Shown: positions 1-45,229 of the stretch, piece after piece
How the letters are laid out: each line of letters opens with the position of its first letter
Numbering within the stretch: position 1 is the first letter of the stretch
Assembly: GCA_016939365.1 (NCBI GenBank)
Contig: JAFGHD010000046.1
Coordinates: 1-45,229, forward strand
From: Bacteroidales bacterium
GTDB lineage: Bacteria > Bacteroidota > Bacteroidia > Bacteroidales > JAFGHD01
DNA length: 45,229 nt
Direction of reading: 5' to 3'
Position numbers and translations under genes: made by a program
The notes under the pieces: generated by a model
Database searches by the model: none
Told to the model about the DNA's origin: nothing
The model's input: the letters and a program-made list of their open reading frames with translations, nothing else

Positions 1-447
1 TATAAAACCCTACTCTTTTCCACAGTTATAACACTTATCCCGAAGAGAATCTGTATCACCAGCAGGAAGGACAATTCAGCATTAACAATTGCAAGGAACT
101 TCCTGATGGGTATTGAACCAACCTCAACTAAAGTATGAAAAAACGGAAATCATACTAAAGTTTATTAAAGTATACCAATAACCGGAGTAATACAGATATT
201 TCCGAATCGTTATGAGAAATGTTAAGTTTCAAAACAGCCTCACAGGGTGTGAGGTCAACCCGTGCAGATTATACTCGATCGGAAGATGCATTGATATCCG
301 ATTCCCGCCTTCCGGCCGGTCTCCATACCTTTGGCAGAAAAACCGTCGGGCAAGCTCCTAAATTCTGAATTCTGACCCGCCTGCTCCCGAAGAATCGGGA
401 TTAGTCGGGCAGGCTTCTGAATTCTTTCTTCTGTCTCCTTTCTTTCA
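1..447. other. Non-coding stretch at the left edge
   Basis: No convincing gene is seen; the open frames here lack family features and overlap the tail of the minus-strand TPM gene. It holds a small hairpin at 238-254 (stem CCTCACA/TGTGAGG, 3-base loop), which could end a gene entering from outside the window, and a nested palindrome at 379-414 described separately. The motif TTCTGAATTCT occurs on either side of that palindrome. Confidence 0.5.
379..414. repeat. Nested palindrome, possible dispersed REP-like element
   Basis: An outer pair GCCTGC (379-384) / GCAGGC (409-414) encloses an inner perfect stem TCCCGA (385-390) / TCGGGA (395-400) with loop AGAA. It lies just downstream of the stop of the minus-strand TPM gene, so it could act as a 3' hairpin, though there is no T-tract. 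Similar CCCGCCTGC / GGCAGGC words recur at 42301-42377, which suggests a repeat family in this genome. Family membership is inference. Confidence 0.45.
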
Positions 448-1269
448 TCACCAACTCCCGCCGGCACCGCCTCCGCCGAAGCTGCCGCCTCCAAAGCCTC
501 CGAAGCCGCCACCGCCTCCTCCACCTCCGAAGATGCCGCCGCCCGAATTGAAATCCTTCCAGTTGCCTCCCCGGCCGCTCATGCTGCCCAGCAGCCACAG
601 AGCCGTCCAGAAAGGCAGGCTGCCCTTGCCGGTCATTTGCCTGGAAGACCTCCCTCTGCTCATAAGCCAGATGATGATGATCAGAACCAGTATGGGAACC
701 CACCATGCACCCGTGCCTTCATCACCCGTCTTTTTACGGTAGTCATCGCCCGTGAACTCCCCGGCGGCCAGACCCATGATGACACTGGTGGCGGAGTCGA
801 GACCGGTGAAATAATCCTCTTTCTTGAAATAAGGGATCATCTCATGCTCAATGATCCTTTTGGAAAGTGCATCCGTAATCACAGGCTCCAGGCCGTAACC
901 GGTGACGATGGCTGCCTCTCCCCTGCGGCCTTCCGTTTTGGGTTTTACCAGTACCACCACCCCGTTGTTGAACCCGGCACGGCCCACTCCCCACTTCTCC
1001 CCGATCTCATAAGCATACATGATCTTGTCATAGCCTCCGAGATCGTTCACCAGTACCACTGCGATCTGGGTGCCGGTGCTGTCGTCGAAAGCCACCAGCT
1101 TCCGTTCCAGATAACTCACCTGCTCACCGGAAAGGGTTGAAGTAAAGTCGTTGACCAGCATGGGCGGCTCCGGGCGGGGCGGAATGGTCTGTGAAAGGGA
1201 GAGTCCGGGCAACAGCCAGAGGCACCACAATACAGTACCGGCGATCGGTTTTGATAAGGGATTCATCAT
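448..1269 (-). CDS. TPM-domain membrane protein with glycine-rich tail (YgcG-like)
   Basis: A secreted or membrane-anchored TPM-domain protein of 273 residues. A signal peptide (about 1-27) precedes the TPM domain (about 38-175), which has the family-typical VNDFTSTLS start and a GYGLEPVITDA segment. A single membrane helix lies at 189-204 (WWVPILVLIIII) and the end, about 243-273, is almost all glycine with a few phenylalanines and serines. It is the last gene of a LemA-TPM-TPM operon and overlaps the preceding gene by 4 bases. TPM proteins of the photosystem II Psb32 / YgcG group are tied to membrane protein maintenance, but the role in Bacteroidota is not settled. Confidence 0.85.
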   Translation of the reverse strand: MMNPLSKPIAGTVLWCLWLLPGLSLSQTIPPRPEPPMLVNDFTSTLSGEQVSYLERKLVAFDDSTGTQIAVVLVNDLGGYDKIMYAYEIGEKWGVGRAGFNNGVVVLVKPKTEGRRGEAAIVTGYGLEPVITDALSKRIIEHEMIPYFKKEDYFTGLDSATSVIMGLAAGEFTGDDYRKKTGDEGTGAWWVPILVLIIIIWLMSRGRSSRQMTGKGSLPFWTALWLLGSMSGRGGNWKDFNSGGGIFGGGGGGGGFGGFGGGSFGGGGAGGSW

Positions 1270-1724
1270 TTTTCTCCAAAAGAAATGTCATCCGGAAGTT
1301 CGTTCACATCATCGGCCTGATGCGGAAAGTGTTTTTTCAACTGTTCCCCCGCCAGGCGGATCCCTTCGGCCAGCCCGTCCGCAAACTGCTCTTCCCGGAA
1401 AGCAACAATCATCCGTTCCCTGATCTGGTCCCAGAAACCTTCAGGCACCTTCGTATTGATACCCTGATCGCCGATGATGGCGAATTTCCTGTTCTTCAAG
1501 GCAAGGTAAAACAGCACTCCATTTCGAAGAGTCGTTTTATGCATTCCCAGCTTCCCGAAGATATACGCCGCACGGTCCAGGGCATCTCCCGGGCAATGGT
1601 TTTCCACATGAACCCTGATTTCTCCTGAGGTATCCAGTTCGGCATCCTTGATGGCCAGCAGGATATCCTCCTGCTCACCGGGGCTCAGGAATCCCTTGAC
1701 GGTCACTCTTCCTGTATCCGTCAT
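1266..1724 (-). CDS. TPM-domain protein, soluble paralogue
   Basis: A 152-residue TPM-domain protein without signal peptide or clear membrane helix, so probably cytoplasmic. The domain covers nearly the whole chain, from about residue 12 (LSPGEQEDILLAIKDAE) through IRVHVEN and the FAIIGDQGINTKVP segment. It sits between lemA (2-base gap) and the larger TPM gene (4-base overlap), so the three are very likely co-translated. The LemA / TPM / TPM order is common in Bacteroidota. The biochemical role is unknown. Confidence 0.85.
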   Translation of the reverse strand: MTDTGRVTVKGFLSPGEQEDILLAIKDAELDTSGEIRVHVENHCPGDALDRAAYIFGKLGMHKTTLRNGVLFYLALKNRKFAIIGDQGINTKVPEGFWDQIRERMIVAFREEQFADGLAEGIRLAGEQLKKHFPHQADDVNELPDDISFGEK

Positions 1725-1726
1725 GG

Positions 1727-2317
1727 CTAGAACTGAACCTCCGGAGCTTTTTCGGCCCCCGTTTCCGCTTCGAAATAGGCTTTCTTCTCAAATCCAAAAA
1801 GGGATGCATACAGGTTTCTCGGGAACTGCCGGACATAAGTGTTGTATCCCCGGGCGGTCTCGTTGAACTTCTGACGTTCTACGGTGATGCGGTTCTCTGT
1901 TCCCTCGAGCTGGGACTGCAACTCCAGGAAGTTCTGGTTGGCCTTCAGTTCCGGGTAGCGCTCCACGACGACCATGAGCCTGGCCAGTGCCGAACTGAGC
2001 CCGTCCTGTGCCGCCTGAAACTGCTGAAGGGAAGCAGCATCGAGATTGGCCGGGTCTATTGTAACCGATGTGGCCTTGGCCCGGGCCTCAATGACGTCGG
2101 TCAGGGTCTTCTGCTCGAAGTCAGCGTAACCCTTCACCGTATTGACCAGATTGGGTATGAGGTCCGCCCTGCGCTGATACACGTTCTCCACCTGTGCCCA
2201 CTGCGAGGTGACCCCTTCCTCAAGGCCGACCATCCTGTTATAGGGACTGATGAGAGACAATGCCAGCAGGATCACCAGCAAAGCCACTACGATAAAAATG
2301 ATCCATCCTTTTTTCAT
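1727..2317 (-). CDS. lemA: LemA family protein
   Basis: A 196-residue LemA protein: one N-terminal membrane helix (about residues 5-23) followed by a long helical domain. Family hallmarks are NRMVGLEEGVTSQWAQVENVYQRRADLIPNLV near residues 27-60 (read in pieces) and RYPELKANQNF around 140-150. The C-terminal part shows the usual PRNLYASLFGFEKKAYFE ending. LemA is an inner-membrane protein with a mainly extracytoplasmic helical bundle; its molecular activity is unknown. It heads the LemA-TPM-TPM operon. Confidence 0.93.
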   Translation of the reverse strand: MKKGWIIFIVVALLVILLALSLISPYNRMVGLEEGVTSQWAQVENVYQRRADLIPNLVNTVKGYADFEQKTLTDVIEARAKATSVTIDPANLDAASLQQFQAAQDGLSSALARLMVVVERYPELKANQNFLELQSQLEGTENRITVERQKFNETARGYNTYVRQFPRNLYASLFGFEKKAYFEAETGAEKAPEVQF

Positions 2318-2552
2318 GAATATTGTTTTTTATGTGAAGGTATTTATGTCTGTCAGTTGAAACCTGTTCATTCTCAGAGAATGTTTAAAATTCCAAGCAA
2401 ATTCACGATCACCACAATAATAATTCAGCAGTTTCTCAGATCTTTCAAAATCGAGTCCCCTTCGAAAAGCATTCCTTATGCCATAAAAACACAAGGAGGC
2501 GATTAAAACTCAACCATTAATGATTGAAGAAACCGCAAAGAGTGAAGATATT

Positions 2553-4457
2553 TCAATTTCCCACAAACTTCACACTGCGTTGTATAAACCGTGTCAACTC
2601 TTCCCCCTTGAGCAGGTTCTGTGCCAGCCGGGCCAGATCGGTCACCTGGCGCGCCATCTCCGCCTGCCTGCCTTCATCCTTTTCATTGAGGATATCTGAA
2701 ACCAGCGGGTGGTTGGCATTGACCACCAGGTTGTAAAATCCCGGCAGCTCCCCCATCATCTCATGGCCTCCCAGCCTCGACATATCCTTCATACGCCTCA
2801 TGAATTCCGGCTGTGTGATCAGCACCGGCAAATCATCCTCACCGAGGTCCTCCACCACCACCCTGTATTGCTTTTCGTCCACCTGCCTGTTAAAGATCGG
2901 CTCGAGCTTCTTTTTATCCTCCTCACTCAATTTTGAGGGCGCTGCATCTTCTTTCCGGATCAGCTTGTCCACCGTATCTGCATCCACCCTGACGAACTGC
3001 GAATTCTCAAACTTCTGCTCCAGCGTATTGATGAAATGATTGTCCAGCAAACCGGTCATCTCAAGCACATCATATCCCCTGTTGCGGGCCGACTCGATAA
3101 AACTATGCTGATCCAAAGGATCGGTGGTATAAAGGTAAATCAATTTGCCGTCCTTGTCTTTCTGGATTTTTTCGATATACTGACGGTATTCCTCAAAAGT
3201 GAAGCATTTTCCATCCAGGTTCCTGAACAGGGCAAATTTCTCGGCCCGTTCGTAAAATTTCGGTTCCGAGATCATGCCATACTGGATAAAGACCTTAATG
3301 TCTTCCCATTTCTTCTCAAAATCCGTGCGTTCACCCTTAAAGAGCTCCTCCAGCTTGTCAGCCACCTTTTTCATAATGTGGCTGGAAATTTTCTTTACGT
3401 TGGAGTCGCTTTGCAAAAAGCTCCTGGAGACATTGAGCGGGATATCGGGTGAATCGATAACACCGTGCAGCAGTGTAAGAAAATCGGGCACGATGCCCTC
3501 CACCGAGTCGGTAACAAATACCTGGTTGCAGTACAACTGGATCTTGTCGCGCTGGACATCAATATTTTTCCTCACGCGCGGGAAGTAAAGGATACCTGTC
3601 AGGTTAAACGGATAATCGACATTCAGGTGTATATGAAAGAGCGGCTCCTCAAAGTTAAGAGGATAAAGCTCGGTATAAAATTTCCGGTAGTCCTCGTCTT
3701 TCAGTCCTGACGGTTTTTGTGTCCAGAGCGGGTGTGTATTGTTGATGATACGGGGCTGCTCCACCGTTTCATATTTGTCGTTCCCGTCCTTATCTTTCTC
3801 ACCTTCGACCTTTTCATACCTCTTCTCCATTCCGAACTGGATCGGGACAGGGAGGAATTTGCAGTACTTCCTGAGAATTTCAAGGATTTGTTGTTCTTCG
3901 AGAAATTCGGTGGATTCTTCATGGATATGGAGGATCACATCCGTTCCCCTCTCTTTCCTGCCGGACTCCTCCATGGTATATTCGGGGCTGCCGTCGCATT
4001 CCCATCGGACGGCCTTATTGGCTCCGCTTTTACGGTACGTCTTGGAAATGATCTCTACCTTTTCAGAGACCATGAATGACGAATAAAACCCCAGCCCGAA
4101 ATGGCCGATCAGGGCGTTGCGGTCGGCTTCCGATTTCCCTTTGTATTTTTTGATGAACTCTTCCGCAGATGAAAAAGCGATCTGATTGATGTACTTGTCA
4201 ATCTCCTCCGCATTCATCCCGATACCCCGGTCTTTCACCGTGAGGGTTCGTTTCGCCTTATCAAGTTCCACATGAATGGTCAGGTCACCCAGTTCGTCCT
4301 TGTATTTGCCCAATGAGGCGAGTGTGCTGAGCTTTTGGGTGGCATCCACTGCATTGGATATCAGTTCGCGGAGAAAAATTTCGTGGTCCGAGTAAAGAAA
4401 TTTCTTGATGATCGGAAAAATGTTCTCCGTTTGTACCTTGATCGATCCCTTTTGCAT
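2553..4457 (-). CDS. htpG: Molecular chaperone HtpG (Hsp90)
   Basis: Bacterial Hsp90, 634 residues with the start chosen at MQKGSIKVQTENIFP; the open frame extends 19 codons further but that part has no family similarity and would cover the promoter. The GHKL ATPase shows E31 and N35 (ELISNAVDAT), DRGIG at 76-80 and the lid GHFGLGFYSSF at 118-128. Middle and C-terminal dimerisation domains follow and end in a normal Hsp90 tail. The protein refolds and stabilises clients in an ATP-dependent way in the cytosol. It is divergent from a cytochrome c gene and has its own promoter candidate at 4483-4516. Confidence 0.97.
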   Translation of the reverse strand: MQKGSIKVQTENIFPIIKKFLYSDHEIFLRELISNAVDATQKLSTLASLGKYKDELGDLTIHVELDKAKRTLTVKDRGIGMNAEEIDKYINQIAFSSAEEFIKKYKGKSEADRNALIGHFGLGFYSSFMVSEKVEIISKTYRKSGANKAVRWECDGSPEYTMEESGRKERGTDVILHIHEESTEFLEEQQILEILRKYCKFLPVPIQFGMEKRYEKVEGEKDKDGNDKYETVEQPRIINNTHPLWTQKPSGLKDEDYRKFYTELYPLNFEEPLFHIHLNVDYPFNLTGILYFPRVRKNIDVQRDKIQLYCNQVFVTDSVEGIVPDFLTLLHGVIDSPDIPLNVSRSFLQSDSNVKKISSHIMKKVADKLEELFKGERTDFEKKWEDIKVFIQYGMISEPKFYERAEKFALFRNLDGKCFTFEEYRQYIEKIQKDKDGKLIYLYTTDPLDQHSFIESARNRGYDVLEMTGLLDNHFINTLEQKFENSQFVRVDADTVDKLIRKEDAAPSKLSEEDKKKLEPIFNRQVDEKQYRVVVEDLGEDDLPVLITQPEFMRRMKDMSRLGGHEMMGELPGFYNLVVNANHPLVSDILNEKDEGRQAEMARQVTDLARLAQNLLKGEELTRFIQRSVKFVGN

Positions 4458-4482
4458 ATTTATGTTTTTTCCGGAGATTTTA

Positions 4483-4516
4483 CAAAGGTTATGCCATGGG
4501 CAGGAAGGTGACAAAA
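4483..4516 (-). promoter_or_regulatory. Probable Bacteroidota promoter of htpG
   Basis: Read on the minus strand, TTTTG (4516-4512) is followed after 20 bases by TAACCTTTG (4491-4483), close to the Bacteroidota consensus TTTG-N17-23-TAnnTTTG but with one extra base in the -7 box. It lies 26 bases upstream of the chosen htpG start. Confidence 0.5.
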
Positions 4517-4545
4517 TGGCCGGATAAAGGCAGCGGCAGGGATGT

Positions 4546-4574
4546 TTTGTATCCTTCCGAAATGACTATCTTTG
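4546..4574 (+). promoter_or_regulatory. Bacteroidota promoter of the cytochrome c / DUF4920 pair
   Basis: TTTG at 4546-4549, a 17-base spacer and TATCTTTG at 4567-4574 match the Bacteroidota housekeeping consensus exactly. The predicted transcript starts shortly before the ATG at 4601, which also supports that start rather than the upstream ATGs in the same frame. It is back to back with the htpG promoter. Confidence 0.75.
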
Positions 4575-4600
4575 CAATAACACTCACAAAAGTCAGCTCT

Positions 4601-5080
4601 ATGAAAAAAATTTCAGCACTTTCCATCTCACTGGCGGTCATTGTTTTATCCTCCTGCGGAGGAGGAGCGGACCGGCAGACAGACACCTCCCTTGAACCAG
4701 ACCATGAAAAGGTCACTCAGAAAGCCCCTTCAGCCATTGAGGCTCAGCTGGCACTTGGAGAAAAGATTTACAAGGAGAAATGCGTCGTTTGCCATCAGGC
4801 AGATGGTAAAGGGGTCAAAGGCGCATTTCCTCCTGTGGCCATGTCGGATTACCTGCAGGCTGATCCCAGGCGGGGTGTGGAACAGGTGTTGAACGGCTCC
4901 CATGTGGAGATGGTCGTCAACGGTGAAACCTATAATCAACCTATGACCGCACAGGTGGATACCAAAGAGGAAGCCCTGGCTGTGATCAATTACGTATTGA
5001 AAAATTTCAACGGCTTTGATGAGTCCAAATTCCTCTCCCTTGATGATATCACTGACATTCAGATCAAACCGAGAGAATAG
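4601..5080 (+). CDS. Lipoprotein cytochrome c, single heme
   Basis: A 159-residue class I cytochrome c. The start is set at MKKISALSIS because a lipobox (VLSSC, Cys19) follows directly and a consensus promoter sits just upstream. Heme c attaches at CVVCH (61-65), and Met115 in YNQPMTAQ is the likely sixth ligand. The protein should be a membrane-anchored electron carrier facing the periplasm. It lies upstream of, but not in, the cytochrome oxidase operon starting at 7440, for which it could be a donor (inference). A DUF4920 lipoprotein gene follows after 11 bases. Confidence 0.88.
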   Translation: MKKISALSISLAVIVLSSCGGGADRQTDTSLEPDHEKVTQKAPSAIEAQLALGEKIYKEKCVVCHQADGKGVKGAFPPVAMSDYLQADPRRGVEQVLNGSHVEMVVNGETYNQPMTAQVDTKEEALAVINYVLKNFNGFDESKFLSLDDITDIQIKPRE

Positions 5081-5091
5081 CTGAAAACATT

Positions 5092-5586
5092 ATGGCAAAC
5101 CGTTATATCCGGGTTTGGATCATTCCATTGCTTTTCCTTTCGTTCTGCGGTTCGCCTGTCAGCCCGGACAGGAGCGATACCTCCCCTACAGCCGGAAAGG
5201 AGGGCCATTTCGGTGAAGAAATCTCACCGGAAGATGCAATCGATGGACAGGAGTTGATTGTCCGGCTCTCCGGTACCGATTCGGTGTATGTGACCTTGAA
5301 AGGAGCTGTCACAAGCCGGTGCAAGAAATCAGGCTGCTGGATGGATTTGGATCTGTCGGGGGGTAAGGTGATCAGGGTGACTTTCAGGGACAACGCATTC
5401 GTTATCCCTCTGGACACTCCGGTTGTTTCTGCGGTGGTTGAAGGATGGGCATGGAGAGAGATCATTCCCGTCGAAGCGCTCCGCAGATATGCTTTGGAGG
5501 AGGGCAAATCGGCCATTGAAGTGGAAGCCATTACGGAACCCGATACATCCTATTTTCTGGAAGCTTCCGGAGTGATCATCGACTAA
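5092..5586 (+). CDS. DUF4920 lipoprotein
   Basis: 164 residues with a lipoprotein-like signal ending at Cys19. The DUF4920 domain fills about 40-160 and has the typical cysteine pair Cys77 and Cys82 in SRCKKSGCWM, followed by RVTFRDNAFVIPLD. The paired cysteines next to Trp-Met suggest metal or redox binding, but no function is established for the family. It is probably co-transcribed with the cytochrome c gene 11 bases upstream and is followed by a strong hairpin. Confidence 0.85.
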   Translation: MANRYIRVWIIPLLFLSFCGSPVSPDRSDTSPTAGKEGHFGEEISPEDAIDGQELIVRLSGTDSVYVTLKGAVTSRCKKSGCWMDLDLSGGKVIRVTFRDNAFVIPLDTPVVSAVVEGWAWREIIPVEALRRYALEEGKSAIEVEAITEPDTSYFLEASGVIID

Positions 5587-5608
5587 TCCCGCTGCAACAG
5601 AAGAACAT

Positions 5609-5644
5609 GGTGAACGGGATGTCCTGGCAAGCATCCCGTTCACC
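5609..5644. terminator. Bidirectional hairpin terminator between convergent genes
   Basis: A perfect 13-bp stem GGTGAACGGGATG (5609-5621) / CATCCCGTTCACC (5632-5644) with a 10-base loop sits 22 bases after the DUF4920 stop and 26 bases before the stop of the minus-strand lipoprotein gene. There is no long T-tract on either side, so it may work as a 3'-end stabiliser or with weak intrinsic termination. Confidence 0.75.
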
Positions 5645-5670
5645 GGATACTCCGATTGAACAGAAACGGT

Positions 5671-6801
5671 TCACTGCCCGGATGCCCAGCCGGCATCCTC
5701 CTCCTTGAATGCGATCACCATCTCGTGAATGAACAGCGGATTGTATGGGGTCAATCCTTCTATCAATGTCTCCAGAGGGGCATATTGCGGCGAAGGAGGA
5801 TTACCGCCCTGGACAAATCCGCCACTGGCAAAGTATCCGGGGGGATCGGTATGGTGAAGGAAGGCCTGAACCACAGTTGAGTCTATCCCGGGCCACATCT
5901 CGTAAATCTGGTTCATAAACACATTCCGGATCGAATTCTCCTCCAGAAGGGTATAACGGTCTGAGGCATCCAGGAGATGGGACGGCAGGCCCACCTCCGC
6001 CACGCCGATGTCGGCCGTGATATTGCCGCCTGCTGTAAATGCCCAGTCAAAACCCACATCACCGCTGATAAAAGTGGCGTTGGGATGTTCGGAATTACCG
6101 AAAAGGCTGATCATGTTGCCGTTCTTACCTGCAAACATCTTCATCGTCTTCATGGAATAGGGATTTGTCAGGGGATGTTCGAGCGGAAGATTTGTCATAT
6201 ATACCACCATGTGCCTCTCATAACCCAGCTCCTGCGCCTCACTGTAATCGATCCGGTACATGATCTCCGGGTGCCCGGAAAACCCGATACGGTTGATGTT
6301 GTAAGGATTCATTATCGCAATACCCTTGATCGGATTCCTGTTCCAGAATATCTGCAATGCCTTGCCATCTTCCGGTTCCTGATCGGGATCAATGTCGGTG
6401 ACGGTCATCTCAAACTCCCAGTTCAACCCTTCGAAAAACGCGTTTTCGATGACCACCACCTGTTTCAGCCTCTGATCTTCCTGGCTGATAAAGGTAAACG
6501 TCATAGGATGGTTGATCTGGTAAAAGCTGATGGCGAAGATGATCTCGTTCACAGTCATGGCGGCATGCCCGCCGATGAAGATGAAGTTCCTCATATGGGC
6601 GTAAATGTCATCCCCCTGCAGCGTGTCCACCTGGGTGCTCTTGTACATCTTGCCGCTAAGGGCATCGGGAATCTCGACCATGAAACGTTCCGGGAGGATC
6701 CCCTCTTGCGGTGAAGACGGTTCGGGGGCCAATTCATCTTTCCTGCATGATGACAGCACTATTACCATGCTGATCATCAGATAAAATACGGTCTTTTTCA
6801 T
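5671..6801 (-). CDS. Uncharacterised lipoprotein
   Basis: A 376-residue protein not recognised as a known family. It begins with a lipoprotein signal (MKKTVFYLMI...VLSSC, Cys19), so it should be lipid-anchored in the envelope. The body is acidic and rich in beta-forming and aromatic residues, with no clear repeats or catalytic motif. The C-terminal part has a proline/glycine stretch (DPPGYFASGGFVQGGNPPSP) and no T9SS domain. It stands alone on the minus strand between a hairpin and a divergent DUF6787 gene. Confidence 0.8.
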   Translation of the reverse strand: MKKTVFYLMISMVIVLSSCRKDELAPEPSSPQEGILPERFMVEIPDALSGKMYKSTQVDTLQGDDIYAHMRNFIFIGGHAAMTVNEIIFAISFYQINHPMTFTFISQEDQRLKQVVVIENAFFEGLNWEFEMTVTDIDPDQEPEDGKALQIFWNRNPIKGIAIMNPYNINRIGFSGHPEIMYRIDYSEAQELGYERHMVVYMTNLPLEHPLTNPYSMKTMKMFAGKNGNMISLFGNSEHPNATFISGDVGFDWAFTAGGNITADIGVAEVGLPSHLLDASDRYTLLEENSIRNVFMNQIYEMWPGIDSTVVQAFLHHTDPPGYFASGGFVQGGNPPSPQYAPLETLIEGLTPYNPLFIHEMVIAFKEEDAGWASGQ

Positions 6802-6965
6802 TTTTTTCAGATTAGGGTGATCAACTGTTTGAACCTATTACACGGTCTCCGGGGATATCCCTTATCGAAGAAAAACTTTTTTTTGCCGGATGTTTGCCTC
6901 TGACCGGAATCCGGAAACAAGAACGCCCGGTCGATTGTTATAGCAATTGAAATATTGATAAAACC

Positions 6966-7298
6966 ATGCTCAGGAAGATACAGGAAACATTCAAAAGGAA
7001 ATGGGGGATTGAAAATGATCTCAGGTTCTGGTTGATCATGGCTGCCTTTGCTGTCACCGGAACTACAATAGCGGTGATCAAGCCGTGGATATTCAACTGG
7101 CTTGGCATTTCCCTTCCCGGGCCCTTCCCCGTATCCTTCATTATCTATCTGATACTGGTTACTCCGTTCTATTTCCTGATCCTGATTATTATCGGGTCGT
7201 TGATGGGGGAATACCGCTTTTTCCGGAATTTCATCGTGACCATGTTGCCCCCCGTCTTCAGGAAACGGATATCAGGCAAGCCCAATAAAAGCTCATGA
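6966..7298 (+). CDS. DUF6787 family membrane protein
   Basis: A 110-residue protein with two membrane helices (about 21-38 and 56-79) and a basic C-terminus. The KRKWGIENDLRFWLIMAAFAVTG start and the GEYRFFRNFI-FRKRI segment after the second helix are the pattern of DUF6787, a small family in Bacteroidota with no known role. Its start (ATG, 6966) follows an A-rich segment. It is monocistronic: the oxidase operon has its own promoter 140 bases downstream. Confidence 0.75.
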   Translation: MLRKIQETFKRKWGIENDLRFWLIMAAFAVTGTTIAVIKPWIFNWLGISLPGPFPVSFIIYLILVTPFYFLILIIIGSLMGEYRFFRNFIVTMLPPVFRKRISGKPNKSS

Positions 7299-7390
7299 CA
7301 GCTGGCAGAGCCTGGCATGCATGGAGTGCTCAGCAATATGTTGCCATTTTGTTACTGTTGAACAACTCGATCACGTAACTGTTATTTAAA

Positions 7391-7398
7391 TAAATTTG
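7391..7398 (+). promoter_or_regulatory. Promoter -7 box of the cytochrome oxidase operon
   Basis: TAAATTTG fits TAnnTTTG and lies 42 bases before the SCO gene start. A TTG element at a standard distance is not clear (nearest TTG at 7358-7360, 30 bases upstream), so the -33 box is missing or weak and an activator may be needed. Confidence 0.5.
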
Positions 7399-7439
7399 AA
7401 TGCCAAAATTGATGTATATCTGATGTTACAGTAAGGCAG

Positions 7440-8237
7440 ATGAAACAAATCCTTTACAGATCACTCACGATCCTGATGATCTTTATGCACGGGCAGGGGG
7501 TCTTTGCCCAGGAAACCGATTCGGTTCCTGAATTGGGTATTTATGAACACCTGGATGCGATATTGCCGGATGACCTTGTTTTTACAGATGAAAACTACAA
7601 TGAGGTCAACCTGAAGCAGGCCATCGACAAGCCGACCATTCTCGCTCTGGTCTATTACGAATGTCCCGGCATCTGCAGCCCTTTGCTGGAGGGTGTGGCT
7701 GAGGTGATTGACCGGGCCAGTATGGAACTTGGAAAAGAATACCAGGTGTTCACCGTCAGCTTCGATCATACGGAGCCTGCGCGTCTGGCAGCCGAAAAGA
7801 AAAAGAATTATGCCAGGCTGGTTAAGGGGCAGGATGTGCAGGACCACTGGCGTTTCTTCACAGGCGACAGCATCATGATCGATCGCCTTATGAATACCGT
7901 GGGATTCAGGGTGCTGCCCGACGGAGAGGAGTTCATCCATCCGGCGGCCATCATTGTGATCAGCCCGCAGGGGAAGATCACACGGTATCTTTACGGTATT
8001 TACTTTTTACCCTTCGACCTCAAGATGGCTGTGGTCGAGGCATCCGAAGGCCGCTCGGGACCTACGATCAACAAAGTGCTCAAATATTGTTTCAGTTATG
8101 ATCCGGAGGGAAAGAAGTACGTAATCAATATCACCAAGGTTTCCGGCACGCTGATCATCGTGCTGGCGCTGGCACTGTTTGCCGGGCTGGCCATCAGTTC
8201 GAGAAGAAAAAGATCCAAACCCCAAAACCCGTCCTGA
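7440..8237 (+). CDS. SCO1/SenC family copper chaperone for cytochrome oxidase
   Basis: 265 residues: signal sequence (1-24, ending VFAQ), a thioredoxin-like SCO domain and a C-terminal membrane helix (about 234-252) followed by a basic tail. The copper site is complete: Cys75 and Cys79 in YYECPGICSPL and His167 in EEFIHPAA. SCO proteins deliver copper to the CuA centre of subunit II, which fits its place as first gene of an oxidase operon with a CuA-containing subunit II. Only 3 bases separate it from the subunit I gene. The C-terminal anchor, rather than an N-terminal one, is common in bacterial homologues of this group. Confidence 0.92.
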   Translation: MKQILYRSLTILMIFMHGQGVFAQETDSVPELGIYEHLDAILPDDLVFTDENYNEVNLKQAIDKPTILALVYYECPGICSPLLEGVAEVIDRASMELGKEYQVFTVSFDHTEPARLAAEKKKNYARLVKGQDVQDHWRFFTGDSIMIDRLMNTVGFRVLPDGEEFIHPAAIIVISPQGKITRYLYGIYFLPFDLKMAVVEASEGRSGPTINKVLKYCFSYDPEGKKYVINITKVSGTLIIVLALALFAGLAISSRRKRSKPQNPS

Positions 8238-8240
8238 CCC

Positions 8241-9845
8241 ATGTCCATCGCTGCAAGTCATCCTTCAAGTTTTTACGCAGATAAAAGAGGCATCTTGTCA
8301 TGGATATTCTCAACCGATCACAAGCGGATCGGTCTGTTATATTTTTACGCCATTTTCGCCTTTTTTCTGGTGGGAGTGGTTCTGGGGCTTCTGATGCGTC
8401 TGGAACTGATCGCCCCGGGACGGACCATCATGGAACCTCAAATCTACAATCAGGTATTCACCCTACACGGGGTGATCATGATTTTCCTTTTCATCATCCC
8501 GGTGATACCGGCCATTTTCGGCAACTTTTTCCTGCCGATCATGATCGGCACCGACGATGTGGCCTTTCCGAAGATCAACCTGTTGTCGTGGTGGATATAT
8601 GTGATCGGGGCCATTTTTGCGCTGCTGACGCTGGTGGTTGGGGACGGCCCGGCCGATACCGGCTGGACCTTCTACGCTCCATACAGCGTCAAAACGGGCA
8701 CAAACGTGACATTGGCGGTACTGGCTGCGTTCATTCTGGGATTCTCCTCCATACTGACGGGGTTGAACTTCATCGTGACGATCCACCGGCTGCGGGCACC
8801 GGAAATGAGCTGGTTCAGGATGCCGCTCTTTGCCTGGGCACTCTATGCCACTTCGTGGATTCAGTTGCTGGCCACACCCATAGTGGGCATTACCCTGCTG
8901 ATGATCGTAGCCGAGCGGGTGTTCGGCATCGGACTGTTTGATCCTGCCCTGGGCGGCGATCCCATTTTATATCAGCACCTTTTCTGGATATACTCTCATC
9001 CGGCGGTCTATATCATGGTATTGCCGGCGATGGGCATCATATCCGAGATGATCCCCACCTTTGCCAAAAGGACCATCTTCGGCTACCGCGCCATCGTCTG
9101 GTCAAGCCTTGCCATCGCCTTCATTGGTTATTTCGTCTGGGGCCACCATATGTTCACCTCGGGAATGAGCGGACCGGCCCGTGTGGTTTTCTCACTGCTT
9201 ACCTTCCTGGTTGCCGTACCCAGCGCCATCAAGGTATTCAACTGGGTGGCCACATTATACCAGGGGTCTATCGATGTCAGAACACCTCTGCTATATACCA
9301 TGGCCTTCATCTTCCAGTTCCTCATCGGGGGACTGACAGGCCTGGTCAACGGCGCACTTGCCACCGACGTTCATGTGCACGACACCTACTTCGTAGTCGG
9401 GCATTTCCATTATGTCATGTTCGGCGGTACGGCCTTTGCCTTCTTCGGTGCCATGCACTACTGGTTCCCCAAGATGTTCGGGAGAATGTACAACGAACGG
9501 ACGGCCAACACGGCTTTCACACTCCTGTTCATCGGTTTCAACATACTCTATTTTCCGATGCTCGTAGTCGGTATCATGGGCATGCCAAGAAGGTATTACG
9601 ATTATTTACCTGAGTTTCATCTTCCCAACGTGATCTCCACGATCGGATCCTGGATACTGGCAGCCGGACTGATCCTGATGATCGCCAACCTGATCGTGGC
9701 CAGAAGAAAAGGAGCCATTGCCGGAAGGAACCCATGGGGTGGAGTGACGCTGGAGTGGCAGACCCCATCGCCTCCGCCCCAGCACAATTTCGATGAAACA
9801 CCCCGGCTTTCAGAAAAAGGCCCTTATGATTTTGATCTCAAATAA
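8241..9845 (+). CDS. ctaD: Cytochrome c oxidase subunit I, A2-type heme-copper oxidase
   Basis: A 534-residue catalytic subunit that reduces O2 to water and pumps protons. Twelve membrane helices are evident. Heme and copper ligands are in place: His76 (FTLHGVIM), His253, His302-303 (WGHHMF), His388 and His390 (VGHFHY). The cross-linked Tyr257 is in YSHPAVY (251-257). The D-channel glutamate of A1 oxidases (GHPEVY) is absent; the YSHP variant defines the A2 group, as in Rhodothermus and Thermus caa3 enzymes. Next genes code for subunits III, IV and II. Confidence 0.96.
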   Translation: MSIAASHPSSFYADKRGILSWIFSTDHKRIGLLYFYAIFAFFLVGVVLGLLMRLELIAPGRTIMEPQIYNQVFTLHGVIMIFLFIIPVIPAIFGNFFLPIMIGTDDVAFPKINLLSWWIYVIGAIFALLTLVVGDGPADTGWTFYAPYSVKTGTNVTLAVLAAFILGFSSILTGLNFIVTIHRLRAPEMSWFRMPLFAWALYATSWIQLLATPIVGITLLMIVAERVFGIGLFDPALGGDPILYQHLFWIYSHPAVYIMVLPAMGIISEMIPTFAKRTIFGYRAIVWSSLAIAFIGYFVWGHHMFTSGMSGPARVVFSLLTFLVAVPSAIKVFNWVATLYQGSIDVRTPLLYTMAFIFQFLIGGLTGLVNGALATDVHVHDTYFVVGHFHYVMFGGTAFAFFGAMHYWFPKMFGRMYNERTANTAFTLLFIGFNILYFPMLVVGIMGMPRRYYDYLPEFHLPNVISTIGSWILAAGLILMIANLIVARRKGAIAGRNPWGGVTLEWQTPSPPPQHNFDETPRLSEKGPYDFDLK

Positions 9846-9851
9846 GAGATT

Positions 9852-10472
9852 ATGCAGAACATGGTTCTGAGCAATTCGGGTCATCTCCGGGATGATGTTG
9901 CCGCTAAAATGGGAATGTGGCTCTTCCTGTTCACCGAGCTGTTGCTTTTCGGGGGTCTTTTCCTTGTGTATACCATTTACAGGATTCTCAATCCGGAGGC
10001 CTTTCTTCTTGCATCGCTCGAGCTTAACGTGATCATGGGCACGGTCAACACCATCGTCCTGCTCACCTCCAGCCTTACGGTGGCCATGTCGATCACCGCC
10101 ATGCAGAAAGGAAATATCAGGTTGTCCCTGATCCTTTTGTACCTCACCATCCTTGCTGCGGTCATATTCCTGGTGAATAAGTATTTCGAATGGAACGCCA
10201 AGATCGATCATGGAGTCTTTCCCGGCATGGATCATTACAACACACTGGAGCCCGGCGAAAAGCTTTTTTTCTTCCTGTACTATTTCATGACGGGTCTGCA
10301 TGCCCTTCATGTCATAATAGGGGCGGTTTTTATCGGATTCGTGGTGGCATTCATACGGAAGCAAAAGATCACTCCCGGACGGTATATGCTTCTTGAGAAC
10401 AGCGGACTATACTGGCACCTGGTCGATATCATCTGGATATTCCTCTTTCCTTTGTTTTACCTCATCCATTAA
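9852..10472 (+). CDS. ctaE: Cytochrome c oxidase subunit III
   Basis: A 206-residue membrane protein with five helices, typical of the short bacterial subunit III. Family markers are KMGMWLFLFTELLLFGG (about 18-35), the glutamate in that helix, YYFMTGLHALHVIIG (about 140-155) and the final helix SGLYWHLVDIIWIFLFPLFYL. Subunit III stabilises subunit I and proton uptake. Six bases after the ctaD stop; 11 bases before the subunit IV gene. Confidence 0.94.
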   Translation: MQNMVLSNSGHLRDDVAAKMGMWLFLFTELLLFGGLFLVYTIYRILNPEAFLLASLELNVIMGTVNTIVLLTSSLTVAMSITAMQKGNIRLSLILLYLTILAAVIFLVNKYFEWNAKIDHGVFPGMDHYNTLEPGEKLFFFLYYFMTGLHALHVIIGAVFIGFVVAFIRKQKITPGRYMLLENSGLYWHLVDIIWIFLFPLFYLIH

Positions 10473-10483
10473 TCAAGGCAGAT

Positions 10484-10807
10484 ATGGCCGAAAAGGACAA
10501 ACCAAGGATTCTACCGGGCGATAAAACCGGCCCGCACATCGTGAGTTACCGGTTTCATTTCGGAATCTGGCTGGGCCTGATCATTCTGACCGCCATGACA
10601 GTATTGGTATCCGTTATGGGTATCAGCCTGATCGCCTTCTCAGTAATCACGGCGCTGTTCATCGCCTCTGCCAAGGCATGGGTGGTGGCCAGTTATTTCA
10701 TGCACCTGAAATGGGACCATATCACCTACCGGATCATGGGGGGCATTGTGATGCTGCTCTTCCTGGTTTTTATCATTCTTACCGGTATCGATTATCTGAC
10801 CCGTTGA
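10484..10807 (+). CDS. ctaF: Cytochrome c oxidase subunit IV family protein
   Basis: 107 residues with three membrane helices (about 28-46, 50-68, 84-103). The segment SAKAWVVASYFMHLKWD is the signature of bacterial oxidase subunit IV. It is a small accessory subunit of the caa3-type complex. The position between subunits III and II fits an operon whose order is I-III-IV-II. Confidence 0.92.
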   Translation: MAEKDKPRILPGDKTGPHIVSYRFHFGIWLGLIILTAMTVLVSVMGISLIAFSVITALFIASAKAWVVASYFMHLKWDHITYRIMGGIVMLLFLVFIILTGIDYLTR

Positions 10808-10818
10808 CCCCTTGAACC

Positions 10819-11748
10819 ATGAATATACTGCTTTCATCCGGCGCATCCAATTTTGTCAGGGGAGTTGACACTTCCTTCGCTGTGATCCTGGGGATATCCC
10901 TGTTCTTTCTGATCGGCATTACCGGAGTGATGATCTATTTCGTGATCCGGTACAGGAAAAGGCACCATCCGGAAGCTTCACAGATCAGGGGCAACAACAA
11001 GCTGGAGATCATCTGGACGGTGATCCCCACCCTCCTTGTGCTTGTTATGTTCTGGTATGGGTGGACCGGTTACCGGCCTATGAGGAACATACCTGCAGAT
11101 GCCATCCCGATAAAGGTCACAGCCCAGATGTGGAGCTGGAACTTCGAATATGCTAACGGCAAGGTGTCCGACTCCCTGGTCGTTCCGCTGAACCAGGCGG
11201 TGAAGTTGGACCTTTTCTCGCGTGATGTACTGCACAGCCTTTACATTCCCGCCTTCCGCATCAAGGAAGATGTGGTACCCGGGAAAAACAACAAGATGTG
11301 GTTCATCGGCCAGGAAGAAGGCTCTTATGATATCCTCTGCGCTGAATATTGCGGTCTGCGACATGCTTATATGCTCAGCAAGGTGGTTGTAATTCCGGAG
11401 CAGGAATATTACGAGTGGCTGGCTGATACAACATCCGTGGGTGGTGATGAACATCCCGGGCTTACAGTGATCAAAACAAATGCCTGCATCAGTTGCCACT
11501 CCCTGGATGGGTCCCGACTGGTCGGCCCCTCCTTCCGGGGCATCTGGGGCAGGCGGGAACAGGTGGTCAACCCTGAGGGAGAGGAGATTACAGTCACCGT
11601 TGACGGGGACTATATCCGGCGTGCGATCTACGAACCGAACGCAGAGGTGGTGAAGGGATACAACAAGGGACTCATGATCTCCTACAAGGAACTGATCAGT
11701 GAGGAAGAGCTCACCCGGTTGACAGAATACTTACAGACACTTCAATAA
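10819..11748 (+). CDS. ctaC: Cytochrome c oxidase subunit II fused to cytochrome c (caa3 type)
   Basis: 309 residues: two N-terminal membrane helices (about 18-43 and 63-82), the CuA cupredoxin domain (about 95-195) and a C-terminal cytochrome c domain (about 210-309). CuA ligands are His139, Cys174, Glu176, Cys178, His182 and Met185 (CAEYCGLRHAYM). Heme c binds at CISCH (223-227), with Met286 a likely axial ligand. The fusion makes this a caa3 oxidase that carries its own electron entry domain. Subunit II usually precedes subunit I; here it is fourth in the operon. Confidence 0.95.
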   Translation: MNILLSSGASNFVRGVDTSFAVILGISLFFLIGITGVMIYFVIRYRKRHHPEASQIRGNNKLEIIWTVIPTLLVLVMFWYGWTGYRPMRNIPADAIPIKVTAQMWSWNFEYANGKVSDSLVVPLNQAVKLDLFSRDVLHSLYIPAFRIKEDVVPGKNNKMWFIGQEEGSYDILCAEYCGLRHAYMLSKVVVIPEQEYYEWLADTTSVGGDEHPGLTVIKTNACISCHSLDGSRLVGPSFRGIWGRREQVVNPEGEEITVTVDGDYIRRAIYEPNAEVVKGYNKGLMISYKELISEEELTRLTEYLQTLQ

Positions 11749-11753
11749 GCAAA

Positions 11754-12614
11754 TTGGGATCATACCTTCAGACCCTGGCGGAACTGGCCAAGGTGCGCAT
11801 CACCTTCGCGGTATCGTTGACCACAGCAACAGGCTACCTTCTTGCACGGGAACGGTTTGATGCCGGGATCATTCTGCCGGCAGCCGGGATTTTCCTGCTG
11901 GCTTGCGGGAGTTCAGCGCTGAATCATTTCCAGGAAAGGGATAAGGATGCACTGATGGAGCGCACCCGGAACCGTCCCATCCCATCCGGGAGGGTCTCCC
12001 CGGCCGGTGCGCTGCTGATCGCCCTGCTCCTGTCGCTTTCAGGTGCAGGCCTGCTTTACCTGGGTGCCGGATTACTTGCGATGCAGCTTGGCCTGCTGGC
12101 GCTGATATGGTATAACGGTATCTATACCCCCCTGAAAAGACGTTCTGCATTTGCCGTGGTACCCGGAGCAGTCATCGGATCCATACCGCCCCTGGCTGGA
12201 TGGGTGGCCGGCGGCGGAAGCCTGGCCGACCCTCATATACCCCTGCTGGCATTCTTCTTCTTCATCTGGCAGGTGCCCCACTTCTGGCTGCTGATGCTGA
12301 AATACGGCAAGGAATACGAGTCCGCCGGGTTCCCCTCCATCACAAGCCTCTATTCCACCAGTCAGATCCGGAATACCACCTTCATCTGGACTATGGCCAC
12401 CGCGGTCACAGCCCTGATGCTACCGGTCTTCGGTATCGTCTCCTCCCTCACGGCAGGAATTGCGGTTCTCGCCTCCGCCATATGGCTGATCATCAGCTTC
12501 ATCCCCGTGATCAGGACTAACGGCACAACGGTCAACCCCAAACCCTATTTCATGAAGATCAACTACTTCATCCTGGCTATCATTTTGACTCTTTCGCTGG
12601 ACTCACTTGGCTGA
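11754..12614 (+). CDS. ctaB: Heme o synthase (protoheme IX farnesyltransferase)
   Basis: A 286-residue UbiA-family prenyltransferase that adds a farnesyl group to heme b, making the heme o precursor of heme a. About nine helices are present. The active-site motif is N57-HFQERDKD-65 followed by ERTRNRP, close to the family NxxxDxxxD, and the second cytoplasmic loop reads YTPLKRRSAFAVVPGAVIGSIPPLAGW. The only start that gives the full N-terminus is TTG at 11754, 5 bases after the subunit II stop. No heme a synthase is in the window. Confidence 0.93.
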   Translation: MGSYLQTLAELAKVRITFAVSLTTATGYLLARERFDAGIILPAAGIFLLACGSSALNHFQERDKDALMERTRNRPIPSGRVSPAGALLIALLLSLSGAGLLYLGAGLLAMQLGLLALIWYNGIYTPLKRRSAFAVVPGAVIGSIPPLAGWVAGGGSLADPHIPLLAFFFFIWQVPHFWLLMLKYGKEYESAGFPSITSLYSTSQIRNTTFIWTMATAVTALMLPVFGIVSSLTAGIAVLASAIWLIISFIPVIRTNGTTVNPKPYFMKINYFILAIILTLSLDSLG

Positions 12615-12639
12615 AATCCTGTTATACTGCAACACCCAT

Positions 12640-13200
12640 CAACCATAAGATTCAATGAATCAGGCCCGTGCAGCCTTTTGGTTCTATGGCGGTCGACCTG
12701 GCCGGAAGTATCACTTGACGGATGCCGATCTGGGATAAACACATTGACGTGCATTACGAAGAGCGGTCGTATCATTCACCCTCAGTGAAAGGAGACTGAT
12801 CATGAATTCTCTTCTGGTTTGGCGACGGTAATAATCCTGACAAGGAATGGGCGGTGGGCACCAATGGAGGAGGCATCTTCACGTCGCCGGAGCTATCGGG
12901 CCCCTGGAGTCCCGCCAATACCAGCATTTCGGGTGACGGGCTTTAGGTGAATGACATGGGTGGATAGGAAGAGAGTGGAGTGGGTTACGCCGTATGTGCT
13001 ACGGAAGGAGGGGTTTATTTCTCCACCGACCAGCTCACCACATGGACGCAAAAAAAATCCGGACTGACCGGGGAGGCGCTGAAGGTAAGAAAGCTCAGCG
13101 GTCTGGGCTCGCTGGTCATGATCGCCACACGCAACGGCCTCTATTATTCAGCAGATTTGGATGAATGCCGGAGTGATGGTGCAACCAGACATTCTGATAT
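12640..13200 (+). pseudogene. Decayed beta-propeller (BNR/YCF48-like) gene
   Basis: From 12818 one frame reads as a propeller repeat protein: FGDGNNPDKEWAVGTNGGGI, FTSPELSGPWSPANT, then after two in-frame TAG stops (12944-12946 and 12965-12967) GYAVCATEGGVYFSTDQLTT and a further repeat ending ATRNGLYYSADLDE. The two halves repeat the pattern GGI/VxFS...LxxW typical of sialidase/BNR-like propellers of secreted Bacteroidota proteins. No start, signal peptide or C-terminal sorting domain remains, and upstream pieces are in other frames. It is a relic, not a functional gene. Boundaries are approximate. Confidence 0.6.
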
Positions 13201-13472
13201 CCCACATCACTCTTTTGCCTGGATGATGCTGACATTCATGCGGCAGGCCGGGTAGGCCCTGTTCTGCAGGCTTCTCTTTTCAGAAAGGACAGCACCACGA
13301 CAGTGAAGAGCTCTCTCATTCCTGAAAATACATGTATTGCCGGCACTGCATTGACATTCCAACAACTCCGGAAGGACAAAATTTTCGTAAATCAGGATCT
13401 TCACCCGGAATTACCGATGCTTCCTGTTTAAGGTCAAAATAGACAAAAGGTCAAAAATATTTTTTAAAATTA
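13201..13472. other. Non-coding or degenerate stretch downstream of the propeller relic
   Basis: No supportable gene. A plus-strand frame over about 13310-13433 stays open (ENTCIAGTALTFQQL...) and may be more debris, but has no recognisable family and no start. The sequence then turns strongly AT-rich as it enters the promoter of the next gene. Confidence 0.35.
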
Positions 13473-13503
13473 TTGTTTATATTCTAAACTTATTTTATTT
13501 TTG
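13473..13503 (+). promoter_or_regulatory. Bacteroidota promoter of the glycine-rich secreted protein
   Basis: TTG (13473-13475), a 20-base spacer and TATTTTTG (13496-13503) match the consensus. The ATG at 13527 lies 23 bases downstream, in an A-rich leader without Shine-Dalgarno sequence, as usual for this phylum. Confidence 0.72.
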
Positions 13504-13526
13504 CAACAACTTTTAAAAAACAAACC

Positions 13527-14276
13527 ATGAAAAAGACACGTTACACCCTACTGATCGCACTTGGACTGATCTTCATTTGTGCGCCATCCCAGGACATTCA
13601 CGCTCAGGGCAAAGGCTCCTACCGTTTGAGCGGAGGTTCAGGTTTCTTTATCGCTGGGTATTCGTTCCTGGATCTGAAAGGGATGAATAACCGGTTCAGG
13701 CCATACGGAATACAGGAAATGGAAGAGGGCTCAGTTTCTTTTGGCGGAGGCGGGCAATTCATGTTGAACAACTGGGTGATCGGAGGCGAGGGACATGGTC
13801 TTTCAGGCGGGACGTCTGAAAATCAGGAATACCGGACCACACATTCAGGCGGGTATGGTCTGTTTGACCTGGGGTATGTGGTCTATTCAACCCCGCTGAT
13901 GCTTATTTACCCGGTGTTGGGAATTGGCGGAGGAGGGATGGTTGTATCGGTGACTGACCGTTCCAAAACACCTGTTGATTTCGATGATCTGATCAAGAGT
14001 CCCGGCAGGGAAGCATACATTGGCACCGGTGGTTTTCTGCTTCAGGCATCACTTTCCGCCGATTTTTATGTTCTTGGTTCGCGGGGCGAAGGCGGCACAG
14101 GCGGATTTCTGGTCGGTCTGAGGGCCGGTTATCTGTGGCAGCCGGGAAGCAGTTGGTATTTCAATAAAGATGAATTATCCGGGGCCCCTGAAGCCGGTCT
14201 GTCCGGGCCGTTTATCCGTCTGGCCCTGGGTGGCGGAGGTCACGGAAGGAGTCAGAAGCAGAACCAAAACAAATGA
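13527..14276 (+). CDS. Secreted glycine-rich protein, probable outer-membrane beta-barrel
   Basis: 249 residues with a signal peptide (about 1-26, ending IHAQ). The rest alternates short hydrophobic strands with glycine-rich turns (GGGGQFMLNNWVIGGEGHG, YPVLGIGGGGMVVSV, GGFLVGLRAGYLWQPG), the pattern of a small outer-membrane barrel or a porin-like family. No exact family is recognised. The C-terminus ends in a basic, polar tail (GHGRSQKQNQNK). The next two genes follow within 6 bases each, so it may head a three-gene operon. Confidence 0.75.
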   Translation: MKKTRYTLLIALGLIFICAPSQDIHAQGKGSYRLSGGSGFFIAGYSFLDLKGMNNRFRPYGIQEMEEGSVSFGGGGQFMLNNWVIGGEGHGLSGGTSENQEYRTTHSGGYGLFDLGYVVYSTPLMLIYPVLGIGGGGMVVSVTDRSKTPVDFDDLIKSPGREAYIGTGGFLLQASLSADFYVLGSRGEGGTGGFLVGLRAGYLWQPGSSWYFNKDELSGAPEAGLSGPFIRLALGGGGHGRSQKQNQNK

Positions 14277-14282
14277 TATATC

Positions 14283-14855
14283 ATGGAAACACCAATGACA
14301 GAACGGGAAAGCCTGAGGATCATCACCGAGATGATCTCTTCGTCGAAAAGCAACCTGCGTGAAAACACCGTTTTCTATCTGCTCTGGGGCTGGCTGGTGC
14401 TGGCAGCCAGTCTTTTGCATTTCATCCTGATCCAGGCCGGTTACCGGCATGCGTACCTTCCATGGCCGGTACTGATGATCGCCGGAACGGTAGTTTCGGT
14501 ATTCATTGCCATTCGAATGGGCCGGAAGGCCACTGTACGGACTTACACCGATACCATGATGATCTACCTGTGGTGGGGATTCTTTATGACTGTGGTGATC
14601 CTGATGAGTTTTGCCTTTTCCGGCCGGTTGTCATGGGGTACTGCTCATCCGCTGATCGTATCACTGTATGGCCTGGGCACCTTCGTCTCAGGTGGCGTGC
14701 TGAAATTCCGGCCGCTGATCCTGGGCGGTATGGCATGCTGGGTGATCGCCCTGTCCGCCTTCTTCATCCCGGCCGACTTTATGCTGCTGATGATCGCCCT
14801 GTCGGTCATCGTGGCATACCTGATCCCCGGGTACATGCTACAGTCCAAAAACTGA
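14283..14855 (+). CDS. Six-helix membrane protein of unknown function
   Basis: 190 residues: a soluble N-terminal segment (METPMTERESLRIITEMISSSKSNLRE in pieces) followed by about six membrane helices. The N-terminal segment with SLRIITEMI and a helix opening FYLLWGWLVLAASLLHFIL is a pattern seen in Bacteroidota proteins paired with a winged-helix regulator, as here: the next gene starts 5 bases after this stop. A regulatory or sensor partnership is inference. Confidence 0.75.
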   Translation: METPMTERESLRIITEMISSSKSNLRENTVFYLLWGWLVLAASLLHFILIQAGYRHAYLPWPVLMIAGTVVSVFIAIRMGRKATVRTYTDTMMIYLWWGFFMTVVILMSFAFSGRLSWGTAHPLIVSLYGLGTFVSGGVLKFRPLILGGMACWVIALSAFFIPADFMLLMIALSVIVAYLIPGYMLQSKN

Positions 14856-14860
14856 TCGCC

Positions 14861-15151
14861 ATGCTACCCGCACTGGATCCCGTGTTGCATTCCCCACTGA
14901 GGCTGGCCATCATTTCGCTCCTTTTCACCGTCGAGTCGGCGGAATTCAACTACCTGCTCGAAAAGACCGGAGCCACGCGTGGAAACCTGAGCATTCAGAT
15001 CGGAAATCTGCAGGAGGCAGGGTATATCTTTGTGAAAAAGAGCTTCAGGAACAAGTATCCGCTCACTACCTGCAGGATCAGCCCGAAAGGCGCCGATGCT
15101 TTCAGGAAATATATCGAAACACTGAAGACATATTTCCCACCGGGAACATGA
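14861..15151 (+). CDS. Winged-helix transcriptional regulator (HTH_34/ArsR-MarR-like)
   Basis: 96 residues, starting at ATG 14861 (MLPALDPVLHSPLRLAI), 5 bases after the membrane protein gene. A longer open frame in the same phase starts far upstream but overlaps that gene and has no similarity. The single winged helix is typical of PF13601: LHSPLRLAIISLL, then the recognition helix region ATRGNLSIQIGNLQEAGYI and the wing KSFRNKYPLTTCRISPKG, ending in a helix for dimerisation. Probably a DNA-binding partner of the six-helix protein. Confidence 0.85.
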   Translation: MLPALDPVLHSPLRLAIISLLFTVESAEFNYLLEKTGATRGNLSIQIGNLQEAGYIFVKKSFRNKYPLTTCRISPKGADAFRKYIETLKTYFPPGT

Positions 15152-15398
15152 TGCATCCAAAGGCTTTCCTTCTGATGTGAAATCCCAGGATATTGGTTCG
15201 GGGATCACGGCAGGAGGAGGTGAAAAAATTCACTCCATTCCCGGCCAATGACAGATTAAAGGTGATCGGGGCAGAAGTTGTAGTTGGTCGCCCATCCCCT
15301 ATTCCGCCCCGGTAAGATATATGAAGCTACAAGCAAATGTTTTTTATTCTTTATCTTTTATTTACGAACATCCGGCAGCATCTGTTGGTCATCCGACA

Positions 15399-16424
15399 TC
15401 AATAATAATGCGTTTTCACCACCGGTTGCCATATACGGCGGAAGGACTCTTCACGGCTGCCCCGGCAGGTGGAGGCAAAAGAACATTGCCGGTGGCTGGT
15501 GATATTCACCATGGAATAGAAGGTGCATGGATTCCTTGTGCAATATCCCTCATGGCAAAGGGTGGTCTCGTTGCAGCAGCTCCGCCCCAGGGGCCAGAGG
15601 AAGTCGTTCAGGACAAGGATATCATGTCCGCTGACCCGGGATAGCATACGCACGGCTTCGATGCATGCTTCGCGGATGGGATCGTCGGTCTCCATCTTAT
15701 CCCGGGCGGTGAGCCTGCGCCGGGTATCCGGATCGGTTACCACACAACCCATACGGAGAAGAACCCGCTGCATATGATAATCCATTATGGGTACGAGGTG
15801 CTCCGGGTCGGCAATGCGGATCAATCCGGCATCCCGGGCCAGCTTCAGGAAGAACCCTGATTTCTTCCGGAAAGGATCCGAAAAGGCCTCAAACCTCCCC
15901 AGGACTTCATAAAGCCCGATCCCTTCGTTCACCAGAAGCCCGCCGCATCCATCGATCATCTGCGATACGCTCCCGCCGAATTGTTCCTTCACTCCCCGGT
16001 AGAGGCCGAGCGCCAGACGGGCACGTTCCCCGACCCGTTCCAGCGCGGTGTCTTCCGGATTACCTGTCGGGGAGAACATCAACCGAAAACGATACTCCAG
16101 TTCCTCCAGGCTGCAGATGGAGGTGTACTTCGGATTCAGAAGAGCTGCCCCCTCATTGACCAGCCTGAGAAAGGCATCCTCAAGATATTCCCAACCATAT
16201 AGATTCTTCTCCGGGAAGGCGAGGCTGTGAGTCTGATGGCATATCGCCGAAGACAGCAGGTACACCCGCAGCTTGGTTTCGCGATCGGCATTAAAGGAGA
16301 CGAACTCCCTCCGGTAGAAACCGGGCCTGATCTTCAGACCTGCCAGTAACTCACCGGTGGCTCTGATGGTCTTATGGTCGAGTGAAACTGTCATCTGATG
16401 ATTACCTTTTACCATCCCGTACAT
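15399..16424 (-). CDS. Conserved protein with C-terminal cysteine cluster, function unknown
   Basis: 341 residues (start MYGMVKGNHQ; Met4 or Met11 are alternatives). No named family is recognised with confidence. The body is helical, with AICHQTHSLAFPEKNLYGWEYLED near residue 60-85 and a segment IMDYHMQRVLLRMGCVV around 215-235. The last 60 residues hold many cysteines (RSCCNETTLCHEGYC, then RNPC, then QCSFASTC), spacing that suits an iron-sulfur or zinc site. Helical body plus C-terminal cysteine cluster resembles some iron-sulfur DNA glycosylases in layout only. It lies 3 bases after the CoA-binding gene and is probably co-transcribed. Confidence 0.75.
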   Translation of the reverse strand: MYGMVKGNHQMTVSLDHKTIRATGELLAGLKIRPGFYRREFVSFNADRETKLRVYLLSSAICHQTHSLAFPEKNLYGWEYLEDAFLRLVNEGAALLNPKYTSICSLEELEYRFRLMFSPTGNPEDTALERVGERARLALGLYRGVKEQFGGSVSQMIDGCGGLLVNEGIGLYEVLGRFEAFSDPFRKKSGFFLKLARDAGLIRIADPEHLVPIMDYHMQRVLLRMGCVVTDPDTRRRLTARDKMETDDPIREACIEAVRMLSRVSGHDILVLNDFLWPLGRSCCNETTLCHEGYCTRNPCTFYSMVNITSHRQCSFASTCRGSREESFRRIWQPVVKTHYY

Positions 16425-16427
16425 CGG

Positions 16428-16889
16428 TCAGCGGGGCCATTTGCCAAAGTTCTTCTTCAGCCACCGGTGAAAGGCGTGCACCGACTTCACCGGTTCGGCA
16501 AACATCATGATGCACTGGCCGGTGACAATTTCTGCTCTGCCGGAGTCTATTCCGTTCAGGGTGTTCCTGCCGGCAGCACCCTGTTGCAGCCAGATATGGC
16601 GGATACCCCTCTCCAGCGCCCCCTTCACCAGGACAGCGGTTGAGGCAGGCTGTGTGCAGACCACCAGTGCGGTCACCTCCTCCGGCAATGCGGATACTGC
16701 AGAATAGCACTTCGAACCTCCATACTCCTCCAGTACCGGATGCAGCGGATAAAGCCGGTAATCCCTTCTGTTCAACTCATCAAAGATGGTGTTGCCGAAT
16801 TTCCCTTTCTTCCTCGAAACACCGGCAACAGCAATGTGTTTCTGTTGGAAAAAATTCCGGATGGACGACATGCGGGTCATGTGGCACAT
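16428..16889 (-). CDS. CoA-binding domain protein (Rossmann fold)
   Basis: 153 residues (MSSIRNFF at 16871 is an alternative start and fits the family better). The CoA_binding_2 fold is shown by the N-terminal IAVAGVSRKKGKFGNTIFDEL, the YPLHPVLEEYGGSKCYSAVSALP segment and the IWLQQGAAG loop. Such small proteins bind CoA or a nucleotide like the N-terminal domain of succinyl-CoA synthetase; their physiological role is unknown. It precedes the cysteine-rich gene in the same operon. Confidence 0.85.
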   Translation of the reverse strand: MCHMTRMSSIRNFFQQKHIAVAGVSRKKGKFGNTIFDELNRRDYRLYPLHPVLEEYGGSKCYSAVSALPEEVTALVVCTQPASTAVLVKGALERGIRHIWLQQGAAGRNTLNGIDSGRAEIVTGQCIMMFAEPVKSVHAFHRWLKKNFGKWPR

Positions 16890-17201
16890 GGTTTACTGTT
16901 CATTGAATACGACCTGTTTTGCCGGGTATCCGGCGAAAGGCCCGTTGACATGGCTCCTGCACCGATATTCAGGCCAGTCAACATGATCCATGTGCGAAAA
17001 TAACAAATTCCTTCGTTCAGGTGGCGTTGAATCCCAATTTGTGCATTCAATACAATGATATTGATAAACAATGCATGATAAAGGAGCTGGTCGGGTTTTC
17101 CAAGCCGGATACCGAGGAAGTCTGATCGGTAATAACGGAGAATTTTACTGACTGAAAGAAATAAGAATGGTATCCGGCCTGACCACTTTCAAATTGTTTT
17201 C
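16890..17201. other. Intergenic stretch, no gene recognised
   Basis: 312 bases between two minus-strand units. It holds only very short open frames (for example a 16-codon frame from about 17070), none with similarity. It must contain the promoter of the CoA-binding/cysteine-rich pair and the 3' end of the DoxX-like gene, but no clear TAnnTTTG box or terminator was found. Confidence 0.4.
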
Positions 17202-18470
17202 TTACGGACTCCCGAATTTCGCCATGATCTCCGCGAATGAAGGCAGGTCATTGAAATGCCATTTTCCGAGCACCACAGCATCCTTCATCAGGATCAGCCC
17301 CGGGTTGGAACGGATCATGGCCTTCAGCACCGTATCATCGGCATAATAGAATTCAGCATCAAGATGATGGGTGTGACGGAACGTTTCCGCTGTCTCCGGC
17401 AGGCTGGAGGTGAGGAAGATGAAGGAGATGCCCTGCTCATCCGATTGCCTGGCCAGCTCGCGGAGGTCTGCCATCCTTTTCAGGTTGGCTTTGCCGAGAT
17501 CATATGCGACACAGATAAATTGAAGTCCGGGATTTTCAATATAGTTGGCCGTCAGGTCGTAGCCTTCCAGGCCCTCGATCACCAGCTCATGGGTACGGGG
17601 ATTGGGGTCCTCGACGCGCTGGCTGACGAACTCCCACTGCTGCATCCAGGCGGAATCGCTGTACGGGTAATCCGGGGACTGGTATTCCCGCTCTTCACCG
17701 GTGACGCGGTTCCTGAAGGTGAGGTAGAAATTCATCGGGAGACGTTCTTCGAGCACCATCCGCTTGCCCACCTTCCAGTCCCTGAAATCCAGCGGGGGCA
17801 GGTGGCGGATGCTGTGGATCTCCAGAAAGAAAAAACAGGCGGCAGACAGGGTGGCCAGGAAGGCTTCTGTTGTGCCTGCGAACCAGGGCTGCATCCTGTT
17901 GCGCGCCAGGAACAGTATGATAACAAAGGAGTCTATTACCAGGTTCTTGTAAAGGGTCTGCCAGTTGGTCATGATGATGAAGTCGCCGAAGCAGCCGCAG
18001 TCGGGCACCGGGTTGTACAGGGCGTCGTTGATGGTGGTGGCGGTAAAGAAAGCCATCATCAGCAGCACCAGCCATATGGTCAGACGGAACCGGATATGGA
18101 ACAGGAGCAACATGCCCAGGATGAACTCAACGGCATTCAGCATGACAGAGAGGGTAAGAGCCAGGGGCGTTGCCCATTCCGTACCGAATGCGGTGAAATA
18201 ATCCTCGATCCTGAGTTGTGTCCCGACCGGGTCCACCCCCTTGACAAATCCTGAAAAAACAAAGAGCAGGCCGGTAAGGGTACGGATCACGGAGAGCTGA
18301 AAGGCACTGAACCTCCGGCAAAAAAATACTGCCAGAAACATCAGGATGATCTGTCCCGACAGGAACCAGGCATTGAACGCGGGTATTCGCAGGATCAGGC
18401 AACCTGAGAAAAGAACCAGGCCCATCAGGAACCAGGAGAAGAGACCGCCGGTGATGGAAGCCCTGCTCAC
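17202..18470 (-). CDS. BT_3928-family DoxX-like membrane protein with thioredoxin-like C-terminus
   Basis: 422 residues. About six helices in the N-terminal half form a DoxX-like module (VIRTLTGLLFVFSGFVKGVDP, then YNPVPDCGCFGDFI with the paired cysteines seen in the methylamine-utilisation/DoxX group). The C-terminal third (about 300-420) looks like a thioredoxin-fold domain lacking the CxxC pair (FIFLTSSLPETAETFRH, NPGLILMKDAVVLGKWHF). The family is specific to Bacteroidota and of unknown role, possibly envelope redox. It overlaps the DUF1599 gene by 4 bases, a conserved pairing in the phylum. Confidence 0.88.
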   Translation of the reverse strand: MSRASITGGLFSWFLMGLVLFSGCLILRIPAFNAWFLSGQIILMFLAVFFCRRFSAFQLSVIRTLTGLLFVFSGFVKGVDPVGTQLRIEDYFTAFGTEWATPLALTLSVMLNAVEFILGMLLLFHIRFRLTIWLVLLMMAFFTATTINDALYNPVPDCGCFGDFIIMTNWQTLYKNLVIDSFVIILFLARNRMQPWFAGTTEAFLATLSAACFFFLEIHSIRHLPPLDFRDWKVGKRMVLEERLPMNFYLTFRNRVTGEEREYQSPDYPYSDSAWMQQWEFVSQRVEDPNPRTHELVIEGLEGYDLTANYIENPGLQFICVAYDLGKANLKRMADLRELARQSDEQGISFIFLTSSLPETAETFRHTHHLDAEFYYADDTVLKAMIRSNPGLILMKDAVVLGKWHFNDLPSFAEIMAKFGSP

Positions 18471-19048
18471 TCTTTCCGGCCGGATGTTTCCTGTGAGGTC
18501 AGCCCGATGAGGGCAAACACGGCGTAGTTGATGATGTCGTAATAGTTGGCTTCGACGCCCTCCGAAACAGATGTCTTTCCTTCGTGATCCTCAATCTGCT
18601 TGATCCGCATCAGCTTCATGAGGATGATGTCGTTGAGCGAACTGATCCGCATGTTCCGCCAGGCCTCGTCGTAGTCGTGATTCTTGTTCTCCATGAGCCG
18701 TTTGGCTTCCATCGCGTATTTATCGTACAGGCGAAAGGATTCTTCGGTCTGCATGACATCCTCCTCGGATGCCCCCTGCTCGCACTGGATCAGCGCCATA
18801 ATGGCATAATTCACGATGCCCATGAACTCGGGGATGATCCCCTCGTCCACCCTGCTGAGGCCTTTCTGCTGGATGGACCGGATGCGGCTGGCCTTGATGT
18901 AGATCTGATCGGTCAGAGCTGAGGGACGCAGCACCCGCCAGGAATTGCCATAATCGGAAGCCTTTCTGATGAATATCTCCCTGCATCTGGCGATTACAGC
19001 GTCAAACTCGGCAGAAGTGCCGGGATATGCGGGATGCTCAGACATCAT
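18467..19048 (-). CDS. DUF1599 protein (nucleotide modification associated domain 1), internally duplicated
   Basis: 193 residues when started at ATG 19048. The TTG at 19066 in the same frame is rejected because a consensus -7 box (19071-19064) covers it. The chain holds two copies of the PF07659 unit: KASDYGNSWRVLRPSALTDQ...VNYAIMALI and KNHDYDEAWRNMRISSLND...INYAVFALI. The fold is all-helical and possibly related to MazG-type nucleotide hydrolases, but no activity is known. Co-transcribed with the DoxX-like gene (4-base overlap); divergent from folP. Confidence 0.88.
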   Translation of the reverse strand: MMSEHPAYPGTSAEFDAVIARCREIFIRKASDYGNSWRVLRPSALTDQIYIKASRIRSIQQKGLSRVDEGIIPEFMGIVNYAIMALIQCEQGASEEDVMQTEESFRLYDKYAMEAKRLMENKNHDYDEAWRNMRISSLNDIILMKLMRIKQIEDHEGKTSVSEGVEANYYDIINYAVFALIGLTSQETSGRKE

Positions 19049-19063
19049 ATTTCGATTTGCGGA

Positions 19064-19071
19064 CAAAAATA
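19064..19071 (-). promoter_or_regulatory. -7 box of the DUF1599/DoxX-like operon
   Basis: TATTTTTG on the minus strand (19071 to 19064). The transcript would start near 19058, only about 10 bases before the ATG at 19048. No clear TTG lies 17-23 bases upstream. Confidence 0.55.
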
Positions 19072-19227
19072 GAAGGAATTAAGAAAGTTGAAAGTAAAAA
19101 GTTATAAAGTATAAAGTGCGCGTTTCAGCGGCGTTCGTTGAGACATAATTTTTTCAGGTCTGATCAGATGACTGGTGAATACCGGATTGGAAATTCTTCC
19201 TATTTTCGACTGCCCAATACCCTTTTG

Positions 19228-20076
19228 ATGGAGGAAAGAATTCTCAGGATCGGTACGCGGAAGCGGCCATACTCCATAGGCCTGCCGGCGGTGATGGGTA
19301 TTCTCAACGTGACGCCGGATTCATTTTATGACGGGGGGAGGTATGCAGACAGGGACTCGTGGCTGCGGCAGACGGAGCGAATGGTGAATGAGGGCGCTTC
19401 GGTCATCGACATCGGGGTGATGTCCACCCGGCCCGGCTCCGAAGCAGTGAACCCGGATGAGGAGATGGACCGGTTGCTGCCCGTAGTGGAAACAGTCATG
19501 GATCGTTTCCCGGAAATCCCCGTTTCTGTGGACACCTACCGGGCCACCGTTGCGGAGGAAGCCTGCCGGAAAGGCGCCGCCATGATCAACGACATCTCCG
19601 GCGGAAAGATGGACAAGGACATGCCCGGCATCCTTGCAAGGTACGGGATATCCTACGTGATGATGCACATACAGGGCACACCGTGCGACATGCAGCAGAA
19701 TCCCGTTTATACCGATGTCGTGGAGGATATCATAGGCTTTTTCAGGGATCAGACCCACGATTTCATTGAAAACAAGGGTGTGAAAGGACAGATCATTCTT
19801 GACCCGGGCTTCGGTTTCGGAAAAACTTTGGAACACAACTACCGTATCCTATCGTCAATCGGACGTTTCAGGGAGCTGGGCTTCCCCCTGATGGCAGGCC
19901 TCTCCCGCAAATCGATGATCTGTAAAGCGCTCGGGATCACTCCCGGGGAAGCACTGAATGGCACCACCGTTCTGAATACCATCGCATTGCTCAGAGGAGT
20001 TGATGTCCTCCGGGTTCATGATGTCAGGGAGGCTGTAGAAGTTATCACTCTGGTCAACAAAATAATGGAGCTATAA
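19228..20076 (+). CDS. folP: Dihydropteroate synthase
   Basis: 282 residues from MEERILRIGT; the frame stays open upstream (ATG 19168, TTG 19138) but those residues have no family match. The enzyme joins p-aminobenzoate to dihydropterin pyrophosphate in folate synthesis. All signature segments of the TIM barrel are present: MGILNVTPDSFYDGG, SVDTYRATVAEEA, INDISGG, LDPGFGFGKTLEHN, LSRKSMI and RVHDV. It stands alone on the plus strand and ends in a hairpin shared with a convergent gene. Confidence 0.95.
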   Translation: MEERILRIGTRKRPYSIGLPAVMGILNVTPDSFYDGGRYADRDSWLRQTERMVNEGASVIDIGVMSTRPGSEAVNPDEEMDRLLPVVETVMDRFPEIPVSVDTYRATVAEEACRKGAAMINDISGGKMDKDMPGILARYGISYVMMHIQGTPCDMQQNPVYTDVVEDIIGFFRDQTHDFIENKGVKGQIILDPGFGFGKTLEHNYRILSSIGRFRELGFPLMAGLSRKSMICKALGITPGEALNGTTVLNTIALLRGVDVLRVHDVREAVEVITLVNKIMEL

Positions 20077-20099
20077 TGTCGCGGTCTGTCCGTGACATT
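20075..20099. terminator. Hairpin between convergent folP and T9SS cargo gene
   Basis: Stem AATGTCGCGG (20075-20084) / CCGTGACATT (20090-20099), ten pairs including one G-U, with a 5-base loop; it overlaps the folP stop codon and is followed by TTTCGA. The minus-strand neighbour ends at 20127, so it may serve both directions. Confidence 0.55.
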
Positions 20100-20126
20100 T
20101 CGACCATCCATGTCCGCTCTGCGTGA

Positions 20127-21071
20127 TCATTTAAGCAGCATCACCTTCCCCGAATGAACCTCCCGCCCGGAGATCAGTTTCAGGTAATATGGACCGGATG
20201 AGAACCGTGATAAATCCAGTAATATATCATCACCGGAACTCAGGACAACCGTTTTCATGACTGGCACCCCAGTGAAGTTGGAAATGATCAATGCGCCCTC
20301 CGGTATGTTCCGGATAAAGATGTTGCCGGATGAGGGATTGGGAAAAACATTCAGTGATTGCTGAGCTGCATATCCAGAAATCCCCGCCGGGGAGTACTCG
20401 AACCGGTACACCATTCCTTCGGGCGGTGTTCCCGAAAGGTAGACATCCAGCTCAGGGTCATTGAAGACCGGGACAGGTGCAGAGGGATCACCGGAGAGTG
20501 AAACGGAGCTCAGGCCGGTCACCATCGCAGTATCGGGCAGAGCGTAAACGCCGATGGCAGGGCCTGTCTTTCCATAGTAGGATGTATCGGGATGAATGAC
20601 CGATACCGGGCCGGTGTGCACTTCCAGATGGTTGCCCTCTTCAAACAGCCAGAGCTGGAATGAAACGGAATCATCCATGGTTCCCAGGAGTTGATGCTCC
20701 GCCCAGAATCCCATATTCTTCCATTCGATCCGGATCACACGGGAGCCTGAATCACCGGTGATCTCATACCTGACCGGCGAGGCACCGCGGTCGATGAACT
20801 TGGTATAGAATGGAAAGGCAAAAGAGAGGTTCAGTGCATCGAACTGCAGATAATCCCGTACCCTGAGGGTATCGTATCCGACACCATAAAAACCGAAACT
20901 GAAATCCAGAGGTATTGTATAGTTCAGTACCGTCCAGGGAGCCCCTGCCGTAAGGTCGGTCCCGCCCGTAAGTTCCGCATAGGGTGAGGTGGAACAGGAG
21001 AACTGGTATCCCTGTGAACGGGACTGAAGGATCAGAAGGCAGGTGAATGCCAACAGGCAAATATTCTTCAT
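20127..21071 (-). CDS. Secreted protein with type IX secretion sorting domain
   Basis: 314 residues from MKNICLLAFTC, chosen because a signal peptide (about 1-20, ending QSRSQG) follows directly; the frame is open 9 codons further up. The middle is a beta-rich domain with no recognised family (SFGFYGVGYDTLRVRDYLQF, WKNMGFWAEHQ). The last 75 residues form a T9SS type A domain: NVFPNPSSGNIFI, then a beta-sandwich ending GPYYLKLISG...GKVMLLK. It is therefore exported through the outer membrane and attached or released. It lies 26 bases after the stop of the HD-phosphodiesterase gene upstream and may be in its operon. Confidence 0.85.
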   Translation of the reverse strand: MKNICLLAFTCLLILQSRSQGYQFSCSTSPYAELTGGTDLTAGAPWTVLNYTIPLDFSFGFYGVGYDTLRVRDYLQFDALNLSFAFPFYTKFIDRGASPVRYEITGDSGSRVIRIEWKNMGFWAEHQLLGTMDDSVSFQLWLFEEGNHLEVHTGPVSVIHPDTSYYGKTGPAIGVYALPDTAMVTGLSSVSLSGDPSAPVPVFNDPELDVYLSGTPPEGMVYRFEYSPAGISGYAAQQSLNVFPNPSSGNIFIRNIPEGALIISNFTGVPVMKTVVLSSGDDILLDLSRFSSGPYYLKLISGREVHSGKVMLLK

Positions 21072-21097
21072 GATGGATTCAGGTTTTATGGTATTCA

Positions 21098-23173
21098 TTA
21101 TCCCGGGTATTCGATGCGCAGGTGATAGATATTCATAAGCTTCTTCTTGAAGATTTTCTTGATCCGGCTGAGATCCCGGAGGGTGATATCGGAGTTGTTG
21201 AATTGTCCGGATTCCATTTGTCTGTCGATGATCTGGTCGACGATCCCGCTGATCCTGGCCTCATCGGGTTTCTGGATGCTGCGTGTGGCGGCCTCGACCG
21301 AGTCGGCCATCATCAGCACGGCAGTTTCCTTGGAGAAGGGAACCGGACCCGGGTAGCGGAAGATCTCTTCATGCTCCTCACCTTCCGGCATATCCTGTTT
21401 ATGCAGGTAATAGAAGTATTCCACACGGGTGGTTCCATGATGGGTTCGGATGAAATCAATGATCTGCTCCGGCAGCTTGTGTTTCCTTGCCCTTTCGATA
21501 CCTCTGATCACATGGCTGATAATGATCTGGGCGCTCTCGTCATAGGTCAGCTCGTCATGGGGATTGACCCCTGTGGTCTGGTTCTCGATGAAGTAAAGCG
21601 GCATCTCGAGTTTTCCGATGTCGTGGTACATGGCTCCGGTGCGGACCATCAGCGGATGTCCCCCGATCTCGTAGATGGCTTCCTCCGCCAGGTTGGCCAC
21701 CTGCATCGAATGCTGGAATGTTCCCGGAGCCCTCATGGCCAGCTCACGCAACAACCTGTTGTTCGTATTGGAAAGCTCCATGAGGGTAACGTCAGTGATC
21801 ATCCCGAAAAGCTTCTCGAAAACAAAGATCACGGGATACGAAAAGAGGGTCAGTACCGCGCTGCCTGAAAACAATACGAATTTCGACATCTGGATGCCGT
21901 CGAGGGTTCCTTCCTGGATCAGGGTCATTCCCGTGTAGATCGCTGAATAGGTCAGGAAGATCACCAGGCTGGTGAGAAAGAACTGCGACCTTCTTTCCAG
22001 TCGTGCAATGCTCAGGATGGTGACGATTCCCGCGAAAAGCTGAAGAAAAATAAACTCGAAGCTGTTGGGTACCAGGAAGCCCATGATGATAATGGTGATG
22101 AGATGCACGAACAGGGCCAGGCGGGTGTCATAGAATACCCTGATGATGATTGGTATCAGGCACACCGGCAGGACATACAGTGCCGAGATATCGTAACGGA
22201 TCAGCAGGCTGGCCAGGAACACCATGGAAACGATCAGCACCAGGATCAGGATGATGCGTTTGTTTTCAACGTAAACATCTTTCCTGAAGAAATAGAGGAA
22301 CAGGAAAAGGGCAGCCAGGGCGATGGTGATCAGGATGAGCTGGCCTGTGACAATGCCCAGATACCTGTATGAATGACCCAGTTTGGTCTCGAAAGCCATC
22401 CGCAGCGATTCCAGTATCTGGAATTTGTCATGTGTGACCAGCTCGCCCCGGGATATGATCCTTTCCCCGGCCTGTACCATCCCGCGAGTCAGGGATATCC
22501 CGTCAATCAGTTGCTGGCGCGCCTTGGCCGTTGTCTCTTTATCATAGGTCACATTCCGGTACAGATGATTCTCAAGGAGGGCCGTCATGTCCCTGACATC
22601 GATCCCTTCCCTGTGACGGTTGAGGGTGTTGATGATGAAGCGGTCTGCTTCCCTGACCGTAAAGAAATCCTTCAGCATCCTGGGCCGCACCTCATTACCC
22701 ATCAAGAGCATCACCCTCCGGTCACCATGCCAGCCTTCCATTTCCGGGATCAGCTCGATGACACCCCTCGACATCAGGGAGTCGAACACAGTGAGCACGA
22801 TCTCTGCCTGCCGGGGGGATGAATAGACCCCTTCCATGGAACTATCTCCCTTCTTCTGCAACCAGGCCTCCAGTTCAGCCCGGAGCTCTTCCCGGCGGAC
22901 ATACACCTGCTCTTCCTGCATCCTGAAATAGGGGGAGAATCCCTCCAGTGCCGCATTTTTTTCATGATCAAGCTCCTCAGCAGACTTGAGGATGGCAAAA
23001 TCGAACGGGGCAATAAGGTCGTCATGCATCCACGGCCTGGCCCGCTGGTATTCATATTTGAATTTCCCTTCAGTGGGAAAGATCCATACCAGGGCTCCCA
23101 GGGATATGATGAAAAGGAGGAATTTCAGGATCCATGCATAATGATCCCTGATGAACGTTAAGATTCTTTTCAT
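21098..23173 (-). CDS. PgpH-type 7TM HD-domain phosphodiesterase (probable c-di-AMP hydrolase)
   Basis: 691 residues from MKRILTFIRDHYAW (CAT at 23171-23173; 15 upstream codons lack similarity). Domain order: a first membrane helix, the 7TMR-HDED extracytoplasmic domain (about 50-265), seven helices (about 275-470) and a cytosolic HD domain. The catalytic metal site is seen in ALRAPGTFQHSMQVA (here MRAPGTFQHSMQ), HDIGK at 517-521 and RTHHGTT. PgpH enzymes of this architecture hydrolyse cyclic di-AMP, which Bacteroidota make; the substrate is therefore likely but inferred. Between a DUF3108 gene and a T9SS cargo gene. Confidence 0.9.
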   Translation of the reverse strand: MKRILTFIRDHYAWILKFLLFIISLGALVWIFPTEGKFKYEYQRARPWMHDDLIAPFDFAILKSAEELDHEKNAALEGFSPYFRMQEEQVYVRREELRAELEAWLQKKGDSSMEGVYSSPRQAEIVLTVFDSLMSRGVIELIPEMEGWHGDRRVMLLMGNEVRPRMLKDFFTVREADRFIINTLNRHREGIDVRDMTALLENHLYRNVTYDKETTAKARQQLIDGISLTRGMVQAGERIISRGELVTHDKFQILESLRMAFETKLGHSYRYLGIVTGQLILITIALAALFLFLYFFRKDVYVENKRIILILVLIVSMVFLASLLIRYDISALYVLPVCLIPIIIRVFYDTRLALFVHLITIIIMGFLVPNSFEFIFLQLFAGIVTILSIARLERRSQFFLTSLVIFLTYSAIYTGMTLIQEGTLDGIQMSKFVLFSGSAVLTLFSYPVIFVFEKLFGMITDVTLMELSNTNNRLLRELAMRAPGTFQHSMQVANLAEEAIYEIGGHPLMVRTGAMYHDIGKLEMPLYFIENQTTGVNPHDELTYDESAQIIISHVIRGIERARKHKLPEQIIDFIRTHHGTTRVEYFYYLHKQDMPEGEEHEEIFRYPGPVPFSKETAVLMMADSVEAATRSIQKPDEARISGIVDQIIDRQMESGQFNNSDITLRDLSRIKKIFKKKLMNIYHLRIEYPG

Positions 23174-23214
23174 GGAGGCGAAGTTATGAAAAATAAGGCG
23201 TGGGAAATTTGTTT

Positions 23215-24021
23215 TCAATCTGCTATGACCGGCAGTTCACCTGCGAGACCTGACCATGAGGAAAGGTATGCCCTGACACTTCCGACAACGATCCGGGCCT
23301 CCGCCTTAATGGGTATATGCATGGGATCATCGCTCACCCAGACATGCAGCTCCTCATGGGGCCGGAAAATGGTTCCTTCAGGCATCGGTGCACTGAACCG
23401 GATGCACAGGTATGACCGCCCACTGTCATCACGGACAATTTCCCTTCCATGATACCTGATATGGATCGTCACGGGATGGTTATCGATGATCATCCGGATA
23501 CCCATGGTGTCACCGGGGTGACAGGACGAAAAATCCATGCTGCGGGTATAATATACCGCTGTCAGCGGATCAAAGGTACAGGGTGGAACCGTGAGGGTGT
23601 CTGTCCTGAACGGCTGCCTGCTGCTTTCGGTATGGGCAACTACGGTACCCAACTCATTATCAAAATGATATACGTTTCGTGCCCTGAAGCCTCCCTCTGA
23701 GGTGTTCTGAAGGTAATACTCAGGAGAGAGGTCACCGGCGCCGGCATGGGAGACAAATTCATTGCGCACCCTGAAAAACCAGTCGAATACACTGAGCGAA
23801 TTTCCCGTTCCTGTGAAATGATACAACCCATGTGCTTCTCCGGTCAGGGTGTCCACTCTGAATCCCAGCTCACCCGCCTCCAGCCACAATAATCCCCAGT
23901 GGAAATAGACCTTGTGCGACAGATGTTCCCCGGACCTGAAAGCAAGATCCTGCTTCAGGCACTGGCCGGAGGCAATGACCGGAAAAATCATCAGAAACAA
24001 TAACAGCCGATGTTGCGACAT
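23215..24021 (-). CDS. DUF3108 secreted protein
   Basis: 268 residues with a signal peptide (1-19, ending VIASGQ). The DUF3108 beta-fold is shown by FRSGEHLSHKVYFHWGLLWLEAG near 28-50, FDWFFRVRNEFVSH and DPLTAVYYTRSM, the standard conserved blocks of the family. A LipoCalin-like envelope protein of unknown function. It lies 41 bases upstream of the PgpH start and probably shares its transcript. Confidence 0.88.
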   Translation of the reverse strand: MSQHRLLLFLMIFPVIASGQCLKQDLAFRSGEHLSHKVYFHWGLLWLEAGELGFRVDTLTGEAHGLYHFTGTGNSLSVFDWFFRVRNEFVSHAGAGDLSPEYYLQNTSEGGFRARNVYHFDNELGTVVAHTESSRQPFRTDTLTVPPCTFDPLTAVYYTRSMDFSSCHPGDTMGIRMIIDNHPVTIHIRYHGREIVRDDSGRSYLCIRFSAPMPEGTIFRPHEELHVWVSDDPMHIPIKAEARIVVGSVRAYLSSWSGLAGELPVIAD

Positions 24022-24501
24022 CGCAGTTGTCAGTAGCCGTTCGTTTGTAAAACCAAATTACAAATCTATGACTTCTGGGCTTCTTTGAACACTTCCGGGG
24101 TTGCACACGATCAGCTGCCTCCGGCCATCACAGCAAGATGCTTTTCTCAACGAAAACTACAGAGCCATTCCTTATGAAAAAAAATTAATAAATATTAACA
24201 GTTTCAAAATTAAGTATATCTTTGTCGAAAATTCAGATTTGAGAATTTGCGCATCGTTCTACTCATTCCCCTCCTTCGGATAGTATTTCACTGCTCACCT
24301 TTTTAAATTCTGGTATTTTAAAATTCTTTATCAGGGATTTGGACAGGAGTTACGGTTTTATTCCGGAAAAGAGCATAGCCCGGCAGGGTTCGATCTTCAG
24401 AACACCGGACAGGGAATTCCACCAGGAAGAATTGAGATAACAGTTCAAGTCTTCGAAGAATGCAGAAACAATTATAAACCAATTACTTAATTCTTTCAAT
24501 T
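24022..24501 (+). other. Long intergenic region with 5' leader of the RRM/cold-shock pair
   Basis: 480 bases without a supportable gene. A TAnnTTTG box at 24217-24224 implies a leader of about 270 bases before the RRM start at 24502. The first part of the leader is AT-rich, the rest is GC-balanced and has several short self-complementary words but no single strong hairpin visible by eye. Long leaders are known for cold-shock genes in other bacteria, where they act as temperature-sensing structures; that role here is inference. Confidence 0.5.
24217..24224 (+). promoter_or_regulatory. -7 box upstream of the RRM/cold-shock genes
   Basis: TATCTTTG matches TAnnTTTG within a very AT-rich segment. 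The -33 TTG is not clear. It is identical to the -7 box of the cytochrome c promoter (4567-4574). Confidence 0.55.
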
Positions 24502-24750
24502 ATGAACATTTATGTAGGAAACCTTGATTTCAAGGTAAATGAAACCGACCTGGAGGGTATTTTCCAGGAGTATGGGACTGTGGGTTCCGTGAAGATCATT
24601 ACCGACAAGTACAATGGCAAAAGCAAAGGTTTTGGTTTTGTCACGATGGAAAATCCGGAAGAAGCCATGAAGGCGATCAATGAGTTAAACGGAGCGACAC
24701 TGGAAAACCGTGAGATCATTGTAAACGAGGCCAAGCCAAAAAGAGACTAA
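24502..24750 (+). CDS. RRM-type RNA-binding protein
   Basis: 82 residues forming a single RNA recognition motif. RNP2 is IYVGNL (2-7) and RNP1 is KGFGFVTM (about 47-54), with the aromatic residues that stack on RNA in place. Small single-RRM proteins of cyanobacteria and Bacteroidota are cold-inducible RNA chaperones. It is followed 13 bases later by a cold-shock-domain gene, which supports that role. Confidence 0.93.
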   Translation: MNIYVGNLDFKVNETDLEGIFQEYGTVGSVKIITDKYNGKSKGFGFVTMENPEEAMKAINELNGATLENREIIVNEAKPKRD

Positions 24751-24763
24751 TCGGATTTCGTTT

Positions 24764-24964
24764 ATGAAAAAAGGAACAGTAAAATGGTACAATGCATCCA
24801 AGGGTTTTGGTTTCATTGAACCGGAAAACGGCGGTGATATTTTTGTGCACCGGAGTGGACTGCAGAGATCATACACTGAATTGCAGCCCGGGCTGGAAGT
24901 TGTTTTCGAAATAAAACAGGGTGACAAGGGGCCCTATGCGACAAACGTGAAGCCGGCCATCTGA
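24764..24964 (+). CDS. Cold-shock domain protein (CspA family)
   Basis: 66 residues, a complete cold-shock OB fold. RNA-binding motifs KGFGFIEP (about 13-20) and DIFVHRS (about 27-33) are intact, as is the start KKGTVKWYNASKGFGF. It binds single-stranded RNA or DNA and melts RNA structure. Co-transcription with the RRM gene is very likely. Confidence 0.95.
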   Translation: MKKGTVKWYNASKGFGFIEPENGGDIFVHRSGLQRSYTELQPGLEVVFEIKQGDKGPYATNVKPAI

Positions 24965-25412
24965 GGCGAAACCTTATTCCGGATCACATGATGGGATTCT
25001 CCGGTCCATTTTCCATACCTTTCACTTGGGGGATGGGAATGGTGGATTCCGTTATCAGACGGGGCACCGGTAACAACCTGACGGGTAGAAAAAAGCTGAT
25101 TTCAACCTCAGGGCTCTGGCCCAAACGTTGAAATACCGGCATCCCGACCAGGAGATACCGGTGCCCTTTCCATATATTCAAAAATTTAAGCAATGAAGAG
25201 ATTTTTCTTTTCAGACTGTCATGTCTGTTTATACTGATCTTTTTTAAACAATCCGTTAAACTTTTCGCCGAAAAAGCAATCCAATGAAGCATAAAAGTTG
25301 TCTTCGATAAAAGCAGCAGGCATACTGAATGGTTTCTTTTGAAGCACTTCATTCTTGGAAGAGGCAATTTACAGGGTGCCCGGAGATGATCAATCGGGTA
25401 AAACGGATAACC
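24965..25412. other. Intergenic stretch, no gene recognised
   Basis: 448 bases between the cold-shock gene and the CotH gene. Open frames here are short and unsupported; the upstream 28 codons of the CotH frame (from 25329) have no signal-peptide character. No clear terminator or TAnnTTTG promoter was found. Confidence 0.4.
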
Positions 25413-27746
25413 ATGAATCGGACATTACTGTTTGGGGCATCCACAGTCTTGTTTTGCTCCGTCTGCCTGAACGCCCAGAACCTCCCGGAACAGTTCCGTT
25501 TCTCTGCCGACGGCCACCGGCTGATACGGGGGGGAGTGGCATCAACGGGGTTTTACGATGAATCCACCATCGACACCATCTTCCTGGAGTTCAGCCAGCC
25601 AAATTACTGGAGTCTGCTCCAGAGCAATTACCAGAGTCAGACCAACATTCCGGCCACCCTGGTATATAAAGGGGTGGTATATGACAGTGTGGGGGTTCGT
25701 TTCAAAGGTCAGACATCATACCAGCAGACACAGTGGTCGCAAAAGAAGTCATTCAGCATCGAAACGGATTATTACATCGATGATCAGAATGTGGAGGGGT
25801 ATGAGACGCTGAACCTGAACAATGGCTTCAATGATCCCTCGTTCATCCGTGAGGTGCTTTACAATAACCTGTGCAGGGACCATATCGCCAATGTCAAGTC
25901 AGGTTATGTGGTTCTTTATATCAACGGGGAGAGCTGGGGGCTCTATCCCAACGTACAGCAGCTGAACAGGGAGCATGTGGCGGAATGGTTCCTGGATGAC
26001 GAAGCGACACGCTGGCGCTGTGAAAAAACGGGAGGAGGAGGACCCGGCGGCATGTTCGGTGCAGGTTTTTGCTCCCTCAATTACCTGGGTATGGACACCA
26101 ACGCCTACAAACCCTATTATAAGCTGCGGGCAGCCTTCAAGGAATACCCGTGGGACGACCTGGTTCATGTCTGTGACGTGCTCAACAACTCCGCAAGCGG
26201 AATCCTTGTGGATACGCTCAATACATGCATGGATGTGGACGGAAGCCTCTGGTACATCGCCCATGAGAGTATTTTCTGCGATGACGACGGTTATATCAAC
26301 AAGGGCGGCATGGATTATTTCGCCTATTTCGATGTGACCACCGGGCGACTCATCCCCATCGAGTATGACGGGAACGAATGTATGCACCTGAACATGGCCA
26401 ATTCATGGTCACCCTTCAAGAATGCATACAATCCCGATTTCGCTTTGCTTTATGTCCTGCTGAATCACTCCGGGATGAGGCAAAGATACCTTGCCCATTA
26501 CCGTACCATCCTCACCCAGTCTCTGGACCAGTCGATGATCACCGGGAAAATTGACGCTTATGCCGCATTGATCGATCAGTATGTTCAGGATGATACCAAA
26601 AAACTATATTCTTACAATCAGTTCCTCAACGAAATAAACGTATTGAAGAACTTCTTCCAGAACCGCAACAATTACCTGTGGAACAATGCCGAGGTGAACA
26701 CCCAGGGATTATCGGTCGCGGATGTGGCCTGGCTGGTGGATGGGGTGGCTTATGCCGCTCCGGACAACACCCAGGAGGTGACAGTAAACGCCAGCGTGAG
26801 CGGAAATTTGGGCATCCATGCCGTCAACCTTTACTTCGGGACAGGCTTCATGGGTTCCTTTGAGAATACCGAAATGTTTGATGACGGTCAGCATGAGGAT
26901 GGTGCTGCCGGAGACGGCGTTTTCGGTGCTTTCATCCCACCGCACAACAGTGCAGAATATGTCAGGTTTTACGTTGAAGCCATTGCCGGCAACACTGCCC
27001 ACACGATCACCTGCGAGCCTGCCGGTGCCGAGCATGATGTGTACATCTGCCAGGTAGCGTATGCATTTGCCCCGGAGGATGTGGTGATCAACGAGCTGAT
27101 GGCTGACAACCAGACCACCGTTACCGATGAGTTTGGGGAATATGAAGATTGGATTGAGTTCTACAATAAAGGCCCAGTTACCCTTGACCTGAGCGGATAT
27201 TACCTGAGCGATAAGGAGGACGACCTGACCAAATGGAGCTTCCCCGACAGCACCTGCCTGGAACCCGACAGCTACCTGATTGTCTGGGCGGATGAAGACG
27301 GTCCGCAGGGAGAAATGCACTGCAATTTCAAACTCTCCGCCTCCGGAGAAGCACTGATCCTGACCAATCCCAATCTGGAGATCGTCGACTCGCTCACTTT
27401 CGGACAGCAGATCACCGATATGGGGCTGGCCCGGGTACCCAACGGCACAGGCCCGTTCATCATACAGGAGCCCACATTTGCCGCCAACAACGAGATCACT
27501 ATCGGGTTGGAGAATGACCTTCTCAACCCGGCATTCTATTTCTTCCCCAATCCGGCCAGCAATGAGCTTTATTTCATGAATGAATCCAGTCAGACCTGCG
27601 AAGTCAATATCTTCAACATTCTGGGCCAACAGGTCAGACAACTTCAGGTCAGGGACAAGTCAATCCTGGATGTTACCGGGTGGCATGAAGGCATTTATTT
27701 CGTTCAGTCCGCTGCAGGATCGCAGAAACTGATCATCCGGAGATAA
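25413..27746 (+). CDS. Secreted CotH-kinase-like protein with lamin-tail and T9SS domains
   Basis: 777 residues from MNRTLLFGASTVLFCSVCLNAQ, a good signal peptide. Domain order: CotH kinase-like domain (about 45-420, with VRFKGQTSYQQTQWSQKKSF, NLNNGFNDPSFIREVL and PIEYDGNECMHLN), a beta-rich linker, a lamin-tail domain (about 556-665: INELMADNQTTVTDEFGEYE, IEFYNKGPVTLDLSGYYLSD) and a T9SS type A domain (about 700-777: FYFFPNPASNELYF to QSAAGSQKLIIRR). CotH proteins phosphorylate secreted proteins in spore coats; secreted Bacteroidota members are of unknown role. An intrinsic terminator follows 36 bases after the stop. Confidence 0.9.
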   Translation: MNRTLLFGASTVLFCSVCLNAQNLPEQFRFSADGHRLIRGGVASTGFYDESTIDTIFLEFSQPNYWSLLQSNYQSQTNIPATLVYKGVVYDSVGVRFKGQTSYQQTQWSQKKSFSIETDYYIDDQNVEGYETLNLNNGFNDPSFIREVLYNNLCRDHIANVKSGYVVLYINGESWGLYPNVQQLNREHVAEWFLDDEATRWRCEKTGGGGPGGMFGAGFCSLNYLGMDTNAYKPYYKLRAAFKEYPWDDLVHVCDVLNNSASGILVDTLNTCMDVDGSLWYIAHESIFCDDDGYINKGGMDYFAYFDVTTGRLIPIEYDGNECMHLNMANSWSPFKNAYNPDFALLYVLLNHSGMRQRYLAHYRTILTQSLDQSMITGKIDAYAALIDQYVQDDTKKLYSYNQFLNEINVLKNFFQNRNNYLWNNAEVNTQGLSVADVAWLVDGVAYAAPDNTQEVTVNASVSGNLGIHAVNLYFGTGFMGSFENTEMFDDGQHEDGAAGDGVFGAFIPPHNSAEYVRFYVEAIAGNTAHTITCEPAGAEHDVYICQVAYAFAPEDVVINELMADNQTTVTDEFGEYEDWIEFYNKGPVTLDLSGYYLSDKEDDLTKWSFPDSTCLEPDSYLIVWADEDGPQGEMHCNFKLSASGEALILTNPNLEIVDSLTFGQQITDMGLARVPNGTGPFIIQEPTFAANNEITIGLENDLLNPAFYFFPNPASNELYFMNESSQTCEVNIFNILGQQVRQLQVRDKSILDVTGWHEGIYFVQSAAGSQKLIIRR

Positions 27747-27782
27747 CACCTCCTGTATGGATCTCTCCAATTAATTGCGCTC

Positions 27783-27813
27783 AAAAACCCCGGTCATGCC
27801 ACCGGGGTTTTTT
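27783..27813 (+). terminator. Rho-independent terminator of the CotH gene
   Basis: Perfect stem AAAAACCCCGGT (27783-27794) / ACCGGGGTTTTT (27801-27812) with loop CATGCC and a run of six T from 27808. Typical intrinsic terminator. Confidence 0.92.
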
Positions 27814-27901
27814 ATAACTTTATCGGGTCACGGGAACATCTGAAGATGCTGGCCAGGGGAAGAACGGGATCACTGTTTTATTTCACCAGAGAGGCAAAGC
27901 C

Positions 27902-28420
27902 ATGATATCTGGTTTTATGGAATACACGGAAATTTTGATCAACATCCGGAAGATCGTCAGGTCCGTCAACCTGGAATCCAAGAAGATACAAAAGGAGTAT
28001 GGTGTCAGTATTCCGCAGCTGCTCACACTTGGTTACCTGGCCTCCCGGGACAATTACAGGGCTACCCACGCCGAAATCACGAAGTACCTGCATCTGAACT
28101 CCAGCACGGTGACAGGGATCATCAACCGGCTGGAAAACAAGGGTTATATCGCACGGCTGCCGAGACCGGAGGACAGGAGATCGGTTTTTATTGCGCTCAC
28201 GTCGGGAGGTGCGCAATTGCTTGAGAAATCCCCCCGGCTGCTGCATGAAAAGCTATCTGAGAAGTTACAAAGCCTCTCCGTGGAAAAATTGGACGAGATC
28301 AACCGTACCCTGCAAACACTTATCGAGAGCCTTGGCATTGAAAAGATCTCCGCTTCACCCATGGTGACCATTGAGGACTATATCCATCCGCCCGACAACC
28401 CGGACCTGGCCTCATCATGA
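27902..28420 (+). CDS. MarR-family transcriptional regulator
   Basis: 172 residues (Met6 at 27917 is an alternative start). The winged helix spans about 38-115: SIPQLLTLGYLA, recognition helix region LHLNSSTVTGIINRLENKGYI, and the wing RLPRPEDRRSVFIALT with the family-typical DxRS. Flanking helices form the dimer interface, and there is a C-terminal tail of about 25 residues (SPMVTIEDYIHPPDNP) not usual in short MarR proteins. It precedes the acetyltransferase/amidohydrolase/racemase operon in the same direction and is its likely regulator, through the palindrome at 28497-28523. Confidence 0.9.
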   Translation: MISGFMEYTEILINIRKIVRSVNLESKKIQKEYGVSIPQLLTLGYLASRDNYRATHAEITKYLHLNSSTVTGIINRLENKGYIARLPRPEDRRSVFIALTSGGAQLLEKSPRLLHEKLSEKLQSLSVEKLDEINRTLQTLIESLGIEKISASPMVTIEDYIHPPDNPDLASS

Positions 28421-28496
28421 CCCAGGTAACCTCGTGCCGGGATTCTTTAGTTTCACTACCAACATTTATTTAGACTATACAATTAAATGACCTAAT

Positions 28497-28523
28497 TAAT
28501 AATGATATGCATTTTCATTATTA
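28497..28523. promoter_or_regulatory. 27-bp AT-rich palindrome, candidate MarR operator
   Basis: Perfect 9-bp arms TAATAATGA (28497-28505) / TCATTATTA (28515-28523) around a 9-base centre. It lies directly upstream of the -7 box at 28534-28541, across the -33 region, where a bound dimer would block the polymerase. MarR proteins bind such AT-rich palindromes. The assignment to the neighbouring MarR gene is inference. Confidence 0.55.
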
Positions 28524-28533
28524 GAATTTTTTG

Positions 28534-28541
28534 TATTTTTG
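28534..28541 (+). promoter_or_regulatory. -7 box of the GNAT/M20/racemase operon
   Basis: TATTTTTG fits TAnnTTTG. No TTG stands 17-23 bases upstream; the palindrome fills that space. The first intact gene starts 369 bases downstream, after a transporter relic. Confidence 0.55.
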
Positions 28542-28682
28542 TTTGTGTAGAAACATTTGAATTGTATGAGATAAATCCGGCAAATGCCACCCTGCATTCG
28601 TGCCTTTGCGGCCCGGAAAACGACACCGGGATACCCAGATCCAATTCTGATCCGGTTTGGCATTTCATTGATCTGACCATAT

Positions 28683-28870
28683 TTCTAGAGAATATCCTGG
28701 TGCTGGCCATCCTTATCCGGAAAAAAACCGATGCCGGTGCTGCATTCGTCTCGATGACCGCCGGTGGCACCACTACTCTGGCACTCACCCTGGTGGAAGA
28801 ACATCTTCCCCTCGGGCTGGCTCCGAATCTGTTCGGGCTCAGCACCGCCCTGGTTTCATATATTATTTAA
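28683..28870 (+). pseudogene. 3' stump of a sodium/solute symporter (SSS family) gene
   Basis: The frame ending at 28870 reads ENILVLAILIRKKTDAGAAF, VSMTAGGTTTLALTLVEEHL, PLGLAPNLFGLSTALVSYII. The basic RKKTDAGAAFVSMTAGGTTT turn followed by a helix, a short loop with PLGL and a further helix is the pattern of the C-terminal helices of SSS transporters. Everything upstream in this frame is unrelated and runs through the promoter, so only about 60 codons of a normal 500 remain. It lies between promoter and first gene of the racemase operon, suggesting the operon once began with an uptake system. Family call is tentative. Confidence 0.4.
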
Positions 28871-28909
28871 TATCAACACAATAGCATCCATAATAAAAAA
28901 CAGCATATC

Positions 28910-29356
28910 ATGAATTTCAAAACGTACAATCCGGCAGACCCGGCCACACTTCTTGAAAAACAAACGATCATGAGGTTCCTTTTCAAGCACCTGGATGAGT
29001 TTGGAGATTCGGAACAATCCATCATGAACGCTATTGAATATGCCATGAGCCCTCAACCGTCCGCAGGCGGATTCATCCTGCTGGCGATCGACAACGACCA
29101 GATCACGGGTGCCGTCGTAATGAACCGTACCGGGATGCAGGGCTACATCCCTGAGAACATCCTGGTCTATATCGCCGTGCACCATGATCATCGCGGCGAA
29201 GGGCTGGGCAAAGAGCTGATGAAAAGGACCATTGATACGGCCAAAGGCGATATCGCACTTCATGTGGAACCCGATAATCCCGCAAGGTATCTTTACGAGA
29301 AGTTCCATTTCACCAACAAATACCTGGAAATGAGGCTTATTAAAACCGCAAGCTGA
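28910..29356 (+). CDS. GNAT family N-acetyltransferase
   Basis: 148 residues. The acetyl-CoA binding motif A is clear: LVYIAVHHDHRGEGLGKELM (about 81-100) with the RGxGxG-like loop, followed by ALHVEPDNPARYLYEKFHF, the usual motif B. The N-terminal part (MNFKTYNPADPATLLEKQ) is specific to this subgroup. It probably acetylates a free amine, perhaps an amino acid, given that the next gene is an N-acyl amino acid hydrolase. The substrate cannot be read from sequence. Stop to next start: 7 bases. Confidence 0.88.
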   Translation: MNFKTYNPADPATLLEKQTIMRFLFKHLDEFGDSEQSIMNAIEYAMSPQPSAGGFILLAIDNDQITGAVVMNRTGMQGYIPENILVYIAVHHDHRGEGLGKELMKRTIDTAKGDIALHVEPDNPARYLYEKFHFTNKYLEMRLIKTAS

Positions 29357-29363
29357 CGGGGTC

Positions 29364-30509
29364 ATGGATGATAAGCTGAAGGAGGAGTTAAAGGCATTCC
29401 GCCGGGAGCTTCACCAATACCCTGAGGTGTCGCACCGCGAAGAACAGACCGCGAATAGGGTCATCAGTTGGCTCGACAAATGCCATCCAGACCGGATAGT
29501 GGAAGGATTGGGAGGAAATGGCCTGGCTGCGGTATGGGACGGCCGGGAAACCGGTCCGGCGATCCTGTTCCGGTGCGAGCTGGATGCACTGCCCGTCAGG
29601 GAAATATCCACGCTTGCATACCGGTCTGTGTACGAGGGTAAAGGCCATCTGTGCGGTCACGACGGCCATATGGCCATCATGGCAGGGTTTGCTTACCACC
29701 TGCGAAAAAACAGGCCCGGAAAGGGAAGGGTGATCCTGCTGTTCCAGCCGGCTGAGGAAACGGGTGAAGGTGCGGAGATGGTACTGAATGACACAAAATT
29801 CCAATCACTGAAACCCGACAGGGTCTTTGCCCTCCACAACCTCCCCGGGTTCAGGAGCAAATCGCTGGTGCTCGCCGATAGGCTGTTCAGCTCAGCCTCG
29901 GCGGGACTCGAGATACGACTCACCGGCAAATCTTCCCATGCTGCCGAGCCGGAAAAAGGGATCAATCCCGCCCTTGCAGTGGCAAGGATCATCAACTCGT
30001 TCAATGATATGCTGAAAATCAAAGACTTCTTCCATGATTTCATACTGATCACGGTCATCCAGGTAATCCTTGGCGAAAAAGCTTTTGGTACATCTCCGGG
30101 GGATGCCCTGATCAGGGCCACACTCAGGGCTTACACCGATACCGACATGGATAAGCTTCAGCAGATGGCCATAGGGATTGCCGAAAAAGCAGCTGCCGAA
30201 GAGCGACTGCAATTCGATTACCGATTCACCGAGGTATTTCCAGCCACCGTGAACCAAAGGGACACTGTTAAAATATTGGAACAGATAGCCGGCGATAACG
30301 GCTGGGACACGATCAGGATAAGCAAGCCTTTCAGGTGGTCTGAAGATTTCGGCCATTTCACCTCCCGTTTCAAAGGGGCCATGATCGGACTCGGCGCCGG
30401 GATGAGCCATCCAGCACTGCACAATCCTGATTACGATTTCCCGGATGACTTGCTTGAAAAAGGCATTGAACTTTTTATATCCATTTATAAACGTTTCATG
30501 ACATCATAA
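29364..30509 (+). CDS. M20-family amidohydrolase (N-acyl-amino-acid deacylase type)
   Basis: 381 residues, an M20D-like metalloenzyme. Metal ligands of the di-zinc/manganese site are present: Cys97, His99 and His102 in LCGHDGH, Glu131-Glu132 in PAEETGEG, and a His in FALHNLPG (about 157), with a C-terminal His in GMSHPALHNPDYDF. The start MDDKLKEELKAFRRELHQYPE is standard for the family. Such enzymes remove acyl groups from N-acetyl amino acids or hippurate-like compounds. It lies between an acetyltransferase and a racemase, 4 bases before the latter. Confidence 0.93.
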   Translation: MDDKLKEELKAFRRELHQYPEVSHREEQTANRVISWLDKCHPDRIVEGLGGNGLAAVWDGRETGPAILFRCELDALPVREISTLAYRSVYEGKGHLCGHDGHMAIMAGFAYHLRKNRPGKGRVILLFQPAEETGEGAEMVLNDTKFQSLKPDRVFALHNLPGFRSKSLVLADRLFSSASAGLEIRLTGKSSHAAEPEKGINPALAVARIINSFNDMLKIKDFFHDFILITVIQVILGEKAFGTSPGDALIRATLRAYTDTDMDKLQQMAIGIAEKAAAEERLQFDYRFTEVFPATVNQRDTVKILEQIAGDNGWDTIRISKPFRWSEDFGHFTSRFKGAMIGLGAGMSHPALHNPDYDFPDDLLEKGIELFISIYKRFMTS

Positions 30510-30513
30510 CACC

Positions 30514-31665
30514 ATGCCGACCACCTCGCAAATAATACTCGACCCACAGGCACTGGAGGAGAACATCGGCTTCCTCAGGAAGATCATGGGTAAAAGGACA
30601 AGGCTCTCATCGGTCGTAAAAGCCAACGCCTATGGCCATGGCATCGAGCATTTCGTCCCCATGGCGGAAAAAGCCGGCATCGATCACTTTTCGGTATTCA
30701 GCGCCGATGAAGCCATGAGGGTATATCAGGCAGGGTCGGGCAAACAGGAGATCATGATCATGGGATGGCTCGATAAACATGAAATGGAATGGGCCATCCG
30801 GAATGAAATATCGTTCTATGTCTTTGAGCCCGGCAGGCTGATGCAGGCAGGATCGATTGCCAAAAAACACCGCAAGCCGGCCCACGTTCATCTGGAGGTT
30901 GAAACGGGCATGAACCGCACCGGGCTGGCAGGCGGAGACCTGATTAAAGCCTTACGACATATACAAAACTCGTCCGGATTATTCCGTGTCAACGGATTGT
31001 GCACCCATTTCGCCGGGGCGGAAAGCATCGCCAACTATTACCGGATCACCCGACAGATCATGACATTCAGGAAGATACAGGAGAAGGTCCTCCGGGAGGG
31101 TATCAAACCCCGGATACGCCACACGGCCTGCTCCGCCGCAGCTTTGAATTACCCCGAGACCCGGATGGACATGGTGCGCATCGGTATCGCACAGTATGGG
31201 TTCTGGCCGAGCAAGGAGACGTTGATCCATTATCTGCACGATAAAAAAAAGAAGACCGATCCCCTGAAAAGGGTCATGAGCTGGAAGAGCCGGATCATGA
31301 GCATCAAGAAGGTCAGGACCGGCGAGTTTGTCAGCTACGGCACCACTTACCTGGCTCAGGAGGACAAGCGCATCGCCATCATTCCGGTCGGATACTCCAA
31401 TGGATACAACCGCTCCCTCAGCAACCAGGGAAGGGTGCTGATCAGGGGATACCGTGTGGCAGTGATTGGAATGGTGAATATGAACATGCTGATCGCCGAT
31501 ATCACCGCAGTGCCGGAAGCACATATCGGTGACGAGGTAGTGATGATCGGGAGACAGGGAGACCTGGAGATCACCGTCTCATCATTCAGTGAGATCAGCG
31601 AGCAACTCAATTATGAACTTCTGGCCAGATTGCCGCAGAATATCACCCGTATCGTAAATAATTAA
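30514..31665 (+). CDS. alr: Alanine racemase-type PLP enzyme
   Basis: 383 residues, fold-type III PLP enzyme. The PLP lysine is Lys36 in SSVVKANAYGHG and the second catalytic residue Tyr275 in FVSYGTTYLAQED; IPVGYSNGYNRSLSNQG and HLEVETGMNRTGL are also typical. The usual GRVCMD segment reads GMVNMNM, a departure from housekeeping Alr. Bacteroidota usually make cell-wall D-alanine with a MurF-Alr fusion, so a stand-alone copy in a catabolic-looking operon suggests another amino acid. The next gene is a second racemase-like enzyme. Confidence 0.88.
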   Translation: MPTTSQIILDPQALEENIGFLRKIMGKRTRLSSVVKANAYGHGIEHFVPMAEKAGIDHFSVFSADEAMRVYQAGSGKQEIMIMGWLDKHEMEWAIRNEISFYVFEPGRLMQAGSIAKKHRKPAHVHLEVETGMNRTGLAGGDLIKALRHIQNSSGLFRVNGLCTHFAGAESIANYYRITRQIMTFRKIQEKVLREGIKPRIRHTACSAAALNYPETRMDMVRIGIAQYGFWPSKETLIHYLHDKKKKTDPLKRVMSWKSRIMSIKKVRTGEFVSYGTTYLAQEDKRIAIIPVGYSNGYNRSLSNQGRVLIRGYRVAVIGMVNMNMLIADITAVPEAHIGDEVVMIGRQGDLEITVSSFSEISEQLNYELLARLPQNITRIVNN

Positions 31666-31675
31666 ACCATTTGCC

Positions 31676-32749
31676 ATGGCCTATATAGAGATGTACCGGG
31701 AGAAGATAGTGCATAATTACCGGTTCCTGGACAATCTGTTCAAAAAGAACCACATTCACTGGGGTGTGGTTTCCAAGCTTCTTTGCGGAAACCACCTCTA
31801 CCTGAAAGAACTGATTTCTCTCGGGATCAGGGAGATCCACGATTCCAGGCTGAGCAACCTGAAGGTGATCAAAAGGATCGATCCCGACATCCAGACCGTC
31901 TACATCAAACCCCCGCCCAGGAGAAGCCTCCGGAGTATCGTGAAATATGCAGATGTCAGCTTCAACACGGAGTTCGAGACGATCCGGATGATCTCTGACG
32001 AGGCTACCCGCCAGAACAAGAAACACAGGATCATCATTATGATCGAGATGGGCGACCTCAGGGAGGGGGTGATGGGCGACAGGCTGGTGGAATTCTACTC
32101 CCGGGTGTTCAGATTACCCCACATCGAGATCATCGGGCTCGGGACCAACCTCAACTGCCTGCATGGCGTCATGCCGTCGCACGACAAGCTGATCCAGCTG
32201 AGCCTCTACAAGCAACTGATCGAAGCCCGGTTCAATAAAAAAATACCGTGGGTCTCGGGGGGAACATCTGTGGCCATACCCTTGCTTCAGAAAAAGCTGC
32301 TGCCCAAAGGAAACAACCACTTCCGCATCGGTGAGACCCTGTTCCTCGGCAACAACCTCATCACAGGGGAACCCATCAAGGGGATGAAGCAGGATGTGTT
32401 CAGGCTGCATGCCGAGATCATCGAGCTCTATGAGAAACCGAAGGTGCCCATGGGGGAAATCGGCACCAACGTAGCCGGAGAGACACCTGATATCAATGAA
32501 AGCGACTATGGCAAAACATCCTGGCGGGCCATACTCGACCTGGGCCTGCTCGACATCAGTATGGACAACATCTTCCCTGAAGACAAAACCATCCGGTTTT
32601 CGGGGGCCAGCTCCGACATGATCGTCCTCGACCTCGGGGAGAACAGAAGGAAATATAAATCCGGCGGGCTGGTCACCTTCCGGATGAACTATATGGGCAT
32701 CCTCAGCCTGCTGAGCTCAAACTATATCGGAAAGAAGGTGGTGGGCTGA
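31676..32749 (+). CDS. Alanine/ornithine racemase family PLP enzyme (Orr-like)
   Basis: 357 residues of the ornithine racemase / YhfX-like branch of fold-type III. The PLP lysine is Lys34 in WGVVSKLLCGN; other family segments are EIHDSRLSNLKVIK, IMIEMGDLREGV, IIGLGTNLNCLHGV, WVSGGTSVAIPLL and HFRIGETLFLG. Clostridial ornithine racemase makes D-ornithine for oxidative degradation; the substrate of this one is not known. It is the last gene of the operon (10 bases after alr) and ends at a hairpin. Confidence 0.9.
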   Translation: MAYIEMYREKIVHNYRFLDNLFKKNHIHWGVVSKLLCGNHLYLKELISLGIREIHDSRLSNLKVIKRIDPDIQTVYIKPPPRRSLRSIVKYADVSFNTEFETIRMISDEATRQNKKHRIIIMIEMGDLREGVMGDRLVEFYSRVFRLPHIEIIGLGTNLNCLHGVMPSHDKLIQLSLYKQLIEARFNKKIPWVSGGTSVAIPLLQKKLLPKGNNHFRIGETLFLGNNLITGEPIKGMKQDVFRLHAEIIELYEKPKVPMGEIGTNVAGETPDINESDYGKTSWRAILDLGLLDISMDNIFPEDKTIRFSGASSDMIVLDLGENRRKYKSGGLVTFRMNYMGILSLLSSNYIGKKVVG

Positions 32750-32751
32750 CC

Positions 32752-32774
32752 GGCACGGATTGCAAATCGGTGCC
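32752..32774. terminator. Hairpin between convergent racemase operon and UDG gene
   Basis: GGCACGGATT (from 32752) pairs with AATCGGTGCC (to 32774) around a short loop, with one mismatch in the stem. It lies 3 bases after the racemase stop and 13 before the stop of the convergent UDG gene. No T-tract. Confidence 0.45.
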
Positions 32775-32786
32775 AACAGTATGGGA

Positions 32787-33560
32787 TTACCCCCCGAACA
32801 TGGTTCCATCAGGCAACATGTTGTCGGAATGAGGTTGGCCTCTCTCCTCCATCTGGTAACGGACACAGCTTTCCCAATCGCCTCTGCAATACAATTCAAT
32901 CCACTTCTCCTCCAGCCTGCCTTCCTGATAGAGCATCTTCATCGGACATACCGGATACCATTTGCACACCTTTGTGAACAGGGCAACTTTCCTGAAAGAC
33001 CTTTCCATGACAGACTTCAAATCCGGATTGTACAGGGTTGCTGATGGATGCCGGAGTGGATAAATTTTCCTGCTGTTGCAAAAAAACAGCTTCCCGGCAG
33101 GATCCGGGGGCAAAATATGTCCGGGGCAATAATGGTCAAAAACATATTTGGTGGCATGATATCCCAGAGGGATTAAAAAATCCGGCTGGATAATGTGGAT
33201 TTCCTTTTCAAGGTAATGGCTGCATGCCTCAATTTCATTCTGCTGTGGTTTTCTGTTACCGGGCAACCTGCATTTGATCAGGTTGGTCATATAAACTTCT
33301 GTTTTGTGGAGATGACTTTCCCGGAACAACTCATCCATCACTTTCCCTGTCGGGCCGGTGAACATTCTGCCATCCCTGTCTTCAACCTCTCCCGGCGCCT
33401 GCGCGATGAAAAATATTCTGGCAAGTGCATTGCCCTCACCACAGACGGCATTTGTTCTGCCGGCAGCCAGCGGGCACCGTGTACATGACCTGATCACGGA
33501 ATTAAGCAACCTGAGTTCCTCTGTTTTCTCTACTTCTTCAAAAAGACTCAGCATGATCAT
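32787..33560 (-). CDS. Type-4 uracil-DNA glycosylase with extra C-terminal cysteine domain
   Basis: 257 residues (Met3 is an alternative start). The N-terminal 195 residues are a family 4 (UDGa) glycosylase that removes uracil from DNA: motif A APGEVEDRDGRMFTGP (55-70), motif B HPS (171-173), and the 4Fe-4S cysteines Cys26, Cys29, Cys97 and Cys113. A further 60 residues carry a second cysteine set (Cys199, Cys205, Cys225, Cys232) in CKWYPVCPMK and WIELYCRGDWESCVRY, then GQPHSDNMLPDG. That tail is not part of ordinary UDGa and may bind metal. Probably co-transcribed with the zinc-ribbon gene upstream. Confidence 0.88.
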   Translation of the reverse strand: MIMLSLFEEVEKTEELRLLNSVIRSCTRCPLAAGRTNAVCGEGNALARIFFIAQAPGEVEDRDGRMFTGPTGKVMDELFRESHLHKTEVYMTNLIKCRLPGNRKPQQNEIEACSHYLEKEIHIIQPDFLIPLGYHATKYVFDHYCPGHILPPDPAGKLFFCNSRKIYPLRHPSATLYNPDLKSVMERSFRKVALFTKVCKWYPVCPMKMLYQEGRLEEKWIELYCRGDWESCVRYQMEERGQPHSDNMLPDGTMFGG

Positions 33561-33606
33561 TTATGAATACCACCGTTTTATCTCCATGTATGTTCGGCTT
33601 ATACGG

Positions 33607-33900
33607 CTAATGTCTCACATATACTTTACCCTGAATGATCTTGTTGGCAGGTTTTCCATGGATCATCTTTTCCCTTGCAAAGCTAACGGAGCAGTTCGGG
33701 CATTTCAGATCACCCCGGGTATAATCTTCCTTTATGTTTTCCTGGTAACATTTGACCAGATGACCCTCCTGCGCCTTATAGTATTTGTATAAAAGCGCAT
33801 GACAATTGGCACAATATATTTTTATTGTTTTAATGGATGCACATATTGTTCTGTGGTACCGGATGAATTTTGCCTGCTTCCGGATCTGACCCTGCGCCAT
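33607..33900 (-). CDS. Small zinc-ribbon protein
   Basis: 97 residues from MAQGQIRKQAKFIRYH (ATG 33900); the frame is open upstream but that part lacks similarity. Two cysteine pairs, IYCANCHALLYKY and LKCPNCSVSFAR, plus a lone Cys in LVKCYQENI, make a zinc ribbon. The end GKPANKIIQGKVYVR is characteristic of a small conserved family in Bacteroidota and green bacteria. Function is unknown; a nucleic-acid-binding role is a guess. It lies 46 bases upstream of the UDG gene in the same direction. Confidence 0.75.
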   Translation of the reverse strand: MAQGQIRKQAKFIRYHRTICASIKTIKIYCANCHALLYKYYKAQEGHLVKCYQENIKEDYTRGDLKCPNCSVSFAREKMIHGKPANKIIQGKVYVRH

Positions 33901-34166
33901 TATCCGGATTTCCGTTTCTGTTAAAGACTGCCATACTGTTTTTATCAGGTGGATGGTCCGGATCCTTTCACAGGGAAAGGCAAATGATTTCATTCTGACT
34001 TTAGCATCATACCGTTGCAATCTGGGTGGGATTTTGGACCTGCTGCCCGAAGGCCACATGGACGCAAAACCCCGTAATTCCAATCTCCATATTATCAGTA
34101 TTTAAACCGTCTCTATCAGATCGCCTCATATCTGATGATGGCAAACGAATGTGTTTTTCCATCAGT

Positions 34167-37100
34167 CTATTGATTACCTGCATCATTGCTGACCTTTTTA
34201 TTTGGCTGAGAGGCTTCGGTTGTCAAATCCGGAACCTGCCCACCCATACCTGTATTCGGAGCCCATACATCATTTTTATCTCCATTGTTCACCTGCCCGT
34301 CGATATTGAAATCGCCGCTGAGGTACCCGCTGGATCCGGCCTGAACCACCCAGACATCGTTTTTATCGCCATTGTTTATCTCGCCGTCGGCATTGCCGTC
34401 GCCGCCGGCCATGCCCCATATACCCGGTGCAATTTCCTTGTGCGCGAGGATCCCGCCGAATGCCTGACCCGCTCCGGTGGTGAAGTCATATGAATACACT
34501 CCGCTGTTCTCCACGAGGCCAAATGCCGACATGATGGCTACGGCGTTCCGGTGCCATACCACGGCAAAAAGGGAATCCTCAATGGTCAGCAAGGGAAATA
34601 CAAGGGTGCTCACCCCATCAGTTTCGGTCACCGTCCCATCGTTGAGCAGGAAGGCTGCTCTCCGGCCCACCATTGTCGATGGAGTGGCCAAAGAGGCAAA
34701 CGTGGTATCACGCAATTCGATCAGAAGCCAGTCCACCACATCGGCATGAGGGATAACTGTGACGGCTTCAGTGCCCGGATAATTCCATGGAGCGGTATTG
34801 AAAGGCTGGCTCAGGGGGATGAATCCGGATGAATTGATGAGGGTTGACATCCCCATGCCATCGAAGGGGCCCTCCAGGAACACTTTAAGGTCCAGGATGA
34901 TGCCGGATACCGGAAATTGAAACTCATAGGCCCCCATATCCACGGTATCCCCTGATATCCTGAATCCTCCACCCAGGTCAAACGGCGGGAGGTTCAATCC
35001 TGTAGTATCAGGGTCTCCTTTGTTTATGCAGGGTGAGGAAGCAGATAGCCTGTAATCATGCCCGGCGCTATTTTCGAACAGAGGGTCTGAATTCATGTTT
35101 CCGGTTCCCGGCCAGCCTCCCGCGATATCCGAATAGCTTGCAGTAACTGTACCGGAACTGATATATATTTCCTGGGGATCGTCATTCCAGAGGATACAAT
35201 TTCTGAACTCAGGATTGGATGCCGACACGTAAAACCCTCCGCTTTCATAGATCGTGTCACACACATTACCCGTTATGGTGGAGTTGACAAACAGCGGATT
35301 GGCGCTCTGCAGGTACACCCCTCCGCCATGGTATGCCGTTGCATGATTGCCCCGGATCAGGGTGTTGTAATATTTCGGCGATCCACCGGCGATGTATATG
35401 CCCCCTCCATGGGCAGCGGTATTGGATTTTATCTCCGCCGAGTTGAACTTTGTTCCGCCACCCTGATAATATACTCCTCCACCATAATAATCAGCATAAT
35501 TATCAGAAATTTCAACATTGGTCAACACAGAGGTGCTGTTGTTGTAGGTTATCATCAATCCGCCTCCTGTCCCGAAGTAGCCTCCGACCGTGGATGTGGC
35601 GTGGTTGAACATGAATTCTGAGTTGGAAATGTTTGCGGTACTTTCAAAATAGATCATCATGCCTGCGCCGTTGGCTGCATAGTTCTCACAAACCGTCACA
35701 CTATCCATGGCAACATCCGAATACAGATATGCATATATCCCTCCTCCTCCGTAAATGGCTGTGTTTCCGGTTACTATAATATTGCGGATCACAGGATCGG
35801 AATAAGAGTGTGCCATCAGTCCTCCGCCTTGCTTGTCAGACATGTTGTCCTGAAATATCGAGCGGGTGATCACCGGGCTGCTGTGGTCCTTGCAAAACAA
35901 TCCCCCTCCGTATTCCGAGGCATGATTGGCTGAAAAAACAAGACTATCAAGTTCAGGAGAGCAATACTTTTCAAGGTGCACCGCTCCGCCCTCAGTACCG
36001 GATCCACCCTGGAACCTGATGTTTTTAACCGCAAATCCGTTATCATCGTAGCCGTAGAACAACTGATTCCTGTCTTCGCCGTACACCATAGTGTTTTCCC
36101 TGTCGGTACCGATAATGGATACGTAACTTCTCAGGTTCACAGGAAACACCTCCCCTGTGGCTCCTTCCGAATAGGTTCCGTTTTCGAGGAAGATATTTGC
36201 CGGATCCGATTCATCCACCATTATTTTCATCAGGGCCATGAAGAGGGTTTTCAGCGGATATGCGGGTGTCGTCCCGGAATTATTGTCTGATCCCGTCATA
36301 CTGACATAAAGATCCTGGTCCGTTTGCACGATCTGATGATGCTGCAGGCTGAAATCAAAGGAGGCCAAAGGATAGGCAAAATGTTTGTTCACATTGAGTA
36401 CGGTGAAGGTATCGACAACGATGCCGAAGATGTGGGTCCCTGTTCCGGTGGCATAGAAATCGAGCCCTGCTGCTCCCGCATAATTGAGGTAGACATTGCA
36501 TCTGTTCAGCGTATCGAATTCGGGTTCGCAGGCTACCCCTTCAAAGGCAATTCCTCCGCCATACATTTGAGCCCGGTTGTACCTGACCATGACTCCGGAA
36601 TATTCAGGATCGTCGCCCAGATGATATGATGCGCCGCCGTGATCGGCATGGTTGTGATCCAACGAACCGCCCTGCAGCCCGATGTGGCAATAGGAGGTAT
36701 ATAATCCCCCACCCATCCGGGCTTCATTGCCAGTTATGGTATTGTTAATCATCAAAGGTTTGGAATTGCTTTCAAAATAGATCCCGCCCCCAAAGTCCTC
36801 TGCCCTGTTCCTGTTGACCAGGCAATCCTGCATCCGCAGTTTGGAGGAGCCGTAGAGGTATATTCCTCCGCCCTTTTTGTACTGATTCAGGCCATTGGCA
36901 TTACCGAAGGTGATGCGGCAGTTATGGAGGATGGATGAATCGGCCTGGGAGTTGATATTCAGGAAGCGGATGCCTTCCCAGCCGGTGACGGTGTCGGAGG
37001 CGGCAAAGATGATCCGGCTGGCCGGTGTCCCATCGGCAATGAGGGTGCCGTTGACCTTCAGCTCATAATGTCCCTGAAACATGAGACAGACACAGGGTTC

Positions 37101-39641
37101 AAGCTCCAGTGTCTCACCACTGGGCACGATCAGGTCGCCGGTCACAAAATAGGGACTGTTCGCACAGGTCAGGGTACCTGAAATGGTCCCTCCTGAGAGG
37201 TTTGTATAGTTCTGGTAAAAAGGCAGGGCGCCCATATCGGCCCGTGTGTTATCAGGATCCTGGGGCGAGGATGGATCACCCGTGTCGATACAGGGGGATT
37301 TTCCCCCGTCAGGCATGGGGTATTCCGGCCATGTCAGATTAAAATAGTAAAGCATCCCATCCTGGAATTCAGGATCAGTATTGATGTTGCCCGTCCCGTC
37401 CCAGCCGCCCTGGATATCCGAGTAGATCACCGAAACATTTGCTGCCTGGCTCACGATCTGATCGGGATGGTTCTCCCACAGGATGCAATTGAGAATGCTG
37501 CCGGTTGTATTATTGACAAGTATTCCGCCGCAGGTATCCGATGCGTTGTTGTCATAGACGGTATTGTGGGTCAGCTCTGCCTGCACATCGTAAAGGGCCA
37601 TGGCGCCACCCTTGACGGCGTCATTGTCATAAACCAGGCATCGTTTCACAGCGACCGTTGCCCCTCCTGCGGCAAGCAGGGCGCCGCCGCAGGATGAGGC
37701 ATGGTTGGCAAAAACCTTGCTGCCGGATAATTCCAGACTTCCGTCGAAAAGGTATATTCCTCCACCGTCAATACCGGAATTCTGGCACATGAGGAGACTG
37801 TCACACACCATGTCGCTATGGTAAGCACCGATGGCTCCGCCGTACTTTGCATCATTGTAAAGGATATCCGAACGGGTGATCCGCGGTGCTGCCGTATGGC
37901 AGGATATGCCCCCGCCATTGCTGTACATGGCTTCATTGGCTGAAATGATCAACCGGTCCAGCCTGGGGGCCGACGAGGTGATGTACATGCCGCCGCCTAT
38001 AGCGGCAGTATTGTGTTCAATCGTGCAATCCTTCACCACTGCATCGGAGGAATCCCTGAGGGAGATGCCTCCTCCGCCAGACCAGGCAAAGCTGTTCCTG
38101 ATGAGGCAGTTGCTGATGACCACATTCCCGGAGTTCCCGCAGGCAATCGCTCCCCCATAATGGTCATTATTCGAGATGATCCAGTCATGATGCGCATTTC
38201 CGTTTTCCAGCAGGCAGAAGGACAATCGTGAAGTATCACCGGATGTGTTCTCCGTATCTTCGAAGCGCACCCCCAGCCATCCGATGGCCGGATCGGGAGC
38301 AGTGAAAATGATGGAATCACTGGCCTGACCCTGGGCGAGGAGCCTGCCCCTGACTTCCAGCCGGTACCTTCCCCTGAAGATGATCTCCGCTCCGGGTTCG
38401 ATGGTGAAGAGGCTCCCGGCATCGACATAATGGTCGAAATCGATGTAATAGGGGCTGCCCGCTGCCGTCCATGTCCCGTTGAGATGATGGCTTTGAGGGA
38501 AGATGCTGATGCATGCCGTTTCATACATGTCGAAGGTATATCCGGGAGGGGAAAAATCATCGATGGAATAAAATCCGTCGTCATTGCCATACCATCCCCA
38601 GTTGCAATGGAACATATCGCCTGTCTGGTAGGCATCCAGCACCCATGCATGCCCCACGTCCAGCTGATTGTCTTCCGCGCCGTAGATGACCGGTCTGTAT
38701 GCGTCCAGGTTCTGCTTCATGGTCTCCACCCAGGTGGTGGGATGGGAGGATCTGACCACATCGTTGGCTGCTAAATCAAAATAGAAATAGGTTTTGAGCG
38801 CATAGGACACATCATCCTCGCCCCAACCCCATGCGCCGGAGCTCTCAGGCCCGTAATCCATATCGACAGACACCCCGCAGTGGTAGTTCAGCAACGCGAG
38901 GTCGGCGCTGACACTGGTGGCCGTGTCGGGTATGCTGTCAAAATTATAGACCGAATTGCCGAAATCGGCAGAAAGAGTCCCATATTCAGGATGGGATGAA
39001 GGTGTATAAGAATGGGAGCCTGTGCCATGCCAGGGATGCTGCCAGTAATTGAGCACCTGTGCCATGGCCGTGGCCACACAGCCCGTCACGGCATGTCCGC
39101 CCGGACCGCTGGTGTCGGGAGGACAGGCCGTATTGTACGGCCAGCCTTGTCCCCAGGCACTGGTGAGCAGGGGGAACGGGCACTCCTCCGGCACAGGGGT
39201 AAAATCGGGCGATGCCAGCCTCTGCCATTCGGACAGGATCATCCCGTCCGGGGGCAGATCGGCCATTAAAACGTGGTATAGCTGGTTCTTCAGTCTTTCG
39301 ATGATGAAAAACTCAAAGGCAGGCGCATGTTCCCTGCCCCCGTATGTATTGGATGTGCAGTAACCCAGTACCGGCTTCACCCGGTCAAAAGCGGAAACGA
39401 TCACAAAACCCTTTCCGGAGATTTCCACAATGTGAAAAACCCGGAGGCCCTGTTCCTCAAAAGTGATCACTCCCGTAACGTAGGGTACCGGTATCTCATT
39501 CCCTGCCATTTCAGAAATGTAGTTCACTGCAACGCGTCGAACGGAATTTATGTCGACTGTGGAGCAAAATGATTCCAAAACGGAGAAAACCATAAAGAAA
39601 GCCGTCAGCAAAGCGGCAGTAAGGGCAGTGATCTTTTTCAT
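34167..39641 (-). CDS. Giant secreted C10 cysteine protease with beta-helix repeats and dockerin-like loops
   Basis: 1,824 residues from MKKITALTAALL (signal peptide about 1-27); 62 upstream codons are not protein-like. A streptopain (C10) protease domain with propeptide covers about 28-385: catalytic Cys188 in GHAVTGCVATAMAQV and His331 in DVGHAWVLDAY, with HCNWGWYG after it. Then come three right-handed beta-helix blocks, each rich in SGGGI, NGGGIS or YGGGIY turns; the first two open with PYY/PYF-x-x-D and LxIEPGAEIIF-like caps, the third with SMTGSDNNSGTTPAYPLKTL (DUF1565-like). Near the C-terminus, GDGNADGEINNGDKNDVW and GDFNIDGQVNNGDKNDVW are two calcium-binding dockerin-like loops. No T9SS domain is seen. 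Likely an adhesive or degradative surface protein. Confidence 0.85.
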   Translation of the reverse strand: MKKITALTAALLTAFFMVFSVLESFCSTVDINSVRRVAVNYISEMAGNEIPVPYVTGVITFEEQGLRVFHIVEISGKGFVIVSAFDRVKPVLGYCTSNTYGGREHAPAFEFFIIERLKNQLYHVLMADLPPDGMILSEWQRLASPDFTPVPEECPFPLLTSAWGQGWPYNTACPPDTSGPGGHAVTGCVATAMAQVLNYWQHPWHGTGSHSYTPSSHPEYGTLSADFGNSVYNFDSIPDTATSVSADLALLNYHCGVSVDMDYGPESSGAWGWGEDDVSYALKTYFYFDLAANDVVRSSHPTTWVETMKQNLDAYRPVIYGAEDNQLDVGHAWVLDAYQTGDMFHCNWGWYGNDDGFYSIDDFSPPGYTFDMYETACISIFPQSHHLNGTWTAAGSPYYIDFDHYVDAGSLFTIEPGAEIIFRGRYRLEVRGRLLAQGQASDSIIFTAPDPAIGWLGVRFEDTENTSGDTSRLSFCLLENGNAHHDWIISNNDHYGGAIACGNSGNVVISNCLIRNSFAWSGGGGISLRDSSDAVVKDCTIEHNTAAIGGGMYITSSAPRLDRLIISANEAMYSNGGGISCHTAAPRITRSDILYNDAKYGGAIGAYHSDMVCDSLLMCQNSGIDGGGIYLFDGSLELSGSKVFANHASSCGGALLAAGGATVAVKRCLVYDNDAVKGGAMALYDVQAELTHNTVYDNNASDTCGGILVNNTTGSILNCILWENHPDQIVSQAANVSVIYSDIQGGWDGTGNINTDPEFQDGMLYYFNLTWPEYPMPDGGKSPCIDTGDPSSPQDPDNTRADMGALPFYQNYTNLSGGTISGTLTCANSPYFVTGDLIVPSGETLELEPCVCLMFQGHYELKVNGTLIADGTPASRIIFAASDTVTGWEGIRFLNINSQADSSILHNCRITFGNANGLNQYKKGGGIYLYGSSKLRMQDCLVNRNRAEDFGGGIYFESNSKPLMINNTITGNEARMGGGLYTSYCHIGLQGGSLDHNHADHGGASYHLGDDPEYSGVMVRYNRAQMYGGGIAFEGVACEPEFDTLNRCNVYLNYAGAAGLDFYATGTGTHIFGIVVDTFTVLNVNKHFAYPLASFDFSLQHHQIVQTDQDLYVSMTGSDNNSGTTPAYPLKTLFMALMKIMVDESDPANIFLENGTYSEGATGEVFPVNLRSYVSIIGTDRENTMVYGEDRNQLFYGYDDNGFAVKNIRFQGGSGTEGGAVHLEKYCSPELDSLVFSANHASEYGGGLFCKDHSSPVITRSIFQDNMSDKQGGGLMAHSYSDPVIRNIIVTGNTAIYGGGGIYAYLYSDVAMDSVTVCENYAANGAGMMIYFESTANISNSEFMFNHATSTVGGYFGTGGGLMITYNNSTSVLTNVEISDNYADYYGGGVYYQGGGTKFNSAEIKSNTAAHGGGIYIAGGSPKYYNTLIRGNHATAYHGGGVYLQSANPLFVNSTITGNVCDTIYESGGFYVSASNPEFRNCILWNDDPQEIYISSGTVTASYSDIAGGWPGTGNMNSDPLFENSAGHDYRLSASSPCINKGDPDTTGLNLPPFDLGGGFRISGDTVDMGAYEFQFPVSGIILDLKVFLEGPFDGMGMSTLINSSGFIPLSQPFNTAPWNYPGTEAVTVIPHADVVDWLLIELRDTTFASLATPSTMVGRRAAFLLNDGTVTETDGVSTLVFPLLTIEDSLFAVVWHRNAVAIMSAFGLVENSGVYSYDFTTGAGQAFGGILAHKEIAPGIWGMAGGDGNADGEINNGDKNDVWVVQAGSSGYLSGDFNIDGQVNNGDKNDVWAPNTGMGGQVPDLTTEASQPNKKVSNDAGNQ

Positions 39642-40112
39642 GGCGGCAGATTTGACCTGGTGATTGATGTAAAAATAAAAAAAAGGAATGAAGATGAAAC
39701 TGCGCATCACCTGAGCCCGGCCTGGCACCCCAGGTGCTTTTCCGCGGACTGTTCCGGCCGTAACGCTGCTTTCCGGCATTCGAGTGAAGCATGTGTATGC
39801 AACGGGTAGCAGCGCATCGCGGTTCATCGGGGTGTTTAACGGAAGGATGCCGGAACAAGAATTTCTTCAGAACTCTCATTACCCTGATTTCCCGGCCCCG
39901 TTTATCAACAGCGATGCCATCGGTTTTGGTTGAATCCACGTTCCGGCATCGGTTCATCAAGACGGGGCCTTTTTTACTCTCCTCTGCTGCAAAAAAGAAT
40001 TGCAGCCCATTAATTCTTTTTTGAAAAGTATTAAGTAAGTTTACATCTAAAAAAAGATACTGTTATCTATCCTAAATGTTTGGATAAACCAACTTTTTGT
40101 AATGTTATAAAC
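39642..40112. other. Intergenic region between the giant protease and the cassette array
   Basis: No supportable gene. On the minus strand a near-consensus -7 box (TATTTTTA, about 39680-39673) could drive the protease gene. A structured, terminator-like element is at 39894-39975. From about 40010 the base composition drops to AT-rich and includes a short inverted repeat TATCC/GGATA (about 40067-40085) before the first cassette boundary. No integrase gene is present. Confidence 0.5.
39894..39975 (+). terminator. Two-stem structured element ending in a T-run
   Basis: An outer stem GGCCCCGT (39894-39901) / ACGGGGCC (39962-39969) is followed by six T. Inside it a second perfect stem CGATGCC (39912-39918) / GGCATCG (about 39945-39951) forms. 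It could be a large intrinsic terminator or the 3' end of a small structured RNA read from about 39840. No ORF on the plus strand ends here that would need it. Confidence 0.45.
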
Positions 40113-40122
40113 GTTATGGCGC
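40113..40122 (+). other. Left boundary of integron-like cassette 1 (R' half-site)
   Basis: GTTATGGCGC. It is the exact reverse complement of GCGCCATAAC at 41699-41708, just after the ATPase gene. In an integron array the first bases of a cassette (after the G|TT crossover) pair with the R'' half-site at the cassette's own end, so this marks the crossover point at 40113/40114. The bases upstream do not show a clear attC second stem, so this may be an attI site or a degenerate attC. Confidence 0.6.
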
Positions 40123-40138
40123 ATAAAAAGAATAGCAA

Positions 40139-41707
40139 ATGATACAAGATAGAATTATTATGCAAGCTGTTTCAAGGATACATCAGCGTGCGGATAGACA
40201 AGAAAAAATCGAAAAAATTGTAAACACGTATGTCGAAATAGGTATTCTTCCTCAACTTTCAAATAAAAATAACCAAATTCTTTATGGTAGAAGAGGTACC
40301 GGGAAAACTCATATTCTAAGAAAGCTTGAGGATGAGTTACATAAATCTCTAGGTAATCTTGTGACTTATATTGATGGACGATATTTAGGCAGCAGCCCTC
40401 AGTATACTGATACTACTTTATCACTTAGAGTTAGGTGTCAATCATTGTTTAATGATATTCTAACAGAGATTTACTATACCATTCTCCAATATCTCATCGA
40501 AAACCCAAATGAAAACTCAGATAGGGCATTTGAGGCTCTTGAGAATTTTAATAAAGCAAGTAATGTTGAAATCCAAAAAACTAAGTCTATTTCACAGAAA
40601 GAGCAAATAACTAGTAAAGACGAAATTACGAGTGCTCTTGAAATTTCGCCAAGTCAATTAGCTCTGAAATTTGGTGGTGAATCTTCAGAAAAGAGTAATC
40701 GTGAAAGGATAATTTCGTATAGTATTGAGGATGAACAAAAAATTCTTTTCCCAGATATCAATTATTTTCTTAGAAGCGTTCTGGACCTCGCTAATATAGA
40801 TTTATATCTAATTTTCGATGAATGGGCAACAATTCCATTAGAAATTCAACCATATCTTGCAGAATTTTTCAAAAGAAGCTTCTTCCCCAATCAAAGAATA
40901 ACAGTTAAAATAGCCTCTTTAGAATACAGGTCAAACTTCACAATTCCTAAAGAAAAACATAACTATATTGGCTTTGAATTAGGAAGTGATATTGCTACAA
41001 ACCTAGATGTAGATGATTATTACGTTTTTGATAGAAACCCAAAGTTCATATCAGAAATATTTTCAGAGATTCTATTTAGGCATATTGAAAGCGAATTACC
41101 ATTGAACTATCTTGAAATCGATTATAAGATTTCGACGCCGAAAAAATTCATTCAAACAATCTTTTCAAACAGTAATGTATTTAATGAACTTGTAAGAGCA
41201 TCTGAAGGTGTAATTAGAGATCTTATAATTGTTTTTTCAATTGCTTTCTTTGATTCCCAAAGGCTTGGCAGAAATAATATTGATAAAAAGACAATAATTG
41301 AAGCAGCTCGACAGTGGTTTGAAAAGGATAAGGCAAAGAATCTTGATGATGACTTACAAAATATATTAAGACGGATTGTAGATGAAGTAATTGGTACAAG
41401 GAAAGCTCGCTCATTTATGATTCCTCGCGAACTGGAAACCCATGATGTGATTCAAAAGTTATTTGACGCTCGAGTTTTACACTTAATAAAACGAGGGTAT
41501 GCCGATAAAGTTAATCCCGGTGTACGTTATAATGTTTACTCATTGGATTTTGGTACCTATGTCGACCTAATTCAAACAACCAAGGAACCAGATATTGATT
41601 TAATTGACGGAGAAGAAATAAATACGGAGGAGTTCATTGTTCCATTTGATGATAAAAGAAGTATAAGAAGAATTATTTTAAGCGAAAAAATTTTTAACGC
41701 GCCATAA
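40139..41707 (+). CDS. ORC/CDC6-like P-loop ATPase, cassette gene, possible defence protein
   Basis: 522 residues. Walker A is GRRGTGKT (50-57) and Walker B LYLIFDEWATIP (about 222-232), an AAA+/STAND-type ATPase with ORC/CDC6-like layout. Between them are a long helical insert and a charged segment (about 130-200). The C-terminal 120 residues look like a winged helix (RSFMIPRELETHDVIQKL, then VLHLIKRGYADKVNPG). Base composition is far more AT-rich than neighbours and adenine-rich codons dominate. It begins 25 bases into the cassette and its stop codon lies inside the attC half-site. Related ATPases occur in phage-defence loci, but no partner effector is adjacent in one operon. Function not known. 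Confidence 0.8.
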   Translation: MIQDRIIMQAVSRIHQRADRQEKIEKIVNTYVEIGILPQLSNKNNQILYGRRGTGKTHILRKLEDELHKSLGNLVTYIDGRYLGSSPQYTDTTLSLRVRCQSLFNDILTEIYYTILQYLIENPNENSDRAFEALENFNKASNVEIQKTKSISQKEQITSKDEITSALEISPSQLALKFGGESSEKSNRERIISYSIEDEQKILFPDINYFLRSVLDLANIDLYLIFDEWATIPLEIQPYLAEFFKRSFFPNQRITVKIASLEYRSNFTIPKEKHNYIGFELGSDIATNLDVDDYYVFDRNPKFISEIFSEILFRHIESELPLNYLEIDYKISTPKKFIQTIFSNSNVFNELVRASEGVIRDLIIVFSIAFFDSQRLGRNNIDKKTIIEAARQWFEKDKAKNLDDDLQNILRRIVDEVIGTRKARSFMIPRELETHDVIQKLFDARVLHLIKRGYADKVNPGVRYNVYSLDFGTYVDLIQTTKEPDIDLIDGEEINTEEFIVPFDDKRSIRRIILSEKIFNAP

Positions 41708-41795
41708 CATGCCGCTAAAATACAACATTACAAACAGTTACGGTTCTCATTAATCATTTATCGTTTGCTGTGTTTAGCGGCCACACGTTAGGCGC
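41699..41795 (+). repeat. attC-like recombination site between cassettes 1 and 2
   Basis: About 97 bases with the layout of an integron attC site. R'' is CCATAAC (41702-41708), overlapping the ATPase stop; R' is GTTAGGC (41787-41793), a perfect match to GTTRRRY. The inner stem is GCCGCTAAA (41711-41719) / TTTAGCGGC (41773-41781), a perfect 9-bp L''/L' pair, around a roughly 53-base variable loop. R'' pairs exactly with the start of its own cassette (40113-40122), not with this R', as expected after G|TT crossover. Confidence 0.75.
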
Positions 41796-41823
41796 AACTT
41801 AACTAAATTAAATAATCTGCACA

Positions 41824-42264
41824 ATGAAAGAACCAAGCATTACTGGTAAAGAAATTCAAGATGAAGTATTTAAAAGACTTGAAAAATATAATAGTTTGAA
41901 CTTTCTTGAACAATTTGCAATGTTTATGGGTCGAAGTCAAATTTTGGAAATTGGATTAAAAAGCATACTAATTTCTAAATACCGGACTAATCCTGACCAA
42001 ATTGATAAATGGCCTCTAGGAGTGGTAAAGGAAGAATTGAAAAAGCAAGGTCTTCGATCTGATTTCATTAGTCTATTGGAGAGTTTAGTTGATCATAGAA
42101 ATTTTATAGCGCATGATTTGTTAGCAAGTCAAGCAATATTACATGGTATAGTAAATAATTATGATGGACGATTCGAGGTTAAGGCATTACAAAAAGCTTT
42201 ATTTGAACTTGAACAAATAATATTTTTGTTTTATTGGACTCAAGAGCACAATGCTTGGGATTAA
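41824..42264 (+). CDS. HEPN-motif protein, cassette gene
   Basis: 146 residues, all-helical, not matched to a named family. Residues 92-97 read RNFIAH, the Rx4H motif of HEPN domains, at the end of a helix (FISLLESLVDHRNFIAHDLL), which is its normal place; R92 and H97 would form the RNase site. HEPN proteins are common toxins and defence effectors, but some are inactive. The gene is AT-rich, starts 36 bases into cassette 2 and ends 7 bases before the next attC-like half-site. No cognate MNT antitoxin gene is beside it. Confidence 0.75.
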   Translation: MKEPSITGKEIQDEVFKRLEKYNSLNFLEQFAMFMGRSQILEIGLKSILISKYRTNPDQIDKWPLGVVKEELKKQGLRSDFISLLESLVDHRNFIAHDLLASQAILHGIVNNYDGRFEVKALQKALFELEQIIFLFYWTQEHNAWD

Positions 42265-42271
42265 ATAAGCA

Positions 42272-42394
42272 GCGCCTAATAAGTAAGGCTTCGTGTGGTC
42301 CCCGCCTGCCATGTGAAGGATAGTGGCTTGGCGGGCAGGCAGGAACGAGACCCAACCTGTCTGCCGAACAGGCAGGCATGAAGCCGTGTTGCAC
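42272..42394 (+). repeat. Second attC-like site with palindromic repeat in its loop
   Basis: R'' is GCCTAAT in GCGCCTAAT (42272-42280), complementary in 8 of 9 bases to GTTAGGCGC (41787-41795), the start of its own cassette. The second stem is GGCTTCGTG (42287-42295) / CATGAAGCC (42377-42385), 8 of 9 pairs. The R' candidate GTTGCAC (42388-42394) departs from GTTRRRY at one position. The loop holds REP-like words CCCGCCTGCC and GGCGGGCAGGCAGG and a hairpin at 42356-42376 (CCTGTCTG / CAGGCAGG). Support is weaker than for the first site. Confidence 0.55.
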
Positions 42395-42624
42395 AAAATC
42401 CCGCCAGGAAATCAGTTTGCGCTATGGGGATTGAATGAAAGCAGAGACGAATTTCGAGGAATATAAACTGTATCGTTCTTTTACATGCTGTTGTGGAAAG
42501 AGCAGAAATCCTGTGTATTTCATGGTATCGCGGGCACAAAACAAGGACAAATAACCAATTAGGTTAATAGGGTTGCTGGTCCGTATGATGGACTGGGTAG
42601 TATTCATTGTGATTTGAAGTTGAG
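42395..42624. other. Remainder of a third cassette or flank before the IS element
   Basis: 230 bases with no recognised gene. A 39-codon frame (42435-42554) starting MKAETNFEEYKLYRSFTCCC is the only plus-strand candidate and has no known similarity. The segment may be the left part of a further cassette cut by the IS21 insertion. Confidence 0.35.
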
Positions 42625-42629
42625 TGATT

Positions 42630-42672
42630 ATTCCGGTGATTCAGCGCCACCATTCCGGCGCAAACGGCGCCA
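42630..42672. repeat. IS21 left-end transposase binding repeats L1 and L2
   Basis: Two tandem units in inverted orientation relative to the right end: 42630-42649 (ATTCCGG...CAGCGCCA) and 42652-42672 (ATTCCGGCGCAAACGGCGCCA). L2 has its exact complement at 45156-45176 in the right end. Confidence 0.85.
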
Positions 42673-42702
42673 CCTAAAAACGGGTGGATTTTTAGTATGA
42701 TA

Positions 42703-43443
42703 TTAGTCAATTTTCACTGATTTTTTCTTTCTTAAAGAGTCTCCTTTCAGATCAAAGCGATGTGCATTACCTGACAATCTGTTCATAATTGCATCGGCAA
42801 TGGTGTTCTCTCCGATATATTGGTGCCATTTGTCCACCGGGAGTTGCGAAGAGATAAGTGTTGATTTCTTCCCATATCTGTCTTCAAGCATTTGCAGCAG
42901 TGCAAGCCTTGCTATTTTATCCATGGGATGGAGCCCGAAGTCGTCAAGGATCAGCAAATGAGTTTTTTCAATCTGGTTGAGCAACTTGATATAGGTGCCA
43001 TCCAGTTTTGTCTGGGATATCTTTTCCAGAAAACGTGTCATTCCAAGATAAAGAGTTTTGTATCCAAAGCAACAGGCTTGTCTTCCGATGGCACATGCGA
43101 GATAACTCTTGCCACACCCTGTAGCACCGGTTATGAGTATATTTTCAGAACGTTCAATAAAGCCACAATCAGCAATGGTTAACAGGTGATCCTGAGTAAG
43201 ATTGCGGGCCGTGTTACAGTAGACCTGCTCCATCACTGCATTATACCGGAGTTTGCTCTGTTTGAGGTAGGCCTGGGTTTTCAGGTGGATGCGATGTTGT
43301 GTTTCCGCTTCCGATAGCCGGGCTATAAACTGGTGGATGGATGGTTGTTCTTGTACGGGTAGGGATAAAACCGCCTGGTAGGCATCCGCCATCCCGTAAA
43401 GTTTTAACTGTTTCAATTGGTCCAGGGTGATCTGTGTGTTCAT
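42703..43443 (-). CDS. istB: IS21 helper ATPase IstB
   Basis: 246 residues, a DnaC-like AAA+ ATPase that assists the IS21 transposase in target selection. Walker A is GATGCGKS (106-113), Walker B LLILDDFGLHP (about 168-178), and the C-terminal segment SSQLPVDKWHQYIGE with DAIMNRLSGNAHRFDLKG has the sensor/arginine region of the family. Start is 19 bases after the istA stop. Intact and of normal length. Confidence 0.96.
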   Translation of the reverse strand: MNTQITLDQLKQLKLYGMADAYQAVLSLPVQEQPSIHQFIARLSEAETQHRIHLKTQAYLKQSKLRYNAVMEQVYCNTARNLTQDHLLTIADCGFIERSENILITGATGCGKSYLACAIGRQACCFGYKTLYLGMTRFLEKISQTKLDGTYIKLLNQIEKTHLLILDDFGLHPMDKIARLALLQMLEDRYGKKSTLISSQLPVDKWHQYIGENTIADAIMNRLSGNAHRFDLKGDSLRKKKSVKID

Positions 43444-43462
43444 ATTGATTGTATTTTAAGGG

Positions 43463-45025
43463 TTAATGGTACGCCTGTGATCCCCGGAGATTTTCATGAT
43501 CCGGTATGGAGGGAAAAAGGGTCATTGGGTCTTCCGCCTGTTTATCAAGGTTATTGGCCAGTATGTTATCGATCAGGCGGTAGTTGATCCGTGGTGACTG
43601 CATGGCACGTTTGCAGGCGTTCTCAAATCGTTCCTGCCCGTATGTCTCACACAATCTCAACAGACCCAGGCAGGCATTGTATGCTTGTTCGGTAAAGGTT
43701 CTGGATTTAAGGATGTGGTTGAAGATATCGAAACAGCAGGTTCCCATTTCCCGTGCCCGGCCAAGGAAATAATCGGCATCCCAGCCCCTGGTTTCATGAT
43801 ACTTTTTATGCTTTTCAGGCATATGTTCGGCGAGCGTGGTATATCCGTGCCTGCGATAATTACGTTTATGTACGGCGATCCTTTGAAGGTTGTGGTAGAC
43901 CTCAACTTCATCGCTGTCATAAATGATCCTCACCTGTTTGCCGATGAACTGATAAGGTACGCTATACTGATGCCAGTCCTCCCCGAGGATGACATGGTAG
44001 TTCTTCTGTACCTTGGCTGTGGTGGTATGTTTGATCAGAAAAGGTTCGGCCGGAAGTGGTTTAAGAAGTGCCTGTTCTTCCTTAACAAACCGATCCATGC
44101 GACTGTAGGAGCGTCTTTGAAAGGGGGTCCGGTTGTGAAGGGCCAGGGTTGACATAATACCCTGGTTAAGTTGCTGCAGGCTGTAGAAGGATTCGTTGCG
44201 CAATGGTGCATAAATACGCAAATAGGCCAGGTGAACGGCATTTTCAACAGAAGGTTTGTCTTTTGGTTTTGCTATCCGGGTGGCCGATAAGGTAGTGCGG
44301 TAATGCAATGACCATTGTTCACAGAGCTCGGAGAACACCGGTTCGTATCGGTTGCTTTTGGAAACGAACTGACGCATGTTGTCGCTCAGCACATTCTGCG
44401 GTACCCCTCCAAAATAACTCATACATCTGCCCAATGCAGGAAAAAAATGCTCCTGACGGGCAGACTGCAAGGCTTCAACATAAGTGTATCCACTGAAAGG
44501 CAAAACACAAACAAGTACGGGGCAAACGATTACTTCCCCTGTGGATGAATCGATATAGAAAAGCGGCTTGCCGGCAAAGTCAACCTGGACACGTTCCCCT
44601 GGTTTATGCTCAAAATGCATTGTCGCTGAGCTCTTTTGACTGTGCCGGGAAAGATGATCACAAAACTGGGAGTAGCTGTAACCATCCGGAGCTTCCTGCC
44701 GGTATTCTTCCCAAAGCCGTAGCCTGGTAACACCAGTACGGGTAATCTCATGAAGAAAATAATCCAACCTTACCTTTATATATTCATACCGTGGATCTGT
44801 TACCGTGTTCTTATTTATTGAGTAAACAAGAGCAGCCAGATCGCCGTCTGATAGCTTTATCAGCTTTGGTAAGCTTAATCCTGACTGTTCAATCTTGAAA
44901 ACATAATCATCGATTGTATGGCGTCCACTGTGAAGAATTTGGGCAATTTGCCGCTTGGATGTCCCTTGTTCCAGTAGTTGTAAGATACGTCGAATCTGTA
45001 ACATCGTAATGGGTTGTTTTGCCAT
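43463..45025 (-). CDS. istA: IS21 transposase IstA
   Basis: 520 residues. An N-terminal helix-turn-helix (about 8-47, EQGTSKRQIAQILHSGRHTI) precedes the rve/DDE catalytic core with D149 (VQVDFAG), D215 (LSDNMR) and E261 (PSVENAV), all intact. The C-terminal beta-barrel and helical tail are complete. It cuts and joins the IS ends together with IstB. No frameshift is seen, so the element may still be active. Confidence 0.96.
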   Translation of the reverse strand: MAKQPITMLQIRRILQLLEQGTSKRQIAQILHSGRHTIDDYVFKIEQSGLSLPKLIKLSDGDLAALVYSINKNTVTDPRYEYIKVRLDYFLHEITRTGVTRLRLWEEYRQEAPDGYSYSQFCDHLSRHSQKSSATMHFEHKPGERVQVDFAGKPLFYIDSSTGEVIVCPVLVCVLPFSGYTYVEALQSARQEHFFPALGRCMSYFGGVPQNVLSDNMRQFVSKSNRYEPVFSELCEQWSLHYRTTLSATRIAKPKDKPSVENAVHLAYLRIYAPLRNESFYSLQQLNQGIMSTLALHNRTPFQRRSYSRMDRFVKEEQALLKPLPAEPFLIKHTTTAKVQKNYHVILGEDWHQYSVPYQFIGKQVRIIYDSDEVEVYHNLQRIAVHKRNYRRHGYTTLAEHMPEKHKKYHETRGWDADYFLGRAREMGTCCFDIFNHILKSRTFTEQAYNACLGLLRLCETYGQERFENACKRAMQSPRINYRLIDNILANNLDKQAEDPMTLFPSIPDHENLRGSQAYH

Positions 45026-45075
45026 TGTACCTTGTTTTTTTGCAAGGTACTGGTGTTACAAATCCGCCTTTTGAG

Positions 45076-45229
45076 TGGCGCTGATTCTGCCGGAATGTCA
45101 GGTCAAAAAATTGCTGACTCTTTCTTTCTCAGCTAAAAAATCAGCCTCCACAGGGTGGCGCCGTTTGCGCCGGAATCAATGGCGCTGATTCCTCCGGAAT
45201 GGGTGGCGCTGATTGGGCCGGAATAGTCA
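45076..45229. repeat. IS21 right-end transposase binding repeats
   Basis: Four units: TGGCGCTGATTCTGCCGGAAT at 45076-45096, TGGCGCCGTTTGCGCCGGAA(T) at 45156-45176, TGGCGCTGATTCCTCCGGAA(T) at 45180-45200 and TGGCGCTGATTGGGCCGGAA(T) from 45204, the last running to the element tip AGTCA at 45229. The 45156 copy matches left-end unit L2. Confidence 0.88.

Follow-up and report, generated by a model that had tools for sequence, protein, structure and literature searches.

A widespread acetyltransferase-racemase gene set of Bacteroidota with a possible role in amino-acid salvage

Results

Genes and features of the locus

The window (i.e. the whole stretch of 45,229 nucleotides that was analysed) contains a run of genes, all on the forward strand, that begins with a MarR-family regulator (27902-28420; 172 aa; Pfam MarR, 52.3 bits). 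Four intact genes follow: a GNAT N-acetyltransferase (28910-29356; 148 aa; Pfam Acetyltransf_7/1, 46 bits), an M20 family amidohydrolase (29364-30509; 381 aa), a stand-alone Alr-family PLP racemase with an N-M-N signature (30514-31665; 383 aa) and an Orr-like PLP racemase (31676-32749; 357 aa). The spacings are 7, 4 and 10 bases (GNAT to M20, M20 to Alr and Alr to Orr-like, respectively), which bears out the dense packing at gaps of 4-10 bases proposed in the initial annotation. The GNAT and Orr-like genes form the core of the set; M20 and Alr are accessory, Alr being kept together with M20.

A remnant of a sodium:solute symporter gene lies at 28694-28909, also on the forward strand, and corresponds to the final ~70 of ~480 residues with one in-frame stop codon (TAA). 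It was found by tblastn: 38 of the 42 symporters (>430 aa) taken from the best 80 of 588 related loci match this interval (best E value 3.4e-15 at 44% identity; 42% in a second comparison, which showed the stop), and the remaining symporters of the same genome are at most 28% identical to it. The symporter gene of the window is broken, with its C-terminal ~70 residues left and the remainder gone; in the window, this loss of its own symporter counts against the salvage function discussed below. The locus had previously been started at 28497, inside a 489-bp stretch that is only in part intergenic; the genes had been called correctly but the remnant had been overlooked. Assignment of the symporter substrate by homology was rejected, as only distant matches were obtained (glucose, choline, iodide, monocarboxylate and multivitamin symporters) and the scores against the PutP/sss models were below their cut-offs.

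The MarR regulator, under which the initial annotation placed the operon, accompanies it in some close relatives only. It is upstream in the window, and a similar MarR occurs in 10 of the best 80 of 588 related loci, but it was found in 0/60 loci sampled across the phylum. As these nearest 80 loci are the best of 588 relatives, their counts lean towards the kin of the window. Control by a riboswitch was rejected, since Rfam gave no match in the window; in six related loci it matched only a tRNA (L130) and a fluoride riboswitch (L096). Recurrent neighbours across the best 80 of 588 related loci were likewise set aside, as by eye they followed lineage.

The GNAT-Orr core and its partners

Among 395 Bacteroidota genomes, GNAT was present in 62 and Orr in 62, with both in 61 and one exception each way (Fisher p ~1e-69, a statistic that ignores relatedness). 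In 59 of the 61 genomes the two genes are on the same contig and strand, and in 52 they are adjacent. Gene order was scored in 60 phylum-wide runs, a count that omits G667 (Orr only), G400 (GNAT only) and the window itself; symporters were counted from 45% identity and M20 proteins from 33%. GNAT was scored in 57/60 runs; G547 also has a GNAT, and G688 and G443 carry theirs on another contig. The core is joined by a Na+/solute symporter (41 runs), by M20 (26 runs) and stand-alone Alr (22 runs, never without M20), and by an M23-like protein, in at least four gene orders, and in 17/60 runs the GNAT-Orr pair has none of these further partners. A carrier of the full set is Flavobacterium daejeonense DSM 17708 (L086), with the order symporter-GNAT-M20-Alr-Orr.

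The arrangement seen in the window, where Alr lies upstream of Orr, switches 17 times on the Orr tree, and at least nine times as judged by starred branches. The tree leaves out the duplicates L180, L184 and L192 and the distant L028, and its Alr label refers only to Alr upstream of Orr, so that orders with Alr downstream are scored as lacking Alr. That the partners stay linked in several gene orders speaks for a functional connection and against a neighbourhood that has simply stayed unchanged. The gene set is real and widely shared in Bacteroidota. The genes of the four-gene set first described are indeed linked in relatives, but they are not one fixed set: the constant part is the GNAT-Orr core, to which M20-Alr is an add-on in 22/60 runs.

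The Orr-like racemase

The Orr-like protein belongs to the same PLP racemase family as Orr (NF040742) of the Clostridium/Acetoanaerobium ornithine pathway and is 37% identical to the Acetoanaerobium copy, but it scores 317.7 bits against NF040742 (317.3 in the genome search), under the cut-off of 480, and it is paired with a GNAT. K34 is invariant in 104/104 Orr-like sequences, and K34, R129-E130-G131, N158, C161, R217, E250 and K254 are common to the window's subfamily and all six outside sequences compared. D288 and L292 are also fixed (104/104), whereas canonical Orr has A and Q at these positions, so the ornithine specificity of Orr cannot be carried over. The predicted model (pLDDT 88.6) has the fold of broad-specificity, lysine and alanine racemases, matching the first two at Z 25.6-26.4, a tie with alanine racemases. 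No relative of the protein was found among sequences of solved structures at E 0.001, and no PHROGs family matched it.

Twelve Orr relatives from outside Bacteroidota were viewed in their surroundings. Six of these (Vibrio, Rhodobacterales) are directly downstream of a gene for DUF1611, which we take to be the D-glutamate N-acetyltransferase DgcN; one carries a fused arginase domain and has a D-amino-acid dehydrogenase next to it; one, from Acetoanaerobium, sits in what is presumably an ornithine aminomutase operon; and the four from Salmonella, Vescimonas, Ilyobacter and Photobacterium have no annotated or recognised acetyltransferase partner. Two Bacteroidota relatives of another subtype are preceded by a different GNAT (L028) and by DUF1611 together with a D-Ala-D-Ala dipeptidase-like gene (L210).

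The stand-alone Alr

The Alr of the operon scores 301 bits against TIGR00492 (cut-off 168). Its group, 57 operon Alrs of which 56 are different, retains the alanine-racemase catalytic Lys and Tyr and the PLP Arg, with K36, R135, R222 and Y275 kept in 57/57. N322 and N324 are fixed in all 57 and E128 is present in 56. The variant segment GMVNMNM had been read correctly: N-M-N is invariant in the operon Alrs, in place of the C/S-M-D segment with carbamylated Lys, and the segment touches positions linked to substrate binding. By comparison, 30 rows of MurF-fused Alr (27 different) have C in 29 and S in one, D in 30 and K in 28. These rows come from open frames of 804-1016 aa in 27 cases and of 535, 629 and 707 aa in the other three, one 298-aa Alr fragment (L167) being left out; of 11 rows scanned, all had the MurF-Alr model as best match, 10 of them above its cut-off.

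The genome of the window also encodes a MurF-Alr fusion, which rules out that the operon Alr is its sole alanine racemase. The presence of this fusion, together with the N-M-N segment in place of the C/S-M-D of MurF-fused rows, confirms the earlier suggestion that the stand-alone Alr is not the housekeeping enzyme; it is a second, divergent, non-housekeeping Alr copy of this genome. More generally, at least two Alr C-terminal domains were found in 35 of 40 genomes searched, among which two pairs agree in the places found and seem to be duplicates. The operon-type Alr was the sole Alr seen in four draft carriers (G304, G305, G306 and G313), where the missing second Alr may be due to draft incompleteness.

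The N-M-N segment places Asn at the Asp313 position in 57/57 operon Alrs, and the excerpts of PMC10288493 consulted describe this Asp-to-Asn change as natural in broad-spectrum racemases. The N-M-N Alrs have this change in common with the broad-spectrum group (BsrV, Bar, Lyr), which the Orr-like model matches at Z 25.6-26.4, in a tie with alanine racemases. The operon Alr differs from this group in having Glu for Lys129 along with Asn at 311 and, compared with Bar (chain 4dyj), in being without ~39 extra N-terminal residues (aligned from 9 versus 48).

The GNAT and M20 enzymes

The GNAT motif R95-G-x-G-x-G100 is invariant in 21/21 sequences, and the predicted model (pLDDT 90.4) has the GNAT fold. 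The structures that it matches are amine acetyltransferases of a general kind and give no pointer to amino acids, and PHROGs matched generic acetyltransferase families only. The M20 protein scores 199.8 bits against TIGR01891, above the cut-off of 153.75, and 190.4 bits against NF038260 (the N-acetyl-diaminobutyrate deacetylase DoeB2), where the cut-off of 550 is not reached. C97, H99, E131, E132, H158 and H353, which we take to be the metal site, are invariant in 16/16 sequences, and the closest solved sequence is YxeP (E 6.4e-38).

Discussion

We propose, with a probability of roughly 45%, that these genes make up a specialised unit for amino-acid salvage, apart from housekeeping metabolism, whose racemisation steps are linked to N-acetylation and deacylation. 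The chemistry put forward in the initial annotation, i.e. a racemase working with acetylation and deacylation, is plausible. Salvage is supported by the catalytic residues kept in Alr, the Orr-like protein, GNAT and M20, by the co-occurrence of the genes and their linkage in several orders, by the separate MurF-Alr, by the Asp-to-Asn change in Alr, by the fit of the Orr-like model to broad-specificity and lysine racemases and by the neighbours of several other Orr relatives. Against it speak the general nature of the GNAT fold matches, the sole Alr seen in four draft carriers, the differences from canonical Orr at D288 and L292 and the four outside relatives with no annotated or recognised acetyltransferase partner. 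The Na+/solute symporter found in many relatives would import an amino acid, free or N-acylated, of which a part has the D configuration. The Orr-like racemase, plus the N-M-N Alr where present, would use PLP to bring the free amino acid to a D/L equilibrium; GNAT would acetylate one form or one amine, spending acetyl-CoA, a cost that would make the net flow one-way; and M20 would strip the acyl groups again to leave a usable L form. The direction of flow and the order of acetylation and racemisation are those we infer, and our best guess is that the substrate would be a basic or diamino acid of the ornithine, lysine or diaminobutyrate type. If GNAT and M20 acted on one substrate without differing in specificity or timing, the pair would run a futile cycle, and the 17/60 runs with GNAT-Orr alone imply that the complete route is not required everywhere.

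Two known systems resemble parts of this scheme. In Bacillus, YxeL/YxeP carry out an acetylate-process-deacetylate salvage that combines a GNAT with an M20 deacylase; the window operon differs in being without a monooxygenase and having two racemases in its place, and its M20 is closest to YxeP among solved proteins. DgcN-DgcA consists of a DUF1611 acetyltransferase and an enolase-type racemase, and presumably shares with the operon an acetylation step tied to D-amino acid inversion. The window enzymes are, in contrast, unrelated to it (GNAT, M20 and PLP racemases), and PLP racemases need a free alpha-amine. This D-glutamate pathway is named in PMC12363236 and PMC10845958, and is described as racemizing acidic D-amino acids, and the amides of these, irreversibly. 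A tentative and on balance doubtful extension is that the set carries out an acetyl-CoA-driven deracemisation of basic or diamino D-amino acids, with GNAT and the Orr-like racemase as its core and the Na+ symporter, M20, Bsr-like Alr and M23-like protein as additions; it would then parallel, by convergence, the DgcN-type route that handles acidic D-amino acids.

The genes might instead serve biosynthesis of an N-acetyl-D-(di)amino acid end product (an osmolyte, exported signal or precursor), with Orr/Alr forming the D isomer, GNAT capping it and M20 and the symporter recycling it. The 17/60 runs that have GNAT-Orr without deacylase or symporter fit this idea, as does the finding that N-M-N Alr orphans in L183 and L187 adjoin an L-amino-acid-ligase-like ATP-grasp protein and a protein of 664 aa that matches nothing in Pfam; by eye, the same neighbours occur in one run with GNAT-symporter-Orr (L082). 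The L183 ligase-like protein matches 4wd3 (E 5.4e-8), and no counterpart of it was found in the genome of the window. We regard biosynthesis as unlikely, however, because the symporter (41/60) and deacylase (26/60) are frequent partners, which is a better fit to uptake and use.

Detoxification seems a poor prospect; here GNAT would inactivate a toxic D-amino acid or an amino-acid analogue such as one resembling cycloserine, with the divergent racemases being insensitive or removing the toxic isomer. The change at Asp313 makes the M. tuberculosis enzyme bind D-cycloserine with 240-fold lower affinity according to PMC10288493, but the identical Alr change is natural in broad-spectrum racemases in the same source. 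The MarR regulator, which would suit such a response in the window, was found in 0/60 phylum-wide loci. Moreover, the MurF-fused Alrs retain Asp (30/30 rows), so the MurF-fused enzyme would remain sensitive, and the deacylase would reverse the protection.

Anaerobic fermentation of ornithine, with the Orr-like racemase feeding an aminomutase pathway as in Acetoanaerobium, would account for the match to NF040742 and the 37% identity to Orr in the apparent ornithine operon, but is very improbable given the score under the cut-off, the replacement of the canonical A and Q, flanking genes of other families (the window neighbours scanned were MarR, CotH, RRM, DUF3108, GNAT, M20, Alr and UDG, with ornithine aminomutase genes absent) and carriers that include Flavobacterium and Pontibacter, which are aerobes. 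An ordinary spare supply of D-alanine with unrelated neighbours would agree with the TIGR00492 score and the four draft carriers with a sole Alr, but it is hardly credible beside the MurF-Alr of the window genome, the 35/40 genomes with at least two Alr C-terminal domains, the altered signature at fixed positions and the linkage in several gene orders.

To our knowledge, D-amino acid use by Bacteroidota is poorly mapped. The GNAT-racemase pair is present in 61/395 sampled genomes (about 15%), and different parts of the set are picked up by separate models for acetyltransferases, 'ornithine racemase' and 'alanine racemase'; recognising the set would correct many annotations and give a short list of enzymes for assigning a pathway. 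Literature searches limited to open-licence papers found no published name for the gene set, which is apparently unnamed. RacX of a Flavobacteriales isolate was considered and set aside as different, being presented in the portion of PMC12838360 consulted as related to the PLP-independent racemase EcL-DER. D-amino acids are an important fraction of refractory organic matter, as stated in the part of PMC12363236 consulted. It should not be assumed that a Bacteroidota Alr gene that stands alone encodes an enzyme of the cell wall.

Organization of the operon and a symporter remnant

The window carries five intact genes in the same direction, encoding a MarR regulator (27902-28420), a GNAT acetyltransferase (28910-29356), an M20 amidohydrolase (29364-30509), a stand-alone Alr (30514-31665) and an Orr-like racemase (31676-32749). 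The last four are spaced by 7, 4 and 10 bases, and the unit is closed off by a family-4 uracil-DNA glycosylase gene on the opposite strand. Family scores matched the gene names in the initial annotation, except that the Orr-like protein scored 317.7 bits, below the cut-off of 480 bits for ornithine racemase (Orr). The gene directly upstream of MarR (25329-27746) encodes a protein that combines CotH kinase and lamin-tail domains with a type 9 secretion tail.

The operon had been correctly observed, and can be enlarged. The interval between MarR and GNAT carries the overlooked C-terminal end of a sodium:solute symporter. Positions 28694-28909 were matched by 38 of the 42 symporters longer than 430 aa from the best 80 of 588 related loci (best E 3.4e-15), with the 12 best matches using their last ~55-70 residues. 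A genome search led to the same site, with one stop codon, and showed the other symporters of this genome to be at most 28% identical. As only a remnant is present here, whereas many relatives have an intact symporter directly upstream of GNAT, the transporter has been lost and the enzymes kept in the window's lineage. In 7 of these best 80 loci (L058, L059, L061, L066, L077, L079 and L123) a gene for a protein of one ~97-155 aa family immediately precedes the symporter or GNAT, mostly following MarR; the L058 and L061 copies gave no match to Pfam or NCBIfam.

Sequence conservation and structural models make the GNAT, M20 and Orr-like enzymes look active. The acetyl-CoA loop of GNAT was kept in 21/21 proteins, and its model has the GNAT fold, with varied amine acetyltransferases as the nearest solved structures. 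The putative metal ligands of M20 were conserved in 16/16, and among solved sequences it is nearest to YxeP and to an IAA-amino-acid hydrolase from a plant. Along its full length, the model of the Orr-like protein (pLDDT 88.6) matched racemases of broad specificity, lysine racemases and alanine racemases, the first ten matches being tied (Z 25.6-26.4, rmsd 2.8-3.4, 322-330 residues aligned). In contrast to canonical Orr, window-type proteins have fixed D288 and L292 (104/104).

GNAT and Orr form the core of the gene set

Independent whole-genome searches for the Orr-like protein (E ≤ 1e-60) and for GNAT (E ≤ 1e-25) were run on one set of 395 genomes from across the phylum. Each protein was found in 62 genomes and both in 61 (Fisher p 1e-69, relatedness ignored), the exceptions being G667 (Orr only) and G400 (GNAT only). 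The expectation that the genes are kept together in relatives was borne out for this pair: 59 of the 61 genomes carry the two genes on a single contig and in the same orientation, and the other two have them on separate contigs. The distance between them was at most 163 bases in 52 of the 59; five genomes, including the window's, have a 2.3-2.5 kb insert and two have one of ~1.4 kb, containing a symporter (L209) or an unrelated 399-aa frame (L208). Among the best 80 of 588 relatives (named records), GNAT was at most five genes upstream of Orr at 75 loci, and this held for all 72 loci whose upstream DNA extended for 2.5 kb or more. GNAT and Orr are thus the core of the set. Carriers include Flavobacterium, Pedobacter, Pontibacter, Algoriphagus, Fulvivirga, Mangrovivirga and Salibacter, and at E ≤ 1e-60 the Orr-like protein was present in 59 of 295 sampled genomes of the window's order.

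A Persicobacter plasmid (L139, CP012861) carries symporter-GNAT-M20-Alr-Orr, whose Orr runs off the end of the stretch shown, and, ~13 kb away, another GNAT-Orr pair. A contig labelled Candidatus Nealsonbacteria (L126) is probably mis-binned; its operon is laid out almost exactly as in two Balneolales bins (L127 and L128), with whose copies its Orr clusters on the Orr tree.

Accessory genes vary in presence and order

In contiguous runs at 60 phylum-wide loci the symporter was present in 41, M20 in 26, an M23-like gene in 23 and Alr in 22, always with M20 (22/22). GNAT-Orr stood alone in 17 runs; the orders were symporter-GNAT-Orr-M23-M20-Alr in 11, the window-type symporter-GNAT-M20-Alr-Orr in 4, GNAT-Orr-symporter-M20-Alr in 3 and M20-Alr-symporter-GNAT-Orr in 1, and further orders exist. 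A quick tree built from 104 Orr-like proteins showed 17 changes in whether Alr lies upstream of Orr as in the window, at least 9 of them backed by starred branches. In the window's genus mate the locus reads MarR-GNAT-Orr, lacking M20 and Alr. The M20-Alr pair is therefore an add-on to the core, and genes that are rearranged but still linked point to a working connection. The original interpretation, in which racemization would be coupled to acetylation and deacylation, was right in outline, but not in proposing a fixed four-gene set, nor in making MarR its general regulator: a MarR like the window's was found at 0/60 phylum-wide loci and at 10 of the 80 nearest (best 80 of 588). We found no name for the gene set in the openly licensed literature searched; racemase-based amino-acid salvage is of a kind already known, and we read the set as belonging there.

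The M23-like protein (~195-240 aa) is encoded after Orr in many genomes (for example L126:9142-9753, L127:9068-9748, L128:9068-9796 and L130:9083-9691) and shows no leader by eye. A check of 30 copies found the M23 motifs conserved (H-x-G-x-D 30/30, P-H-L-H 29/30), and the L128 copy is similar to the middle of PRK06148, far under its cut-off.

Acetyltransferases adjoin Orr-type racemases elsewhere

Of 12 Orr relatives viewed outside Bacteroidota, six (Vibrio lentus, V. parahaemolyticus, V. europaeus, Ruegeria, Aliiroseovarius and Phaeobacter) have DUF1611 directly before Orr with a 4-base overlap. In Roseateles a single protein joins Orr and arginase domains, and its gene adjoins one for a D-amino-acid dehydrogenase, with a guanidino-oxopentanoate decarboxylase nearby. 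The Acetoanaerobium copy lies in what appears to be the ornithine aminomutase operon. No acetyltransferase partner was recognised in the other four (Salmonella, Vescimonas, Ilyobacter and an unannotated Photobacterium stretch). DUF1611 is the family to which DgcN, a D-glutamate N-acetyltransferase, belongs. The DgcN route is mentioned in PMC12363236 and PMC10845958.

Two Orr relatives within Bacteroidota belong to a different subtype (34-36% identity) and come with partners of their own. In G667 (L210:4913-7731) DUF1611 is followed by the Orr relative and a D-Ala-D-Ala dipeptidase-like gene, and in G020 (L028:7379-9036) a distant Orr relative is overlapped by a few bases by a different GNAT (PF00583, 31.5 bits). 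Because DUF1611 or a different GNAT adjoins Orr in these cases, the pairing probably arose more than once, from unrelated acetyltransferase families, and its recurrence supports a coupling of acetylation and racemization. Known members of the Orr family favour basic amino acids, an indirect clue that the substrate here may be one as well. The DUF1611-Orr pairs with 4-base overlaps in Vibrio, Ruegeria, Aliiroseovarius and Phaeobacter sit on plasmids (L141, L200, L201, L202, L203 and L204); three similarly sized hypothetical genes precede the pair in the last three genera.

The operon Alr is a divergent racemase

Judged by its sequence, the operon Alr is a second, divergent racemase in the window genome. 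The usual fused enzyme is also present: a MurF-Alr fusion, truncated by a contig end, scored 1118 bits against NF008897 (cut-off 804). We searched 40 genomes, 39 chosen for having all or part of the operon plus the genus mate G001, and found at least two Alr C-terminal domains in 35. G001 has the MurF-type Alr only. G304, G305, G306 and G313 each show a single Alr of stand-alone length, which counts against the second-racemase reading unless these drafts are incomplete.

With numbering transferred by alignment from the Geobacillus enzyme, the PLP lysine, catalytic tyrosine and both arginines are retained across 57 operon Alrs (56 different). These have Asn at both Cys311 and Asp313 (57/57) and Glu at Lys129 (56/57), whereas 30 MurF-fused rows (27 different) have C in 29 and S in 1, D in 30 and K in 28 at the corresponding positions. 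The resulting N-M-N signature was found in 28/28 Alr frames taken from the phylum-wide loci plus four further loci, and in 7/7 orphan Alrs outside the operon. In solved alanine racemases the arginine that contacts the carboxylate of the substrate is held in place by a carbamylated lysine, usually together with Ser or Cys (PMC3146814). Glu and Asn in the operon Alrs would be a different solution for positioning that arginine. PMC10288493 reports that the Asp-to-Asn change lowers the D-cycloserine affinity of M. tuberculosis Alr 240-fold and is found naturally in broad-spectrum racemases; its authors propose a possible effect on substrate specificity.

In L183 (5638-10105) and L187 (1606-6087), orphan N-M-N Alrs adjoin two further proteins, one an ATP-grasp protein resembling L-amino-acid ligases and the other 664 aa long without a Pfam match; by eye, a similar set directly follows GNAT-symporter-Orr in L082 (9148 onward).
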